Below, piece by piece: positions 1-64,000 of a stretch of 64,000 nucleotides of DNA; position 1 is the first letter of the stretch; the number at the start of each line of letters is the position of its first letter. Source of the stretch: Candidatus Cloacimonas acidaminovorans str. Evry (GTDB lineage: Bacteria; Cloacimonadota; Cloacimonadia; Cloacimonadales; Cloacimonadaceae); contig NC_020449.1 in assembly GCF_000146065.2 (NCBI RefSeq), positions 1,774,654 to 1,838,653 of the forward strand. Reading direction: 5' to 3'. Made by a program: the position numbers and the translations under genes. Under the pieces are notes generated by a model that saw only the letters and a list, made by a program, of their open reading frames with translations, did not search any database and was not told the origin of the DNA.

Positions 1-418
1 TTATATACCTTCTTTAAAATTGCCTTTGGAGAGTTCTCCAGAAGAAATTATAAAACACCTGGCAACTATTGAAGAAAGAGAAAAATTACTGCAACGCTCT
101 TTAGTCGGAGCTCATTTGGATGATTACGAATTTAAGCTTAAGGGTCGTAAAATGCTTACCTATGCTTCTCAAGGGCAAAAACGCATAGCAGTTATTATTC
201 TTAAGCTCATTCAAGCACGCCTAATTGAAAAAGTTACCGGCATAAAACCTATTATGCTTTTTGACGATATTTTTGCCGAGTTGGATACTTTTCATTCTCA
301 ACAAATAAGAAATTGCATCAATAACCGTTATCAGGTTTTTATTGCCAGTCCCAAAGAAGATCTCTGTAATATCTGGCAGGGCTATCAAATTCAGAAGTTG
401 GAAGGAATGGACAAATGA
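1..418 (+). CDS. recF: RecF, DNA replication and repair protein (C-terminal part, 5' end outside window)
   Basis: The reading frame is open from base 2 and ends at 418, so only about the last 138 residues are present. Visible motifs are the SMC/ABC-type signature ASQGQKR and a Walker B block PIMLFDDIFAELD, in the order expected for the C-terminal ATPase half of RecF, preceded by a GAHLDD segment matching the GPHRDD region of the family. RecF loads RecA at single-strand gaps and acts in the cytoplasm. The TTG at 20 is not a believable start because the frame continues upstream. The stop overlaps the next gene by four bases (ATGA), implying co-transcription. recF often lies near dnaA-dnaN and the replication origin, so the origin may be just upstream; that is inference. 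Confidence 0.93.
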   Translation, partial: YIPSLKLPLESSPEEIIKHLATIEEREKLLQRSLVGAHLDDYEFKLKGRKMLTYASQGQKRIAVIILKLIQARLIEKVTGIKPIMLFDDIFAELDTFHSQQIRNCINNRYQVFIASPKEDLCNIWQGYQIQKLEGMDK

Positions 419-1647
419 AATTCAACCGTAATATTATCGGCTGGATGCTCTATGATTTTGCCAATTCTGCCTTTACAACTATAATTGTTACAGTCGTTTA
501 CAGCGTTTATTTTATCAATAATGTAGTCGGCGGACCTGCCGGTTATGGAGAAATGCTTTGGGGAAGAGCAATCGGAATTTCTATGACCCTGGTTGCTATT
601 TCAGCACCTATTTTTGGAGCTGTAGCAGATTATTCCCGTGCCAAAAAACGGATGCTTTTCATTAATTGCTATATAACCGTAATTTTTACGGCTCTGCTTT
701 ATTTTGTTAAGCCAGGTGATGTTTTTATAGGAATGTTGTTTTTCATTATTGCCAATTTCGGTTTCAATAGTGCTAATGTATTTTACGATGCTTTTTTGCC
801 CGAAATTTGCCAGCCGGAAGATATCGGTAAGGTTTCCGGTTTTGGCTGGTCTTTAGGATATGTAGGTGGTTTAGTTTCCCTGCTTGTAGCTTTAGTTTTG
901 GTAAAAATCAATGTGCGTTTGGTTTTTCCTGCTGTGGCATTGCACCTGTTTTTATTTTCCCTGTTCACTTTTTTCTGGTTGAAAGAATTCCGTCGTCCCT
1001 CTCAAAGAAGTAACTATTATCGGATTGCCTGGCAAAGAGTTACTTATTCCCTAAAGAACATTGCCAAGTTACCCCAACTGCTGAAATATATTATCAGCTA
1101 TTTTATTTATAACGACGGCATTACTACAGTGATTGTTTTTGCTTCCATTTATGGAGCGGAAAGGTTTGGGATGACAACTCCGCAGATGATAACCTATTTC
1201 ATTCTGGCACAATTTACTTCCATTTTGGGAGCAGCATTTTTCGGTTGGCTTACGGATAAATGGAATGTAAAAAATTCCTTGAGTATATCCCTTATAATTT
1301 GGATTGGCGTTGTAATCTGGGCATTTTTTTGCAGCAGTGCCAGTGAATATTATTTTGTCGGTCTGGTTGCTGGTTTGGCAATTGGTAGTAGTCAGGCAAA
1401 TAGTAGAACTATGCTTTCTCTTTTAACTCCGAGGGATAGACAGGCAGAATTTTTCGGATTTTATACCTTGACAGGACGCTTATCTTCTATTATTGGTCCA
1501 ATTTTATATGGATGGATAGCACATCAGACAGGGGATATTCGTTATTCCGTTTTGTCCTTGATTTTTTTCTTTGTGATTGGCTGGATTTTATTGCAGAGTG
1601 TGCAGTTACAGGAAGGGATTGAACAAGCGAAAGTAAATGAAGAATGA
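415..1647 (+). CDS. MFS transporter, UMF1/Atg22-like family
   Basis: A 410-residue polytopic membrane protein with about 12 hydrophobic segments. The N-terminus WMLYDFANSAF is the hallmark of the UMF1 (Atg22-like) branch of the major facilitator superfamily. The loop between segments 2 and 3 has the sequence DYSRAKKRM, an MFS motif-A-like charged turn, and a second charged turn DKWNVKN follows the half-way point. In yeast Atg22 exports amino acids from the vacuole; bacterial members have no firmly established substrate. It starts with ATG inside the recF stop codon, so it is translationally coupled to recF. It is followed by a repeat-rich spacer before the PotD-like gene. The inner-membrane location is clear, the substrate is not. 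Confidence 0.85.
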   Translation: MKFNRNIIGWMLYDFANSAFTTIIVTVVYSVYFINNVVGGPAGYGEMLWGRAIGISMTLVAISAPIFGAVADYSRAKKRMLFINCYITVIFTALLYFVKPGDVFIGMLFFIIANFGFNSANVFYDAFLPEICQPEDIGKVSGFGWSLGYVGGLVSLLVALVLVKINVRLVFPAVALHLFLFSLFTFFWLKEFRRPSQRSNYYRIAWQRVTYSLKNIAKLPQLLKYIISYFIYNDGITTVIVFASIYGAERFGMTTPQMITYFILAQFTSILGAAFFGWLTDKWNVKNSLSISLIIWIGVVIWAFFCSSASEYYFVGLVAGLAIGSSQANSRTMLSLLTPRDRQAEFFGFYTLTGRLSSIIGPILYGWIAHQTGDIRYSVLSLIFFFVIGWILLQSVQLQEGIEQAKVNEE

Positions 1648-1812
1648 AGTGGAAGATAAAAAAATAGAACGCAGATAACTGGAGCGACTTGATTAGCAGG
1701 ATTTTACATAATGGTAATTAAAAAACTAAAATCTGTGTTAATCAGCTAAAATCCGTTAAATCCGTGTGCTAATCTTTTATCTGTGTTATCTGTGTAATCT
1801 GTGAGAGAAAAA
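1648..1812. repeat. Dispersed intergenic repeat (ATCTGTG family), copy 1
   Basis: The spacer between the MFS gene and the PotD-like gene is filled by a degenerate repeat. It begins with GAACGCAGATAACTGGA (about 1667) and ends with short direct repeats of the type ATCTGTGTTATCTGTG up to GAGAG at about 1806. The same start and end blocks recur at 6524-6642 and 21288-21412, and partial copies occur at 46700-46738 and inside the element at 54.4 kb. It has no coding potential that looks real. The last copy-derived bases (GTGAGAG) run directly into the ribosome binding site of the next gene. Confidence 0.75.
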
Positions 1813-1824
1813 AAGGAGAGAAAG

Positions 1825-2883
1825 ATGAAAAGAGGAAATATCATAGTCCTAATAATGGTCATAGTTCTGCTGTTTTTTTGCGGTTCCTGCAGTAAAAATA
1901 AGCCGGTTCTGTATATCTTCAACTGGAGTGATTATATTGATCCCGACCTCATCAAGGAATTTGAACAGCAGAATAAATGCACTATCAAATATAGCACTTA
2001 CGATTCCAACGAAAATATGCTCACCAAAATTATGAGTTCCCGCGAAGCATTTGATCTTGTTTTCCCCAGTGGTGATCATGTAACTATTATGTGTGATGCG
2101 GGTTTACTGGAACCGTTGGATTTAACCAAAATTCCAAATTACCGCAATCTGGATAACAATCTTTTGCTGAAAGCCACCAGTTTTGACCCTGGCAATAAAT
2201 ATTCCCTACCCTATTTTTGGGGTTTAACCGGAATTATTTATAATCAGCGTTATGTTCCTGAAAGCGTTGTTAAATCTCAAAGCTGGAATATCTTAGCCGA
2301 TAATTTTTTCACCGGTAAAAACAAAGTTACGATGCTGGATGATGCACGCGAAGTTGTTGGTGCCGCATTAATCTACAATGGCTACGATCTTAATGATACA
2401 AGTGCTGAAGCATTAGCGGCTGCAGAAAAAACGCTTGCCGAATGGGATAAAAATATTACGCAGTTTGATTCTGATAGCTATAAAAACGAAGTTCCCGATG
2501 GAACAACATGGCTGGCTCAGGCATATAACGGAGATGCTTTACAGGTTATGGAAAACAATCCCGATATTAAATTCTTTCTCCCCGTGGAAGGCACCAGCTT
2601 ATGGATGGATAATATCGTTATGCTTAAGTCCTCTAAAAATAAAGAACTTGCCTATAAATTCATTGATTTTCTCCTAAATGCGGAAATCGGTAAACGCAAT
2701 ACGGAATATTGCCGCTATGCCACTCCCAATAAGGCGGCAAACAATTTGTTACCTGATACAATTAAAAATAATGCACTTATCTATCCAAGCGAGGAATATC
2801 TCCAAAAATGCTATATGATTAATGCCCTTGGCGAAAATGTGAAGAAAATAGATAAGCTCTTTGAGGCAATCAAATTAAACTGA
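1825..2883 (+). CDS. potD: Spermidine/putrescine-binding lipoprotein, PotD-like
   Basis: A 352-residue extracellular solute-binding protein of ABC uptake systems. The start at 1825 is chosen because AAGGAG lies at 1813-1818. An upstream GTG at 1801 would read through the ribosome binding site. Residues 1-25 form a lipoprotein signal with lipobox FCGSC, so the mature protein should be anchored to a membrane. The segment [19 protein letters not shown] is typical of PotD/PotF near the mature N-terminus, followed by a [11 protein letters not shown] block. Polyamine binding is inferred from the family. No PotA, PotB or PotC gene is adjacent, so its permease and ATPase partners must lie elsewhere or outside the window. 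Confidence 0.85.
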
Positions 2884-2906
2884 TAAAGCGAGAAAAAGAA
2901 AACACA

Positions 2907-4688
2907 ATGCTTGATAACCTGGGAAATTTAACCCGCACTCATTATTGCGGAAATTTGAATACGGAGCACATTGGACAAGAAGTAACCGTTATGGGTTGGG
3001 TGAATAAACGCCGCGACCTGGGTGGTTTAATTTTTATTGACTTGCGTGATGTTAAAGGTATTCTGCAAGTTGTTATCCGTCCCGAAAAACCGGAGATTTT
3101 TGCCAAAGCGGAAAAAGTTCGTAATGAATATGTAATTGCTGTCCGCGGAAAAATTTGTGCACGCACCGAACCCAACATTAATCCCAATCTTCCCACCGGT
3201 AAAATTGAACTGGAAGCGGAGGAATTTTATATTTTAAATGATGCACAACCCCTTCCTGTTCAATTTAGTGAAGTCGCTATGGCGGAAGAGGATTTGCGGC
3301 TTACTTATCGCTATTTGGATTTGCGTCGTCCCAAACTGCAAAAAATAATTATCACCAGGCACCGCATAATGCAAATTATACGGGAATTTCTCAATAATGA
3401 GGGTTTTTATGAAATTGAAACTCCCATCCTGATGAAAAGCACTCCTGAAGGAGCAAGGGATTATCTTGTTCCCAGTAGAATGCAACCGGGAAAATTTTAT
3501 GCCTTACCGCAATCCCCTCAAATGTTTAAACAGCTCTTAATGATTGCCGGCTTGGATAGATACTATCAAATCGCCAGATGCTTCCGAGATGAGGATTTAA
3601 GAGCAGATAGACAGCCCGAATTTACGCAATTGGATATAGAGCTGAGTTTCGTTTCTCAAGCGCAAATCTTTGATCTTATAGAACGCCTTTTTGCCAAACT
3701 TTTTCAGGAGGTCTTGGGATATAATTTAAGCGTTCCTTTTCCTGTTATTCCTTATGCAGAAGCAATGGAGAATTATGGCTGTGATAAACCCGATATTCGT
3801 TTTGAAATGAAGTTATTTGACATTTCTAACATAGTGAAAAATAGTGGTTTTAATGTCTTTTCTGCCGCCCTGAAAAACGGAGGAGTAGTTAAAGCAATCG
3901 CCATTCCTAAAGCAGCTGATTTCAGCAGAAAGCAACAGGATGAACTGGTAGAACTTGCTAAGCACTTGGGAGGTAAAGGAATTGCCTTTGCCAAAGTAAC
4001 GGAAAACGGTTTGGAAGGTGGCATCAGTAAATTCCTTAGCCCTGAAGAAGCAGAGGCAATTATTCAAGCTACCCAAGCTCAAAAAAATGACCTTCTTGCC
4101 TTTGCCGCAGATAATTATGAAATGGTAAGCAAGGTTTTAGCAGGAATTCGTAATTTCTTGGCTCCCCAATTAAATCTCATTCCCGAAAACAGTTTTGCCT
4201 TTTGCTGGATAACGGATTTTCCCCTCTTTACTAAAAATCTGGAAACAGGTAAATGGGAACCAGCTCATCATATGTTTACCTTACCCAAAGAAGAACATAT
4301 TCCCTATCTGGATATTCCCGAAAAAATCGGTGAAATTATTGGACAACTTTATGACCTTGTCTGCAATGGAGTTGAACTTTCCAGCGGCAGTATCAGGTGT
4401 CATCGTTATGACATCCAAAAGAAAATATTTGATATTCTTGGTTTTAGTGAAGAAGAACTGCAGAAGCGTTTCGGGTTCTTTCTGGAAGCACTAAAATATG
4501 GAACTCCACCACACGGAGGAATAGCTCCTGGTTTGGATAGATTAGTTATGATTATGACGGGAGCTGAATCCATCCGAGATGTTATTGCCTTTCCTAAAAC
4601 ATTGAAGGCAACGGATTTAATGAGCCAGGCACCTTCTGAAGTAGATGAACAGCAATGGAAAGACCTGCATCTGCAACCCATAAAATAG
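2907..4688 (+). CDS. aspS: Aspartyl-tRNA synthetase (bacterial type)
   Basis: 593 residues, the usual length of bacterial AspRS. An N-terminal OB-fold anticodon-binding domain covers about residues 1-110 ([11 protein letters not shown]). The class II catalytic core follows, with motif 2 around residues 220-245 ([19 protein letters not shown]) and motif 3 near the C-terminus ([15 protein letters not shown]). The middle of the protein (about 280-420) fits the GAD insertion that separates bacterial AspRS from the archaeal/eukaryal type. It charges tRNA-Asp in the cytoplasm. Whether it is discriminating or also charges tRNA-Asn cannot be settled by eye. The ATG at 2907 follows the previous stop by 23 bases with only a weak purine-rich ribosome binding site, and purN overlaps its 3' end. 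Confidence 0.97.
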
Positions 4689-5257
4689 CTGTTTTTTGCA
4701 GCGGATTAAGTCGGGGCTCAAATTTGTGTGCATTGCATAACTATTTTACACAGAATAAGTTACCCATTGAAGTCGCTTTGGTCATTTTCACCCGCAAAGA
4801 TGCACCTGCAGTTCAATTGGCTGAAGAAAAAGGATTGAATTACCACATTATTTCTACCCGCAATATGCAACTTTTTGAACAACAGGCAATAAACCTTTGC
4901 CAACAACATAACATAGAACTGATTGCCTTAGCGGGTTTTTTAAAACAGCTCTCGGAGAATTTTATTGCGGATGTTCAAGTCCCCATTTTAAACATCCATC
5001 CTGCCTTATTGCCCCAATATGGAGGCAAAGGTATGTATGGAATGGCTGTGCATAAAGCGGTTTTTGCTTCCTGTGACAAATTTTCCGGAGTTACTATTCA
5101 TCTTGTTAATTCCCAATATGATAAGGGAAAAATTGTAGCTCAACAAAAAGTGGATATCAGTTCCTGTAAAAGTCCGGAAGAAATTGCCGAAAAAGTGCTG
5201 GAAATTGAACACAAACTTTATGCACCTGCCATCTGTCAATTTTTGTTAAAGTCGTGA
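4655..5257 (+). CDS. purN: Phosphoribosylglycinamide formyltransferase (GAR transformylase)
   Basis: A 200-residue formyl-10-THF-dependent enzyme of purine synthesis, converting GAR to formyl-GAR. The N-terminus [15 protein letters not shown] is the phosphate-binding loop. The catalytic triad of the family is visible as Asn113 and His115 in LNIHPALLP and Asp156 in QYDKGKI. The ATG at 4655 lies 34 bases inside aspS. It gives a nine-residue lead before the conserved start of the fold; no better start exists downstream, so this overlap is accepted. The stop overlaps the start of mtaB by four bases. The aspS-purN-mtaB arrangement looks like one operon. Confidence 0.92.
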
Positions 5258-6522
5258 TTCGCATCGCTATTGCTACCCTTGGTTGCAAAGCCAATCAAGC
5301 CGAGTCCTCCATAATTTTAGACCAGTTCAACGACTTTAAGTTAGTTCCCTGGCAGGAAGAAGCGGATATCTATATCATCAATACCTGCACTGTAACGAAC
5401 CGAACCGACTATAAAAGCCGCTATTTAATCCGTCAGGCATTATCTCAAAAAACGCAAAACCCCTTTGCCAAAATTGTCGTAACTGGCTGCTTTGCTCAAC
5501 GCTATCCGGAAGAAATTGCCAAAATGGGCAATGTTGACTGGATTATAGATAATCAGCAGAAACTGAATATTGCGGATATCCTTGCCGGTGGCAACTACGA
5601 ATTTATGGATATTATGCAGGCAAAGGAATTTGTCTATAAGCCAACTGCTAAAATGTATAACCGCACACGCGCCTTTCAAATTATTCAAGACGGCTGCGAT
5701 TTTAACTGTGCTTATTGTGCAGTCCCTTATGGAAGGGGCAGAAGCAGGTCGGCAACTTTGGAACAAGTTATTCAGCAAGCCAAGTTATTTGTGGAAAACG
5801 GTTATAAGGAAATTGTGCTATCAGGAATTAACTTAGGACTATACAAAGATGGAAATAACGATTTAACCGATGTTTTGCTCCGCTTAAACGAATTGCAGGG
5901 CTTGGAATTGATTCGCCTTAGCTCCGTTGAACCGCAATTGTTTAATGATAAACTAATTAACACTCTTCCCTTAATTCCCAAGCTTTGCTCGCATTATCAT
6001 ATACCGTTGCAATGTGGTGCTGATTCTGGGCTAAAAAGGATGAGACGCCACTATACCTCCACCACAATTAACCAACTAATAGTTAAGATTTGTGAACGCA
6101 TTCCCTATCCGGCAATCGGAATGGATGTAATAACCGGTTTCCCTGGTGAAACGGAAGAAGAACATAACCAGACCTGTGAATTTTTGCGCTCTTTACCCCT
6201 GGCTTATCTACATATTTTCACTTTTTCTAAAAGAAAAGGAACCCCTGCTTTTGATTTTCCTAACCAAATCTCTAAAACCATTAAAAACCGCAGAGCCAAT
6301 GAACTCAGCCAAATTTCCCGCGAACTGACTTCCGCCTATACTAAATCCCTAATGGAAAATAATATCCCGTTACGCGGAATTGTGGAAAAAAACACCGCTG
6401 GCTACTGCGAATTTTTGAGCGATCACTATGTCCGCGTCCGCTTTTCCGGAAACTTCCAACCCGGCGATTTTGTCCAAGTTCCAAGCCAAGAAGCACAAAT
6501 AAAAATGAAAAATGAAGAATGA
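5254..6522 (+). CDS. mtaB: tRNA t6A37 methylthiotransferase MtaB (radical SAM)
   Basis: A 422-residue methylthiotransferase that adds the 2-methylthio group to t6A at position 37 of tRNAs reading ANN codons. The N-terminal cluster-binding domain has Cys11 (TLGCKANQAE), Cys45 (NTCTVTN) and Cys79 (VTGCFAQ). The radical SAM domain has CxxxCxxC at Cys148, Cys152 and Cys155 (CDFNCAYC). A C-terminal TRAM-like region follows. The TLGCKxNxxE signature favours MtaB over MiaB or RimO. Translation starts with GTG at 5254, overlapping the purN stop (GTGA). Confidence 0.93.
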   Translation: MIRIAIATLGCKANQAESSIILDQFNDFKLVPWQEEADIYIINTCTVTNRTDYKSRYLIRQALSQKTQNPFAKIVVTGCFAQRYPEEIAKMGNVDWIIDNQQKLNIADILAGGNYEFMDIMQAKEFVYKPTAKMYNRTRAFQIIQDGCDFNCAYCAVPYGRGRSRSATLEQVIQQAKLFVENGYKEIVLSGINLGLYKDGNNDLTDVLLRLNELQGLELIRLSSVEPQLFNDKLINTLPLIPKLCSHYHIPLQCGADSGLKRMRRHYTSTTINQLIVKICERIPYPAIGMDVITGFPGETEEEHNQTCEFLRSLPLAYLHIFTFSKRKGTPAFDFPNQISKTIKNRRANELSQISRELTSAYTKSLMENNIPLRGIVEKNTAGYCEFLSDHYVRVRFSGNFQPGDFVQVPSQEAQIKMKNEE

Positions 6523-6523
6523 C

Positions 6524-6642
6524 TAAGAGAATTCAGATAACCGGATCGACTGGCTCAGCTGTATTTCAATATAAGAATAATTATAAATAAAAAAATCTGC
6601 GGTATCGGCGAAATCTGCGTGCACTTATTTTTATCTGTGAGA
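6524..6642. repeat. Dispersed intergenic repeat (ATCTGTG family), copy 2
   Basis: This fills the gap between the convergent mtaB and ABC permease genes. The opening AATTCAGATAACCGGA and the closing TTTTTATCTGTGAGAGG match the blocks seen at 1667-1806. The middle has AAATCTGCGG and AAATCTGCGTG. No terminator hairpin other than the repeat itself is visible between these two convergent genes. Confidence 0.7.
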
Positions 6643-6644
6643 GG

Positions 6645-7424
6645 TTATTTTTTTTCTGGTTCCAGATATTCATCAATAGGATGATATTTCCATTTCAGCA
6701 AAATCCTATCCAGCAAAGCCACGATTCCGAACAGCGCTAAACTGACAGCCACGAAAACAATAATCACGGCAAAAATATGAGCTGTCTGATGCACGTTTGT
6801 AGCTCTGGTCATATAAATTCCCAAACCGGAAGTTCCTCCTAACCATTCACCTATCACAGCTCCCATCACGCTATAAGTTGCAGATAGTTTTAGTCCCGTA
6901 AAGAAATTGGGTAAAGCAGAAGGTATTTTTAATAATCTAAATATCTTATAGGGTGTTGCTCCCATTGAAGTTAAAAGGCGAATCTGGTCTATGGACACAC
7001 TCCTGAAACCGTCATAAAGTCCTAAAGCAATCGGAAAAAAGCACATCAGCACTACGGCAAAGATTTTAGCGCTGATGCCATAGCCAAACCAAATTATAAG
7101 TAAAGGCGCTACAGCTATAATAGGAACTGTTTGGGAAATAATCAGATAAGGATAGATAATTTGTTTGATAAGGCGAGATAAATTCATAGCAATAGCCGTT
7201 ATAGAGCCCAGAACAATACTGATTAAAAGTCCGCTGATTGCCTCTATCAAAGTTGGCTTTAAGTGATGCCAAATCAAACCTGGATAGTTAATAAAAACCT
7301 GAATCACCTGTTGCGGCGAAGGAACTACCCAAAAAGCGATAACTCCTTTAGTGCTGATAAATTGCCAGAGCAAAACCAGAACCACAAAAAAAAGCAAAGG
7401 CAAAATTATTTGCCGGCTTTTCAT
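6645..7424 (-). CDS. ABC transporter permease, SsuC/TauC/ThiX type
   Basis: A 259-residue inner-membrane permease with about six membrane segments. The cytoplasmic EAA-type loop is visible as TSMGATPYKIFRLLKIPSA followed by GLKLSATYSVMGAVIGEWLG, typical of the BPD transport family that handles nitrate, sulfonate, taurine or thiamine pyrimidine precursors. The N-terminal WVVPSPQQV also fits that family. The start codon overlaps the murB stop by four bases, so it is coupled to murB. No binding protein or ATPase of this class is adjacent. The substrate cannot be told from the sequence. Confidence 0.8.
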   Translation of the reverse strand: MKSRQIILPLLFFVVLVLLWQFISTKGVIAFWVVPSPQQVIQVFINYPGLIWHHLKPTLIEAISGLLISIVLGSITAIAMNLSRLIKQIIYPYLIISQTVPIIAVAPLLIIWFGYGISAKIFAVVLMCFFPIALGLYDGFRSVSIDQIRLLTSMGATPYKIFRLLKIPSALPNFFTGLKLSATYSVMGAVIGEWLGGTSGLGIYMTRATNVHQTAHIFAVIIVFVAVSLALFGIVALLDRILLKWKYHPIDEYLEPEKK

Positions 7425-8356
7425 ATTTCTCCCAAAATACGAATTTCCGTTTGCAGATGAACACCATAGCGTTCATAAACAACTTTTTGAATATGCTGAA
7501 TAAGCTGAAAAACATCTTTAGCAGTAGCAGAACCAAGATTAACAATAAAACCGCAATGCTTTTCCGAAATAGCTGCATCACCAATCCGAAAGCCCTTCAA
7601 TCCGCATTCCTCAATTAATTTTCCGGTAAAAAAACCTTCCGGTCGTTTAAAAACGCTGCCGGCACTGGGTAAATCCATTGGTTGTTTATCCTGTCGTTTT
7701 TGTTGTAATTCCTGCATTCGCTGGCGGATATTTTCCGGTTTATCTTTTTTCAGAATAAACAGAGAGGAAAGATGAATTAAGCCCAAATCTTGAAAGACGC
7801 TATGCCGATAGGAAAAATTATGTTCTGACGCCTTCAGGTAGAAAACAGGGTTTGGAGAACTGAGCTTTTCTTGGGTAGGCAAAATAGCTCTACTGCTGTA
7901 AAGTACATCTTTGATCTCGTTTCCGTAGGCACCGGCATTCATAAAAACAGCTCCTCCTACAGAGCCCGGAATTCCACTGGCAAATTCCAATCCGCTTAAT
8001 CCATTCTCACAGGCAAAATTACCTAAGTCCTTAAGGGTAACTCCACAGAAAGCAGATAAATAATGCTTACCTAAAGTGATTTTATCAAAACGCTCCGTGC
8101 TGATAACTATGCCCTTTACTCCCTTATCTGAAATGAGCAAATTAGAGCCCTTCCCTAAAATAAAATAAGGAATATTATGCCCAAGGCAAAACTTTAAGAG
8201 AGTAACTAATTGTTTTTGGGTATAAGGAGTGCAAAAAACCTCAGCGGGACCCCCTATGTTAAAACTGCAATGTTCTTTTAAGGGAACTTCTATATGCACA
8301 ATGCCCTCATCAATTAGTTGAGGGTATTCCTTCCGTAACAAAAGAAAAGTATCCAT
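7421..8356 (-). CDS. murB: UDP-N-acetylenolpyruvoylglucosamine reductase
   Basis: About 311 residues. MurB reduces enolpyruvyl-UDP-GlcNAc to UDP-MurNAc with NADPH and FAD, in the cytoplasm. The FAD-binding region shows GKGSNLLISD and SGIPGSVGGAVFMNAGAYG. The catalytic Ser is in SAGSVFKRP (about residue 233) and the C-terminal Glu in QTEIR (about residue 304). The short form lacking the E. coli-type Tyr loop suggests the type II enzyme. The ATG at 8356 begins two bases after the dinG-like stop. A TTG at 8362 overlapping that stop is the alternative start. No clear ribosome binding site is visible, so coupling to the upstream gene is likely. Confidence 0.93.
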   Translation of the reverse strand: MDTFLLLRKEYPQLIDEGIVHIEVPLKEHCSFNIGGPAEVFCTPYTQKQLVTLLKFCLGHNIPYFILGKGSNLLISDKGVKGIVISTERFDKITLGKHYLSAFCGVTLKDLGNFACENGLSGLEFASGIPGSVGGAVFMNAGAYGNEIKDVLYSSRAILPTQEKLSSPNPVFYLKASEHNFSYRHSVFQDLGLIHLSSLFILKKDKPENIRQRMQELQQKRQDKQPMDLPSAGSVFKRPEGFFTGKLIEECGLKGFRIGDAAISEKHCGFIVNLGSATAKDVFQLIQHIQKVVYERYGVHLQTEIRILGEI

Positions 8357-8358
8357 AC

Positions 8359-11241
8359 TCAAATATTGGCAGGTAAGGGATTAAAAAATTTACCGATTTC
8401 AGAAATGAGATGTTGTTCGTCTTTCAATTCAATACAGCGTCCTGGTAGTATTTGTTTAAAGTAAATGCCATATTTCTTTTTGGAAACACGGGAATCCATA
8501 ATAAGAACTACTCCCCGGTCTGTTTTACTGCGGATTAAGCGTCCAAAACCTTGTCTTAAACGTAATAAAGCATTGGGCAACATCAGATGCATAAAGGAAT
8601 CCTTATTTTCCCGTTCCAGTTTATCTATAAGTGCCTCTACCAATGGCTCGGAAGGCACTTGAAAAGGAATTTTGTATAAAATCAATAGAGAAAGTGAATC
8701 CCCTTGAATATCCACCCCTTCCCAAAAAGAAGAAGTTCCCAATAACACGGCATTTTTACTCTTCTTGAATTCATCCAGAAGGGAATTTCTGCTTACACCC
8801 TTACCCTGAGCAAAAAATGGACGATTGAGATGAAAAAGGGTATCGCTAAGATGATCGTAAACAGCATCCAAGTCCTTATAGGAAGTAAAAAGTGCCATCG
8901 TTCCTACATTCGTAGTAGTCAATATTTGTTCCAAACAACCCAATGCCTGACTTTGGAAGAATTTATCCTTATACTCAGGAAGAAAACTGCCAATTAACAA
9001 TAAGGACTGCTTATCATAATCAAAAGGTGATTCAACAATACTCTGCCTAACATTCTTTTCCGTAACCAAACTCAAGCCCGATTGATTGAGGAAAAACTTG
9101 AAGGAACCCCTGATAGATAAAGTAGCAGAAGTGAAAATAATACAGGGGATATTTTGATAAAGCAAACGGTTAAGATGTTCTCCAACTTCCACAGGTGCAT
9201 AACAAAAAGTGCTGATAGGAACATTGCGTTCCGAATTAGGATCGTTTTCAATCCATAAAGCATAATTATCCAAATCGGGATTAAGAAGTTGTAAAATTAT
9301 CTCTTCCGTTTCCATATAGCGGGATAAATAACCCTTCAAATTATCTTTCAGAACATCCAAATCCTTCACTTGATTGCTGTTTAAAGTGCTGAAAACATTA
9401 TCCAGGGCAGTAAGGTCTTTCATAATATCCTTGAAAGCAAGAGATAATTCCTTCAGAAGGGTATAGATATCTTCAAAAGCATTGATGTCCTTTATCCGCA
9501 ATTTATTATAGCTTTTTGCTTCAACACAATGGTCTTCCGCTAAACTGAAAAGCTTTGTTATCACCTGCCTCTGACTGTCAATTTCCCCTGTCAGTTTGGT
9601 GCAAAGGGTTTCTATATGCGTCTTTTGGTCAGTAGTTAACATACTTTTCTGCAGTGTCTGAATAATTTGGGAAAGAAAGCCCCCGGAATATTTCCTGGAA
9701 GTATAAACAAGCTGATTAAATAAGCTGTTGAGGTCAACATAACTTAAAGTAAAACCCAGATTTTTGGAAGCAGCGGACATCAGATTATGCGCTTCATCAA
9801 TTACCAGATATTGATATTCACCTAAAGTGGAATTATCCATTTGAGCATCTGCCAGAAGCAAGGAATGATTGGCAACTACAATAGATGCCGTCTCTATATT
9901 CTTGCGCAATTTCATTACATAACAGCTTTGGAACAAGGGACACTTTCTGCCTCCGCACAAGTAGCGATCGGAACATATCTTATGCCATAAAACACCAAAG
10001 CGGTTTTTATCAAAAGAAGAATTTTCGGAAACATCCCCTGTATTCGTATGTTCTTTCCAAACAAGAAGATTCAGTAGACCATACGCATCGTAAGAAGTTA
10101 TGCCTCTGGTTTGTTCCTGTAAAAGTTCCTGCCACCTTCTTTCGCAGATATAATTTTCCCTACCTTTAACTAATACGGCTTGGAAAGGCAGGGGCAATAT
10201 TTTTTTCAGTTGCGGTAAATCCTTGAAGAAAAGCTGTTCCTGCAGATTTTTAGTATTGGTAGAAACAATTACTTTGCTCTTATTCCGGTTACTGAAATCA
10301 ATTGCCGGAACCAGATAAGCAAAGGATTTTCCTACTCCCGTTCCTGCTTCTACCACCAAAAAATCCTGTTTGCTAAAAGCATCGGCAACCTCTTCTGCCA
10401 TAGTCATTTGTCCGGAACGAAATTCAAAATTGGGAAATTTGGAGGCAAAAATTCCATCTTCAGCAAAGACCTCAGGAATGCTTTTTATGGAACCTGCAGC
10501 AATATGCTCAATAACATTGTTCAGTTCATTGACTACAGGAACCGTTTTTTTACCGGAAAGAGCTGATGAACGCTGTTGTCTCACAATCCATTTGATATAT
10601 TCATACAATCCGCTTTTCAGATTTGCCTGCATTGCTAAATCCATTAACCGGGCATTAAGCATATAGCCATAATGATTTAAAATATAATTGGTTAAGGCAT
10701 TAAAGAGCTTTCCTGTTGCCAGGGCATCTGCATCTGCCTGATGAGCATTCATTAGTTCAATTCCGAAAAAAGAAACCAGGGTACTTAATTTATGGTCAGT
10801 TGTAAAAGGTAAATAAATACGCCCTATTTCTGCTGTATCCCAATGCATATTGCTGATCGGGAAACCCCCATTATCCACGATAAATTGATTGAGAAAGTTA
10901 AAATCAAATCCAATATTATGTCCCACCAAAATGCTATCGCCAATAAAATTACAAAAATCCTTCAGTACCTCTTTTATAGGAGGTGCCGTTTTTAGTTCCT
11001 GAGGCGAAATATGAGTTAAATGCTCAATAAACTTGGGCACTTTCCCTTTGGGCTTAACCAAACTGACAAACTGATTAACAACTTCTTCACCTTTAAAGCG
11101 CATACCAGCTATCTGAATAATTTCATCCCATTCCGAATTTAAGCCGGTGGTTTCAATATCTATAGCTACAAATTCCAATTGCTCCAAAGGCAGGTTGTTA
11201 AAATTCTCCGTGTTTTTTACTTCGTTGTTTATACTTTCCAC
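8359..11241 (-). CDS. DinG-family helicase fused to DnaQ-like 3'-5' exonuclease
   Basis: 960 residues. Residues about 20-190 form a DEDDh exonuclease (FVAIDIETTG at 24-33, VGHNIGFDFNFL near 110, HQADADA near 165). Residues about 270-960 form an XPD/DinG superfamily 2 helicase with Walker A EAGTGVGKSFAY, a DEAH box (YLVIDEAHNL) and C-terminal GTSSFWEGVD and RQGFGRLIR motifs. A Cys set between the helicase motifs (YICERRW, CSDRYLCGG, CPLFQSC) fits a 4Fe-4S cluster. This exonuclease-helicase fusion resembles Bacillus-type DinG and is probably a DNA repair enzyme. The start is GTG at 11241 with AGGA six bases upstream; an ATG one base away is out of frame. Confidence 0.9.
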   Translation of the reverse strand: MESINNEVKNTENFNNLPLEQLEFVAIDIETTGLNSEWDEIIQIAGMRFKGEEVVNQFVSLVKPKGKVPKFIEHLTHISPQELKTAPPIKEVLKDFCNFIGDSILVGHNIGFDFNFLNQFIVDNGGFPISNMHWDTAEIGRIYLPFTTDHKLSTLVSFFGIELMNAHQADADALATGKLFNALTNYILNHYGYMLNARLMDLAMQANLKSGLYEYIKWIVRQQRSSALSGKKTVPVVNELNNVIEHIAAGSIKSIPEVFAEDGIFASKFPNFEFRSGQMTMAEEVADAFSKQDFLVVEAGTGVGKSFAYLVPAIDFSNRNKSKVIVSTNTKNLQEQLFFKDLPQLKKILPLPFQAVLVKGRENYICERRWQELLQEQTRGITSYDAYGLLNLLVWKEHTNTGDVSENSSFDKNRFGVLWHKICSDRYLCGGRKCPLFQSCYVMKLRKNIETASIVVANHSLLLADAQMDNSTLGEYQYLVIDEAHNLMSAASKNLGFTLSYVDLNSLFNQLVYTSRKYSGGFLSQIIQTLQKSMLTTDQKTHIETLCTKLTGEIDSQRQVITKLFSLAEDHCVEAKSYNKLRIKDINAFEDIYTLLKELSLAFKDIMKDLTALDNVFSTLNSNQVKDLDVLKDNLKGYLSRYMETEEIILQLLNPDLDNYALWIENDPNSERNVPISTFCYAPVEVGEHLNRLLYQNIPCIIFTSATLSIRGSFKFFLNQSGLSLVTEKNVRQSIVESPFDYDKQSLLLIGSFLPEYKDKFFQSQALGCLEQILTTTNVGTMALFTSYKDLDAVYDHLSDTLFHLNRPFFAQGKGVSRNSLLDEFKKSKNAVLLGTSSFWEGVDIQGDSLSLLILYKIPFQVPSEPLVEALIDKLERENKDSFMHLMLPNALLRLRQGFGRLIRSKTDRGVVLIMDSRVSKKKYGIYFKQILPGRCIELKDEQHLISEIGKFFNPLPANI

Positions 11242-11256
11242 ATTTTATCCTATTCG

Positions 11257-14200
11257 TTAATCCTCTTCGCGGTAAAGATTATAACGCTGCATCTTTTTAA
11301 TTAAGCCCTGACGCGAAAGCCCCAATTCTTTAGCTGCCTGGGTTTGATTCCACTGAAATTTTTCCAGGGATTGAGAAATCAATTTGCGTTCCAGTTCTTC
11401 TATGGCATCCTTTAAGTTTTTCTTTCCCGAAAGCATAGCGATTGTTTTGCTGTATTCAATATGACGGTAAACTTCTTCACTAAAATCACTGGGCTTAATG
11501 AAAGTATTGGGTTCAGCCAAAGTTACCGCTCTTTCAATTTCATTTTCCAGCTGACGGACATTTCCAGGCCAGTCATATTGTTCCAAAACCTTCATTGCTT
11601 CAGCTGTAAATCCCATAACATTTTTATTCATTCGTTTATTGTATTTATCCAGAAAGTGTATTGCCAAAAGAGGAATATCACCCGTTCTGTTTTTCAGCGG
11701 CGGAACATCAATTCTGATAACATTTAAACGGTAATAGAGGTCTAAACGGAATTCCCCGCTTTTAACTCTTTCCATTAAAGGCGTATTGGTAGCACAAACA
11801 ACTCGCACATCAACCTTTTCCGTTTTTGTAGCTCCAACTCTTTTAATTTCTCCTTCCTGCAAAAAACGCAGCAATTTGGACTGTGTGGACTGGCTGATAT
11901 CGGAAATTTCATCCAGAAAGAAAGTTCCACCATCAGCTATTTCAAATAAACCCTTTTTATCATAAGCAGCACCTGTAAAAGAACCCTTTACATGACCAAA
12001 AAGTTCGCTTTCCAGTAAGGTCTCGGGCAAGGCACCGCAATATTGAGCTACAAATGCCTTATTTCTTCTGTTACTGCTATAGTGTAATGCCCTGGCTATC
12101 AATTCTTTACCTGTTCCGCTGGGACCTTCTAAAAGCACTGTAGTAGGAGTATCTTTCACCTTTTCAATAATCTCAAAAATCTTCATCATCTCCGGGCTTT
12201 TACCTATTATATTGGAATAGATATTATTGGAGCTAAGCTGTTCGCGGATAATATTATGGCTTTTTTCCAGATTGGCACTGAGGATGTTTTCTATAATTAC
12301 GATAATTTGATTGGAAAGAGCGGAAAGCAAATTGATAATCCTTTCGGAAAAATATTTGGAACCGCTTTTACAAAAGAGCAAAACGACTCCCATAGTATTT
12401 TTACGAATGGAAAGAGGCAGAGCTAAAATATTATTATAACTGGGAGCAAAATGCGGCTGTTTAATGTTTTCCAGCTTATTATTCTGATACACTTCATAAC
12501 AAATATTCTGAAATTGGTCGTGATACTTATCTTCAGGAGAAAAATTATGATAAATTCTATATTCCCAGGCATCCGGCAAACTCGGATTAGGATGCAGTAA
12601 AAGCATTCCGCCATCGGCATTGGCAATTTCCACTAAACTGGAAAGGGATTGTTCTATCAGCACATCCAAATCGGTTATCGTATTCAGGTTTTGGGTAATT
12701 TCATAGAACTGGTTCAGCAGGTTTTCTTCAAATTTTACTTCTTCCATTTGCGAAGAATATTCACGGGATATTTTTTGCATCAGGATGTCATTTTGTTCCA
12801 GTAATTTAATAGAGCCGTATCTTTCAATTATTTTGCGGTTATTTTTCAAAATTTCCATTGCCTGTTCCCATTCTTCCATATCCAAAAGCACACCGGCAAG
12901 TTCATAATTGGCTAAAGAAAGTTCATAGTTACTACCTGCTTCTACAAAATGTTTAATTGCCTCATTCAGATAATTCTTTGCGGATTCCAAATTTTTCCTT
13001 TCCAGCAAAGCACGCAGATATAAAGAACGCCCTATTTCAAAAGGCAGATTTTGTTCAATAGCCAGTTTTTGAGCTTCCGCCAGATAATAATCGGCACTTT
13101 CAATATTGCGGGTTAGGATAAAGTAATATGCCTGTTTCAGATAACCCTCAATAATTTTATCCCGGGCAGCAATGTTTTTAAAGAAATCCAAGCTTTCAAC
13201 CAGATAACGATAGGCATCCTTAAATTTATGCAGCTTAGTAAAAACACTTCCCAGATTGCCATACAATTCTGCCTTAATATAATCATCCGAAACGGCAGGA
13301 AGCAATTCCAGACCTTTAATATAAAGATCATAAGCCAGGTTCAGTTCATCCTGTTTTTCATAAACCTCGCCCAAGTTATTAAAACTGCGCAATAGACCTT
13401 CGTTAAAACCGCTTTCCTGAGAAAGTTTAATGGCTTTTTCATAGTAAGAAATGGATTCTGCCCAGTCACCTTTCTTGAAATATAAACCGCCCAGATTATT
13501 TAAGGTGGCAATCGTATTACGCTGAAAACCAAATTCATTAGCCATATCCAGCGACTTTTTTAAGGCATCTTCAGCCCTGTCATAGTCACCGTGGTCCATT
13601 AGCGTAACACCTATATTATTATAGATATTAGTGATATTATAGGGTTCAGCCAGAAGTTTCTGTATTTTAAGTGCCTCTTCCAGGTAATAAAGTGATTTTG
13701 CCGGATCACCTTTATCATCCATTAAACCGCCTAAGTTATTATAACATACCGAAATGCCATTCAGGTTAAAATATTGTTTTTCCAGCGCCAAACTTTTCAG
13801 AAAATAGGTCTCGCTCTTTTCCCAAAAACCCTGACACATATACAAAACACCCAAATTGTTATAGATAGCAGCTAAACCGCTGTGATCTTTGGCAAGAGAA
13901 TAAAGCGTTTCAGCTTCGTTGAAGACCTCTTCCGCCTGTTCCCATTCATTTATGTAATAGTGTATTTTCCCGCGTATTTTTTTGGCTTCGGCTTGAACGC
14001 TGTGTCTTTGTTGCTGATTAGTTATGCTGTTTGAAGAGTGGCTGGCAATATCCAAAGTGTTGAATGCCTCATTAAATGCCTCACTTTCCGTTTGAATATC
14101 AGCTTTTAACAGGAGAATTTTTACTTTCCAATAGGGGTCTATCGTAGCCGGAGAATACTGTTTGATAATTTCCAAAGCAAAAGCGGATGAATTTACGGCA

Positions 14201-15540
14201 TAGAGATCACTAGCAAGTTTATAAACGATTTGCTCTGCAGGAATATTGTTTTCCGTAGAAATATGCAATGCCTGACGAAAATGATCTATCGCTTTGTCTT
14301 TCTGATTTAGCGCTGAATATGCTTCAGCAATTCTTTGCGTGCTGGCTAATTTGTCCGCGGGACTTTTGGTATGCGCCAAAACATATTCTTCTAACCTTAA
14401 CACACTTGCGGAATCGTTGATCTGATATAGCTCGGAAGTTACTTTACCAAAGAGAGCGGAATTGTATTTTTTATTTAACATCTGCAGAGAAACCAAAATC
14501 TGGGGATGCTTTTTCTCCTTTTGCAAATATTCCATCAGCTGATTCAATAAAGTGCCTTTGAACTCCTTCAAATTGTTATTCAGCCATTCCGAAAATGCCT
14601 TCTTCTTTTGAATGGACAATCCCTTTTCCGGTTTGGAAATCAAATTCAAATTATATAAAGTAACCAAATCCGTCTTTATATTTTTGGGATTGCCCAAAGC
14701 TTTGGCTAAGGCACTGGCATCAAATCCATCCAATACATACATCGCAGTTAGAATTTCTTTCTGTGAGGAACTAAGGGTTTCCAGCGTTTCATAATAAATC
14801 TGTTCAGCATCAAAGGTCTTTTCCAGATAAGGTCCCAAATTAAACTTCCCCTTTGGCTTTTGGCTCTTCATCTCCTTCAAGACCTTTTCTATGATCATCA
14901 GGTTGCCGGAAGTTATTTTCTGAAATATTTCGCTTTCACTGCTACCTGTAAAATCCGTCTCCGGAAAGGTTAATTGTAAAAGCCACTGACATTCCTCCAC
15001 TCCTAATGTGGGTATATTGTCCAATTCCGCAAAGGGAAATAAACGCGTTTGCGTAAAAACTACTATCTGAATTCCCGTATCCGGTAAATATTGAACCAGA
15101 TATTGTAAATAATCACGGGTATAATTATCATAAATATCACAATCATCAATCACCAGCAGAAATGGCTGAAACAGTTCCATCTCGTTTAAACGCTCCGTAA
15201 TATAAAAGAAAAAATCGTATTTATTTACGGAACCTATATTTTCACGAAATTCCCGATAATAACCATACAGGTCTTCTTCCGTTACCTCTGTAATCACCTG
15301 CATAAGCTCTGAAAAATGATTTAACATAAGGGGATGAGGGGAAAAATATATCCGCTTCGCATATATATCTTCCACACTTTCCATTAAGGGCTGAACAAAA
15401 TGACTTTTACCAGAACCCGATTTGCCTACTATTTCAATTAGATGACTCTTTGCACTGTCACTTAAGTAACCCATTGCCTTGGAAAGCGCTATCTTGTTTG
15501 TTATATATGCATCCAGCTGTTGGGTTATGTTCTCTGCCAT
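11257..15540 (-). CDS. Giant sigma-54-dependent regulator: STAND NTPase-TPR-GAF-AAA+-Fis HTH
   Basis: 1427 residues from ATG 15540 (GAGGGG upstream; the frame extends to 15621 but without a better start). N-terminal P-loop GKSGSGKS at 39-46 and Walker B FLLVIDDCD at about 127-135 form a STAND/MalT-like NTPase. About 400-900 is a long TPR array with repeated NNLG and A-L-Y-E patterns. About 945-1090 fits a GAF domain. About 1110-1340 is a sigma-54 AAA+ domain with GPSGTGKELIARALH, GSFTGA (the loop contacting sigma-54, here Ser instead of Ala) and GGTFFLDEI. The C-terminus is a Fis-type helix-turn-helix (QTQAAKELGLSRQGLIKK). The design implies a signal sensed by the NTPase/TPR/GAF parts driving sigma-54 promoters. 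The target genes are unknown. Confidence 0.92.
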   Translation of the reverse strand: MAENITQQLDAYITNKIALSKAMGYLSDSAKSHLIEIVGKSGSGKSHFVQPLMESVEDIYAKRIYFSPHPLMLNHFSELMQVITEVTEEDLYGYYREFRENIGSVNKYDFFFYITERLNEMELFQPFLLVIDDCDIYDNYTRDYLQYLVQYLPDTGIQIVVFTQTRLFPFAELDNIPTLGVEECQWLLQLTFPETDFTGSSESEIFQKITSGNLMIIEKVLKEMKSQKPKGKFNLGPYLEKTFDAEQIYYETLETLSSSQKEILTAMYVLDGFDASALAKALGNPKNIKTDLVTLYNLNLISKPEKGLSIQKKKAFSEWLNNNLKEFKGTLLNQLMEYLQKEKKHPQILVSLQMLNKKYNSALFGKVTSELYQINDSASVLRLEEYVLAHTKSPADKLASTQRIAEAYSALNQKDKAIDHFRQALHISTENNIPAEQIVYKLASDLYAVNSSAFALEIIKQYSPATIDPYWKVKILLLKADIQTESEAFNEAFNTLDIASHSSNSITNQQQRHSVQAEAKKIRGKIHYYINEWEQAEEVFNEAETLYSLAKDHSGLAAIYNNLGVLYMCQGFWEKSETYFLKSLALEKQYFNLNGISVCYNNLGGLMDDKGDPAKSLYYLEEALKIQKLLAEPYNITNIYNNIGVTLMDHGDYDRAEDALKKSLDMANEFGFQRNTIATLNNLGGLYFKKGDWAESISYYEKAIKLSQESGFNEGLLRSFNNLGEVYEKQDELNLAYDLYIKGLELLPAVSDDYIKAELYGNLGSVFTKLHKFKDAYRYLVESLDFFKNIAARDKIIEGYLKQAYYFILTRNIESADYYLAEAQKLAIEQNLPFEIGRSLYLRALLERKNLESAKNYLNEAIKHFVEAGSNYELSLANYELAGVLLDMEEWEQAMEILKNNRKIIERYGSIKLLEQNDILMQKISREYSSQMEEVKFEENLLNQFYEITQNLNTITDLDVLIEQSLSSLVEIANADGGMLLLHPNPSLPDAWEYRIYHNFSPEDKYHDQFQNICYEVYQNNKLENIKQPHFAPSYNNILALPLSIRKNTMGVVLLFCKSGSKYFSERIINLLSALSNQIIVIIENILSANLEKSHNIIREQLSSNNIYSNIIGKSPEMMKIFEIIEKVKDTPTTVLLEGPSGTGKELIARALHYSSNRRNKAFVAQYCGALPETLLESELFGHVKGSFTGAAYDKKGLFEIADGGTFFLDEISDISQSTQSKLLRFLQEGEIKRVGATKTEKVDVRVVCATNTPLMERVKSGEFRLDLYYRLNVIRIDVPPLKNRTGDIPLLAIHFLDKYNKRMNKNVMGFTAEAMKVLEQYDWPGNVRQLENEIERAVTLAEPNTFIKPSDFSEEVYRHIEYSKTIAMLSGKKNLKDAIEELERKLISQSLEKFQWNQTQAAKELGLSRQGLIKKMQRYNLYREED

Positions 15541-15567
15541 TTTTTTTTCACCCCTCTTGGAATTTTG

Positions 15568-15606
15568 TTTACAGTGCACCTGTAAATAGTGTTTACAACC
15601 TGTCAA
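15568..15606 (-). promoter_or_regulatory. Candidate promoter and overlapping operator palindromes upstream of the sigma-54 regulator
   Basis: Reading on the minus strand, TTGACA (15601-15606) could be a -35 box with a weak TACAGG -10 at 15579-15584. Three half-sites lie here: TTTACA 15568-15573, TGTAAA 15581-15586 and TTTACA 15592-15597. They make two overlapping palindromes: TTTACAG-N5-CTGTAAA (15568-15586) and TGTAAA-N5-TTTACA (15581-15597). The palindromes cover the putative -10, as expected of a repressor or autoregulatory site. The binding protein is unknown. Confidence 0.45.
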
Positions 15607-15632
15607 GTAAAAAATCACCATAAATTAAAAAA

Positions 15633-16898
15633 ATGGCTAGTAAAGGGTATAAGTACCCCCCTACCAGAGATTATAAATGGCACTAAGCAAAAACTGGTAA
15701 AAGAAAAAATAAAAAAATATATAAATGGGTGTTATTGAGACAGGTAGAGGGAATGCAACCGTTATGAATACCTATATTAAAAAAAAATGGTTGCCATCTC
15801 GACAGTATATCGGGATATGCAACCGTTATGAATACCTATATGGAAAACAAAAAAATTATTGGTAGTCAGGATGTCAAGACTTATCGTCTGCAGATGGTTC
15901 AAGATGCGCTAAAATATGGAATTAAACCCTGCGCTCGCCAGTATCAGACAACGGTTAAAACAGTACGTAAATGGGTAAAGCGATACCAACAATATAAGGA
16001 GGATGGTTTGAATGATCTTTCCCGTAAAAAAACACACTGTCTAATCAAGATTGATAAAGAAACAGAACTGCAGATTATTAAATGTCGCAAAGATCACCCA
16101 GGTTGGGGTGCGAGAAGAATCAAAGAAGTCCTGGAACTCAACTTCTCGCATGTCTCTATCCATAGAGTAATCAAAGATGCTGGTCTGATTTTGCCGAAAA
16201 GAAAAAAATATAAGAAACGCAAAGATATGCAGGAAGTCCGAAAACAAAAGAAAGTATTTAGCCGGCTCCAAATAGATATAAAATATCTAACCGATATTCC
16301 TGAATTCGAAATCTGGAGATGGGAACATCATTTCCCTCTATATCTTATCTCTGCCAGGGACTATAAAACCGGTGCTATCTATCTTGCTTATAGCTACGAA
16401 AAATCATCTACGGCTACAGCTCTGTTTATCAACTACTTGCTCTCTTCTCTTCAAAACTATGGCATAAATCCTCAAACTATTATTATCCAAACTGATAATG
16501 GAAAAGAATTCATTAATCCTACTGACCGAAAAGTAACTTTATTTGAAAAAATAGTAAAGGAAAAATATCAGGAAACTCATTTTCTTATCCCCTACCGAAG
16601 ACCTACCTGGAATAGTGATGTGGAGTCCTTTCATAACATTATTGAAGAAGAATTCTTTATCTTAAGAAAAACCGAATAATGAAACCGAGCTCTTGGCTAA
16701 AACTTTCGCCTACCAAATCTGGTTCAATTCTTATAGAAATAATAGAGGTAGAAATAATCAAAACCCTGAACAAATCTTCCAATCCGAATTGAATACTGAT
16801 AAACCTATTCCTCTGATTCCTTCAATTATTGTTGACAATTATATGCATCTGCTGGGAAAGGATATTAAGGGGGGTTACTTTTTACCTTTACCACCCAT
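15633..16898 (+). mobile_element. IS481-like insertion sequence with imperfect terminal inverted repeats
   Basis: About 1.27 kb. The left end (15633-15663) reads ATGGCTAGTAAAGGGTATAA then GTACCCCCCTA. The reverse complement of the right end (16866-16898) reads ATGGGTGGTAAAGGTAAAAA then GTAACCCCCCTTA. These match over about 32 bases with small gaps. The transposase is an integrase-fold DDE enzyme. No convincing target-site duplication was found next to either end. It lies between the regulator gene and an accessory region. The frameshifted transposase suggests the copy may be inactive. Confidence 0.75.
15753..15841 (+). repeat. Direct repeat of 25 bp (64 bp apart) at the IS transposase start
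   Basis: A 25-base sequence starting ATGCAACCGTTATGAATACC occurs exactly twice, at 15753-15777 and 15817-15841. Between them lies TGGTTGCC (about 15788-15795), complementary to the GCAACC present in each repeat, so either repeat could pair with it. The second copy contains the ATG at 15828 used for the transposase. The first copy contains an equivalent ATG at 15764 in another frame, opening a 33-codon leader that overlaps the transposase start. Confidence 0.8.
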
Positions 16899-16908
16899 CT
16901 TATTTTAA
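15828..16908 (+). pseudogene. IS481-like DDE transposase, frameshifted near the C-terminus
   Basis: Frame one runs 15828-16679 (283 residues). It has an N-terminal helix-turn-helix (ARQYQTTVKTVRKWVKRY), a second HTH region and a DDE integrase core: Asp in LQIDIKYL, Asp in QTDNGKEF and Glu in DVESFHNIIEEEF. It stops at 16677-16679. The expected tail (LAKTFAYQIWFNSYRNNRG, normally W-N-RPH in IS481) continues in another frame from about 16666 to 16908. One extra base within AAGAAAAACC (about 16664-16673) explains the shift. A programmed shift cannot be excluded, but this family normally uses one frame. The final ten bases lie outside the inverted repeat. Confidence 0.75.
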
Positions 16909-16915
16909 AAAAAAC

Positions 16916-16944
16916 TTGACAAGGATTTATAAGATGAAGATAAT
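16916..16944 (+). promoter_or_regulatory. Sigma-70-type promoter for the unknown membrane protein gene
   Basis: TTGACA at 16916-16921 and GATAAT at 16939-16944 are separated by exactly 17 bases. This near-consensus promoter lies just outside the IS right end and about 120 bases upstream of the ATG at 17067. It would give that gene its own transcript. Confidence 0.6.
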
Positions 16945-17066
16945 GAAATTGGTCTTTTGGACTAATATAGATTGTGAGTAACGAGGATAGTTAGAATTTC
17001 CTCAAAGAACCTGATAAATAAAGAGTTGGAATTTACACCAACATTTGGGACTCAACTGGAGAATTT

Positions 17067-18095
17067 ATGAAGGGAGAAAGATTAAATAAAGCAAAGTATT
17101 ATTTTATTAAAAAAGAAGTATATCTGATTTTGTTTGGGTATATTATTATGATAATTATTGAGTTATTAATGCTTATAGGTATTTTTCTGGTTCTAAGAAA
17201 AAAATTCCTTGACATTCAATTCAATTCATATTTAATATTCTTATATGCTTTCTTTTTATGGGCAATATTAAATATTATAATTCATTTATTCCCCAGGAAA
17301 AAGTATTCATTAGATATTATTATAAGGCATACGCAAGTTTATTTAACAATTATTATAATATCATTGGGACTTATATCGGGTTTTTCATATCTGATTAGTA
17401 AAAGACCTTTTGTACCAATTCCAGATCTGCAAGGAGGTACCTTTGGTTTTAGCACTTGGAATTGCAAAGCAAGTATAGAGGATATTGAGATTAATTTTCA
17501 GTATCCAGATAGCAATAAAATTATTCATTTAAGTGAAAATCAGTTATATGATAAAAATTTATGGGTTAGTGCCTGGAACCAATTTACACGGGAAGATTCA
17601 ACAGTAATAATAGAAAAAAATCCGAATGGAAAAACTCCCAAAATTATAGTTGATTATGGTGGTGTTTATTTTAATTTGCCTAAGGCAGGCTACAAAGCAA
17701 ATATAAAAAATGCATCTATGACTGGAATAATCAAGTTTTACAAAGCTGAAAAAAATTTATTGGCATACCCTAATTTTGAATTTAGCTTTAGAGTACCTTG
17801 GGATTCTACCGGGAACGAGCCAAGCTCAAAACTTTATATAGGGTTGCAGACCTTTTTCTTTAATCCCGAATGGAGTAAGTGTTATATCCCATTATTAAGC
17901 CTTGCACCTTCAGTACAGCATCATGATTCTAAACAACTAATTAAGAAGAATACAAGATTTACTAAATATAAATTTAACCAACCATACCGATTACATGCAG
18001 TAGTGTTTGATAATAACGCCGAACTATATATAGAAAATATTCAATTTGGAGCTGCGGGGACTCTTTACGAAGGCAAATTTACATCAAAAGAATGA
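17067..18095 (+). CDS. Unrecognised membrane protein
   Basis: 342 residues, not recognised. The first 115 residues hold three strongly hydrophobic segments (about 15-42, 52-73, 90-110) separated by Arg/Lys-rich loops such as LFPRKKY. The rest (about 120-342) is a soluble, beta-rich region with many aromatic and Asn residues, probably outside the membrane. The ATG at 17067 is supported by GGAG seven bases upstream and a good promoter further up. It lies alone next to an insertion sequence, and its codon use is richer in ATA, TTA and AAA than the housekeeping genes nearby. Both points are consistent with horizontal acquisition. No function is proposed. Confidence 0.7.
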   Translation: MKGERLNKAKYYFIKKEVYLILFGYIIMIIIELLMLIGIFLVLRKKFLDIQFNSYLIFLYAFFLWAILNIIIHLFPRKKYSLDIIIRHTQVYLTIIIISLGLISGFSYLISKRPFVPIPDLQGGTFGFSTWNCKASIEDIEINFQYPDSNKIIHLSENQLYDKNLWVSAWNQFTREDSTVIIEKNPNGKTPKIIVDYGGVYFNLPKAGYKANIKNASMTGIIKFYKAEKNLLAYPNFEFSFRVPWDSTGNEPSSKLYIGLQTFFFNPEWSKCYIPLLSLAPSVQHHDSKQLIKKNTRFTKYKFNQPYRLHAVVFDNNAELYIENIQFGAAGTLYEGKFTSKE

Positions 18096-18260
18096 TAATA
18101 GAATCTTTATGTGAATAAATAGGAACTATTGAATTCAATACCAAATTAAGATTAACAGAATATAAAATATGCTTATTATATACTTAGATTGGAACATAAT
18201 TGCAAATTTCAGGAACTGGAAACTAAAAGGCAATGATAAGTTATAGGGCTATAATATGAT

Positions 18261-18440
18261 TTAATTATATATTTTCCCGACGGTTCTATTAATTTCCCTA
18301 AATTCATCATTGAAGGTCTGGATATCGGATAACAAATATTTGGCAGCTTTAGAAAGAGAAATTTCTCCTTTTTTGTAAGGCAAGATAAAACAGTAAAGGA
18401 TAGGTAGTAAAGGAAAAATAGTCCCTATTGATAATTTCTC
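18261..18440 (-). pseudogene. Possible C-terminal remnant of an unknown gene
   Basis: On the minus strand a stop-free 59-codon stretch ends at 18261 and begins directly after a stop at 18441-18443, with no convincing start codon or ribosome binding site. Its translation looks protein-like, with KKGEISLSKAAKYLLSDIQ then TFNDEFREINRTVGKIYN, an amphipathic helical pattern. It may be the tail of a decayed gene. The length is too short to be certain. Confidence 0.3.
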
Positions 18441-18500
18441 TTAAGAGGTGCATATAATTATCAAATAAATGGTAAGGAACCCCGTTATTCCGGAATTCCC

Positions 18501-18554
18501 AAAAAGCCCCAAAGGGCGACACTTTAATAGCGATGGTGGCGTAAGCCCCTCGTT
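18501..18554 (-). repeat. 99-bp-family repeat core, single copy in minus orientation
   Basis: Read on the minus strand it carries the conserved core: CGAGGGGCTTACGCCACC, then ATCGCTATTAAAGTGTCGCC, then the hairpin GCCCTTTGGGGC with a T run. The same core forms arrays at 19.7, 35.9 and 58.7 kb. Confidence 0.8.
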
Positions 18555-18590
18555 AAAATGAGAATACCAATTATTTTTATCTTCTTTTTT

Positions 18591-18735
18591 TATCTTATCT
18601 GCACCCAAAATTTCTGGGATGTCGGAGTGTTGACGTCCTCGTCAACCCCCTCTTACGCTGTATATCAATACCGATAATTTTGCAGTAACGATAAGATAAG
18701 GTCTCTTATGGACGGCGAGGACACCGTTTTTCCGG
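18591..18735. repeat. Potentially structured palindromic block
   Basis: TTATCTTATC (18591-18600) is matched by GATAAGATAA (18690-18699). Inside lies a perfect hairpin GTTGACG-TCCT-CGTCAAC (about 18632-18649), and just outside is a related GGACGGCGAGGACACCG. It could be a structured RNA or a small mobile repeat. No gene is visible in it. Confidence 0.45.
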
Positions 18736-18874
18736 CATTTTACAAAAGCCAAAGGTGGGTTTTCAAGAGTGTTTACTCTAAATTTACCTAATTTATCCCG
18801 GTTTCTTAATTATTTGTATTTTCCCTTTTTTCTTTTTCATATTAACAAGTGATTATTTTAATAGGAAAAAAGTA

Positions 18875-19318
18875 CTAAATTTCATTATCCAGATACTGAT
18901 AGCCCGGAACTTTGGGTAGTAAATCATCTTCCACAGCATTTTTTACCGAACGGCAGGGTAATTGCTGTTCCAGGATTTGGGTTTTGGTGATAGTTTTCAG
19001 GTTCACCTGTTCCGGATATTTAGCTTGCATTGCCCACAGCATTTTCACAAAAAGAGAATACCAGGAGGGCACACGCACGCTATCATCCCTATCTCTCAAA
19101 AGGTTCAGGTAATTTTTAAAATCGCTGCGATATGCATCCGAAGGGTTGATGGCTTTAATTTGTTTGGCGATGGCAGCATATTCCAGGTTCTTTTCCTGGA
19201 TTGGCATTTGGGGAGCTCGCCGCATCAAAGTCCGTTTCAAGCGGGGATGATAATAATATATAGCACCATCCAGCTTGCCGGAAAATCCCTTTATTCCTTC
19301 TTTAACAGTTACTTTCAT
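18875..19318 (-). CDS. Small conserved-looking protein of unknown function
   Basis: 147 residues from ATG 19318, chosen because GGAGG lies at 19324-19328; an ATG at 19330 precedes that site. It is basic at the N-terminus with the striking segment GAIYYYHPRLKRTLMRRAPQ, followed by helical, charged sequence with NLLRDRDDS, a WYSLFVKMLW motif, and a C-terminus LPKVPGYQYLDNEI. There are no membrane segments or signal peptide. The composition looks like a genuine protein and translation signals are good. From memory, similar YYYHPRL-type proteins occur in Cloacimonadota, but this is uncertain and no function is known to me. Confidence 0.7.
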   Translation of the reverse strand: MKVTVKEGIKGFSGKLDGAIYYYHPRLKRTLMRRAPQMPIQEKNLEYAAIAKQIKAINPSDAYRSDFKNYLNLLRDRDDSVRVPSWYSLFVKMLWAMQAKYPEQVNLKTITKTQILEQQLPCRSVKNAVEDDLLPKVPGYQYLDNEI

Positions 19319-19330
19319 TATAACCTCCAT

Positions 19331-20025
19331 AATTTTTGGGTCATTTTATTTTCTTGCTTAAAACTGTCAATCAATTCTTTATCTGCCCTTAATCACTCCT
19401 TAATAATTAACGCTTGATTAAGGTTAGATTAACGAATAATATACGGTCTTGAATAAAGGGTAATATGATTTTTACTAGGATATGCAATATAGAGAATTAA
19501 GTTAGTAAAGCCATTTTTGTAATAGTATGTTTGCATCCGGTATAAAAATATGTATAATGAATTATAAAGATGCTTAGGAAAGGTAGTAACATTATTTGAT
19601 TCCAGCATCGGGAACCTGATTTATTTAAAGGTTTGTTCCTTATACTTTTACAATTGAAGATTCAAGGGTAAAGTGAAAATTGCCTATATTAGTTAATTTG
19701 GACTGTTTACACCACCTTCTACATTATTGTATCGCCCTTTGGGGCTTTTGGCAGAGGGCTAAGAGCGGAGAGCAGAGAGCGTTTTTCCCATTTTTAACGA
19801 GGGGCTTACGCCACCATCGCTATTAAAGTGTCGTCCTACGGGCTTTTAAAAAATCTCAACCTTCTCAACCCTCTAAACCTTCTCAACCTTTTTTTACGAG
19901 GGGTTTACACCACCATCGCTATCATTGTATCGCCCTACGGGCTTTTTTGCAAATATTGTTTTTTAAAATCCCATAAATCCCTTTTATCCTGTTCATCCCT
20001 AATCTATTTTATTTTTTTATTCTGT
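19331..20025. other. Non-coding stretch with repeats
   Basis: No credible gene is present. The stretch 19331-19690 is AT-rich with nothing recognised. The stretch 19699-19950 holds three cores of the 99-bp repeat family. A short open frame at 19828-20106 is generated by the repeats and is not believed. The rest up to 20025 is low-complexity T/C-rich sequence. Confidence 0.6.
19699..19950 (+). repeat. 99-bp-period repeat array, three cores
   Basis: Cores begin at 19699 (degenerate start), 19798 and 19897, exactly 99 bases apart. Each has TTACGCCACC or TTTACACCACC, a GTGTCGCC or TATCGCC block and a GCCC-loop-GGGC hairpin followed by T residues. The first interval contains GGCAGAGGGCTAAGAGCGG. 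The second has an unrelated CTCAACC microsatellite, yet the spacing is unchanged. Confidence 0.85.
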
Positions 20026-20748
20026 TCATTTCATATCTATTTTATTCTCTTCTTCAGCCATTCCGAAAAGTTCCGGATTATCTTTCATAAACTGTTTATG
20101 CAATGACCAAAAAGCCGAATCCTCATCCTTTCTTCTCTTCAAATGAAAATATCCTATCAAAGAGACAACATACGCGCCAATAGCATCTATAATCAAGTCC
20201 TTCATTGTATCTTTAACCCCTAAACGAGTGTCAAAAAAACCGTAGACCTTTTCCAAATTCCGCGCTTTTTGCATATCCACCCCAAAAATGGCATCAATGG
20301 TATATTCCAAAATTTCCCATAAGGCACAAACCATTATCGCAAAACAGAAACTAAAAAGCGCCATAAATTTCGGACTTAATTTCATATCTACCTTATAATC
20401 CTTATTCATAGAATAAATTAAAATAAAACCTGAATAACTTAAAATTACCGCGGATGCCGTATGCAACATCCTGTCCCACCAGCGATAACGATAAAAATAA
20501 CGGTGAATTTCTCCCAAGTACATTGAGGCAAATATAAATAGTAAAATTATGATTTGCATGGAAGTAGGAATTGTTATAGCAATTCTTTTTTCCAGCACCG
20601 TCGGTAACATAAACAGCAACAAAGTCATTACCGCTGACCAAAGTGTCTCCCATTGCCTCAAATAAAGGTTGTAGCCAATAACTAAACAGGTTAACAGCAT
20701 AAAGAAATAGCGCAGATATTTTTCTAACTTTTTCGGGTCTATCCTCAT
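20026..20748 (-). CDS. Polytopic membrane protein, DUF2238/YjdF-like
   Basis: 240 residues from ATG 20748, supported by AGGAG about 9 bases upstream. The longer open frame upstream is only a dRS3-like repeat read as protein. About six hydrophobic segments cover residues 15-200. Conserved-looking polar residues sit at the membrane edges: DRMLHTASA, WEILEYTID and DTMKDLIIDAIGA, which fit the DUF2238 (YjdF) family pattern. The function of that family is not established. The C-terminal 35 residues are charged and cytoplasmic. It stands alone between repeat regions and downstream of nothing obvious. Confidence 0.7.
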   Translation of the reverse strand: MRIDPKKLEKYLRYFFMLLTCLVIGYNLYLRQWETLWSAVMTLLLFMLPTVLEKRIAITIPTSMQIIILLFIFASMYLGEIHRYFYRYRWWDRMLHTASAVILSYSGFILIYSMNKDYKVDMKLSPKFMALFSFCFAIMVCALWEILEYTIDAIFGVDMQKARNLEKVYGFFDTRLGVKDTMKDLIIDAIGAYVVSLIGYFHLKRRKDEDSAFWSLHKQFMKDNPELFGMAEEENKIDMK

Positions 20749-20790
20749 TGTTCCATCTCCTAATGTCATTTTACTATTGATAAATGTCTT

Positions 20791-20992
20791 GTCATTCCCA
20801 CGAAAGCAGAAATCCAAACAATATTTAATATAATAACTTTCTTTTCAATTTGATAAATAAATGTTCCAATCTTTTTTAGCGCATTTATAATAATTTGTAA
20901 CCAGTTGTCAAGCTAAAGATTCATCACCTTCCTTTCTAATGTGAATTTTGAAGGAAAATTCCTTTGTCATTCCGCAAAAGCAGGAATCTGGA
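20791..20992. repeat. Two dRS3-like palindromic repeats
   Basis: GTCATTCCCACGAAAGCAG (from 20791) and TTTGTCATTCCGCAAAAGC (from 20963), each ending in AATC-C/T-GGA, have the layout of the ATTCC-N-GGAAT repeats known in Neisseria as dRS3. Further copies in the opposite orientation are at 26831-26860 and 32197-32226. Confidence 0.6.
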
Positions 20993-21210
20993 CAAGTTCT
21001 GTCAAAATAACTGTATTTTCAATAGGGAAATTATATTATAGGACAATGCGATTTATCCCTTTTCTTTGTTTCTTCCTAACTCGCTACCCATCATCAACCC
21101 ATCCAAAATGATGAGTGGATGATAGGTGCATCATTGGTTGATTATGTGTTGATGGCAAGGACGGAAAGGTCTTGAGGTCTTTAGAAAAGCAAAACGAAAA
21201 AAGACGCAAG

Positions 21211-21282
21211 TCAGGAGTCGTCACTGCCATCAAAAATTATACATAACCCACAAATTCATTTGCAGTGAGGACTCGTGACGAC
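21211..21282 (+). repeat. Constant-arm hairpin element, copy 1
   Basis: Arm GAGTCGTCACTGC (21215-21227) pairs with GCAGTGAGGACTC (21262-21274) at 12 of 13 positions around a 34-base loop, flanked by GTCAG on the left and GTGACGAC on the right. The second copy at 35829-35903 has identical outer sequence but a different inner stem and loop. Confidence 0.7.
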
Positions 21283-21287
21283 AAAAA

Positions 21288-21412
21288 GATAGAATGCAGA
21301 AAACTGGATCAACCGGATTAAAATGTAATGATTATTATTAAATAATACTCTGCGAAATCTGCGTAAACTAAATTTTTTATCTGTGTTATTCGTGAAATCT
21401 GTGAGAGATAAA
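21288..21412. repeat. Dispersed intergenic repeat (ATCTGTG family), copy 3
   Basis: It opens with GAATGCAGAAAACTGGATCA and closes with TTTTTATCTGTGTTATTCGT then GAAATCTGTGAGAG, the same end blocks as the copies at 1667-1806 and 6524-6642. Confidence 0.75.
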
Positions 21413-21524
21413 GTTTAAGGTCATCACTAATCATAGGTGGCACCAAAGATATCGTAAAGAATAAAATCATAAGGGTGCAAATTAAAACTCTCTACTTCTC
21501 GACTCCAAAAAATTCGCCGTTAGC

Positions 21525-21640
21525 GATGGCGGCGACCTACTCTTCCACACAGTTGCCCGTGCAGTACCATCGGCGCAGACAAGCTTAACTGCTGTGTTCG
21601 GAATGGGAACAGGTGTACCCTTGCTGCTATAACCACCATC
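21525..21640 (-). rRNA. rrf: 5S ribosomal RNA
   Basis: Read on the minus strand it shows the standard 5S core: CCCATTCCGAACACAGCAGT, GATGGTACTGCA and GAGTAGGTCGCCGCC. Its ends form a stem (GCGATGG with CCATCGC). The stem continues outward to a perfect 13-base helix CCGTTAGCGATGG/CCATCGCTAACGG, followed by a T run, which may serve both processing and termination. It is the last gene of the operon. Confidence 0.93.
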
Positions 21641-21847
21641 GCTAACGGCGGAAAAGGTCTAAAAGTAAACAGGTCATTAGCAATAGTATTCCGTGAGGAG
21701 AGATATCAGGCACAAAGAGTAAAATAAAAGGTGAAAGCCAATTGAGTTATTAGTATTACTCGGCTCAACGCATTACTGCGCTTACACCTGTAACCTATCA
21801 AGGTTGTCGTCTCCAACCTCTCTATAGGGAAATCTTATCTCGGAGCT

Positions 21848-21880
<33 letters not shown>

Positions 21881-21998
21881 TAACCGAACTTGGCTACCCG
21901 GCAATGCAATTGGCATCACAACCGGTACACCAGAGGTTCGTCCACACCGGTCCTCTCGTACTAAATGCAGTGCTCCTCAAATTTCCTGCGCCCACGAA

Positions 21999-22045
<47 letters not shown>

Positions 22046-22048
22046 ACT

Positions 22049-22099
<51 letters not shown>

Positions 22100-22155
22100 A
22101 GTTGAGCCGACATCGAGGTGCCAAACACCGCCGTCGATATGAACTCTTGGGCGGT

Positions 22156-22188
<33 letters not shown>

Positions 22189-22351
22189 TTTGAGCAACGG
22201 CCCTTCCATTCAGAACCGCCGGATCACTAAGACCTGGTTTCCCACCTGCTCGACCCGTCGGTCTCGCAGTTAAGCTCCCTTATACCTTTGCGCTCTATGG
22301 CTGATTACCAACCAGCCGGAGGGAACCTTGGTAAGCCTCCGTTACTCTTTC

Positions 22352-22387
<36 letters not shown>

Positions 22388-22526
22388 ATGTCCAATAGTT
22401 GCTCTATCGTTAGTAAATCAATACAATAAGGGTGGTATTTCAACGCTGGCTCCGCGCACACTGGCGTGCACGCCTCATAGCCTCCCACCTATCCTACACA
22501 TACTGCACCAATTTACAATGCCAAGC

Positions 22527-22557
<31 letters not shown>

Positions 22558-22627
22558 GTTCGCGGGTAAGCGGCATCTTCACCGCTACTTCAATTTCACC
22601 GAGTCCCTGGTTGAGACAGCGCCCAAA

Positions 22628-22721
<94 letters not shown>

Positions 22722-22734
22722 ATTTCGAAGCTTC

Positions 22735-22830
22735 GCCTGCACTAATTTCACCATCTCTCACATTCATTATACATTGTAAATTATACATTCTTCACTTTTC
22801 CCTCTTCACAATGATAAAATTAGTGCAGGC
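22735..22830 (-). other. Helix 68 insertion in 23S (possible intervening sequence)
   Basis: Perfect 14-base arms GCCTGCACTAATTT (22735-22748) and AAATTAGTGCAGGC (22817-22830) enclose 68 AT-rich bases. It sits just 5' of the GAAGCCCCGGTAAACGG block in RNA sense, corresponding to helix 68, which is short in E. coli. The loop contains repeated TTATACATT units that look like intergenic repeat material. Excision by RNase III would fragment the rRNA; this is inference. Confidence 0.7.
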
Positions 22831-24139
22831 TAACCTCTCCACTTAACCTTCCGGCACCGGGCAGGTGTCAGTCTATATACCGTGGCTTTCGCCTTCGCAT
22901 AGACCTGTGTTTTTGATAAACAGTCGCTTGGGCCTATTCACTGCGGCCCCCTCTCGCTCATAGCGCTGACTAATCACGATAACGGGGCACCCCTTCTCCC
23001 GAAGTTACGGGGTAATTTTGCCTAGTTCCTTAACCAGAGTTCACTCGAACACCTTAGGATACTCTCCTCGCCCACCTGTGTCGGTTTGCGGTACGGTCTG
23101 AATATTGATTAACGCTAGAAGCTATTTCTCGGCAACGTCTCTAAACAAGCTTTACGGCTTACGCCTCGTCCTGCATCTCGGAATATTTGTGGAACGGATT
23201 TACCTGCCCCACTTCCTACCTGCATTCAACAGCTATTCCAACAGCTGTCCTTGCAGCACCGTCGCGTCACTCCTTCACTCAATACTCAGGTTCAGGATTA
23301 TTAACCTGATTCCCATCAGCTTCGCCTTATCGCTATACCTTAGGGACCGACTAACCCTGAGCAGATTAACTTTACTCAGGAATCCTTGGGCTTATGGTGT
23401 GCGGGTTTCTCACCCGCATTATCGTTACTCATGCCAACATGGTCTCTTGTGCCCGCTCCAGCATATCTCACAATACACCTTCTGCGCAAACACAATGCTC
23501 TCCTACCACTCACATATATATGCAAGTCCGCAGCTTCGGCAAGATACTTCAGTCCCGATTATCTTCGGTGCCCTACCACTCGACCAGTGAGCTGTTACGC
23601 ACTCTTTAAATCATGGCTGCTTCTAAGCCAAGATCCTGGCTGTCTGGGCAATTGAACATCCTTACGCACTAAGTATCTATTTCGGGGCCTTAGCTGACAG
23701 TCTGGGTTGTTCCCCTCTCGCACGCGAACCTTATCGCCCGCGCCCTGTCTCCCAGTGAGCAATTATCGGCATTCGGAGTTTGATTGGGTTCAGTAAGCGT
23801 GTAAGCCCCCTAGCCCATTCAGTGCTCTACCTCCAATAATCTCCACTGAGGCCATACCTAAATATGTTTCGGAGAGAACCAGCTATCTCCAGGTTTGTTT
23901 GGCCTTTCACCCCTACCCACAGTTCCTCCACCGCCTTTTCAACGACGGTTGGTGCGGTCCTCCAGTTGGTTTTACCCAACTTTCAACCTGACCATAGGTA
24001 GATCACCTGGTTTCGGGTCTAATACCATAAACTTATACGCCCTCTTCGGACTCGCTTTCGCTACGGCTACATACCTCTAATACTTAACCTCGCTTATGAC
24101 ATTAACTCGTTGGCTCATTATGCAAAAGGCACGCCATCA

Positions 24140-24212
24140 CAGGCGTCAACTATTGAAAGTTAATAGCTGAGAATGACCTCTCAACCTCCCAACTTCCAAT
24201 AGTTGACGCCTG
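24140..24212 (-). other. Helix 25 insertion in 23S (possible intervening sequence)
   Basis: Arms at 24140-24161 and 24191-24212 pair at 21 of 22 positions (CAGGCGTCAACTATTG on the left arm), with a 29-base loop. The flanking 23S sequence places it in helix 25, the classic location of 23S intervening sequences in other bacteria. Confidence 0.7.
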
Positions 24213-24839
24213 CTCTGACCGCTTGTAAGCACAAGGTTTCAGGTTCTATTTCACTCCCCTCCCGGGGTGCTTTTCACCTTTCCCTCACGGTACTGCTACG
24301 CTATCAGTCACCAAATGTATTTTGCCTTACGAGATGGTCCTCGCAGATTCACCCAGGATTTCTCGTGCCCCGGGCTACTCGGGATCCAGCTACCAAATAT
24401 TACCTATTTCAACTACGGGACTGTCACCCCCTCCGGTCGACCTTTCCAGATCGGTTCGTCTATAAGTAATATCCAGACAACGCTGTCCCTCTACCCCGGC
24501 CTTAAGACCGGTTTAGGCATCTTCCCCGTTCGTTCGCCACTACTGAGGGAATCATTCTTATTTTCTCTTCCTGGCGCTACTAAGATGTTTCAGTTCACGC
24601 CGTTCGCCTTCCTCGCGGAATGACAGGTCTTCCACCTGCCAGGTTGCCCCATTCGGATATCCCCGGGTCTAAGCTCGCTTACAGCTCACCGAGGCTTTTC
24701 GCAGTTCGCCACGTCCTTCTTCGCCATTTGGTGCTTAGGCATCCACCTTGTGCCCTTTTTGCTTTCACCATATAATTTATCCTCTGTGTCTTGTTACTCT
24801 CTCACTCACGGATACACACTATATAACTTCTAAAAGAAC

Positions 24840-24917
<78 letters not shown>

Positions 24918-24992
24918 GAGCTCATAAAAAAAAATAAAAAGATAAATAGAGTGGCAAGGAGAAAGTTCATCTTGTCTGTTATAACACCTTAT

Positions 24993-26595
<1,603 letters not shown>

Positions 26596-26700
26596 ACTAA
26601 AATGATTGTAAAAACTGACAAGAGCTTCTTTCTCACTTGCGCACTCTATATAATGGATAAAAGAACATCTTTGCCCCGCTAATGCAGAGCAGGTTGTGCC

Positions 26701-26728
26701 ATCCTTAAAAAGACAGTTTTTTTGTCAA
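26701..26728 (-). promoter_or_regulatory. Candidate rRNA operon promoter
   Basis: On the minus strand TTGACA (26723-26728) is followed after 16 bases by TAAGGAT (26701-26707), a poor -10. The transcript would start about 100 bases before 16S. The -35 match is perfect but the -10 is weak, so the call is tentative. Confidence 0.35.
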
Positions 26729-26830
26729 CCGCTTTTTTTTAGCTACCAGAAAAATTCCTCTCCACCTTAACCTAATTATATTATAATGCAGTTCCTTAGA
26801 AAAGCAAATTATTTTTTATTGGATAATGTA

Positions 26831-26860
26831 TGGATTCCAGCTTTCATAGGAATGACAAAG
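26831..26860. repeat. dRS3-like palindromic repeat
   Basis: TGGATTCCAGCTTTCATAGG followed by AATGACAAAG: ATTCC and GGAAT arms around a short loop. It is related to the copies at 20791, 20963 and 32197. Confidence 0.6.
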
Positions 26861-26917
26861 AAATTTTCGCCCTAAAATGGTATACTGAAATAGAATAGCA
26901 GCTTAACTTGAAAAAGT

Positions 26918-29900
26918 TTATTTCAGCAGGAGCATTTTAGCGGATTTGGTGAATTTACCTGTTTTTATTTTATAAAGATAGACACCGCTGGCGACAGGTT
27001 GATTATTGTTATCGGTTCCATTCCAAACTATAGATTGTTTTCCGGCAGGAAGATAATCGTTAACAAGAGTTCGGATTAGCTGTCCTTTGAGGTTATAGAT
27101 TTGGAGAGAGACATTGTCCGTTTTAGGAATTTCAAAGCTGATTGTGGTTTCCGGATTGAAGGGATTGGGATAGTTACAGCAAGAAAGGGTGGCAGGAGGT
27201 TGCAGAGGGTCATCCGTGAAAACGGGTTCGGAAGGGATTTTGTAAGCAAAGAGGGATTTTACTTCATAGGAAAACCCTTTGGGGTCGGAGGCGGAGGATC
27301 GGTGTCCTCTGGATTCATTGGATGCGGAGGATTGGAGTCCTCCGGCTGCACTTTTGTATTCTATATAGTATTTATTGAGGCGGTAATTTGCCAGGCAGTA
27401 GTTTCCTTTATTAAGCACTTGCAAATCAGAAATACTTTTAACTGATTTATCAATTATCTCAGCTTGATTATAGTATAGAAAGCCATCAGAGAGGACATAA
27501 TGATGATTAATTTTACTTAAATTATCGCTACGCACAGACAGCCAAAGAATGGAGTAAACATCGTTGTTATAAGGTATCAACTTAAAATCATTGGTCTCGT
27601 AAAATATTTCAGTGGAAAAGGATTCCGGGTTATCCCAAATTATAGTCCCATTATTAGTTATCAAATTATAAGACATGTAGTTTATATATAAATACGGATC
27701 GTATTTTTGGAGAGCAAAAAATATTTTATCTCCATAATTAACACCTGCTACGCTTATAGGTATATTTTCGGTAGTATCTAAGTGAATTCCCAAAGTTCCC
27801 CATAAAGGTAATCCCTGGCTATTATATTTCTGAACATACAAATCATACCTGGCATACAAACCCGCAATGAATTCTTTAATATAGAAGACAGCCATTTCAT
27901 CACCCATTAGTGAGCAAGATTGTATTAAAAAAGAATGGGTGCCACTTGTGATATAGTCAGTAAGCAGCCAGGAAGGGTCAGGATTTCCATCGGTATCCAA
28001 TTTCCTTATTCCATAGGAATAGTTAGTGTAACTATGATCATCATAAACGAGATAATTTTCACAAATATTCACCAAGCTGCATTCATACGGAGTGCTTTGC
28101 TTGAGAATTTTTCCTCCTGCATCCCATTGGGGAAGGTTATTATGTAACCGTTGGCCTCTTATAATAGTTGTGTTCAGCAGAGAATATATTTCCTCCCAGG
28201 CAATGATTATATCGTCATCCACGCAAGTCATTTGATAGTTATAATTAGGATTTGTAACCGCCTCTTTAATCAGGATACCCCTACCGGGCAATAAAACTGT
28301 ACCTGTATTATCTATCACTTGATAATATAAACTAAATACATCTTGAGCATTTTGAGTTAAATAGAGGATACCAATCTGGTTTTGGGGTGTCAGTATAATT
28401 TTTTTTAACCATTCTGCTTCGCTGGAATCGGGGTTTAGCTCTATTCCATATTCCCCCAGTAAGGGAGAAAGGTTATCATCGCAGATTTGGTAATAGAGTT
28501 TTAAGTTGAAACAGGTATCCATTATTTCATAAACATAGCAGGCACCCTGAGGCAAATTAACGACCTGATAATTATTCACAGAACCTGTATGTCTATATTG
28601 AAGAGTTCTGCCTTCCTGTTCCAATAAAATAGAACCTGAAGGTGCAACCAGTTGACATCGAACTTCAAAATTGATGTCGGATATATCATACCATAAAACA
28701 AGGGCTTTATCGGAAGAATTAAAAATTCTTGCTGCACCTTTGGGAAATATCTGACTGGAAACACAAGTGAACGGAAAAGCAATACTGCCATCTGCAGAAT
28801 TAATCCGGGTAAGCATTATAGATGAATTAGGGAAATTACCATTAGAACCCAAATAATCAATATATGCCGAATATAAAGAATTATCATTGGCTATACGAAA
28901 AGTACGATAATAATAATTAAAGTAGAAAGGAATTTCCGCAGGGGTAGTCCAACTTGGTTGTAAATCAGGATTTAATTTATAAATCAAAGGATTAAGGGGA
29001 TAATTGCGTTCTGCTGAATAGTATAAGCTGCCGTCTGCACAAAATCCGAGATTGGAAATTTCGCTATCGGAACTATGCTGATAAGTAATTGCTTGCGGCA
29101 AAAGCAAATTATACGAGGAGTCCATTTTTTGCAAAGTAAGGTTGGAATCAATAACTTTCCATAAAACATAATTCCCGTTTCTATCACTGTAAATTTGGTA
29201 TAACCCGGAAAATTGGCTTTGGGGCAGTAAGGGATTATTACCAATAATATTACCCTCGGGAGAAAGTTTGATTAAATGGCTGTAACAATAGCTTTCCGGA
29301 GAATCTTTTAACATTAAGTTTAAGATGATATTCCCTGCTCCATCAGCAAGAATATTATTTAAGAATAACTGAAAGCAAGGCATTTCCAAAATTATATCCG
29401 ATTGCCAGAGGTTATTACCCTGAGCGTTAAAATTCCAGCCATAAAGTTTGGCTTCATCATAAGAATTGCCATCATTAAGCAGATAGGCACCACCTAAATT
29501 ATTAGGAACTAAGGTATAATCAGTAAAATCCCGGGTTATCTTTTTTCCCATTTCACCCCATAAGGTTTGACCGCTAAGAGTAACCTTTTGAATATACATT
29601 TCATCATCATAATAATAATCAACATCCTCTGCCAGGAAATTATAGGTAAAAATAACGCATCCATCAGAACTTAAAATTTGGTTAATGATATATTCATCAC
29701 CAGGTGCGTTGGTAATGTCTATTGATTCAGAGGACACATTTTCGCCGATGACGGTTATTTTGTTCATCACAATATTGTTACCATATTCATCAGAGGCATT
29801 GGTAAAAAAGAGAATATCCCCGTTAGGCAAAGTAAGACCATTACCGTAATATTCCAGGAATTGTGAACTATATATGGGAATTCGTTCATTTGCATTCAAG

Positions 29901-29947
29901 CCCATAAAAGCAAGAATGAGCAGTATAAAGAAAAGAGGTCTTTTCAT
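26918..29947 (-). CDS. Large secreted protein with C-terminal FlgD-Ig-like sorting domain
   Basis: 1009 residues from ATG 29947, with AGGAGG eight bases upstream; the frame extends slightly further without support. Residues 1-19 are a signal peptide (LFFILLILAFMGLNA). The body (about 25-860) is Asn, Tyr and Ser rich with repeating beta strands of the type G-x-x-L-W and D-x-x-G-N, like a beta-propeller or sandwich array. The C-terminal 85 residues contain YPNPFNPETTISFEIP, LKGQLIRTL and SGVYLYKIKTG, the FlgD-Ig/type IX-like C-terminal domain. Residues about 867-886 are encoded by two GGAGGA/TCCTCC hairpins that resemble an intergenic repeat. It is probably cell-surface or secreted. The substrate is unknown. 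Confidence 0.8.
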   Translation of the reverse strand: MKRPLFFILLILAFMGLNANERIPIYSSQFLEYYGNGLTLPNGDILFFTNASDEYGNNIVMNKITVIGENVSSESIDITNAPGDEYIINQILSSDGCVIFTYNFLAEDVDYYYDDEMYIQKVTLSGQTLWGEMGKKITRDFTDYTLVPNNLGGAYLLNDGNSYDEAKLYGWNFNAQGNNLWQSDIILEMPCFQLFLNNILADGAGNIILNLMLKDSPESYCYSHLIKLSPEGNIIGNNPLLPQSQFSGLYQIYSDRNGNYVLWKVIDSNLTLQKMDSSYNLLLPQAITYQHSSDSEISNLGFCADGSLYYSAERNYPLNPLIYKLNPDLQPSWTTPAEIPFYFNYYYRTFRIANDNSLYSAYIDYLGSNGNFPNSSIMLTRINSADGSIAFPFTCVSSQIFPKGAARIFNSSDKALVLWYDISDINFEVRCQLVAPSGSILLEQEGRTLQYRHTGSVNNYQVVNLPQGACYVYEIMDTCFNLKLYYQICDDNLSPLLGEYGIELNPDSSEAEWLKKIILTPQNQIGILYLTQNAQDVFSLYYQVIDNTGTVLLPGRGILIKEAVTNPNYNYQMTCVDDDIIIAWEEIYSLLNTTIIRGQRLHNNLPQWDAGGKILKQSTPYECSLVNICENYLVYDDHSYTNYSYGIRKLDTDGNPDPSWLLTDYITSGTHSFLIQSCSLMGDEMAVFYIKEFIAGLYARYDLYVQKYNSQGLPLWGTLGIHLDTTENIPISVAGVNYGDKIFFALQKYDPYLYINYMSYNLITNNGTIIWDNPESFSTEIFYETNDFKLIPYNNDVYSILWLSVRSDNLSKINHHYVLSDGFLYYNQAEIIDKSVKSISDLQVLNKGNYCLANYRLNKYYIEYKSAAGGLQSSASNESRGHRSSASDPKGFSYEVKSLFAYKIPSEPVFTDDPLQPPATLSCCNYPNPFNPETTISFEIPKTDNVSLQIYNLKGQLIRTLVNDYLPAGKQSIVWNGTDNNNQPVASGVYLYKIKTGKFTKSAKMLLLK
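27288..27348 (-). repeat. Palindromic repeat pair inside a coding gene
   Basis: GCGGAGGATCGGTGTCCTCT and GCGGAGGATTGGAGTCCTCC lie in tandem 33 bases apart and are read in frame as an SSASNESRGHRSSASD-type insert just before the C-terminal domain. The same hairpin (GCGGAGGAACAGCGTCCTCC) is intergenic at 59120 and, degenerate, at 41459. Confidence 0.7.
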
Positions 29948-30103
29948 TGTTAGTTCCTCCTGCATATATTTTAATTATATTTTTTTAAGTGTCTGACTGC
30001 GTATAATTTAGATAAGCATAATATATTCCAAGGGAGGAAAATAATGTTGGGAGGGTTGAGGTGGTTGAGAGGGTTGAGAAAGTTGAGAGGGTTGAGAAAA
30101 TTC
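29948..30103. other. Leader of the secreted-protein gene and GGTTGAG microsatellite
   Basis: Positions 30049-30100 are a microsatellite of GGTTGAG-type heptamers and nonamers, also seen at 19850-19890, 36225-36250 and 52140-52190. No gene is visible. Confidence 0.55.
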
Positions 30104-30788
30104 AACCCAAATAATGTAGTTGTGGAAAAAATGGGTTGGCAAATTATCTCTTTGCTAAATAGTTTGCAGAACACTGAAAAATAAATGTTCTCTATTTATG
30201 GCAAATTAGAATTCAGCAAACCAAATGCAAAATTTGTCTTTTCTGCTCAGGGTTAAAACCCGTTGTTAATGCCTGTCGTTCCTACGGAACTCTTTCTTAA
30301 CAAAAGAGATAAGTTGTTTTATATTTCTCTTTGCACCGGGTTAAAACCCGTTGTTAGTATCTGTCGTTCCTATGGAACTCTTTCTTAATAAAAGAGATAA
30401 GTTGTTTCATATTTCTCTTTGCACCGGGTTAAAACCCGTTGTTAATACCTGTCGTTCCTACGGAACTCATTGCAGGGTAATGAGATAATGGCTCTCTGAT
30501 GTTTTTCTTCACCGGGTTAAAACCCGTTGTTAATACCTGTCGTTCCTACGGAACTCATTCTTAACAAAAGAGATAAGTTGTTTCATATTTCTCTTTGCAC
30601 CAGGTTAAAACCCGTTGTTAATACCTGTCGTTCCTATGGAACTCTTTTTCTTTCATAGAGATATATTTTCGCCGGGTTAAAACTCGTCGTTATCTAACTG
30701 TCATTCCTACGGAATTTTTTTCTCCAATATATGATTAATGCATCTGGAAATAATATTAACCATTATTGCTGCTGTATTATTGGGGGTT
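30104..30788 (+). repeat. Composite repeat element E1: inverted-repeat ends enclosing six hairpin units
   Basis: The left end AACCCAAATAATGTAGTTG (30104) is matched in inverted orientation by AACCCCCAATAATACAGCAG (minus strand from about 30787). A left block of about 130 bases (ATGGGTTGGC... TCTATTTATGG... AGAATTCAGCAAACC) precedes the array. Six units start at 30251, 30339, 30427, 30515, 30603 and 30675 (spacings 88, 88, 88, 88, 72). Each unit has hairpin A CGGGTT-AA-AACCCG, hairpin B GTTCC-TAC-GGAAC and, in most, a third stem CTCTTT/AAAGAG. A right block of about 65 bases closes the element. The same ends occur at 54265-54855 and 58093-58421. Confidence 0.85.
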
Positions 30789-30820
30789 AAAAAAAGAGGC
30801 AGTTTTTCAACTGCCTCTTT
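30786..30820 (-). terminator. Rho-independent terminator of the peroxiredoxin gene
   Basis: Perfect 12-base arms AAAGAGGCAGTT (30793-30804) and AACTGCCTCTTT (30809-30820) have a four-base loop and, on the minus strand, a run of T residues. It begins four bases after the peroxiredoxin stop. Confidence 0.9.
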
Positions 30821-30823
30821 AGT

Positions 30824-31546
30824 TCATTTCTTTTTTGTGCGGGAAGAAGATTTTGGTTGTGTTACCGTTTTTTTCTCCTGTTTAGGTTTGGCATCCCGGT
30901 AAGAAAACCACCAGTCATAGCCCTCAATTTCCCCTTTTTTAATTTTAGCAATACGGGTATTGGCATCGGCAACAGTAGCAGCAGCAGGAATAATCACTTT
31001 GTCTCCAATCAATTCATTTTTAGGCCAGTTTGCAGGCATAGAGAAACCGTTAGCATCTGAAAATTGCATTCCTTTAACGGCACGCAGAATTTCTTCCATA
31101 TTGCGTCCCAGTTCTTGGGGATAATAGAGGATAATTCTAATGATACCTTTGGCATCAACAATAAATACAGCACGGACAGTATTTGTTCCTTTCCCGGGAT
31201 GAATAAGACCCAAGCGTTTTGCTACAGCACCGGTATCGGCAATTATAGGAAATTGGATAGTAACACCAAGATTTTCTTTAATCCATTCTTCCCATTTAAT
31301 ATGTGCAAAAACCTGATCTACACTTAATCCAATAAGTTCAGTATTGAGCTCTTTGAACTTGGGATAAAGTTTTTGAAAGGAGACAAATTCCGTAGTGCAA
31401 ACAGGGGTAAAATCAGCCGGATGACTGAAAAAAACGAACCACTTTCCTGCCATATCATTGGGAAGGGTCATTTTGCCTTTAGTTGTAACGACGGTCATTT
31501 CGGGGAAATAATCCCCCAGCAAGGGCATACCTTCTCTTGTATCCAT
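30824..31546 (-). CDS. Peroxiredoxin, 1-Cys Prx6 type
   Basis: 240 residues; it reduces hydrogen peroxide and alkyl hydroperoxides in the cytoplasm. The active-site motif [13 protein letters not shown] has the PxxxTxxC pattern with peroxidatic Cys50, and this is the only Cys in the protein, so no resolving Cys exists within the chain. The length and the C-terminal domain (about 165-220, with GDKVIIPAA and GYDWWFSYR) fit the Prx6 subfamily. The last 20 residues are a Lys/Ser-rich tail not typical of the family. The ATG at 31546 has AAGGAG upstream, a promoter at 31581-31608 and a strong terminator, so it is probably a single-gene unit. Confidence 0.93.
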
Positions 31547-31580
31547 TTTTTTCTCCTTGATATTATTTGCGTTACAATAT

Positions 31581-31608
31581 ATTATAGAGCAATTAGAAGA
31601 AAAAACAA
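31581..31608 (-). promoter_or_regulatory. Promoter of the peroxiredoxin gene
   Basis: Minus strand: TATAAT at 31581-31586 and TTGTTT at 31603-31608 with a 16-base spacer, giving a 5' leader of roughly 28 bases to the ATG. Confidence 0.5.
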
Positions 31609-31993
31609 ATATTTTCTTGAGAACCGGGTAATCGCTTTGCTAAATTTTTCATACTATCTCCATATTCATAATATGTAAATAGCAGAAAAAATTCCGTAGG
31701 AAGGGCAGAAAAATAACGACGGGTTTTGAACCCGGCGAAAAATGGAGATTCTTAGCTAAAAAAAGTTCCGTTAAAATGACCGAACTGGTATTTTTAGAAT
31801 AAATTCCAAGTTTCTTGTCTGATAATTCATCCTGCTTTTTTTCCGAAAGATTTTTTATCCCTATTTTCTTTATCTGTCGTCCTACCGGGACTTTTTTCTC
31901 CTTCTTTTGCTTGTTTATTGCCTGGTTGAAACCCGTTGTAAACTGTTTTTTACCTTAAGATGCGTAATTGCTTGTTATATAGTTGATTAAGTA

Positions 31994-32062
31994 ACGACAC
32001 CGTAACACTTCCGTAACACTTCCGTAGTTCCGTTACGGGGTTGTTACTTGAGTGTTACTGGA
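31994..32062 (+). repeat. Iteron-like GTAACAC repeat, copy 1
   Basis: An 11-base unit CCGTAACACTT is repeated head to tail at 32000-32010 and 32011-32021, followed by CCGTAGTTCCGTTACGGGG and GTTACTTGAGTGTTAC. The same order of blocks occurs inverted at 58457-58530. Confidence 0.7.
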
Positions 32063-32196
32063 TTATTAGATGGTTATGCAGGCAAAAAAAGATGAAGCAG
32101 AAAAACATAGTTGAGGGGAAAAAGGGTGGTAAATTCCAATTTGGCACAGATAATATGTTCAATATTAAAAATTCAGTTAAATAGATTAAAAATATC

Positions 32197-32226
32197 TGGA
32201 TTCCAGTTTTCGCAGGAATGACAAAG
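32197..32226. repeat. dRS3-like palindromic repeat
   Basis: CTGGATTCCAGTTTTCGCAG followed by GAATGACAAAG, the same family as the copies at 20791, 20963 and 26831. Confidence 0.6.
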
Positions 32227-32369
32227 GGATTATGAACATAGAAATGATATCAGATAGTTTTCCAAAAACATTTTCGGTATTCCCTTTTCCGAATTGAAAT
32301 TCGGCAGCCCAAGGTCTGAAATTGTATGCTAAATGATTTTGCTACCTTAAGGGGAAAAAAATCCTTACT

Positions 32370-33398
32370 TTATAAAGGCAGAGAAACGCGCTTTCCGGTT
32401 TTGGCAGAACGGTAAATTGCCTGAATAATTTCCACTGATTTTCTGCCGTCTCTTCCATCGGTGGAAGGGACATCTTTGCCTAAAAGGACATCTATCACAT
32501 TGCGATAGTAGGGATTATGACCAAAGCCATACACATTTGGTGGCTGATAATTGGCGTCCTGAGCAATGCGATCATCATCATCGTAATCCTCAAATTCCCA
32601 TTTTTCTATTTTATTTACAGCCACGCCACCGATTTTAACCGTTCCTTTTTCCCCGATGATCGTGATAGAGCCCTCAAAATTTTTGGGATAAGTTAACATT
32701 GTAACATTGATAGTTGCTATTATGCCATTGCGAAAATGCAAGATAGCACAACCCGTATCTTCCGCTTCAATTCGGCGAGCCATAGTTGCCGTGTAAGCCA
32801 TAACACTATCCACATTTCCTAAAAGCCAATAAAGTGCATCCACATAATGACTTGCCTGATTCATAAAGGCACCACCATCAAATTCCCAGGTTCCACGCCA
32901 TTTTTCGTTATCGTAATAGGACTGAGGTCTTTGCCAAAAAACATTGGACTCCGCCAAATAGATTCTGCCAAAGCGTCCTTTATCTATAGCTCTTTTAAGG
33001 AGTTGCATAGTGGCATTGAGGCGATTTTGTTTAACTACAAAAAGTTTCACCTTATTTTGGTCGCAAGCCCGGATTAAAGCATCGGCTGACTCAATGTTTG
33101 TAGCCATCGGTTTTTCGGTTAACACATTGATTTTATGTTTTGCTACATCAATTCCCATTTGAGGATGCAAGCCACTTGGTGTGCAAATTGAAACGAGGTC
33201 TAACTTTTCGTTTTCCAGCATATCCTGATAGTTGTTATAAAGATTTTTAATCCCATAATTTTCCGCTACCGCCTGCATTTTTTCTTCCACAAGGTCACAA
33301 ACGGCAACAAACTCCGCTTCCGGAATTTGAGAAACGGCATCAAGGTGATTTTTTGAAATGCGGCCACAGCCAATTAATCCGATTTTCACTGTTTTCAT
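32370..33398 (-). CDS. Gfo/Idh/MocA-family sugar-nucleotide dehydrogenase, WlbA/WbpB-like
   Basis: 342 residues. The N-terminal NAD-binding Rossmann fold has GLIGCGRISKNHL (about 7-19). The EKPMATN motif near residue 95 and the substrate region VKQNRLNATMQLLKRAIDKG and NQASHYVDALYWLLG are close to the WlbA/WbpB group, which oxidises UDP-GlcNAcA at C3 on the way to 2,3-diaminated uronic acids of O-antigens. That specific reaction is inferred. The ATG at 33398 has AGGAG upstream. It follows the epimerase gene by 19 bases and is last in a three-gene run (GT2, epimerase, dehydrogenase) of surface polysaccharide type. Confidence 0.85.
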   Translation of the reverse strand: MKTVKIGLIGCGRISKNHLDAVSQIPEAEFVAVCDLVEEKMQAVAENYGIKNLYNNYQDMLENEKLDLVSICTPSGLHPQMGIDVAKHKINVLTEKPMATNIESADALIRACDQNKVKLFVVKQNRLNATMQLLKRAIDKGRFGRIYLAESNVFWQRPQSYYDNEKWRGTWEFDGGAFMNQASHYVDALYWLLGNVDSVMAYTATMARRIEAEDTGCAILHFRNGIIATINVTMLTYPKNFEGSITIIGEKGTVKIGGVAVNKIEKWEFEDYDDDDRIAQDANYQPPNVYGFGHNPYYRNVIDVLLGKDVPSTDGRDGRKSVEIIQAIYRSAKTGKRVSLPL

Positions 33399-33417
33399 CC
33401 AAAATACTCCTGTTATG

Positions 33418-34410
33418 TTATTTGTTTATAGAAAGATACCAATCGCACATCTCGGTGATGCTATCTTTTAGGGACATCTTTTGCACAAAGCCATCTTTTT
33501 TGGCTTTTTCAGCAGTAAAATAGGTAGCGGTTCCTAATTTACGCATCCTCTCACTATTTACGGGAAGGTCTATAGAAAAAAGTTTCGCGGGAATATCAAA
33601 CAATCTTCCAATGCCAATTGCCGCTTTCAAGGGGATTTTAAAGCGGGGCATTTGGAAACCTGGATGCGAACAAATAAGCTCCATTAATTCCTTCAAGGTT
33701 AAATATGGCTCATCAATGCAGTTATAATGTTCGTATCCAGGGGCTAATTTCTGCATTGCAAAACGAATCATATCAATCACAGTATGGATGGAAACGATGG
33801 TTTTAATGTGATTTCCTTCGCCGATAGTTAAATAGGGTCTTCTATGTAAAGTATCTATAAGTTTATAAGTATTGGTAAAATTATCGGGACCAAAAATAGC
33901 TGCCGGACGCAAAACAATAAGTTCGTGTTCCGGATATTGCTGTTGCCACTTGATACAAAGCAACTCTCCTGCCAGTTTTGAAGCGCCATAATCAGTATCC
34001 GGATTATAAGGAAAATCCTCATTGGCTTTACCTTCCGGATGACCAAAAACGCCAACGGAACTGATATAAATCAACTTCTTGATGCCTTGCTCACAAGCAA
34101 AATTCAGTAATGTTTTGGTGCCGTATTTATTATGACTATAATATTCCTGACGGGAAACGCCAAAGTCATTCTTCGCTGCTGCGCAATGAATAATCAGTTC
34201 CAGAGGACATTGCTGCTTTTGTAAAAAAACAGAGGCAACCCTGTTTAAATCCTTTAGCGACCTGATATCTCCTTTCAGCGTCTGGGGATGCTTTTTCCCT
34301 TCGCAATGTTCACTGATATCAATACCGATTACAGTATGCCCGTCTTCTTCCAGTTCCCACATTAAATTGGAACCGACGAAACCGTTACTGCCGGTAATTA
34401 GAATATTCAT
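33418..34410 (-). CDS. NAD-dependent epimerase/dehydratase (extended SDR)
   Basis: 330 residues. The N-terminal nucleotide-binding motif ITGSNGFVGSNL (GxxGxxG) and the catalytic YGASKLAGE (YxxxK), with ISSVGVFG before it, place it among extended short-chain dehydrogenases acting on nucleotide sugars. Substrate-binding segments (VLRPAAIFGPDN, GNHIKTIVSIHTVIDM) also fit. The exact sugar cannot be told. The ATG at 34410 has AAGGAG upstream, and the gene follows GT2 by nine bases. Confidence 0.88.
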   Translation of the reverse strand: MNILITGSNGFVGSNLMWELEEDGHTVIGIDISEHCEGKKHPQTLKGDIRSLKDLNRVASVFLQKQQCPLELIIHCAAAKNDFGVSRQEYYSHNKYGTKTLLNFACEQGIKKLIYISSVGVFGHPEGKANEDFPYNPDTDYGASKLAGELLCIKWQQQYPEHELIVLRPAAIFGPDNFTNTYKLIDTLHRRPYLTIGEGNHIKTIVSIHTVIDMIRFAMQKLAPGYEHYNCIDEPYLTLKELMELICSHPGFQMPRFKIPLKAAIGIGRLFDIPAKLFSIDLPVNSERMRKLGTATYFTAEKAKKDGFVQKMSLKDSITEMCDWYLSINK

Positions 34411-34419
34411 TTTTTCTCC

Positions 34420-35568
34420 TTAGCGCACTGGCTGCCATAAATTAATCTTCTTATTTTGCAGGAAGTTCCAAAAAGCAAGAGCTGAGGAATAGACCATCGC
34501 TACAAAATATCCCGGAATTCCAGTTAAAGGAATATGGTGACCTTTTTCCTGACTTATAAGTCCTATAGTTCCAAGCAAATAAAAAATCACCTGCAAAATA
34601 AAAACAATCCTGTAAAAACCAAACTGCAACAAAAAAGCGTTACTGACAAATCCTGTCAATACAAAAACAAAGAATAACCAGCGTAACACTTTGTGCGAAA
34701 ATAAAATAAAACTTACAGCGGGATAACGAAACGGATTTAATAACTCAATATTGCGTTTCAAAACACACCATTCCTGGGTAATAATCCTCACTTTTCGGGA
34801 TATTTCTTCCGTCGCTTTTTCGGTAACTTCTTCATAAATGATGGCTTGTGGTTCATAAGCAGCTATAAATCTTCGTTTTAAAGTAAGTAAAACCCGCTCA
34901 AAATCATCAGGACTGTTTGAGGGAATTTCCGAAAAAAGTTCTCTTTTAATCAAATAGATAGGACCATTAGCTCCGATTAAAGTTTTTAGCCGTGAATCCA
35001 TCAATTTTAAAAATGCCTCGTATTTCCAATAGTGAGCTTCCCCCGATTGTTTACTGCCTCTTTTAACCATTTTCACTTCTCCAGAAACGAGACCTATCCT
35101 TTTATCAGAAAGCATTTTAGCTACTAAAAGTTGAACACAATCGGGAGTAAAAATACTGTTGGCATCGGTAGATAAAACATAATCGGTATCCAGTAAAGGT
35201 AACACAAGATTATGAGCATTTTGTTTGCCTGCTCTTGGCTTTTGAATTACCAGAGAAATGTTTTGATCGGTATATTTTTGCACAATTTCATTGGTTCTAT
35301 CGGTAGAATCATCAGAAATAATAATCATTTTTATTCTGTCTTTAGGATAATTCAGCTGTAAAAAGGAACGGATTTTTTCTTCTATAACCTTTTCCTCGTT
35401 GTAGGCAGAACATATTACAGTGATGGAAGGATAGACATCCGGTGCGGGAATTGAAATCTTTGCTTTTTTAAACAGGGAAGTTATGATAAATAAGAATAAT
35501 CCATAACCAACAAAGTGGTAAGCTAAAAGTAGCCAGGAAATCCAGAATACTATCTTCGCGATTACCAT
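34420..35568 (-). CDS. Membrane glycosyltransferase, family GT2
   Basis: 382 residues. An N-terminal membrane segment (about 5-30) precedes the GT-A domain, which shows ITVICSAYNEEKVIEEKI, IISDDSTDRTNEIV and the metal-binding YVLSTDANSIF. The acceptor region has TQEWCVLKRN where processive enzymes have QxxRW. Three more hydrophobic segments lie at about 285-375. The arrangement resembles BcsA/NodC-type synthases, but the QxxRW motif is altered, so a single-transfer enzyme is as likely. It is probably in the inner membrane, adding a sugar to a lipid-linked glycan. First gene of a minus-strand run, with AAGGAC upstream of the ATG. Confidence 0.87.
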   Translation of the reverse strand: MVIAKIVFWISWLLLAYHFVGYGLFLFIITSLFKKAKISIPAPDVYPSITVICSAYNEEKVIEEKIRSFLQLNYPKDRIKMIIISDDSTDRTNEIVQKYTDQNISLVIQKPRAGKQNAHNLVLPLLDTDYVLSTDANSIFTPDCVQLLVAKMLSDKRIGLVSGEVKMVKRGSKQSGEAHYWKYEAFLKLMDSRLKTLIGANGPIYLIKRELFSEIPSNSPDDFERVLLTLKRRFIAAYEPQAIIYEEVTEKATEEISRKVRIITQEWCVLKRNIELLNPFRYPAVSFILFSHKVLRWLFFVFVLTGFVSNAFLLQFGFYRIVFILQVIFYLLGTIGLISQEKGHHIPLTGIPGYFVAMVYSSALAFWNFLQNKKINLWQPVR

Positions 35569-35828
35569 TTATTGTCCTTTTCTTTGTGTCTTATATAAAG
35601 TTAACATTGCATTTACCTTGAAAGTTCCTGATAAAATCAAGCTGTTAACTGTCAAGGAAATTAAGTCCACTTACACTTCACAATAAAAAAACATGGAGTT
35701 TTGATTTTAATTTTGATTTACGCCGAAAATACATAGAACACTGAGGTTATTATTATGGTTTCGGAGCTATCTCCATTTTTCGCTATTCATTAAATCTCTT
35801 TTTCTCTTTTCTCTTTGTAAAAAATCTA

Positions 35829-35903
35829 AGTCGTCACGAGTCCTCATCGCTAAAATAATTTGAGGTAAAGGTTAAAATTATATAAGCGATGACGACTCCT
35901 GAC
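35829..35903 (-). repeat. Constant-arm hairpin element, copy 2
   Basis: GAGTCCTCATCGC (35838-35850) pairs with GCGATGACGACTC (35886-35898) at 12 of 13 positions, with a 35-base loop. Read on the minus strand, the outer parts GTCAGGAGTCGTCA and TGAGGACTCGTGACGAC equal copy 1 at 21211, while the inner stem (TCGC/GCGA versus CTGC/GCAG) and loop differ. Confidence 0.7.
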
Positions 35904-35930
35904 TTAATTCATTCTTCATTTTCCATTTCC

Positions 35931-36310
35931 CGAGGGGCTTACGCCACCATCGCTATCATTGTGTCGCCCTGAAGGGCTTTTGGCTGAGGGCTTAGAGCGA
36001 AGAGCAGAGAGTTTTTTTCCCATTTGTAACGAGGGGTTTACGCTACCATCGCTATCATTGTTTCGCCCTGACGGGCTTTTGGCTGAGGGCTAAGAGCGAA
36101 AAGCGGAGAGTTTTTTTTCCATTTGTAACGAGGGGTTTACACCTCCATCGCTATCATTGTGTCGCCCTGAAGGGCTTTTGGCAGAGGGCTAAGAGCGAAG
36201 AGCGGAGAGTTTTTTTCCCATTTGTAACTAAACCTTCTCAACCATCTAAACCTTATTTTCCGAGGGGCTGACGCCACCATCGCTATCATTGTATCGCCCT
36301 GAAGGTCTAA
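35931..36310 (+). repeat. 99-bp-period repeat array, four cores
   Basis: CGAGGGG cores start at 35931, 36030, 36129 and 36261 (spacings 99, 99, 132). Each contains TTACGCCACC-type sequence, ATCGCTATCATTGTGTCGCC and a GCCCTGAAGGGC hairpin. The intervals carry GGCTGAGGGCTTAGAGCG and TTTTTTCCCATTTGTAA. The longer last interval has an extra CTCAACC microsatellite block of 33 bases. Confidence 0.88.
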
Positions 36311-36489
36311 AAAAGAATTAAAAAAAATCTCGGTGTTTTCGGTGTTTTCAGTGTTCTCGGTGTAAAAAAATCTGCGGTAACCAACCCACCCCTACTTTTG
36401 TTTTCCATTTGACAAAAAGGACGGTATAATCATTATGGGATTATGACTTATAGTAAAAACCAAAATTTACACACCAAAAACAGAGAAAA

Positions 36490-37833
36490 ATGTCCCAGAT
36501 AAACCTGAAGAAAAATATCGTTACCAGTGGCAGTTTCAGGATAGTAATCCTAATTCTTTCCTTTTTAATCAGCTGGATAAGTGCCAGGTATTTAGGTTTA
36601 ACTTTAAAAGGTGAATACAGCTATTTAATTACTTTAGGAGGTTTTATCTGGATGATTTTGGATTGGGGAATTTTCCGAAGCTATCCTTATTTAGTGCGTA
36701 AATATACTGATGAAGTGAAAACGATGTTTGGCTGGACTATTCTTACGATGTTTTTGGAATTGCTTATTTTCAGCTGTCTGGGAATTGTTTTTCTGGATTT
36801 TTGGAGTAAATTGATTGGTTATCCTCTTACCCCGGCAAAAATGATCCTTTTAATAATGTTTATTTCTTTTAATAAGGCATTTATGCAATTACAGGCAATA
36901 TATATGGGAATGGATAGAATTCTGGAAAATTCTTTGGCGCATTTTTTAAGTTCCGCTATCTTTTTTGTTCTTTTGCTTATTGGTTATTTTGCTCTGTTAG
37001 AAGTAGATAGAATTAATGCGGTCTTGGTTTTTACTGTTGCAGGTTTATTTGGCAGTGTTATTTATTTGGTATTGCGAACCAAATGGACTAATTGGTATAA
37101 GCAGTTAAATTTCAAGTTAGTTAAGCTGTTTTACAGTTATGGTTTTCGTGTTTTTCTTTCTTCTCTGTTCATTATGTTACTAATTAGAGCCGATATTGTA
37201 ATAATCAAGCATTTTTTGGATTTCAAGGAAGTAGGAATTTATTCTATGGCGGCACATATTGTAGATTTTATTCAGATTGCTTCAAACCTTGTAGGGGGTT
37301 TATTGTTTGTAAAGCTTTCCGATATAGATGATGATATTAGTAAATGGCTGCTTCTGAAGAAGACCCTTCTGTTGTTCTTTTTCTTCATAACTTTGGCAAA
37401 TTTGGGTTTTGGTCTTCTGGGCAAATTCATAATGCGCATAATGTTTGGAATTCAATTTGTGCCTGTGTATTATGTTTATTTTTGGTTAATGCCGGCTGTT
37501 TACGGTTTAAGTTTTGGTTCGCTGTTTAATAATTACTTGAATAGTAAGGGTTTTCCTATAATCAGTATTATCCTTCCCGCTGTGGCTTTAGTAATTAATA
37601 TTGGCTTAAATCTTTGGCTGATTCCCGTTATGGGAATCAACGGAGCTGCACTCAGCACCAGTTTTTCCTATTTTCTCTGGTTTATTTTAATTGTTTATTT
37701 TGAACAAAAGGACAGCCAGGGCAAAATGCTAAAATACCTCTTGCCAACGAGAAAAGATATTATTGATTTATGTCAGGAAACGATGGCTGATTTGAAAGGT
37801 CTTGGGGAAAAATTCTTGCATAAAACGGCTTAA
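36490..37833 (+). CDS. Polysaccharide flippase, Wzx/MATE-like (MVF superfamily)
   Basis: 447 residues, almost entirely hydrophobic, with 12-14 membrane segments. The N-terminus GSFRIVILILSFLISWISARYLG with the following GEYSYLITLGGF is typical of oligosaccharide-lipid flippases. Basic loops such as RKYTDEVK lie between segments. It would move polyprenyl-linked glycan units across the inner membrane. The ATG at 36490 has only GAGAAAAA upstream. The GT9 gene follows at once, consistent with one polysaccharide operon. Confidence 0.87.
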   Translation: MSQINLKKNIVTSGSFRIVILILSFLISWISARYLGLTLKGEYSYLITLGGFIWMILDWGIFRSYPYLVRKYTDEVKTMFGWTILTMFLELLIFSCLGIVFLDFWSKLIGYPLTPAKMILLIMFISFNKAFMQLQAIYMGMDRILENSLAHFLSSAIFFVLLLIGYFALLEVDRINAVLVFTVAGLFGSVIYLVLRTKWTNWYKQLNFKLVKLFYSYGFRVFLSSLFIMLLIRADIVIIKHFLDFKEVGIYSMAAHIVDFIQIASNLVGGLLFVKLSDIDDDISKWLLLKKTLLLFFFFITLANLGFGLLGKFIMRIMFGIQFVPVYYVYFWLMPAVYGLSFGSLFNNYLNSKGFPIISIILPAVALVINIGLNLWLIPVMGINGAALSTSFSYFLWFILIVYFEQKDSQGKMLKYLLPTRKDIIDLCQETMADLKGLGEKFLHKTA

Positions 37834-37843
37834 GGTCTTTACA

Positions 37844-38890
37844 ATGAAAAAAGTTACACAGGGAAAAGTTTTACTTATTCATACTTGGGGAATTGGTGAT
37901 CTGATTTTATTAACTCCTGTTTTACAAGCAGTAAAGACCTTATATCCTTTGCTGGAACTGGAAATTCTTTTTTTCCCGAAGTCCGCTGCAATACCTGTAA
38001 CAGATGCTCCTTTTATTAGTAAAATTCATTTTACTGGCTGGAAAGCAAATTTACTGCTTCCTACTCTTTTCCAACTACGGAAAGAGAAGTATCAAGCTGT
38101 CCTTTTTTCTTCCGGAGTTCGCCCCTGGAAAACCTGGCTTTTTATGTTACTCTTAAAGGCGGAAATCAAGGTTGGAGAATATAAAAAGTTTCGCTATCCG
38201 GGTTTATCCGTCTATGTTAAATTTAATCCTCTTCTTTCCAGAACCCGAAGTAACTATACTCTGTTTCAAAGTTTCCTAAATCTGCCTTCCTGGGAAGAAG
38301 CAATTGCTCGTCAAAATGAACTAAATTTATATCCCTATTTTCATTTAACGGAAGCAAATCATCAATGGGCAGAGAATTTCCTGGCTGAAAACAATCTGAC
38401 AGGAAAAAAGGTTATCGGCATACATCCCGGCTCTATGGCTAAAAATAAACGCAGAAGATGGAATAAGGAATATTTTATTGCTTTAATAGAAAAGCTTAAA
38501 AGGCAATATGATTATCCTATTTTGATTATTGCAGGTCCCGATGAAATTGAAGTAGGAAAAGCAATTCAGGCAAGAACTAAGACCCTGCTATTGCAAAATG
38601 CTCTTCTGGAAAATGTTGCTGCCGTAATTTCCCGATTACATTTCTTTATTAATACCGATTCCGGTTTAGGACATATTGCTTCCTGCTTTGGAATAAAGGG
38701 GTTAACTATTTTTGGTCCTGCCAACGAGTTACAGACAGCTCCTTTTTCAAATAATAGTAATATAATTCGCTATCCTGTTGACTGCGCTCCCTGCATAGAT
38801 AAGAAAAAGAAACCAAAGTGCACACTGGATTGTCTGCTTAAGCTTACTCCGGATATGGTATTTAAACGCGTTCAGGAATTACTGGATTAA
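37844..38890 (+). CDS. Heptosyltransferase-like glycosyltransferase, family GT9
   Basis: 348 residues from ATG 37844; AAGG overlaps the previous stop, and the frame to 37802 would run inside the flippase gene. N-terminal KVLLIHTWGIGDLILLTPVL and C-terminal GIHPGSMAKNKRRRW, FINTDSGLGHIA and GLTIFGPAN are the standard GT9 (ADP-heptose:LPS transferase) blocks. A Cys-rich tail CAPCIDKKKKPKCTLDCL is also common in the family. It should act on the cytoplasmic face, adding heptose or a similar sugar to a lipid core. The 3' end overlaps the convergent GT4 gene by four bases. Confidence 0.9.
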   Translation: MKKVTQGKVLLIHTWGIGDLILLTPVLQAVKTLYPLLELEILFFPKSAAIPVTDAPFISKIHFTGWKANLLLPTLFQLRKEKYQAVLFSSGVRPWKTWLFMLLLKAEIKVGEYKKFRYPGLSVYVKFNPLLSRTRSNYTLFQSFLNLPSWEEAIARQNELNLYPYFHLTEANHQWAENFLAENNLTGKKVIGIHPGSMAKNKRRRWNKEYFIALIEKLKRQYDYPILIIAGPDEIEVGKAIQARTKTLLLQNALLENVAAVISRLHFFINTDSGLGHIASCFGIKGLTIFGPANELQTAPFSNNSNIIRYPVDCAPCIDKKKKPKCTLDCLLKLTPDMVFKRVQELLD

Positions 38891-40161
38891 CCTTTTTCAT
38901 ATATTGCCAATAACTGTTTGCATAGTTCTTCTCGGGAATATTGTTTAATCGTTTCGGGAGAGGTATCAAACTGATCGTGATTTTTTAGGATATATTCAAT
39001 TTGGGCTTTTATTTGTTCTTTATCGTTTATATAGGCGTATCTGCCTCGTTTGGTAGCGCTTAATATTTTCTCCAGATTGCTTTCCTTTGGTCCTAAAGCC
39101 AGAATAGGTTTCCCACAGCGTAAAAGTTCAAAAAGTTTGCCTGGATACCAATATTTGGCAGTGGGATTTTCATTTAGGATAATCAAATTGATATCTGCTC
39201 CCAGGGAATAGGCAATTGCGTCGCTATGTTTTTGATAGCCAAGATAATTATAACTCGTGTAACCGGAGGTTTTTATGTTGTGCAAAATAGCTTTATCTAT
39301 ATTGCCGATATGGATTACCTGATAATTATTCGGAAAGCAGTCCTCCAGTGCCTTCAGTAAATTTAAGGGAGAACCATAAACCTTAGTTAGCTTGCCCATT
39401 AAAACAAGAGTCAGCTTATCAAACTTTTTCGGTGTAATACCCGTAAAATCATCTTCATCATAGCCGTTGGGAATATAATAGGACTTTTCTTTCAACCAGC
39501 TATGTTTGTTTATATATTCCAATCGGGTTTCCGGAGTTACAAAAACAGCTGCATCACAAGTTGCCAGAACTTTATCATCCGTTTTACGGATAGTTTTCAA
39601 GCGAAAGGGAAATACTAATTTTTCTATCATTATGCCAAACTGCCAGGAATCTCTATAATCCGCTACCCAGAAAATTTTGTCCTGATACTTTTTCTTAAGA
39701 GCCAAACCAACCAGAAAAGCAGAATAGGGAAAAGCAGTGATGTAAATATTTCTAATCTGTTGCTTTTTAATAATCTTACAAGCAGTATAATAGGCAAAAG
39801 GCATCCAGCCGATTTGTTTATCATAAGGGAAAAGAAAGTCATTTACCAGCTTTGCCAATCTCCAAAATGCTCTTTCTATCTTGGAAGGTGGAGCTGTTTC
39901 CGCAAAATGGGCATTTACCATTTTGCTTTCATCCGGGGTCTTAATGCCTAAGCCAGCAACTCTGTAAATATGTGCTTCTTTGGGTATTTCCTGCAGAAGG
40001 GAATAATCTACCACTTTTCTTACCGGCTTTTTAGGAGCAATAATATGCACTTCCCATCCGGCTTTTACGGCATATTTAACGAATTTCAAAGGTCTTTGAA
40101 CTCCGCTTTGACCTGTGGGAGGAAATTCGTTGATAATCATCAGTATCTTATTTTTGTTCAT
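38887..40161 (-). CDS. Glycosyltransferase, family GT4-like
   Basis: 424 residues. N-terminal KILMIINEFPPTGQSGVQRPLKFVKYA is the acceptor-side Rossmann motif of GT-B enzymes. C-terminal LTLVLMGKLTKVYGSPLNLL and YWYPGKLFELLRCGKPILAL (E-x7-E-like region around GKLFELLRCGKP) fit the donor-binding side. It is cytoplasmic or membrane-associated, in glycan assembly; the sugar is unknown. It overlaps the upstream GT4 gene by 14 bases and the convergent GT9 gene by four. Confidence 0.85.
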   Translation of the reverse strand: MNKNKILMIINEFPPTGQSGVQRPLKFVKYAVKAGWEVHIIAPKKPVRKVVDYSLLQEIPKEAHIYRVAGLGIKTPDESKMVNAHFAETAPPSKIERAFWRLAKLVNDFLFPYDKQIGWMPFAYYTACKIIKKQQIRNIYITAFPYSAFLVGLALKKKYQDKIFWVADYRDSWQFGIMIEKLVFPFRLKTIRKTDDKVLATCDAAVFVTPETRLEYINKHSWLKEKSYYIPNGYDEDDFTGITPKKFDKLTLVLMGKLTKVYGSPLNLLKALEDCFPNNYQVIHIGNIDKAILHNIKTSGYTSYNYLGYQKHSDAIAYSLGADINLIILNENPTAKYWYPGKLFELLRCGKPILALGPKESNLEKILSATKRGRYAYINDKEQIKAQIEYILKNHDQFDTSPETIKQYSREELCKQLLAIYEKG

Positions 40162-41320
40162 AAACCGCTATTATTCTTTTAATAAGTTCCTTTAGCATAT
40201 ATTTCTCTTGCACCAATCTTTGTCCTGCTTTAGCTATCTCCTCTCTTAAAAGTGGCTTCATCATCAGTAATTTAATTTTAGCAGCCAGGTCTTTACTGTT
40301 TTTGGGCTCTGCAAATAATGCTTGTTTACCGTCTTCTGCCAAACCATAGATACCCTCTTCTTTAATGCCAATTACAGGCAAGCCGGCAAACATTGCTTCC
40401 AGAAATACAATGCCAAAGGTTTCACTATAGCTTGCCAGAACAAATAAATCAAACAAAGGCAGGATATTTCTTAACAGTGTATTCTCAATTCTGCCAAGGA
40501 ATATCACTTCCTCGTTCAAGTTCTTTGTTTTAACCTGATTTTCCAGTTCCTTTCTTCTATCTCCATCCCCTGCTATAATGAGCTGAACTTGAAGTCCTTC
40601 CTTTTTTAATAAGTATATTGCTTCAATCAAATAGGAAAAGCCCTTCTCGGTAAACAGGTTACCTATGCTGATAAGATGAAAATAATCAGCTAACAGAATA
40701 TTTTTATATGGCTCTATTAATTGCGGACCAACATCAGCAAACTCTGAAATAGCATTGCCTATTATCGTTACTTTGGAAGCAGGGTTATATTGTTTTACCC
40801 ATTTAGCTATTTTGCTATTTACGGTAAAAATATGATCCCAACCAGTTAGTGTTTTCTTTAAAGCCCAACGGTAAAAACCAATCCGGGGGTTATTTTTTAG
40901 CCGTTCAGGATGAGTCCGTATATTATGTAAAGTGAGATATTTGGGAACAGAAAGCTTATTTAGCCAGGGCTTCAGCCAAAATAATTCCGGAATATGACGA
41001 TAATCGTGAATGTGAATTAAATCGGGCTGAAATCTTTTATAGCACCTTTTTATGGCTGGTAAAGCCAATATTCTATATGTTATCAGGGAAGTTAAAAAAT
41101 ACTTCTGCCAATAGGGATAGCAGATTAGTTTTACGGGAAAGCCATCCTGATGATGTTCATATACAAGATAAGGATTTTTATCACAAGCAGCAACAACTTG
41201 AACCTGATAATACCTGGAAAGTTCAATTGCCTGCTGCTGAACAAACACACCATTTACAGGATTGAATTTATTGGGATATAAATCCGTTATCAACAGAAGT
41301 TTTCGTTTGGATATTGGCAT
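40148..41320 (-). CDS. Glycosyltransferase, family GT4
   Basis: 390 residues. N-terminal LLLITDLYPNKFNPVNGVFV and DLIHIHDYRHI, then FHLISIGNLFTEKGFSYLIEA and LFVLASYSETFGIVFLEAMF followed by AGLPVIGIKEEGI, are the clear E-x7-E GT4 signature. It is a retaining GT-B transferase for glycan synthesis. The ATG at 41320 has GAGAG close upstream. A 16-base perfect inverted repeat (41337-41399) lies in its 5' leader. Confidence 0.9.
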   Translation of the reverse strand: MPISKRKLLLITDLYPNKFNPVNGVFVQQQAIELSRYYQVQVVAACDKNPYLVYEHHQDGFPVKLICYPYWQKYFLTSLITYRILALPAIKRCYKRFQPDLIHIHDYRHIPELFWLKPWLNKLSVPKYLTLHNIRTHPERLKNNPRIGFYRWALKKTLTGWDHIFTVNSKIAKWVKQYNPASKVTIIGNAISEFADVGPQLIEPYKNILLADYFHLISIGNLFTEKGFSYLIEAIYLLKKEGLQVQLIIAGDGDRRKELENQVKTKNLNEEVIFLGRIENTLLRNILPLFDLFVLASYSETFGIVFLEAMFAGLPVIGIKEEGIYGLAEDGKQALFAEPKNSKDLAAKIKLLMMKPLLREEIAKAGQRLVQEKYMLKELIKRIIAVYEQK

Positions 41321-41336
41321 TGCTCTCTAAATTGTA

Positions 41337-41399
41337 AAACAGCATACTGACATCTTTGCTTTCTTACTTTATAAATAGTAGGTTGTCAGTATGCTGTTT
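41337..41399. terminator. Perfect 16-bp inverted repeat, terminator or leader structure
   Basis: AAACAGCATACTGACA (41337-41352) and TGTCAGTATGCTGTTT (41384-41399) are exact complements with a 31-base loop. It lies after the stop of the secreted lamin-tail gene and 17 bases before the GT4 start, both on the minus strand. Only a short T run follows and the loop is long for a terminator, so a leader hairpin or a small palindromic element is possible. Confidence 0.5.
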
Positions 41400-41458
41400 A
41401 CTGTGTAGTCAAAAGTCGTTTTGGTGTAGTCGGAGCTCGCTGAATCTCCCTTTTTTCT

Positions 41459-41481
41459 TGAGGAGGAACAGCATCTTCTGG
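41459..41481. repeat. GGAGGA/TCCTCC-type hairpin, degenerate copy
   Basis: GAGGAGGAACAGCATCTTCT then GGC lies directly downstream of the lamin-tail gene stop. It resembles GCGGAGGAACAGCGTCCTCC at 59120 and the pair inside the 26.9-29.9 kb gene. Confidence 0.5.
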
Positions 41482-43221
41482 CTATTTCATCAAAACCATT
41501 TTTTTAGTGCTACTGTAGCTTCCTGATTTCAGACGGAACAGATAAACTCCACTGGCAACAGGATGTCCATTATTATCTTTTCCATCCCAAACAACACTGT
41601 TTATTCCCTGCGTAGCAATAGTGCTAAATGTTTTAACTATCTGACCCTTTTCGTTGTAGATAATCACTTCCGCAGGAGCTGATTTTTCCATTTTGAAACG
41701 GATTGTAGTTTCGGGATTGAAAGGATTGGGATAGTTGCCTATCAGTTCAATTTGCATAGGTGTTAACACATTATCATCATTGGCAACGGGATTGAAGTCA
41801 CTTAGCATTCTGGGAGTAACTTGAGTTGCAGCATTATACTGAGTTACTATTACATACATATTGAAATTACCCTGATGCATAGGAGTTCCAATATAATCCG
41901 CATCGGAGAATTGAGTCCGCATTACAATAGTGCCCGTAGCATCCAATAAATCATAACTGGTTTGAGCGGCATAATTTCCGCTGGGGCTAGCATAGTGAAC
42001 ATTATCCAGACGCATTAAACGTGATTGATAGAGTTCTGCATTGTTAGTTATCTCTGCTATAGTTACCAATTGAGGAATAATTACATTACCTGTAGAGGTG
42101 GCAGGACCGGGATTTATTACGGGCCAAAATTGTAGCATACCGGTAGTGTAACGATTTAGAGTTCCTGTAATGCCTGTAATTCCATCTCCGATATTATAAG
42201 GAGTGTTCATAATATTATTATAATCATCAATCAAAATAGCAGCTGTTGCATCCTGAATGAACTTTTGGTGACGCCAGTTCTGTTGCATCGTAAGTATTAC
42301 TTCATTGGCAAGCTGATAAATAGTTGTTCCATCGGCGGCAGAAGCACGTAAAGCTGCAATATTGGAAACTTGCACCGGGAAGATATAATTAGCAGTTGCT
42401 GTGTAAGAAGGACTAAAACCGGTAGCATAGGCCTTGGCTTTCAAAGTTGTAGTAGTTACCATTGCTATAGGAGCAGAATAAAGTGTGGATGTTTCATTCG
42501 GTTCTGTGCCATTTGTAGTATAACGAATTGTCGCTCCAGGCGTTGTAGAAGAAATTGTTACACTGATAGGATTTGCATAGACCCCTGCAGGAGGATTAAA
42601 AGTAGGAGTTGCGGCTTGTTCGGGAGCTCCGGGATTAAAAGTATGCTGACCCAAATCGGCAAAATAATTCTGCGGATAAACTATCCACTCCGAATCGTCA
42701 GCATTAGTTCCGGCACCAGTAAGAAAATCAGTATTTCCCTGAATAACAGTTGGTTTCCGAATTAAAGTATGTTCTGCCGTAGCAGAAGGAGTTCCGGCAA
42801 CAGGCCAATTAGCAGTTCCTGGGTCTTGTTGATAAACACCGATAATATCAATAAGAGTATTTCCATTAAATAATCCCACTACATCGTTACCATTATAGTA
42901 TGTAACAGTGGAGGTTTCATTGGCAATAGCCAGAATTGATGCTTCTGCCTGGCTGTTGGCAATTACATAAACATCACCATCATCCAACACTCCACTCATA
43001 TTAGAAATGTTGGTAGAGCTCCAGGTTCCTCCATTGGAAGCAAGTTTCACGGTGTAATTTGATAAATCTACCGGATTACCGGTTCCGTTAAAAATCTCCA
43101 ATGCCTTATTGTTGCTTGTTCCTTCTACATATTCCGAGAAGAAAAGGTCAACAGCATAGACCTGAGCAAACATAGCTGCGGTTGCAGCTAACATAACGAT
43201 TAGAGTAAGTGCTTTTTTCAT
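41482..43221 (-). CDS. Secreted lamin-tail domain protein with FlgD-Ig-like C-terminus
   Basis: 579 residues. Signal peptide 1-20 (LIVMLAATAAMFAQVYA). Residues about 22-140 fit a lamin-tail domain (LFFSEYVEGTSNNKALEIFN, DLSNYTVKL). About 210-280 fits a chitobiase-type C-terminal domain (GVYANPISVTISS, TNGTEPNE). About 285-470 is an OB-fold-like DUF5689 type region. The last 85 residues hold GNYPNPFNPETTIRF and SGVYLFRLKSG, the FlgD-Ig/type IX-like domain. It is probably a cell-surface adhesin or nuclease accessory; no catalytic residues were recognised. The ATG has GAGG upstream and follows cdsA by five bases. Confidence 0.82.
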   Translation of the reverse strand: MKKALTLIVMLAATAAMFAQVYAVDLFFSEYVEGTSNNKALEIFNGTGNPVDLSNYTVKLASNGGTWSSTNISNMSGVLDDGDVYVIANSQAEASILAIANETSTVTYYNGNDVVGLFNGNTLIDIIGVYQQDPGTANWPVAGTPSATAEHTLIRKPTVIQGNTDFLTGAGTNADDSEWIVYPQNYFADLGQHTFNPGAPEQAATPTFNPPAGVYANPISVTISSTTPGATIRYTTNGTEPNETSTLYSAPIAMVTTTTLKAKAYATGFSPSYTATANYIFPVQVSNIAALRASAADGTTIYQLANEVILTMQQNWRHQKFIQDATAAILIDDYNNIMNTPYNIGDGITGITGTLNRYTTGMLQFWPVINPGPATSTGNVIIPQLVTIAEITNNAELYQSRLMRLDNVHYASPSGNYAAQTSYDLLDATGTIVMRTQFSDADYIGTPMHQGNFNMYVIVTQYNAATQVTPRMLSDFNPVANDDNVLTPMQIELIGNYPNPFNPETTIRFKMEKSAPAEVIIYNEKGQIVKTFSTIATQGINSVVWDGKDNNGHPVASGVYLFRLKSGSYSSTKKMVLMK

Positions 43222-43226
43222 TATTA

Positions 43227-44027
43227 TTACCTCACTTTAGTTAAAATTTCCAAAGCACAATATAAAAACGAACCTGCAAATAAACAACTGTCACACCTGT
43301 CTAAAATTCCCCCGTGCCCGGGAAGAAGATTAGAACTGTTCTTTACCTTGCAAAATCGTTTTAACATTGACTCTGCCAAGTCCCCTATCTGACCGAAAAT
43401 TCCACTTGCAACTGCCAGCAGAGCCAGATAAGAAAATGGCAGTATCTCAACCTTGCAAATATATAATATAATCAAAATCAGCCAAGGCGCAAGAACTCCC
43501 GCTATAAAACCCTCCAGGGATTTTTGCGGGCTGATAGCTGTTATATTTCTATGTTTTCCAATTTTTATTCCGGCAAAATAAGCAACGGAATCCACAATCC
43601 AAATCAATAGAATTAAGGCAAGTAAAAAATTATGTTCCGCATAATATAAACCCAAACGAGCAATTAAAGCAGGAAATAAAGCAGTATAAACAAAACCGAA
43701 AAGAACAGCAAAAAGCCGCGGAACAGATAATTCCTTCTCCCAGGTTAATATTGCTTCCCCTATTGCTAAAAACAAGACCAACCATAAAAGAGATAAGTCC
43801 TTACCCTTAATATAAACAAATGCCAAATAGAAAAGAGAATTGAACACAAGCCAAACATAGTGTATTTTTATGCCTGCCTTATTTAGCATTTGAGCGTATT
43901 CCCAAGAGCCCAAAAAAGTAATAATCAACAAAGTTTTAACTAAAGGTAAACCCCTATAATACAGAACGATAAGAACTATGGGAATTAAAATAACTGCAAC
44001 CAGCACTCTTTTTGCCAGTTCACTCAT
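43227..44027 (-). CDS. cdsA: Phosphatidate cytidylyltransferase
   Basis: 266 residues; it makes CDP-diacylglycerol from phosphatidate and CTP in the inner membrane. About seven to eight membrane segments. The family signature is visible as SPQKSLEGFIAGVL and NLLPGHGGILDRCDS (the metal/CTP-binding region). ATG 44027 is preferred because GGGGGCAGGA precedes it; a TTG at 44039 is the longer alternative. It overlaps uppS by eight bases. The uppS-cdsA order is widespread in bacteria. Confidence 0.93.
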   Translation of the reverse strand: MSELAKRVLVAVILIPIVLIVLYYRGLPLVKTLLIITFLGSWEYAQMLNKAGIKIHYVWLVFNSLFYLAFVYIKGKDLSLLWLVLFLAIGEAILTWEKELSVPRLFAVLFGFVYTALFPALIARLGLYYAEHNFLLALILLIWIVDSVAYFAGIKIGKHRNITAISPQKSLEGFIAGVLAPWLILIILYICKVEILPFSYLALLAVASGIFGQIGDLAESMLKRFCKVKNSSNLLPGHGGILDRCDSCLFAGSFLYCALEILTKVR

Positions 44028-44760
44028 TCCTGCCCCCAAACCTGCGTTCCCGGGAAGTATAATCTAAAAGCGCCTTTATCAGTTCCACTTTGTCAAAATC
44101 AGGCCACAATGTATCTGTAATATAGAGTTCGGCATAAGCGGATTGCCAAAGCAAAAAATTGGAAAGACGTTTTTCTCCGCTGGTTCTAATTATCAAATCC
44201 GGATCGGGCTGACCAGCTGTCCAAAGGTAATTTCCAAATTCCTCAGGGGTTAGTTTATGCCATTCTTCAGGATGCATAGTCATAAACTTTTTGAAGCCCT
44301 CAATAATTTCCAGACGACCTCCATAGTTGAAAGCAAAATTTACGACCATTCCTGTGTTATTATGTGTTTGAGCAACCAGAGAACTTACTTCCTTCCAGTA
44401 ATTTTCTTCCAAGCCAACAGTAGTACCAATAAATTGAGCATAGATATTTTGTTCCATCAGTTCCGGAATTTCCTTTTTCAGCTGATCTTTAAGCAATCTT
44501 AACAGACCTTTTACTTCGCTTTCCGGACGGCTCCAGTTCTCTGTAGAAAAAGCATAGAAGGTTAAATATTGAAGTTTTAGCTCAACTCCCAATTCTACAA
44601 CTTGCCTTAATGCTTTCACACCTGCTCTGTGACCGTAAAGATGGGGTCTATTTCTTTTTTTTGCCCATCTTCCATTTCCATCCATAATGAAACCTATATG
44701 AACAGGTAACTTGTTTCTATCCAGTTCATTGAGCAATTCTTTATAATCCTGTTTAGCCAT
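44020..44760 (-). CDS. uppS: Isoprenyl transferase (undecaprenyl diphosphate synthase)
   Basis: 246 residues. Cis-prenyltransferase that makes the C55 carrier for peptidoglycan and glycan synthesis. HIGFIMDGNGRWAKKR carries the catalytic Asp27, followed by HRAGVKAL, YAFSTENWSRP, NYGGRLEI and DLIIRTSGEKRLSNFLLW, the five conserved regions in order. The ATG at 44760 lies inside the end of prfB (eight-base overlap), and cdsA overlaps its end, so prfB, uppS and cdsA are one operon. Confidence 0.96.
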   Translation of the reverse strand: MAKQDYKELLNELDRNKLPVHIGFIMDGNGRWAKKRNRPHLYGHRAGVKALRQVVELGVELKLQYLTFYAFSTENWSRPESEVKGLLRLLKDQLKKEIPELMEQNIYAQFIGTTVGLEENYWKEVSSLVAQTHNNTGMVVNFAFNYGGRLEIIEGFKKFMTMHPEEWHKLTPEEFGNYLWTAGQPDPDLIIRTSGEKRLSNFLLWQSAYAELYITDTLWPDFDKVELIKALLDYTSRERRFGGRNE

Positions 44761-45869
44761 TTATCCTCTGATGTGCATTGTATTTCAGCCAGGCATAAAT
44801 AAAATCATTCAAATCGCCATTCATTACCTTATCAACATTACCTGTTTCATAATTTGTTCTATGGTCTTTAATCATCTGATAGGGATGGAAAACATAACTG
44901 CGAATTTGATTGCCCCAGCCAATTTCCGTTTTGCTATTTTCCAGATTCTTTTTCTCTTTTTCCCTTTGTTCCTCATAGTATTGATATAAACGGCTTTTCA
45001 AAATGGACATTGCTTTTTCCCGATTTTGCATCTGACTGCGTTCATTTTGGCATGTAACTGTTATATTTGTAGGTAAATGTGTTATCCTAACTGCAGAATC
45101 AGTTGTATTAACATATTGTCCTCCTGCTCCACTTGCACGGAAAGTATCTATTTTCAAGTCCTTAGGATTAATCTCTATTTCCAGGTCCTCATCAAATTCC
45201 GGATACACAAAAACCGAGGCAAAAGAGGTCTGTCTTTTACCTTGAGCGTTGAAAGGACTTATTCTCACTAAACGGTGAACACCAATTTCACTTTTTAACA
45301 TCCCGTAAGCATAATCACCTTTGATTTCAACGCTTACACTTTTAAGTCCTGCTTCTTCTCCTGGTAGAGAATCAATAATATCAAAGCTATAGTCATTTTT
45401 TTCTGCCCAATGAGCATACATCCGTAAAAGCATTTCAGCCCAGTCCTGGGATTCTGTTCCGCCTGCACCAGAATGAATTGTCAACAGTGCATCATTATGA
45501 TCATATTTATCATTCAGATAGCATTCAATTTCAGCTTTTTCAATAAAACTTTGTATGCGGGGAAGTTCAGAAACCGCTTCTGCCAGTAATTCGGCATTGA
45601 AATCTTCATCTAATAAGGTAAGATATGTCTCCAGTTCACCTTTAACGGTATCCAGTTTTTTCAGATGCTCCAGTTCATCTCTTAATTGAGAAAGCTGTTT
45701 GCTTATTTTTTTGGCTTGTGTTTGATCTTCCCAAAAATCGGGAGCATTCATCTTTTGCTCCAGTTCCATTATCAAATGCTTTTTTGGCTCGGAATCAAAG
45801 TAACCTCCGAATTTCAGAAATTTGCTCTATCATATCATTGGCCGTCTTTTTATAATCAGTGTATTCCAC
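44753..45869 (-). CDS. prfB: Peptide chain release factor 2, with programmed +1 frameshift
   Basis: RF2 ends translation at UGA and UAA. A short 24-codon first part starts with GTG at 45869 (GAGG upstream) and ends at an in-frame TGA (45795-45797). The main part, about 347 residues, continues in the +1 frame from GAT at 45796. Total about 371 residues, the normal RF2 length. The shift site has an internal Shine-Dalgarno-like CGGAGG followed by TTA-CTT-TGA, the conserved CUU-UGA arrangement. The SPF tripeptide (RISPFNAQG) that reads the stop codon and the GGQ motif (SGAGGQYVN) are both present. Reading the main frame alone would give a truncated protein from an unsupported start. Confidence 0.94.
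45795..45809 (-). promoter_or_regulatory. Autoregulatory +1 frameshift site of prfB
   Basis: Minus-strand sequence CGG-AGG-TTA-CTT-TGA. The GGAGG pairs with 16S rRNA, CTT slips onto TTT, and TGA is the sensed stop codon. Low RF2 lets ribosomes pause and shift, restoring RF2; this is established for the family. Confidence 0.9.
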
Positions 45870-46021
45870 GCTTTCATCCTCTTTTTTATAAGTTGTAACC
45901 TAAAGATTTACATACACATTGATGTCAAGAAGAAAGGACAAGAATGAAGAATGGGGCTTTTTATTTTTCCTCGCTCTAAGTAATTATTCCAGAAGAACTC
46001 TCTTTTTCTCTTTATAAAAAC

Positions 46022-46423
46022 TCACCCTTTTCGGAAACTCACCACAAAACTATAGATAATTTTATCCTGCTTAGGAAATGCCCAGGTAAAAATTTCCTTC
46101 TTCAGTTCATCAATAAAATTGGAGAAAAACTTTCCGGAAAGTGCTTTCACTTCTACTTCCTGAACTTGCCCCTCATTAGTAATATAAAGTGTAAATTCCA
46201 AATCGCCTTGCATTGCATTTTGGTAAGTATGTTTTTTATAAATTGCCTGCAACTTATCCTGGTGGTAATTTACTACCTTAGAGACCTTTTCTATTTCCGG
46301 AGTTTTCTGTTCAGTAGATTGAGAAACCGGTTTTGAAGAATAAGTTTCAGGAGCAGAACAGGATACAATTATTATAGCACAAATTCCTATGCCTAATAAC
46401 AACCCGAATTTTGTCTTTTTCAT
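46022..46423 (-). CDS. Lipoprotein with TonB/AgmX-like C-terminal domain
   Basis: 133 residues. A lipoprotein signal ends in IIVSC (about residue 22), followed by a Ser/Thr/Lys-rich linker. The C-terminal domain (about 55-133) has HQDKLQAIYKKHTYQNAMQGDLEF, EGQVQEVEVKALSGKFF and WAFPKQDK, the pattern of AgmX/TonB-type C-terminal domains (Y-x-x-x-L, G-x-x-x-x-x-x-I and a final W-x-FP). It is probably periplasmic and membrane-anchored. It may link to gliding or energy-coupling machinery, but this is not shown by the sequence. The ATG at 46423 has AAAGGAG upstream. It stands alone. Confidence 0.75.
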   Translation of the reverse strand: MKKTKFGLLLGIGICAIIIVSCSAPETYSSKPVSQSTEQKTPEIEKVSKVVNYHQDKLQAIYKKHTYQNAMQGDLEFTLYITNEGQVQEVEVKALSGKFFSNFIDELKKEIFTWAFPKQDKIIYSFVVSFRKG

Positions 46424-46756
46424 AAAGCACTCCTTTTATTCGTTATAGATATATTAAGGTAAAATATCATAAAACCAAATAGTTCTTGACGGTAACATAC
46501 TATATAAAAATTGGAAATCGTGACGACTTGGTTTTTTTACAAAGAGAAAAAGAGAAAAAGTTTAGCCACCGAAAACACCGAGATTTTTTTTACAAAGAGA
46601 AAAGAGAAAAAGAGATTTAATGAAAAATGATGATAACTCGGAAACCATAAAAAATCTCAGTGCTCTCGGTTTTTTCGGTGTTCTCGGTGTAAGGGAAAGC
46701 AAAATTATAAATCTGTGTTATCTGTAAGAGACATTATTATAACTTAAAAGGTGGTT
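46424..46756. other. Repeat-filled divergent intergenic region
   Basis: No gene. It contains a partial constant-arm hairpin end (CGTGACGACTT at about 46518), two ACCGAAAACACCGAG-type short repeats (46559-46695) and a truncated ATCTGTG-family copy (46700-46738). Confidence 0.55.
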
Positions 46757-48148
46757 ATGCCTAAAAATTTTATCAGACCACTTATAATAGTGGTTTTAGC
46801 GGTCATTTTAGTGGAAATTTTAGCTAGGGTTATTCCTGCTGTGGATAACCGTTTTTTCCCTTTAAAAAAGCTTTCTTGGTTTGAATCTCTGAAACGCGAG
46901 AAAGCAGTTGTCTCAGCAGATACCTCCTTTGTGCAAAAAGCGGTTGCTATTTCCAATGATTTATTACCGCTTAAGCCATTTATTACCAAACTCAATAATC
47001 CTTCGGCAAATTTACGGATTGCCTATTATGGAGATTCTATTATTGAAGGGGATTTAATAACCGGAAAACTGCGGATGGAACTTCAATCAATGCATCAAGG
47101 TTCCGGTGTAGGAATGGTAGGTATAACTTCAATTGTAGCAGGTTTCAGGCAAACCATCAAGCACAGTTTTTCCCGCAACTGGGAAAGCATTTCCTTTATG
47201 ACTCCTCACAAATATGATATTCCTTTGGGAATTACAGGTTACACTTTTATTCCGCGTAATTATTATGTAGCGGAAAAGGTTATTGAGCCATTACAGCTTG
47301 ATAGTTTAGCTGTTTTGGATTCCGCACAAGTAGCAAGCCCGGAACCGCAAAAAGAAAATGCCCGTTTTTATGTTGATTATGACCCTTGGGTGGAATATAG
47401 TGCATCTCAGGTAGCAGGAGGAGCTTCAACTTTCAATCGTATTCGTCTTTTTTACAGTCACAGTTCGGATAGCAGTTATGTAAAGGTCTCCTATAATGGA
47501 GCTCCCTTTATCTTGCGTCATTTACAAAATCAGCCCGGGGTTCAGGTTTTAGACCTCAGTCCTGTTACTGCCTGTAAAAAAATCCGGCTGGAATTTAATG
47601 CTTATGATCCTATTCATTTATATGGAGTTAGCTTTGACGAACCGCAAGGAGCTTATGTAGATAACTATCCCATTCGCGGTTATTCCGGAATGTATTTTCA
47701 GCGGATAAGTTCTGATATTTTATCCGGTTTTCAGAAGCACTTGCATTACGACCTTATCATCCTGCAATATGGAGTGAATGTTTCCAATTACCAAATTCGG
47801 GATTACAGCTATTACGCAAAGGGGATGAAAAAAAGCATAGAGCATCTTCAAAAAGCACTTCCCGGAGTTCCGATTTTACTTATCAGCGCACACGATAGAT
47901 GCATTAAGCAGGGAACGGAGTATGTAACTTCTCCTGATATACCTTATCTGGTTTCAACTCAAGCCAAAATTGCCAAAGAAACAGGTTGTGGTTTCTGGAA
48001 TTTATTTTCTGCAATGGGCGGGCTGAATTCTATGCCAAAATATGTAAATCATCAACCTCCTTTGGCAGGAAAGGATTACACTCATTTTACACGGGCAGGA
48101 GCTGATCATATTGCTGAAATGCTTCTTGCTTATCTGAAAGGAAATTAA
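46757..48148 (+). CDS. Membrane-anchored SGNH/GDSL hydrolase-like protein
   Basis: 463 residues from ATG 46757 (AGGTGG upstream). One N-terminal membrane segment (about 7-24) leaves the rest periplasmic. SGNH block I YYGDSIIEGD lies at about 91-100 with the catalytic Ser94. Block III is degenerate: LQYGVNVSN where active members have GxND. Block V, DYTHFTRAG near residue 440, has the Asp/His pair. An inserted beta domain occurs at about 200-300. It is followed without a gap by a second SGNH gene and then MBOAT, so it probably transfers or handles acetyl groups on a polymer, like AlgJ/AlgX, rather than being a free esterase. Confidence 0.8.
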   Translation: MPKNFIRPLIIVVLAVILVEILARVIPAVDNRFFPLKKLSWFESLKREKAVVSADTSFVQKAVAISNDLLPLKPFITKLNNPSANLRIAYYGDSIIEGDLITGKLRMELQSMHQGSGVGMVGITSIVAGFRQTIKHSFSRNWESISFMTPHKYDIPLGITGYTFIPRNYYVAEKVIEPLQLDSLAVLDSAQVASPEPQKENARFYVDYDPWVEYSASQVAGGASTFNRIRLFYSHSSDSSYVKVSYNGAPFILRHLQNQPGVQVLDLSPVTACKKIRLEFNAYDPIHLYGVSFDEPQGAYVDNYPIRGYSGMYFQRISSDILSGFQKHLHYDLIILQYGVNVSNYQIRDYSYYAKGMKKSIEHLQKALPGVPILLISAHDRCIKQGTEYVTSPDIPYLVSTQAKIAKETGCGFWNLFSAMGGLNSMPKYVNHQPPLAGKDYTHFTRAGADHIAEMLLAYLKGN

Positions 48149-49447
48149 GTGCATATCCGCCGTTTATTACCTTTTTGTATACTGGCACTGGCTTGTATCT
48201 TTCCGGTAAGCGAAAGTTATGCCGAAGAAAATATTACGACTGAAGATATCAATGAACTTTTCAGCGAAGAGGAATATCCTTCCGATATGGATACTCTGGA
48301 AGAATTTATTCAAAGCTATTATTTGCTTCTGGAAAGTAATGAATACCTAAAACAGTATAAATTTCTAAACCTGGAAAAAAATCAGTTTCTGGGAGATAAA
48401 AAAGCTCTAAAACCATTTTATGAAAAATTACTGGAACTGCGTAGTGGCTTAAGACAAACGGTTACTATCTATCAAATAGGCGATTCCCATATTCAAGCAG
48501 GATATTTTTCTGGAACTGCCAGAACTTCACTCCAACAATATTTCGGCAATGCAGGCAGGGGATTAGTTTTTCCTCTACGACTGGCAGGAACAAATCAACC
48601 GGATGACTATAGAATATCAGCCAGCGGATATTTCAACCGCTTAAATTCTGAACGCGGATTAAGCGGTTATGCTTTAAAAATGGCAGACGGTTTATGCCTG
48701 GAAATAGCTACCAACAATTTTTTCAGAGGAGATAACAGTTTTAATAAATTATCTCTGCTAACCTCGCTACCCGGAATGGAAACAAAAGTGGAGTTTGCTT
48801 CCGCTGAACCCGAAAAGAATGCCGAAAAAATAGGCAACTACTATTACGGCAGAGTTTACTGGAAAACAGATGTATCCAAAGTAAAACTTACATTAACCGG
48901 TGAATCCTCTACTTTATACGGAATTTGTTTGGAAAAAGAACAACCAGGATTGCTATATCACTCTTGTGGAATTAACGGAGCCGGTTTTTACAATCTGCTA
49001 GAGCAACAAATATTGTTTGAGCAAATAGGACTTTTAAACCCCGATTTAATCGTTATTTCTTTAGGAACAAATGATGCTCAGGGCACTTTTCGCGGAGAGG
49101 TCTTTACTAAAAACCTGAATACCTTTATGTATAAACTAAGGCAGTTCAATCCCGAAACACCAGTTCTTTTTACTCTTCCTCCGGATTCTAACAAGCGGGG
49201 AAAGCACAATAGCGATCTGGACAAGGTGGATAAAATTATCATTGAATATGCCAAAGAAAATCAATGTGCCTGGTGGAATATGAACGAAGTAATGGGCGGC
49301 AATAACAGTATCCAAAAATGGCGCAATCAACAAATGTCTGCCAAAGACCTTTTGCATTTTACCCCCAAGGGCTATATGTTGCAGGGCTATCTCTTCTATC
49401 AGGCATTTATTAAAAGTTATAAAAGTTTCAGCGAACAATCGGGATAA
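48149..49447 (+). CDS. Secreted SGNH/GDSL hydrolase-like protein
   Basis: 432 residues starting with GTG at 48149, immediately after the previous stop, with AAAGGA seven bases upstream. A signal peptide ends near residue 25 (SESYAEE). Block I is YQIGDSHIQAG (Ser113), block III SLGTNDAQG, block V DLLHFTPKG, so all SGNH catalytic positions are present, unlike the preceding gene. It is probably periplasmic. With its neighbours it would complete an O-acetylation system. Which of the two SGNH proteins takes the acetyl group is not shown. Confidence 0.82.
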   Translation: MHIRRLLPFCILALACIFPVSESYAEENITTEDINELFSEEEYPSDMDTLEEFIQSYYLLLESNEYLKQYKFLNLEKNQFLGDKKALKPFYEKLLELRSGLRQTVTIYQIGDSHIQAGYFSGTARTSLQQYFGNAGRGLVFPLRLAGTNQPDDYRISASGYFNRLNSERGLSGYALKMADGLCLEIATNNFFRGDNSFNKLSLLTSLPGMETKVEFASAEPEKNAEKIGNYYYGRVYWKTDVSKVKLTLTGESSTLYGICLEKEQPGLLYHSCGINGAGFYNLLEQQILFEQIGLLNPDLIVISLGTNDAQGTFRGEVFTKNLNTFMYKLRQFNPETPVLFTLPPDSNKRGKHNSDLDKVDKIIIEYAKENQCAWWNMNEVMGGNNSIQKWRNQQMSAKDLLHFTPKGYMLQGYLFYQAFIKSYKSFSEQSG

Positions 49448-49459
49448 GAGAAAATTACT

Positions 49460-50923
49460 ATGCCTCCCTTAATCCAAAATATCCTGAATAGTTTAGTTTA
49501 CGACCCGCAAAAGCCATTGCTTTTCCACAGCACTTTCTTTCTGTTTTTCTTTATTGTGGTTTTGCTTTTCTATCCTCTGGTGGTGAACAAAGTTAAAGTC
49601 CGCACCTGGTATTTGATGTTGGCTTCTTTATATTTCTATTACAAAACCAGTGGTAGTTTCATAATTTTATTGCTTATTACTTCGCTCATCAATTTTGGTT
49701 TGGGTGCTTTTATTTACAATGCACAGAGTAAAGCCACCAAGCGTTTTTATTTGTGGCTTAGTGTTTTCTGGAATTTAGGTTCGCTGGGTTACTTCAAATA
49801 CACCAATTTTATAATTACTACTATCAATCAAATTTTTGGTGGGCAACTTCCTCTTTATGATATTTTTTTACCTGTAGGCATTTCCTTTTTTACTTTTCAA
49901 ACCTGGAGTTATACTCTGGACATCTATTTCGGCAAACTAAAACCGCTGAAGAGTTTTGTGGATTTCACCTTTTTCGTTTCTTTTTTCCCGCAGCTAGTAG
50001 CAGGACCTATTGTTCGTGCCAGTTATTTTATCCCTCAAATTCATAAAAAGTTAAGTTTAGATAAAGATACCATAGCTAAAGCCCTGATTTTGATCTTTTC
50101 AGGTTTAATTAAAAAAGGAGTTATAGCGGATTATTTATCGGTCAACTTTGTAGACCGCATTTTTGAAAATCCGGCGCTTTTTTCTGGCTTGGAAAATCTT
50201 TTAGGCGTTTATGCTTACGCTTTACAGATTTATTGTGATTTTAGCGGTTATTCCGATATTGCCATTGGATTGGCAGCACTATTGGGTTTTTCTTTACCGG
50301 TAAACTTTTTAACTCCATACAGGGCAAGTTCTGTAACTGACTTTTGGCGGCGTTGGCATATTTCTCTTTCCACTTGGTTGAGGGATTATCTGTATATTCC
50401 TTTGGGAGGAAACCGTAAAGGTAAAGCCAGACAATATCTTAACCTGATGATAACTATGCTCTTGGGTGGTTTGTGGCATGGAGCATCCTGGAATTTTGTT
50501 GTTTGGGGTGGTATTCACGGTTTGGCTTTAGTTTTAGATAAGATGCTGTTACGCTTAAAGATAATGCAAACCAAAGTAATGAAAGTTATCGGCGTAATCG
50601 TTACTTTCCATTTTGTCTGTTTCGGATGGATATTTTTCCGTTCACCCGATTTTTCCCGCGCAGGAATGATGTTGAACCGCATTTTTACCGCTTTCAACGG
50701 AAGCATTTTCTGGCAGTGGCTAACTCAATATAGAATATGTGCTATTCTTATTTTAACCGGTTTTGTGTTTCACTGGATGCCTGATAGTTATAATAATGCT
50801 TTACAAAAAACGCTTAGTAAAGCACCTGTAATTTTACAGTCGTTGCTTTTGGCAATAGTGATTTGGATTTTATTCCAATTTCGCTCTGCTGAAATTCAAC
50901 CTTTTATTTATTTTCAGTTTTAA
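49460..50923 (+). CDS. MBOAT family O-acyltransferase (AlgI/DltB/PatA-like)
   Basis: 487 residues with 10-12 membrane segments. The family core is visible as QIYCDFSGYSDIAIG, FWRRWHISLSTWLRDYLYIPLG and LGGLWHGASWNFVVWG, with the catalytic His near residue 338. MBOAT proteins of this branch pass acetyl groups across the inner membrane to periplasmic SGNH partners. The preceding two SGNH genes and the short 12-base gap make an O-acetylation cassette likely. The acceptor could be an exopolysaccharide, the nearby surface glycan or peptidoglycan. Confidence 0.92.
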   Translation: MPPLIQNILNSLVYDPQKPLLFHSTFFLFFFIVVLLFYPLVVNKVKVRTWYLMLASLYFYYKTSGSFIILLLITSLINFGLGAFIYNAQSKATKRFYLWLSVFWNLGSLGYFKYTNFIITTINQIFGGQLPLYDIFLPVGISFFTFQTWSYTLDIYFGKLKPLKSFVDFTFFVSFFPQLVAGPIVRASYFIPQIHKKLSLDKDTIAKALILIFSGLIKKGVIADYLSVNFVDRIFENPALFSGLENLLGVYAYALQIYCDFSGYSDIAIGLAALLGFSLPVNFLTPYRASSVTDFWRRWHISLSTWLRDYLYIPLGGNRKGKARQYLNLMITMLLGGLWHGASWNFVVWGGIHGLALVLDKMLLRLKIMQTKVMKVIGVIVTFHFVCFGWIFFRSPDFSRAGMMLNRIFTAFNGSIFWQWLTQYRICAILILTGFVFHWMPDSYNNALQKTLSKAPVILQSLLLAIVIWILFQFRSAEIQPFIYFQF

Positions 50924-50934
50924 GGAGTTTATTT

Positions 50935-52101
50935 ATGCCCTATTTAATTAAACCGTCCCTCCAAAATTATTCCTGGGGTGATACTAAATACCTCCAGGAA
51001 TTGATTGGCGAACAACAGGAAATAGGAAAACCCTTAGCCGAAATATGGTTTGGAGCACATCCCAAAGCACCTTCCCTGGCAATAACCGAAAAAGGAGAAA
51101 TCCCAATGGATAAATTGTTGCAGGATATGCCGGAAAATATGCTGGGAACGGAACAAAATATTGCCTTGCCTTTTCTCTTGAAAATTTTAGCTGCCGCTGA
51201 ACCTCTTTCTCTTCAAGTTCATCCTGATAAGCAAACTGCCCAAAATGGCTTTCGTAAAGAAGAGCAGGAAGGAATTCCGTTAAACGATCCCAAACGCAGT
51301 TTCAAAGACCCCAATCATAAACCCGAATTGATATGTGCTCTTACTCCTTTTATTGCAATGTGCGGATTCCGACCTTTTGAGGAAATTATACGCAATTTTC
51401 ATATTTTAGGCATAATAGAGATTTGGCAGAAATTCTCCGCCTTCAACAAGAATCCTTCTAAAAATACCTTGAGGGATTTATTCAGTCAAATTCTGGAAAG
51501 CGAAAGTTCACAACTGGAAGAAGTTATGCATTGCCTTGAAATAATCCAACCGAAATTGAGCCCTAAACTGAAATTCACCTGCCAAATTTGTAAGCATTTA
51601 AATGAATTCTATCCCCTTGATAGTGGCATAGTTAGCCCCTTATTACTCAATACTTTCACCTTGCAACCAGGTCAGGCAATTTTTTTAGATGCCGGAATTC
51701 TGCATTCCTATATCCAAGGAGCCGGAATTGAAATTATGGCTAATTCCGATAATGTTATCCGAGGAGGGCTTACTCCCAAATATATAAGCCGGGAAATACT
51801 TTTTGCCATCACCCGCTTTGAAACATACCTGCCCCAATTAATTCACCCGTATATGAAAATTAATGAACTGGTTTCATACCCTACTCCGGCAGAAGAATTC
51901 TATCTTTCACGGCTTATTCTGGAAGGAACCTACATTTTGGATAATTTGCATAAACCCTTGCTGGTCTTTTGTTTTAAGGGTTCTTTTACTACCGATGACG
52001 GTTTCTCGCTGGAAAGAGGTAAGGCAATGTTTATCTCTTTTGCGGAAAGACCTGTAACTCTATCCGGTTCTGCAGACCTCTTTATTGCGTCAATTCCCTG
52101 A
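50935..52101 (+). CDS. manA: Mannose-6-phosphate isomerase, class I
   Basis: 388 residues. Interconverts mannose-6-phosphate and fructose-6-phosphate with zinc. Metal-binding blocks are SLQVHPDKQTA (Gln and His), HKPELICAL (Glu) and GILHSYIQGAGIEIMANSDN (His). N-terminal NYSWGDTKYL is also typical. AAGGAG lies just before the ATG at 50935. Following the O-acetylation cassette by 11 bases, it probably feeds mannose-derived sugars to the same surface polymer. Confidence 0.93.
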   Translation: MPYLIKPSLQNYSWGDTKYLQELIGEQQEIGKPLAEIWFGAHPKAPSLAITEKGEIPMDKLLQDMPENMLGTEQNIALPFLLKILAAAEPLSLQVHPDKQTAQNGFRKEEQEGIPLNDPKRSFKDPNHKPELICALTPFIAMCGFRPFEEIIRNFHILGIIEIWQKFSAFNKNPSKNTLRDLFSQILESESSQLEEVMHCLEIIQPKLSPKLKFTCQICKHLNEFYPLDSGIVSPLLLNTFTLQPGQAIFLDAGILHSYIQGAGIEIMANSDNVIRGGLTPKYISREILFAITRFETYLPQLIHPYMKINELVSYPTPAEEFYLSRLILEGTYILDNLHKPLLVFCFKGSFTTDDGFSLERGKAMFISFAERPVTLSGSADLFIASIP

Positions 52102-52511
52102 TATATTTAGAGCAACATATTTATCAAATCCCGCGTAAAAAGGTTGAAACGGTTGAAAAGGTTTAGAACCCGGAAGGTTGAAATCCTCTTCAACTATACT
52201 TTACAATCTACTTTATTACCCCAAATTAATAATCAGGAAATAGTTGAATTACAAGTGAATGACGAACTTGCAGTTCTTCCGCAAGCGTAAGCCCCTCGCT
52301 AAATTCCTGTTTTATCAATTATAATATTCTCTTTTCTGTTCCTTGAAAAGCACCCATCCTCCACCCATCCTTAAGGAGAGTTGATGTTGGGTAGAACATC
52401 AGTTAACAGTAGGAAACGCTATATCATTGCTCTTGTGAATAAAGAATTTTCTGCTATCTGTTTCCGTTCCTTAAAATTGAGGATTATTCAGGCATAGATA
52501 TTGGTTAATAC
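52102..52511. other. Convergent intergenic region
   Basis: No gene. It contains a GGTTGAAA microsatellite (about 52140-52190), a truncated 99-bp-family core on the minus strand (GCGTAAGCCCCTCG, 52285-52298) and a CACCCATCC-rich block (about 52348-52400) somewhat like that near 21085. Confidence 0.55.
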
Positions 52512-54101
52512 CTAAAACCAAAATTCCACTCCAAAAGTGAAGGTTTCAATTATTTCATCTTTACCTTTGATTTTACCGTCATTATTGATATCGGTATAAT
52601 ATTCTCTGTAACTTCCAACCAAATTGGCATTATCCGAAATGGAATATACCAGGCGTCCTAAAATATTGGCATTTTCATTTCTGGGATATTTGAAGTTGAT
52701 ATAATTTACATTGCTTTGAGCGTAACAAACTGATGCTTCCTTCAATTTAGGAACAATAGAAGGACATACAGTAACGCTTGCCCACAAGGATTTGCCCAAA
52801 AAGTTATGCTTGCCATACATATCCTGATAAGCAATTTTAGCATAGACAATATTAAAAAGATTGGCTCTTAAATAGCCAAACCAGCCGAGAGAGGACTCAA
52901 CATCTTTCAGTGTTTCTTCTTTAGTCGTTAAATACCATATTTGATTTCCGTTACCATCAGAAATTATATGCCTTACCTGAGCCCGCTGTTGATCATATTG
53001 CCTGTCAAAATATCCTGGCAAAAATTGATCGCCAAAATTGCGGAATTCCAAACGAGCATCAAAAATAAAGAACTTACTGCTGAATCCAGGAAAAATCATA
53101 CCAGTTCCGTAACCGTCAATTTTGGCTATTTCTCCATAATGAATCAGGTTGAAACGCTCGGATTCTATTAAAGGTAACTGGTAATCCAAACTGTAAACAA
53201 GAACCTCATCTTTTTCGGTGTAGACAGCTGCACTATCGGGTGTTACATCCATATCCAAATCATAACCAAGATCCTCTATTCCCGGAAAATGTACATCTAC
53301 ATAAGGATTAACAGAAGGATGGTCTAAAATATTATTACCGTTAATATCTATATCATCATTATCTGCAATCCCGTCATTATCGGTATCCAAATACCTGTTT
53401 TTATCCTTGGGAAATTTATCATAAACATCCGGAATGTTATCCCCATCTTTATCTTCATACTTTCCATATTGGTCACGATCTATGCCAACATTAACTCCTA
53501 CTCGCAATTTCTCCAGCAGAGGAATATTGGTTACAGCCAGGGGTTGAAAATGCACTCTACCGGCTAAGATCTCATTTTTGTGCAGGTTATGCGTATATGC
53601 CTCAAAACCTAATCCTGAAAGATGAGTATTTATTCCCACATAACCACCTACATTTTTCACCTGCGGATAGAGTGTCATATTGGAATAATGATTGAAAATC
53701 AAACCATTACCTAAGGTATAATCTGGAATACTACCAACCTTAAAATAGAAAGGATCGTTGCGTTGAGCAAATCTGAGAAATAAAATTTTGTTTACATAAT
53801 CCTGCCATTCATCCCAGTCCTCTTTCCGCACTTTCCCTTCTGCATCAATTATTAAATCAATATCCAAACCTAATCCGAATTTCCAAACCTGAAGTTCGGG
53901 CTGTAAACGAATCTGAGAATAGGTCTGATTATCAATTGTAACGGCTCCCACAGCTCCTCCCATTCCCCAATGTGTTCCTTCTGTAGTTTCTGTTTCCTCT
54001 TCCCACATCGGGTCACCTGGAATGCTGATTTCACCATAACCTGCCTGTCCCAACAAAATAACAGGCAATAAGATTAATACTAAAAACAAATACTTTTTCA
54101 T
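52512..54101 (-). CDS. Outer-membrane beta-barrel protein with calcium-binding-type repeats
   Basis: 529 residues from ATG 54101 (AAGGAG eight bases upstream); an in-frame extension upstream lacks support. Signal peptide 1-18 (LVLILLPVILLGQ). Alternating hydrophobic/polar strands throughout and a C-terminal Phe (FGVEFWF) are typical of outer-membrane barrels. About residues 218-255 contain TSP3-like acidic repeats: DKDGDNIPDVYDKFP, DTDNDGIADNDDIDINGN. The combination suggests a barrel with a Ca2+-binding extracellular or periplasmic insert. No known family was recognised. Confidence 0.7.
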   Translation of the reverse strand: MKKYLFLVLILLPVILLGQAGYGEISIPGDPMWEEETETTEGTHWGMGGAVGAVTIDNQTYSQIRLQPELQVWKFGLGLDIDLIIDAEGKVRKEDWDEWQDYVNKILFLRFAQRNDPFYFKVGSIPDYTLGNGLIFNHYSNMTLYPQVKNVGGYVGINTHLSGLGFEAYTHNLHKNEILAGRVHFQPLAVTNIPLLEKLRVGVNVGIDRDQYGKYEDKDGDNIPDVYDKFPKDKNRYLDTDNDGIADNDDIDINGNNILDHPSVNPYVDVHFPGIEDLGYDLDMDVTPDSAAVYTEKDEVLVYSLDYQLPLIESERFNLIHYGEIAKIDGYGTGMIFPGFSSKFFIFDARLEFRNFGDQFLPGYFDRQYDQQRAQVRHIISDGNGNQIWYLTTKEETLKDVESSLGWFGYLRANLFNIVYAKIAYQDMYGKHNFLGKSLWASVTVCPSIVPKLKEASVCYAQSNVNYINFKYPRNENANILGRLVYSISDNANLVGSYREYYTDINNDGKIKGKDEIIETFTFGVEFWF

Positions 54102-54143
54102 CTTGGTCTCCTTGTCTATAAGGATTTTTTTCTTTATAGCCAA

Positions 54144-54264
54144 AGTATATTATTGTGTCAAGAAAAATCGTGTCCTGCACACTATTGAATTTTGCCAAAA
54201 TGGAATTCCGCATTCCAATTGCGAAATATGGTTCATAATTGAGCCAGTTGCATTGTTTAAGTTT
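54144..54264. other. Intergenic, nothing recognised
   Basis: AT-rich sequence between the barrel gene and element E2. No gene or clear signal was found. Confidence 0.4.
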
Positions 54265-54855
54265 AACCCAAATAATGCAGGAGAAATAATGGTTAATCTT
54301 ATTTCCCTAATCAGCAATTATATGTTGTAGTAAAAATTCCGTAGGAATGACAGATATTAACGACGGGTTTCAACCCGGCGAGTAAGAGGAGAATAAAAAA
54401 AAGGGCTCACGCAGATTTCGCAGATGACGCAGATTAAAAATGAGAATAGGTATGGGATGAAAAGGATAAAAGGGATTTACAAGATTTCGAATATCAGTTC
54501 CGTAGGAAAGACAGCTATTATAGAAGGGTTTCAACCCGGTGAAAAGAAAGCAGGAGAGTCATTATCTCCTTTTCCGAGAAAGAGTTCCGTAGGAACGACA
54601 GATATTAACAACGGGTTTCAACCCGGTGAAAAGAAAAGAACCTACAATACTATCTTTATTGGGGAAAAAAGTTCCGTAGGCACGACAGATAGTATAGAGA
54701 GGTTTTAACCTGGGAAAAATAATTCAAATTTATTATTTGGTTTACTGAATTCTGAGTTACCATAAATAGAGGACATATATTTTTCAGGTTTCTGCGAACT
54801 CTTTGGCAAAGAGGAAGTTGCCAACCCATTTTTCCTCAATTGTTTTATTTAAGTT
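54265..54855 (-). repeat. Composite repeat element E2: inverted-repeat ends enclosing four hairpin units
   Basis: Starts AACCCAAATAATGCAGGAG (54265) and ends, on the minus strand, AACTTAAATAAAACAATTG (54855). The TTCCGTAGG cores are at 54337, 54498, 54585 and 54672 (spacings 161, 87, 87). The long first interval contains an inserted ATCTGTG-family fragment (ACGCAGATTTCGCAGATGAC around 54402). The end blocks (TTATGGTAACTCAGAATTCA and GGGTTGGCAACTTCC on the minus strand) match E1. The boundary coincides with the stop codon of the LEA14-like gene. A short open frame at 54424-54708 is repeat read as protein. Confidence 0.85.
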
Positions 54856-55739
54856 TAATTCAGCAGCATCTCTAAAATATTTACCGGTAAAGCATCCTGG
54901 TAGGAATAGGGTTGGTTAATTTCCATTCCCAAAGCATCAATAAGGACTCTTCCTTTCACGGAATATCTTATTTCTCCTTTAACTGCGCCTTTTACAGCTC
55001 CCAGAATGGTTTTCAGATTATTCAGCTTAAAAACCATTACTCCATCCTGAGAGTAGATATTTTCGTTGAATTTAAGTTGATTTTTCAGGTTTCCCGTTCC
55101 GGCATATTTATCGCTGATATAAATTTCCGCGGGAAAGCCCTTGAAATTGAAGGTTAAACCGTAAGGATTCAAAATAATAAAATGAACCTGTAATTCCGTT
55201 TCGCCAATGCCGATCTTTTCAACAGTGGTCTTCGTTATTTTGAATAAACTTTGTCCATTAGTGCTGAATTTGGGAATAATGCTTTTCAGTTGTTCCTTCA
55301 AATCCAGCTCGTAGGGCTCATCAAATTTGAACTTTTTCCCAATTCCCATAACTTTGCCATGTCCTTTACCGGTTATGAAAAATTGCACTTTCTGGTCTAT
55401 GGAACTAACCATTTTCACAACTGGACGCGTTTCCAGTTCTACATTAAAATCCAAACACATAGCTGACTTTTTGGGAATTTCCACTACATTTTGCAAATAA
55501 GCGTTTCCAACTTTGTAGCGGTCTTTATTCAGCAGTTCCACATTCAATTGATCCAGTTTCAGTTTATAGCAATTAGGATTACTTACTATAAACGATATTT
55601 TAATAGTGCTTTTATCGGGAGTGATGGAAATCACTTTCACATCCTGAATTTTTGTCACTGTAGGGCTCTTGAAGAGTTTGCAGGAACTGAGTGAAATAAG
55701 CACTAAGCTAAGAGCTACTAAATATAATATGTTTTTCAT
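54855..55739 (-). CDS. LEA14-like (WHy domain) lipoprotein
   Basis: 294 residues from ATG 55739, which shares its A with the asnB stop; GGAGG is in the end of asnB. The lipoprotein signal ends in LISLSSC (about residue 20). Two repeats of a late-embryogenesis-type beta domain follow: ISFIVSNPNCYKLKLDQLNVELL (about 50-75) and VHFIILNPYGLTFNFKGFPAEI (about 185-210), with the NP-x-x-x-L pattern of WHy/LEA14 proteins. The function is not known; such proteins are often linked to stress or to lipid or ion handling at the envelope. The stop codon lies on the edge of element E2. Confidence 0.8.
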   Translation of the reverse strand: MKNILYLVALSLVLISLSSCKLFKSPTVTKIQDVKVISITPDKSTIKISFIVSNPNCYKLKLDQLNVELLNKDRYKVGNAYLQNVVEIPKKSAMCLDFNVELETRPVVKMVSSIDQKVQFFITGKGHGKVMGIGKKFKFDEPYELDLKEQLKSIIPKFSTNGQSLFKITKTTVEKIGIGETELQVHFIILNPYGLTFNFKGFPAEIYISDKYAGTGNLKNQLKFNENIYSQDGVMVFKLNNLKTILGAVKGAVKGEIRYSVKGRVLIDALGMEINQPYSYQDALPVNILEMLLN

Positions 55740-57850
55740 CAATATCCTCCTGAAGGTTTATCTACATACTGTCTGAACCAAAGTTCCAAAGCGATAACAT
55801 TGAATAGCATTTCCACCTGTTTGTTGTCTCCTGCCAAATATTTATGCCAGTAATGATTAATCTTGGGCAAATTCCAAATTCCTCTTTGGCGAAATGCACT
55901 GCTGGCAAAAATATCGGAAATAAAAGGTTTTAATTCCTGTTTCATCCAGACCTGATAAAAGGGCGAAGAAAAAATGCCTTTATCCTGCCGGTAATATATT
56001 TCTTCCGGAATCAAATCTTTCATTGCAAAACGGTGAATTACTTTGGTATAAGGTGGCTGAACCTTATATTGTGACGGCAGAGAAAAAACAAAATCCACCA
56101 AACGGTAATCCAGAAAAGGAACTCTACTTTCCACAGAATTTGCCATAGTCAAGCGGTCTTCAAAATGCAACAATGTTTGCAGGGAAGTGTTATGCATCAT
56201 ATTATACAGGAAATTGGAAAGCCGTGATGCCTTAATATCCGCAATCTTTTTCAGAATTTGTTCGCCGCAGTTTTTTTCGGCTTCGTTTGTAAAAGCACGA
56301 TTAAAGGGCTCAAAGCGGTAATAACAAAACTCCAGATTGTAAAGTGATGACTCCGGTAAAAAAGTGGAAAGCATTATTTTTCCCAGTTTGGAAAATGCCT
56401 TATTATCTTTTTTCAAATAGATAGGCAGTTCTTTCCCTAATCTGCCAATTTGCATACCCCTAATCAAATCGGCAAAATAACGGTATAAAGAATGTCTGTA
56501 ACCGGCAGAAATTTCATCGGAACCCTGCCCCGAAAGCAAAACCTTAATTCCTTGTTGATGTGCTTCTTGCATCACTGCATTGATAGATACAAAAGCTGCA
56601 GATAAGGGAAGGTCATTCATATAAGTCAATTTTCCCCACCAGCCAATGGCATCTTCTGCCTTAGGACTAACCAAAAAAGAAGTGCAGGAGGTCTTTTGCA
56701 CGATTTTTTCCATCCACTTGCGTTCATCCAGTTCCGGTGTAAAAGCATAATAGGAAGAAAAGGTTTTTAGAGGTTCACCCTTTTTTTGCACTGCAGAACA
56801 AACAATTGCCGAAGAATCCATTCCTCCGGATAAGGTAGCTCCAATTTCTACATCACTGCGAAGTTGTAAGGATATAGAATCCAGAAAGATATTTCTATAT
56901 TGCTGAACTGCCTGTTCAAAAGCAAGATGGGAGCTTTCAAAATTGGCAATATCCAAGTCATAATATTGGTTGATCATAATCTTGCCATTGGCTGCAAGCA
57001 AGTTATGCCCCGGTTTTAAAGAGTGAACATTTTGCCAATAGGTCTCATCATCATAAACCAGAAATGAATTTATCTTCATACTACGCCAAATCATTGCTTG
57101 GTTTAATTTCTTATCTATAGGGGTAAGCAAAAGCTGTTTAATTTCACTGCCCCAATATATTACGCCATCTTGAACAGCATAATAAAAAGGTTTAATGCCA
57201 TAGCGATCACGACTGCAAAAAAGCAAATTTTTTCTTTCATCCCACAAGGAAAATGCCCACATTCCGTTAAAATGAAGCACACAATCCTCACCCCAAAAAT
57301 GATACGCCTTAATTATTACTTCTGTATCGCTATTGCTGAAAAATTTATAGCCCTTTGCCTTAAGCTCTGCTTTTAGTTCCAGATAATTATATATTTCACC
57401 ATTATAGCAAATAGCTATGCCAAGTTCTTTATCATACATCGGTTGATGCCCAATAGGTTTTAATTCCAAAATGCTCAAGCGCCTGAAACCCATTCCCAAA
57501 ATAAAATTACCCATTTTAAAAGGATTAACCGAAGAATATCCCTTAGCAGGAAAAGTGCTGTCTATTTCAACATTGAATAAAGGATATACTGATTGTATTT
57601 CTGCTGGTGAATCTACTCCCGAAAAAGACCTAATTCCGTTTTTATCCTTAATTAAATAGCCCTCATCATCAGGACCCCGATGCTTGATTACATCCGTCAT
57701 TTCTTTTAATAGAATTGCATTTGCAACATTTTGCTTAAAACTAACCGCATTTTTAACCGGGTTATCCTTTCCTTTTCTGAAATTATCCTGCTTCTTATCT
57801 AAAATAACTGCTTCTTTACTAAAACAGTAGATACCTGCTATTCCACACAT
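55739..57850 (-). CDS. asnB: Asparagine synthase, glutamine-hydrolysing, with N-terminal insertion
   Basis: 703 residues, longer than typical AsnB (about 550-630). The Ntn glutaminase starts with Cys2 (MCGIAGIYC), but the expected HRGPDDEG block is only at about residue 57, after an inserted Lys/Asn-rich stretch. A second insert follows it (about 73-110) before FRRLSILELKPIGHQPM and CYNGEIYNYLEL. The synthetase PP-loop LSGGMDSSAIV is near residue 340, and LSGQGSDE and RVPFLDYRLV follow. It makes Asn from Asp, Gln and ATP in the cytoplasm, or could amidate another substrate. AAGGAG precedes the ATG. The linked LEA14-like lipoprotein is not an obvious partner. Confidence 0.9.
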   Translation of the reverse strand: MCGIAGIYCFSKEAVILDKKQDNFRKGKDNPVKNAVSFKQNVANAILLKEMTDVIKHRGPDDEGYLIKDKNGIRSFSGVDSPAEIQSVYPLFNVEIDSTFPAKGYSSVNPFKMGNFILGMGFRRLSILELKPIGHQPMYDKELGIAICYNGEIYNYLELKAELKAKGYKFFSNSDTEVIIKAYHFWGEDCVLHFNGMWAFSLWDERKNLLFCSRDRYGIKPFYYAVQDGVIYWGSEIKQLLLTPIDKKLNQAMIWRSMKINSFLVYDDETYWQNVHSLKPGHNLLAANGKIMINQYYDLDIANFESSHLAFEQAVQQYRNIFLDSISLQLRSDVEIGATLSGGMDSSAIVCSAVQKKGEPLKTFSSYYAFTPELDERKWMEKIVQKTSCTSFLVSPKAEDAIGWWGKLTYMNDLPLSAAFVSINAVMQEAHQQGIKVLLSGQGSDEISAGYRHSLYRYFADLIRGMQIGRLGKELPIYLKKDNKAFSKLGKIMLSTFLPESSLYNLEFCYYRFEPFNRAFTNEAEKNCGEQILKKIADIKASRLSNFLYNMMHNTSLQTLLHFEDRLTMANSVESRVPFLDYRLVDFVFSLPSQYKVQPPYTKVIHRFAMKDLIPEEIYYRQDKGIFSSPFYQVWMKQELKPFISDIFASSAFRQRGIWNLPKINHYWHKYLAGDNKQVEMLFNVIALELWFRQYVDKPSGGY

Positions 57851-58092
57851 TCATTCTCCTTTTACTCTTAGTTCCTTTTTTCATAATTACATTTCCAGTC
57901 AAGCGTTTTATCATTTTATATAAGGGACAAATTTATTAAATTATCAAAGTTATGATTGCTATGATGGCTTACCTGTTCAATTTCTTAGATTATATGATTT
58001 TTTCCTTTGTATCCATCAATCCTGTAAATTATGATAACCTTATTTATATATTTTTCTCTCTTAATATCCTTTTATGGAAATAAATATGTATA
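57851..58092. other. Intergenic, AT-rich, nothing recognised
   Basis: Upstream of asnB and left of E3. It must contain the asnB promoter, but no clear -35/-10 pair was found by eye. Confidence 0.4.
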
Positions 58093-58421
58093 AACTCAAA
58101 TAATGCCGTAGAAATAATGGTTAATATTATTTTGATATTCATTAATCATATATTGTAGCAAAAATTCCGTAGAACTGGCAGTTAGATAACTAAGGGTTTT
58201 AAACTGACGAAAAAATATCGCTACAAAAGAGAGATAATTCCATAGGAAAGACAGATATTTTAGAAGGGTTTTAACCCTGAGAAGATAAGACAAATTTACC
58301 TTTTTGGTTGCTGAATTCTGATGCGGCAAAAAAAAGTATAAATGTTTTTGTAGTTTTCTACGAACTCTTTGGCAAATAGGAAGTTGCCAACCCATTTTCC
58401 CGCAATTGCATTATTTGGAAT
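58093..58421 (-). repeat. Composite repeat element E3: inverted-repeat ends enclosing two hairpin units
   Basis: Starts AACTCAAATAATGCCGTAG (58093) and ends, on the minus strand, ATTCCAAATAATGCAATTG (58421). Two degenerate units lie at 58165 and 58238 (73 bases apart). The end blocks GGGTTGGCAACTTCC and AGAATTCAGCAACC (minus strand) are shared with E1 and E2. It looks like a shrunken version of the same element. Confidence 0.8.
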
Positions 58422-58456
58422 AAAATACTCGTTCACTTGCTGAAGTAATAATCTTG

Positions 58457-58530
58457 TAACATTCAAGTAACGACCAAGTAACGGAACTACTGCAGTGTTA
58501 GGGAAGTGTTACGGATGTGTTACGGGGTCT
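58457..58530 (-). repeat. Iteron-like GTAACAC repeat, copy 2
   Basis: On the minus strand: CCGTAACACATCCGTAACAC, TTCCCTAACACTGCAG, TAGTTCCGTTAC, then GTTACTTGAATGTTAC. It shows the same block order as the copy at 31994-32062, with one extra unit. Confidence 0.65.
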
Positions 58531-58744
58531 TCTTACAAGAGATTATGTTTCAGATAATTAAGTGATTAGGAATAGAAAAGGCAAATTATATAGATAATCA
58601 CTTATGATATAAGATGTTAGGGAGATATGATAGAAATTTTGCTGGTGGATAATTAGGGAGATAAATGCCGAAATTTATAGTCAATTTTTATGCAGGATAT
58701 ATAATAATAAATCGTGATTAGGATGTAATGTTTTTGATTATTTC
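58531..58744. other. Intergenic, nothing recognised
   Basis: AT-rich spacer between two repeats. No gene or regulatory signal was identified. Confidence 0.4.
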
Positions 58745-59095
58745 CGAGGGGCTTACGCACCCTTCTACATCATTATGTCGCCCTGACGGGCTTTTAGGAA
58801 AAGGGAAAGTTAAAAGAAAAGGATTATTGTGTCTTTCCTTTTACGAGGGGCTTACGCATCCTTCTATATCATTGTGTCGCCCTGATGGGCTTTTAGGAAA
58901 AGGGAAAGTTAAAAGAGAAGGATTATTGTGTCTTTCCTTTTACGAGGGGCTTACGCATCCTTCTACATCATTATGTCGCCCTTTGGGGCTTTTAGGAAAA
59001 GGGAAAGTTAAAAGAAAAGGATTATTGTGTCTTTCCTTTTACGAGGGGCTTACGCACCCTTCTACATCATTGTGTCGCCCTTCGGGGCTTTTTTT
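58745..59095 (+). repeat. 99-bp-period repeat array, four cores
   Basis: CGAGGGG cores begin at 58745, 58844, 58943 and 59042, exactly 99 bases apart. Each contains CTTACGCACCCTTCTACATC, GTGTCGCC and a hairpin GCCC-loop-GGGC followed by T residues. The interval sequence (AGGAAAAGGGAAAGTTAAAA, ATTATTGTGTCTTTCC) is nearly identical in all copies here but unrelated to the intervals at 19.7 and 35.9 kb. Because 99 is divisible by three, a spurious repetitive frame stays open across it. Confidence 0.9.
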
Positions 59096-59117
59096 GAGCG
59101 GGAAAAGGAAAAAAAAG

Positions 59118-59146
59118 AATGCGGAGGAACAGCGTCCTCCGGCTAC
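59118..59146. repeat. GGAGGA/TCCTCC hairpin, intergenic copy
   Basis: GCGGAGGAACAGCGTCCTCC followed by GGCT: a seven-base stem with a short loop. It is the intergenic relative of the pair located inside the coding gene at 27288-27348. Confidence 0.65.
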
Positions 59147-59220
59147 ATTTGCAAAACTTCTTGACACAATAAGTGCTTTATAGGACAAAGATTTTTCAAA
59201 GAAGAGGAGAAGACAAAAAA

Positions 59221-62200
59221 ATGAGCGACCTGACAAAATACATCCAAAAATACAGGCAAAGGATTAATCTTCGCTTTGCTTTGCAGGCAATTATCAAAGC
59301 TCTAATCAGCTTTTTGTTGGCTTTGCACCTTTATTTTTTGTTATGGTTGAATTTGCCTTCGCAATCAATGGCACTTTTTTATGCGAATATTGGCATACGT
59401 ACTTGTCTTATCCTGGTGATAATCTATTTTATTTTAAGCGGTTATCACAATTTTTGGCATAATTTAGCGGTAGCGCGTTTTTTGGATAGGCAGATTGATT
59501 TTAAGGATGATCTTTTTCAGAATACTTTGGAACTTGCTGAAAAGGAAAAAGATAGTCCGATTGTGGAAAATTTGGGCACAATGGCAAAAAAGCGGATAGA
59601 GGAAAATCGTTACAAAATTCCTGCTCTATATCCTTCCTGGGTTGTCTTCGCTATCCTCTTTCTTATCTTAGGTTTAGGAACTATTTGGGCATATTCTTAT
59701 GAGGATTTTCGTTTGGCATTCAAGCAATTTTACACCAATCAGGGTCAGGAAGTTATCTATAAGAATTTTATAGAGTTAAGCCCTGGCAACCTCACTATTG
59801 GCAGAAATGAAGCGGTAGAAATAAAGATCCTCAATCCCGATCCGCGTTTGAAGCATCGTCTTTTTTACAGGATAGATAAACAATGGCGGGAATTGGGTTT
59901 GGCAGATAACCGCTATATTTTTCAGCGACTTGATAATAGTATTGAATACTATGCGGAAAATGAGGTTTGCAAATCCCCGGTGTTTAAAATTCAGGTTTTG
60001 GACGAACCGATTGTAAAAAAGTGGTTTGTGCAATATAATCCGCCTGCTTATTCCGGTTTGCCAACCTGGACGGATACTTTAAGTTACGGCAATATAGAGG
60101 GCTTAAAGCACAGCAGAGTAAAACTTTCCCTCACTACTAATATTCCTGTAGAATCAGCTGTAATGGTTTTTGATGATGCCAGTCGTCTTCCTTTACAGGC
60201 AATAGATAAAAATAATTATATCACCCAACTTGCCATTGAAAAGCCCTGCAGTTGGTATTTGGAACTTACAGATGCTTTAGGTCGCAAAAGTAAACCCGAA
60301 GAAAAACATATCCGTATTCTGGAAGATAATCCTCCTGAAATCAATATTACTTTCCCGGGTCAGGATGTTAACCTGAATCAAAATATGCTACTTCCTTTAA
60401 TCATTGAAGCAGATGACGATTACGGATTGAAAAATTGCACTTTGAGCATCCAAATTATGACTTCGGAACCGCAAGTTGTTAATGTGCAAAGTGTTATTCC
60501 CGGAAAAATGTTTGTAACGGACTTTCTGCTGGATTTGAAAGATGCCAATTTATTCCCTGGTGATGTAGTTACTTATTGGGCAACTATTTACGATAATTCT
60601 CCCGAACAACAAAAAGCGGAAAGCACCAGATTTAAAGCTCGTTTCCCTTCCATTGAAGAGATTTATAGAGAAATTGAAGCCCGCGAACAAGAAAAGAAAA
60701 CGGAACTGGAAACCGCCTTACAAAAATCCAAAGACCTCCAAAAAGAATTTGAAAATAAACGCCGGGAACTGCTTAAACAGGATAATCCCAAGTGGGAAGA
60801 TAAAAAACAGCTGGAAAAAATATTGCAGGAACAGGAAAATCTTTCGGAGCAGGTGCAAAATATTGCCGATAACTATCAGGAACTGATTAATAAAATGCAG
60901 GCAAATGAAACCCTCTCCCCCGAAACCTTGCAAAAAATGCAAAAAATCCAGGAATTGATGCAGGAAATTAATAATGAGGATTTGCAAAAGGCAATGGAAA
61001 AATTCTCTAATACCCTGCAAAACATTAAACCAGAAGACCTTAAAAAAGCAATGGAAAATTTCAAATTCTCAATGGAGGATTTTAGCAAAAAGATTGAACA
61101 GACACTTGCCCTGCTGGAAAGCATTAAAAAAGAACAGGCAATCCAAAAAGCATTGCAGATTTCCGAAGAAATGGAAAAAATGCAGAAAACCCTTAGCGAA
61201 CGCACAATGGATGAAAAACAAAACTATAAAGACCTTGCCTCCGACCAGAAACAAATTAGTGATACCTACGATAAACTGCAACAGGAATTGGATAAAATAG
61301 ATAAAATGCTGGAATCCCCGCGCGATAATCAGGTTATAAATCAATTAAAAGACCTGAAACAAGATATGCAAAACAGCAATCTGAAACAAGACCTGCAAAA
61401 CAGTCAGAATGCTTTAAGCCAAAATCAACGCAGTCAATCCCTTTCTGCTCAAAATCAAGCGATGGAAAAAATGCGCCGTTTTTCCTTAAAACTGAATCAG
61501 ATGAAGGAATCAATGGGTGGGGGTAATCAACAAAGAACAATGCAGGCAATTCAAACTGCAATAAGAGAACTTCTGATTTTTTCCAAACAGCATGAGGCAA
61601 CTGCCAGCCGTTATAGAAATGATCCCTATGTAATTGTGCAAGACCTTATTGCTCAATCCGAAGGAATTCAAATTTCCTTAAATAAGATGTTCCGGGAAAC
61701 ACAGGTGCTGATGATAATTCCCCCTAAATTTTTTATTGATGTGAATGAAACCAATAGCGCCTACAGAAATATTTTCAGCTACATCAATGAATCGCAGTTT
61801 TACCAAATTCCCAATGCCTTAAACAGCGTTCAAAAGGGAATAAACCTGATGGTATATGACCTAATGCAGGCATTGCAAAATGCTTCTTCCGGAACAGGAA
61901 GCGGAGGTGGAGGTATGCAATCCCTATTGCAAATGCTGGAACAAATGAGCCAGGAACAAATGGCAATGAATATCCTCACCGAACAATTGTTTTTACAAAT
62001 GCAAGCTCAAGGCGGAAAAATGGATAGCGCTATGCAACAACAAATACAACGCCTGGCAGAAGATCATGAACGCCTCGCAGAAAACCTGAAAAGAGCCCTG
62101 CAAAATAATCCGGAAGCACAAAAACAGGGAAATGTCCTGAAACAAATTACAGAAGAAATGGATGCCATAACCAGACAACTGAAAAATAATCAGCTCAATC

Positions 62201-62457
62201 CCGATATCCTGGAAAGACAGGAAAGAATTATCAGCAAAATGCTGGATGCTCAACGCTCTATCAATAAAAGGGAATTTACGGAAAAACGCAAAGCTGAAAC
62301 GGGTGAAGATATGCCCTATAAAGGAAATACGAAAATTGATTTGGAAGCTTTAAGACGCAGCGGACTTTTAGAAGAAGGTTTACGTGCTTATCCTAAAGAA
62401 TATCAACAGGTTATAATGCAATATCTGAAAGAGCTGAATGAGGTAATAAATAAATGA
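59221..62457 (+). CDS. DUF4175-like membrane protein with long coiled coil
   Basis: 1078 residues from ATG 59221 (GGAG upstream; the frame to 59173 lacks support). Three membrane segments at about 22-45, 58-78 and 148-170. A periplasmic beta region (about 190-480) carries VKKWFVQYNPPAYSGLPTW and a following EADDDYGLKN block typical of DUF4175 proteins. About 490-1060 is Gln/Glu/Lys-rich, a long coiled coil with a Gly-rich break (GTGSGGGGMQS). The family has no defined function; some members are linked to envelope or chemotaxis-like gene sets. The stop overlaps the next gene (ATGA), so the two are co-transcribed. Confidence 0.82.
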   Translation: MSDLTKYIQKYRQRINLRFALQAIIKALISFLLALHLYFLLWLNLPSQSMALFYANIGIRTCLILVIIYFILSGYHNFWHNLAVARFLDRQIDFKDDLFQNTLELAEKEKDSPIVENLGTMAKKRIEENRYKIPALYPSWVVFAILFLILGLGTIWAYSYEDFRLAFKQFYTNQGQEVIYKNFIELSPGNLTIGRNEAVEIKILNPDPRLKHRLFYRIDKQWRELGLADNRYIFQRLDNSIEYYAENEVCKSPVFKIQVLDEPIVKKWFVQYNPPAYSGLPTWTDTLSYGNIEGLKHSRVKLSLTTNIPVESAVMVFDDASRLPLQAIDKNNYITQLAIEKPCSWYLELTDALGRKSKPEEKHIRILEDNPPEINITFPGQDVNLNQNMLLPLIIEADDDYGLKNCTLSIQIMTSEPQVVNVQSVIPGKMFVTDFLLDLKDANLFPGDVVTYWATIYDNSPEQQKAESTRFKARFPSIEEIYREIEAREQEKKTELETALQKSKDLQKEFENKRRELLKQDNPKWEDKKQLEKILQEQENLSEQVQNIADNYQELINKMQANETLSPETLQKMQKIQELMQEINNEDLQKAMEKFSNTLQNIKPEDLKKAMENFKFSMEDFSKKIEQTLALLESIKKEQAIQKALQISEEMEKMQKTLSERTMDEKQNYKDLASDQKQISDTYDKLQQELDKIDKMLESPRDNQVINQLKDLKQDMQNSNLKQDLQNSQNALSQNQRSQSLSAQNQAMEKMRRFSLKLNQMKESMGGGNQQRTMQAIQTAIRELLIFSKQHEATASRYRNDPYVIVQDLIAQSEGIQISLNKMFRETQVLMIIPPKFFIDVNETNSAYRNIFSYINESQFYQIPNALNSVQKGINLMVYDLMQALQNASSGTGSGGGGMQSLLQMLEQMSQEQMAMNILTEQLFLQMQAQGGKMDSAMQQQIQRLAEDHERLAENLKRALQNNPEAQKQGNVLKQITEEMDAITRQLKNNQLNPDILERQERIISKMLDAQRSINKREFTEKRKAETGEDMPYKGNTKIDLEALRRSGLLEEGLRAYPKEYQQVIMQYLKELNEVINK

Positions 62458-64000
62458 AAAAGGCAGTTCTCCTAATACTGCTACTAATTGCTTGTGCAAG
62501 TGCAATATATGCACAGTATGATGAAAAGCAAATTCTTACCCAGCAGGCAAATCAATTGCTGATGCAACGCCAATATGTTCAGGCGGAACAGCTCTTTTTA
62601 CGCATCCTGGATAAATACCCTAACGACACAAATTCCATCAATCAGCTGATGAATATATATTTTACTCTGTCCCAAACAGATAAGGCAGAAGCAACCTTAA
62701 CCAAATACCAAAGAACTTTGCCTCCGCAAACTTATAGCGAACTGCTTATTCAGCTGCTAATTATGCAAGCAAAAGTAGAAGAGGCCTGGCAGGAGACAAT
62801 GCGCTATTTAAACATCTACGGTCAGGATGAATATAAATACAGACGGTTAGCTTCTTTCTTTGAACGCAAGGCATTTTACGACAAAGTGATAGAGCTTTAT
62901 ACAAGAGCAAGAAATCAATTGGGAAAACCGGATTTATTTCGTTTGGAAATGGCTAATACGGCAATGAATTATCATCAATTTGAAAAGGCAATTCGTGAAT
63001 TTATGGCTTATACGGAAAATAATCCGGTCTATATGTTTTATACCAATAATCAGCTGAAAACAATATTACAAGAGGATGCAACCCTTATTTCCGTTGTTTC
63101 TGCTATTGCGGACAGCAGTAATAGTTCTGTGCTGAAAGAAATTTATGCCAATGCCTTGCTCAATTTGCAGGATTATAAAACAGCTCTGAATATTTATAAA
63201 CAGTTGGAACCCCAAAAAATGTGGCGTTTTGCCGAAGAACAAACAGCTGCAGGTAACGATAGCATTGCTTTTGAGGCATACAGCTACCTGGAAACAGGAG
63301 AAACGGATATGGTTAAAAAGATGGATTTGCGTTACCGCTTAGCTGAAATAAAATATCAGCAAAGGGACTATCCTGCTACTGAACAAATAATTATGGAATC
63401 GCTATCTCTGCCTTTCTGGAAGGATAGAAATCTCTATTATCGCAGTTCTGTGGGAGTTAAATTACGCAAATTGATGGCAGAAATAAAATTGGCTAAAAAT
63501 GAACCTGTTGATAGCGCTTTGGTTTGGTTGAATGAAGCCAAGAAATTTAGTCGTAACAACTTGGAATCGCAGGAAATGGATTTGGAAATTGCCCGCTTGT
63601 ATATATTGAATGGAGATAAAACTAAAGCCCAAAACCTCTTGAAAACCATCAATCATAATAACCTGATGGAAAAAAGGGATTACCTGAACTTCTTGAATAC
63701 TCTGCTGGAAGGTGAAACTGCCTTAGCGGATACTTTGATGAACGAGTTTATCATTCGCTATCCCGAAAGCCAATATGCCAACGATGCTATCTACCTGATG
63801 ATGTTTACTTTGAATATGGCAGAGCAGGACAAAAAGAGTTTCTATTCCGCTATTCGTTTATTACAACTGAACCGTCAAAGCGGAATTGATACTTTAGCAG
63901 TTATCTTCAGTCACAATCAAGATGAGGAAGTTCTTTTACTGGCAATTGAATGGGCTATTGCTTTCGGCAATGACTCCAAAGCAAAAGAGTTACTGCAATA
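62454..64000 (+). CDS. Secreted TPR protein (3' end outside window)
   Basis: The frame is open from ATG 62454 to the end of the window, at least 515 residues. Signal peptide of about 20 residues (LLILLLIACASAIYAQ). Repeated helical pairs follow: LLMQRQYVQAEQLFLRILDK, FEKAIREFMAYTENNP, DYKTALNIYKQLEP, GDKTKAQNLLKTI and FIIRYPESQYANDAIYLMM, fitting tetratricopeptide repeats throughout. It is probably periplasmic and works with the overlapping DUF4175 gene, perhaps in an envelope complex. No catalytic domain is seen in the visible part. Confidence 0.85.
   Translation, partial: MKKAVLLILLLIACASAIYAQYDEKQILTQQANQLLMQRQYVQAEQLFLRILDKYPNDTNSINQLMNIYFTLSQTDKAEATLTKYQRTLPPQTYSELLIQLLIMQAKVEEAWQETMRYLNIYGQDEYKYRRLASFFERKAFYDKVIELYTRARNQLGKPDLFRLEMANTAMNYHQFEKAIREFMAYTENNPVYMFYTNNQLKTILQEDATLISVVSAIADSSNSSVLKEIYANALLNLQDYKTALNIYKQLEPQKMWRFAEEQTAAGNDSIAFEAYSYLETGETDMVKKMDLRYRLAEIKYQQRDYPATEQIIMESLSLPFWKDRNLYYRSSVGVKLRKLMAEIKLAKNEPVDSALVWLNEAKKFSRNNLESQEMDLEIARLYILNGDKTKAQNLLKTINHNNLMEKRDYLNFLNTLLEGETALADTLMNEFIIRYPESQYANDAIYLMMFTLNMAEQDKKSFYSAIRLLQLNRQSGIDTLAVIFSHNQDEEVLLLAIEWAIAFGNDSKAKELLQ

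Follow-up and report, generated by a model that had tools for sequence, protein, structure and literature searches.

Composite hairpin-array elements in Candidatus Cloacimonas acidaminovorans carry a REP-like repeat with a probable link to TnpA subclass 1.2

What are the three similar intergenic loci, each built around an array of short hairpins, that occur in a 64,000-nucleotide stretch of the Candidatus Cloacimonas acidaminovorans genome, and do the arrays belong to them? We call this stretch (positions 1774654-1838653 of the single 2,246,820-bp contig that was searched as the genome) the window, and positions refer to it unless marked as genomic. An earlier note had described the loci, E1, E2 and E3, as sharing both ends, as containing six, four and two copies of a two-hairpin unit, with E1 in one orientation and E2 and E3 in the other, and as lacking an open frame; it proposed a MITE-like element with an expandable hairpin array as cargo. 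The descriptive part of that proposal was borne out. A profile of the left end matched E1, E2 and E3 in a search of the whole genome with E-values of 5e-31, 1e-30 and 9e-28, respectively, so that the common ends are more than an AT-rich coincidence. The numbers and strands of the units were recovered with a covariance model (R1, the source of the bit scores below) and, for one decayed copy, a profile HMM. No reading frame of at least 120 aa lies over any of the three loci, and an Rfam scan of the window returned rRNAs and one tRNA only, with no match in E1-E3.

E1 occupies 30106..30785 on the plus strand and terminates in CCCAAATAATGT and ATTATTGGGG. Its left terminal inverted repeat and spacer (30106..30132), defined by sequence and aligned in 26 copies, are followed at 30133..30223 by an inner block (GGGTTGGC ... 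CAAACC) that matches a family profile (E=4.9e-7) and is a decayed copy of a repeat we call element A, whose family structure is backed by compensatory changes. The first unit lies directly after this left end, at 30246..30295 (69.9 bits), and further units follow on the same strand at 30334..30383 (77.3 bits), 30422..30471 (78.4 bits), 30510..30559 (78.4 bits) and 30598..30647 (71.0 bits). The sixth, at 30670..30720 (65.2 bits), is a variant (TTATCTAACTGTCATTCC) that also stands last in several other composites. The right end, with AATAATATTAACCATTATT and the terminal inverted repeat, was identified by profile match at 30718..30785 (E=3.9e-16). Unit spacing in E1 is 88, 88, 88, 88 and 72, and two linker types are mixed within the array, one of which recurs in an array at genomic position 1844k. 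A short run of GAGGGTTGAGAAAGTTGAGAGGGTTGAG-type repeats, a type also present beside other arrays, lies just before E1 (30040-30100), and a single unit outside the elements lies about 900 bp from E1, on the minus strand (31686..31737, 48.9 bits).

The other two composites lie on the minus strand. E2 (54267..~54850) was delimited by the end profiles and outer repeats, its right boundary being set by eye; its units are at 54331..54380 (last-unit position, 73.2 bits), 54492..54541 (48.0 bits), 54579..54628 (79.0 bits) and 54666..54715 (first-unit position, adjoining the left end, 52.3 bits), spaced by 161, 87 and 87, and a copy of element A lies at 54738..54827 (profile E=4.2e-10). The spacing of 88 that had been read four times in E1, and of 87 twice in E2, is therefore reproduced by the covariance model positions. 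E3 (58095..58419), delimited by the end profiles and outer repeats, has a first unit at 58232..58281 (50.0 bits), the only one found there by the covariance model, and a decayed last unit at 58161..58202 that was found by the unit profile HMM (genome 1832814-1832855, E=3.3e-5). Directly adjoining E2, at 54180-54262, is a second decayed left-end-like sequence (CTTAAACAATGCAACTGGCTC..., minus strand).

E1-E3 are copies of a family of small, non-coding, MITE-like composite elements, a conclusion that the genome-wide distribution of the ends supports. The left-end profile has about 64 matches in this genome. Its first two hairpins contain 15 cells changed on both sides, versus 4 in shuffles; RNAalifold gave no consensus fold over the whole left end, and the left-end model (R2) is therefore sequence-only. 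The right end is common to eight loci at E<1e-8, every one of them beside a unit array. Outer repeats CCCAAATAATGC...GCATTATTTGGG are present in 13 elements with 0-4 mismatches per end, and their outermost positions are 30106-30785 in E1 and 58095-58419 in E3. Both ends and units are present in seven elements, whose lengths, where the two boundaries can be placed clearly, are 325 to 680 bp; six compact elements of about 160 bp (genome 1035k, 1248k, 1403k, 1725k, 1751k and 2061k) have both outer repeats and the left block with zero units. In 22 of the 48 arrays of the genome, a left end directly adjoins the first unit on its 5' side and shares its strand; in one array it lies elsewhere. These same-strand left ends, together with the seven two-ended and six unit-free elements, indicate that the composite is real. 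Furthermore, about ten copies have an identical end-unit junction (...TTTGTCTTTTCTTCTCAGGGTT) and first-unit variant (ACCCTTCTATAATATCTG), and several have a common last-unit variant (TTATCTAACTGYCATTCC) followed by the right end, a pattern characteristic of an element that has multiplied as one block. Among the left-end matches in this and the family genomes, we saw no autonomous partner with the same outer repeats.

The inner block of the left end, ATGGGTTGGCAA ... AGAATTCAG, is a separate, four-hairpin repeat family. Searches with the left-end profile revealed that relatives carry it as a compact repeat of about 90 bp, element A, which consists of GGG, four hairpins and CCC. In an alignment of 26 copies, pairing holds in 94.4% of cells; 113 cells are changed on both sides, compared with 36 in shuffles and 6-18 in slid versions. 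The fold could be made out only with these element A copies of relatives. Element A was found in 23 of 116 genomes, all of the same family, with 30 copies in G080 among the matches listed. It is dispersed in G021, G044, G080, G016 and G100 (for example, at L149:1501-1591). An 87-bp element A repeat occurs at 21 places in G080, most of which have unrelated flanks, and a target duplication is not evident; no recurrent transposase gene was present in the flanks of element A copies. In E1-E3, the left block is a decayed element A copy fused to the outer repeat.

Empty sites, which the earlier note had suggested looking for, were found for E2. Two species of the same genus, G002 and G029, lack this composite at the corresponding intergenic position: the site measures 728 bp here and 130 bp in G002, and 686 bp here and 24 bp in G029, the flanks being too diverged for an exact junction. 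The E1 site is uninformative, because the site in G002 is filled by about 1 kb of other sequence, of which G029 has a homologue at its own site, and the flanks of E3 in relatives are on separate contigs or at a contig end. None of the loci inspected in G002 or G029 contained a composite. Composite flanks in this genome are A/T-rich (e.g., TTTAA, TTAAA, ATAAA). A 5-bp target duplication is weakly supported: it is perfect in 5 of 13 elements, with a permutation p of 0.016 after boundaries were corrected by eye and of 0.22, not significant, with automatic boundaries. The composite has probably been mobile.

Whether the array is the cargo of this element is a separate matter. The unit is a REP-like sequence of about 50 nt with a TGTC-footed hairpin (5-bp stem, 3-nt loop) and a second hairpin, and the genome holds at least 120 of them in its 48 arrays. 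Across both hairpins, 95 cells have compensatory changes versus 23 in shuffled controls when the alignment is fitted to the structure, and a free alignment of the units of this genome gives 19 such cells versus 8 in shuffles. Half of the arrays (24 of 48) have no end at all, seven have both, and 15 have a left end with no recognisable right end. Species of the same genus also contain the unit (62 copies in G002, 111 in G029 and 31 in G100, with fewer elsewhere), and the arrays inspected in G002 and G029 have no composite ends, an observation that the earlier note had itself named as evidence against its reading. The array is a REP-like family in its own right and not private cargo of the composite, given the end-free arrays here and in these species. 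Thus, the observation in the earlier note was right and its interpretation half right: an inverted-repeat composite family exists, with two-ended, junction-sharing and compact unit-free copies, but its array is not peculiar to it. That the array is expandable also finds support, since at one shared place G002 has about 2.7 units (L105) and G029 has one (L107), and unit number therefore changes between species. Inspected arrays in relatives run head to tail with a period of 67-75 bp, and their linkers are alike inside one array and unlike between arrays and genomes. At three genomic positions (803150, 657830 and 1921860; L071:1990, L053 and L033), an IS-end-like sequence, GGGGCTGTC(C/T)C..., starts after CTGTC in three separate units; the identical position looks as if an insertion sequence targets the unit. 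The L071 copy precedes an ORF that we take to resemble an IS1182-type transposase.

The units also accompany a gene for a Y1 transposase. A search with PF01797 found three Y1 genes in this genome, which are unlike, none being a close copy of another; an IS200/IS605 insertion sequence with a mobile, multi-copy tnpA was considered as a candidate and rejected. The best of the three (genome 802675-803019) has one in-frame TAG ahead of the catalytic-motif region. Two outward-pointing units lie just before it (802519-802641) and one just after it (803129), the latter cut by another insertion. In G100, a homologue that is intact at 150 aa and shares 66% identity over 108 aa lies amid such units, and in record L219 a Y1 gene has four units before it and six after. 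L219 (MWEH01000182.1), which comprises a complete unit-tnpA-unit locus and whose protein is 61% identical to that of G100, is titled Firmicutes bacterium ADurb.Bin080, a bin name that may be wrong. The protein scores above the cut-off of the IS200/IS605 transposase model NF033573 (69.5 bits, cut-off 55) and far below that of the REP-associated tyrosine transposase model NF047646 (23.8 bits, cut-off 80). The Y1 core is that of PF01797, every complete Cloacimonadota homologue that we read has a Y...Q..HH motif, and Y---Q--HH is the signature of TnpA subclass 1.2 (Quentin 2018, PMC6006769). The unit-flanked enzyme would accordingly belong to subclass 1.2, as assigned by motif and by NCBIfam and Pfam scores. 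We found no subclass 1.2 gene in G002 or G029, despite their 62 and 111 units, and we count this, with the TAG in the gene of this genome, against our explanation below as regards current activity. The genome has a second subclass 1.2-like Y1 gene (L072, genome 681480-684812), also broken by a stop, which is flanked by a different repeat family (AAGCCCGTAGGGCGACACAATGATAGCGATGGGTGTG...) that recurs beside several arrays.

The pairing of such genes with hairpin repeats extends beyond this organism. Of 28 loci in Cloacimonadota, 16 exceed the 95% level of mismatched pairs in inverted repeats between one flank of the gene and the other, most of the others have direct repeats across the flanks, and repeats within a flank exceed shuffles in 27. 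A scan of a genome collection with an alignment of the Cloacimonadota proteins yielded 585 relatives, from which the best 80 were taken, 71 with usable flanks. Repeats common to both flanks were present in 55 of these 71 loci, from about ten phyla, versus 5% of mismatched controls, and the Y---Q--HH motif was present in 68. Within 400 bp of the gene, hairpins with a 5-bp stem and a 3-nt loop have a density of 11.3 per kb, which falls to 1.1 per kb at a distance of 1.2-2.4 kb; when followed by GRYA, the corresponding densities are 2.24 and 0.08 per kb, an enrichment of the foot that is descriptive, since the pattern was noticed in the same data as were counted. In the complete genome of Desulfonema magnum, the repeat cognate to its gene has 469 copies (at most three mismatches) and the reversed pattern has 0. 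These copies form head-to-tail runs (50-52 bp), several of which adjoin the Y1 gene. The unit is often two-hairpin in Planctomycetota, Verrucomicrobiota and Zixibacteria, with TAG or GTAG before the second hairpin. A strict two-hairpin pattern had no match in five further genomes of other phyla, which indicates that the shared grammar is loose. In the literature searched, beyond whose reach most subscription journals lie, we found no later paper on the substrate of subclass 1.2.

Taken together, we consider it quite likely that E1-E3 are a non-autonomous composite assembled from repeat families of separate origin, namely a MITE-type pair, element A and a REP-like array tied to a Y1 transposase, with the array captured and then multiplied. 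As part of this explanation, a Y1 HUH transposase of TnpA subclass 1.2 would have the unit as its cognate repeat. In the model for IS200/IS605 and TnpA-REP enzymes, the Y1 protein recognises single-stranded DNA folded into a hairpin that has a tetranucleotide foot, and makes its cut alongside (PMC8266576); by analogy, the foot here would be TGTC, before GTTCCTACGGAAC, where the enzyme presumably cleaves the unit. Most likely, the subclass 1.2 enzyme would copy or amplify the unit in folded single-stranded form, in the manner proposed for TnpA-REP and IS200/IS605 enzymes, and the head-to-tail arrays may lengthen or shorten through tandem duplication and exchange. The MITE-type inverted-repeat pair would have inserted in A/T-rich targets with element A as the core of its left end; one array may then have been captured by this element-A-bearing MITE, and the composite multiplied in the lineage of this genome, spread by a putative transposase that would read the outer repeat. 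The lack of an autonomous partner among the left-end matches and the weak target duplication weigh against this account, as do the counting of the footed-hairpin pattern in the data where it was noticed and the absence of strict two-hairpin matches in the five further genomes.

Several other readings were weighed against this composite. The one that comes closest, in which MITE halves were repeatedly inserted beside independent REP-like clusters and no single composite ever spread, would account for the end-free half of the arrays and for the 15 that have a left end alone, and REPs are known targets of other insertion sequences (PMC3733652). It nevertheless seems unlikely, because the left end keeps the same side and strand, about ten copies share one junction and first-unit variant, and the last-unit variant and right end recur. 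It is very improbable that array and ends are together the decayed remains of one larger IS200/IS605-like insertion sequence that lost its gene. The NCBIfam score of the enzyme as IS200-family and the units flanking the Y1 gene fit such an origin, but there are compact copies with ends and no units, half of the arrays are end-free, and the Y1 loci that were retrieved contained no element A.

The hairpins could instead be kept because the array or composite is transcribed as a non-coding or regulatory RNA. The strong compensatory changes in the units and element A and the intergenic position of E1-E3 are what a structured RNA would produce, yet pairing of single-stranded DNA yields the same covariation. 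This reading is rather improbable in view of the lack of an Rfam match, the differing orientation of E1-E3 relative to neighbouring genes, the variation of arrays in number and linker in dozens of unrelated places, and the presence of arrays on both sides of a gene for a single-strand-DNA transposase. A CRISPR or CRISPR-like array of 46-nt repeats and spacers of about 41 nt is suggested by the period of 87 or 88 in 47 of 75 same-strand gaps between units, which fits the repeats of up to 46 nt that CRISPRdigger reported for Ca. Cloacamonas acidaminovorans (PMC5011713). This is scarcely credible, because the "spacers" recur inside and between arrays and so are not unique, the unit also occurs as single copies and beside the transposase gene, and relatives have another period (67-75). 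The composite of captured repeat families is the reading we retain.

The composite itself is made of known kinds, and the larger result is a REP-like family linked to TnpA subclass 1.2. On balance, it seems probable that this subclass, so far an orphan HUH class, drives a second, widespread kind of REP system, with a 5-bp stem, a 3-nt loop, a TGYC or TATC foot, often a second hairpin, and long head-to-tail arrays, in Bacteroidota, Ignavibacteria, Planctomycetota, Verrucomicrobiota, Zixibacteria, Desulfobacterota, Cloacimonadota and others, whose units can be captured and further spread by MITEs, as in E1-E3. An orphan transposase class would in this way gain a candidate substrate. In most of the loci examined, from about ten phyla, its genes lie amid hairpin repeats, unlike the description in the defining paper. 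The same repeats may explain regular arrays misread by CRISPR finders, as the published 46-nt repeats of this organism suggest, and E1-E3 illustrate one mobile repeat family carried inside another.

Among known systems, bacterial MITEs (RUP, NEMIS, ERIC and Nezha, among others; PMC3733652) are similar in being non-coding, multi-copy and intergenic with inverted-repeat ends, whereas the elements described here also hold two further repeat families, one as a variable array and the other as one copy. TIRtrons and the mosaic TIRs of Pseudomonas (Di Nocera 2013, PMC3733652) likewise join degenerate REP units to unrelated stem-loops in larger repeats, but they flank RAYT genes, whereas the composite here is gene-free, and the Y1 locus yielded no copy of it. 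CGTC-tagged REPs (Di Nocera 2013, PMC3733652), which were reported without a dedicated transposase, resemble the unit in having a CGTC or TGTC foot by a palindrome and occur in Chlorobi and Bacteroidetes; compared by description, their stems measure 8-9 bp and their loops 4-5 nt, as opposed to 5 bp and 3 nt here.

The closest parallels are in the REPtrons formed by REP/BIME sequences and TnpA-REP (RAYT) genes (Nunvar 2010, PMC2817692; Di Nocera 2013, PMC3733652; Quentin 2018, PMC6006769; PMC8266576), in which short, high-copy intergenic palindromes form tandem clusters and flank a single-copy Y1 HUH gene on both sides, often inverted. REPtrons have a class 2 enzyme with a Y---NP motif and a GTAG foot, whereas here the enzyme would be of subclass 1.2 (Y...Q..HH) and TGTC, TGCC or TATC precedes the 5-bp/3-nt hairpin (TGTC in the unit of this genome), although in some loci of Planctomycetota and Verrucomicrobiota GTAG does precede the second hairpin. 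In addition, the units here have two hairpins and form long head-to-tail arrays with an 87/88-bp period. TnpA subclass 1.2 as published (PMC6006769) matches the genes found here in its Y---Q--HH motif, length of about 150 aa, low copy number, IS200-like core and presence in Bacteroidota. It was described as low-copy, without IS properties, and mostly from Cyanobacteria and Bacteroidetes. Its members were also said to be generally without terminal IS200 structures, a descriptive remark rather than a class criterion, whereas the genes described here, from Cloacimonadota and other phyla, are flanked by abundant hairpin repeats.
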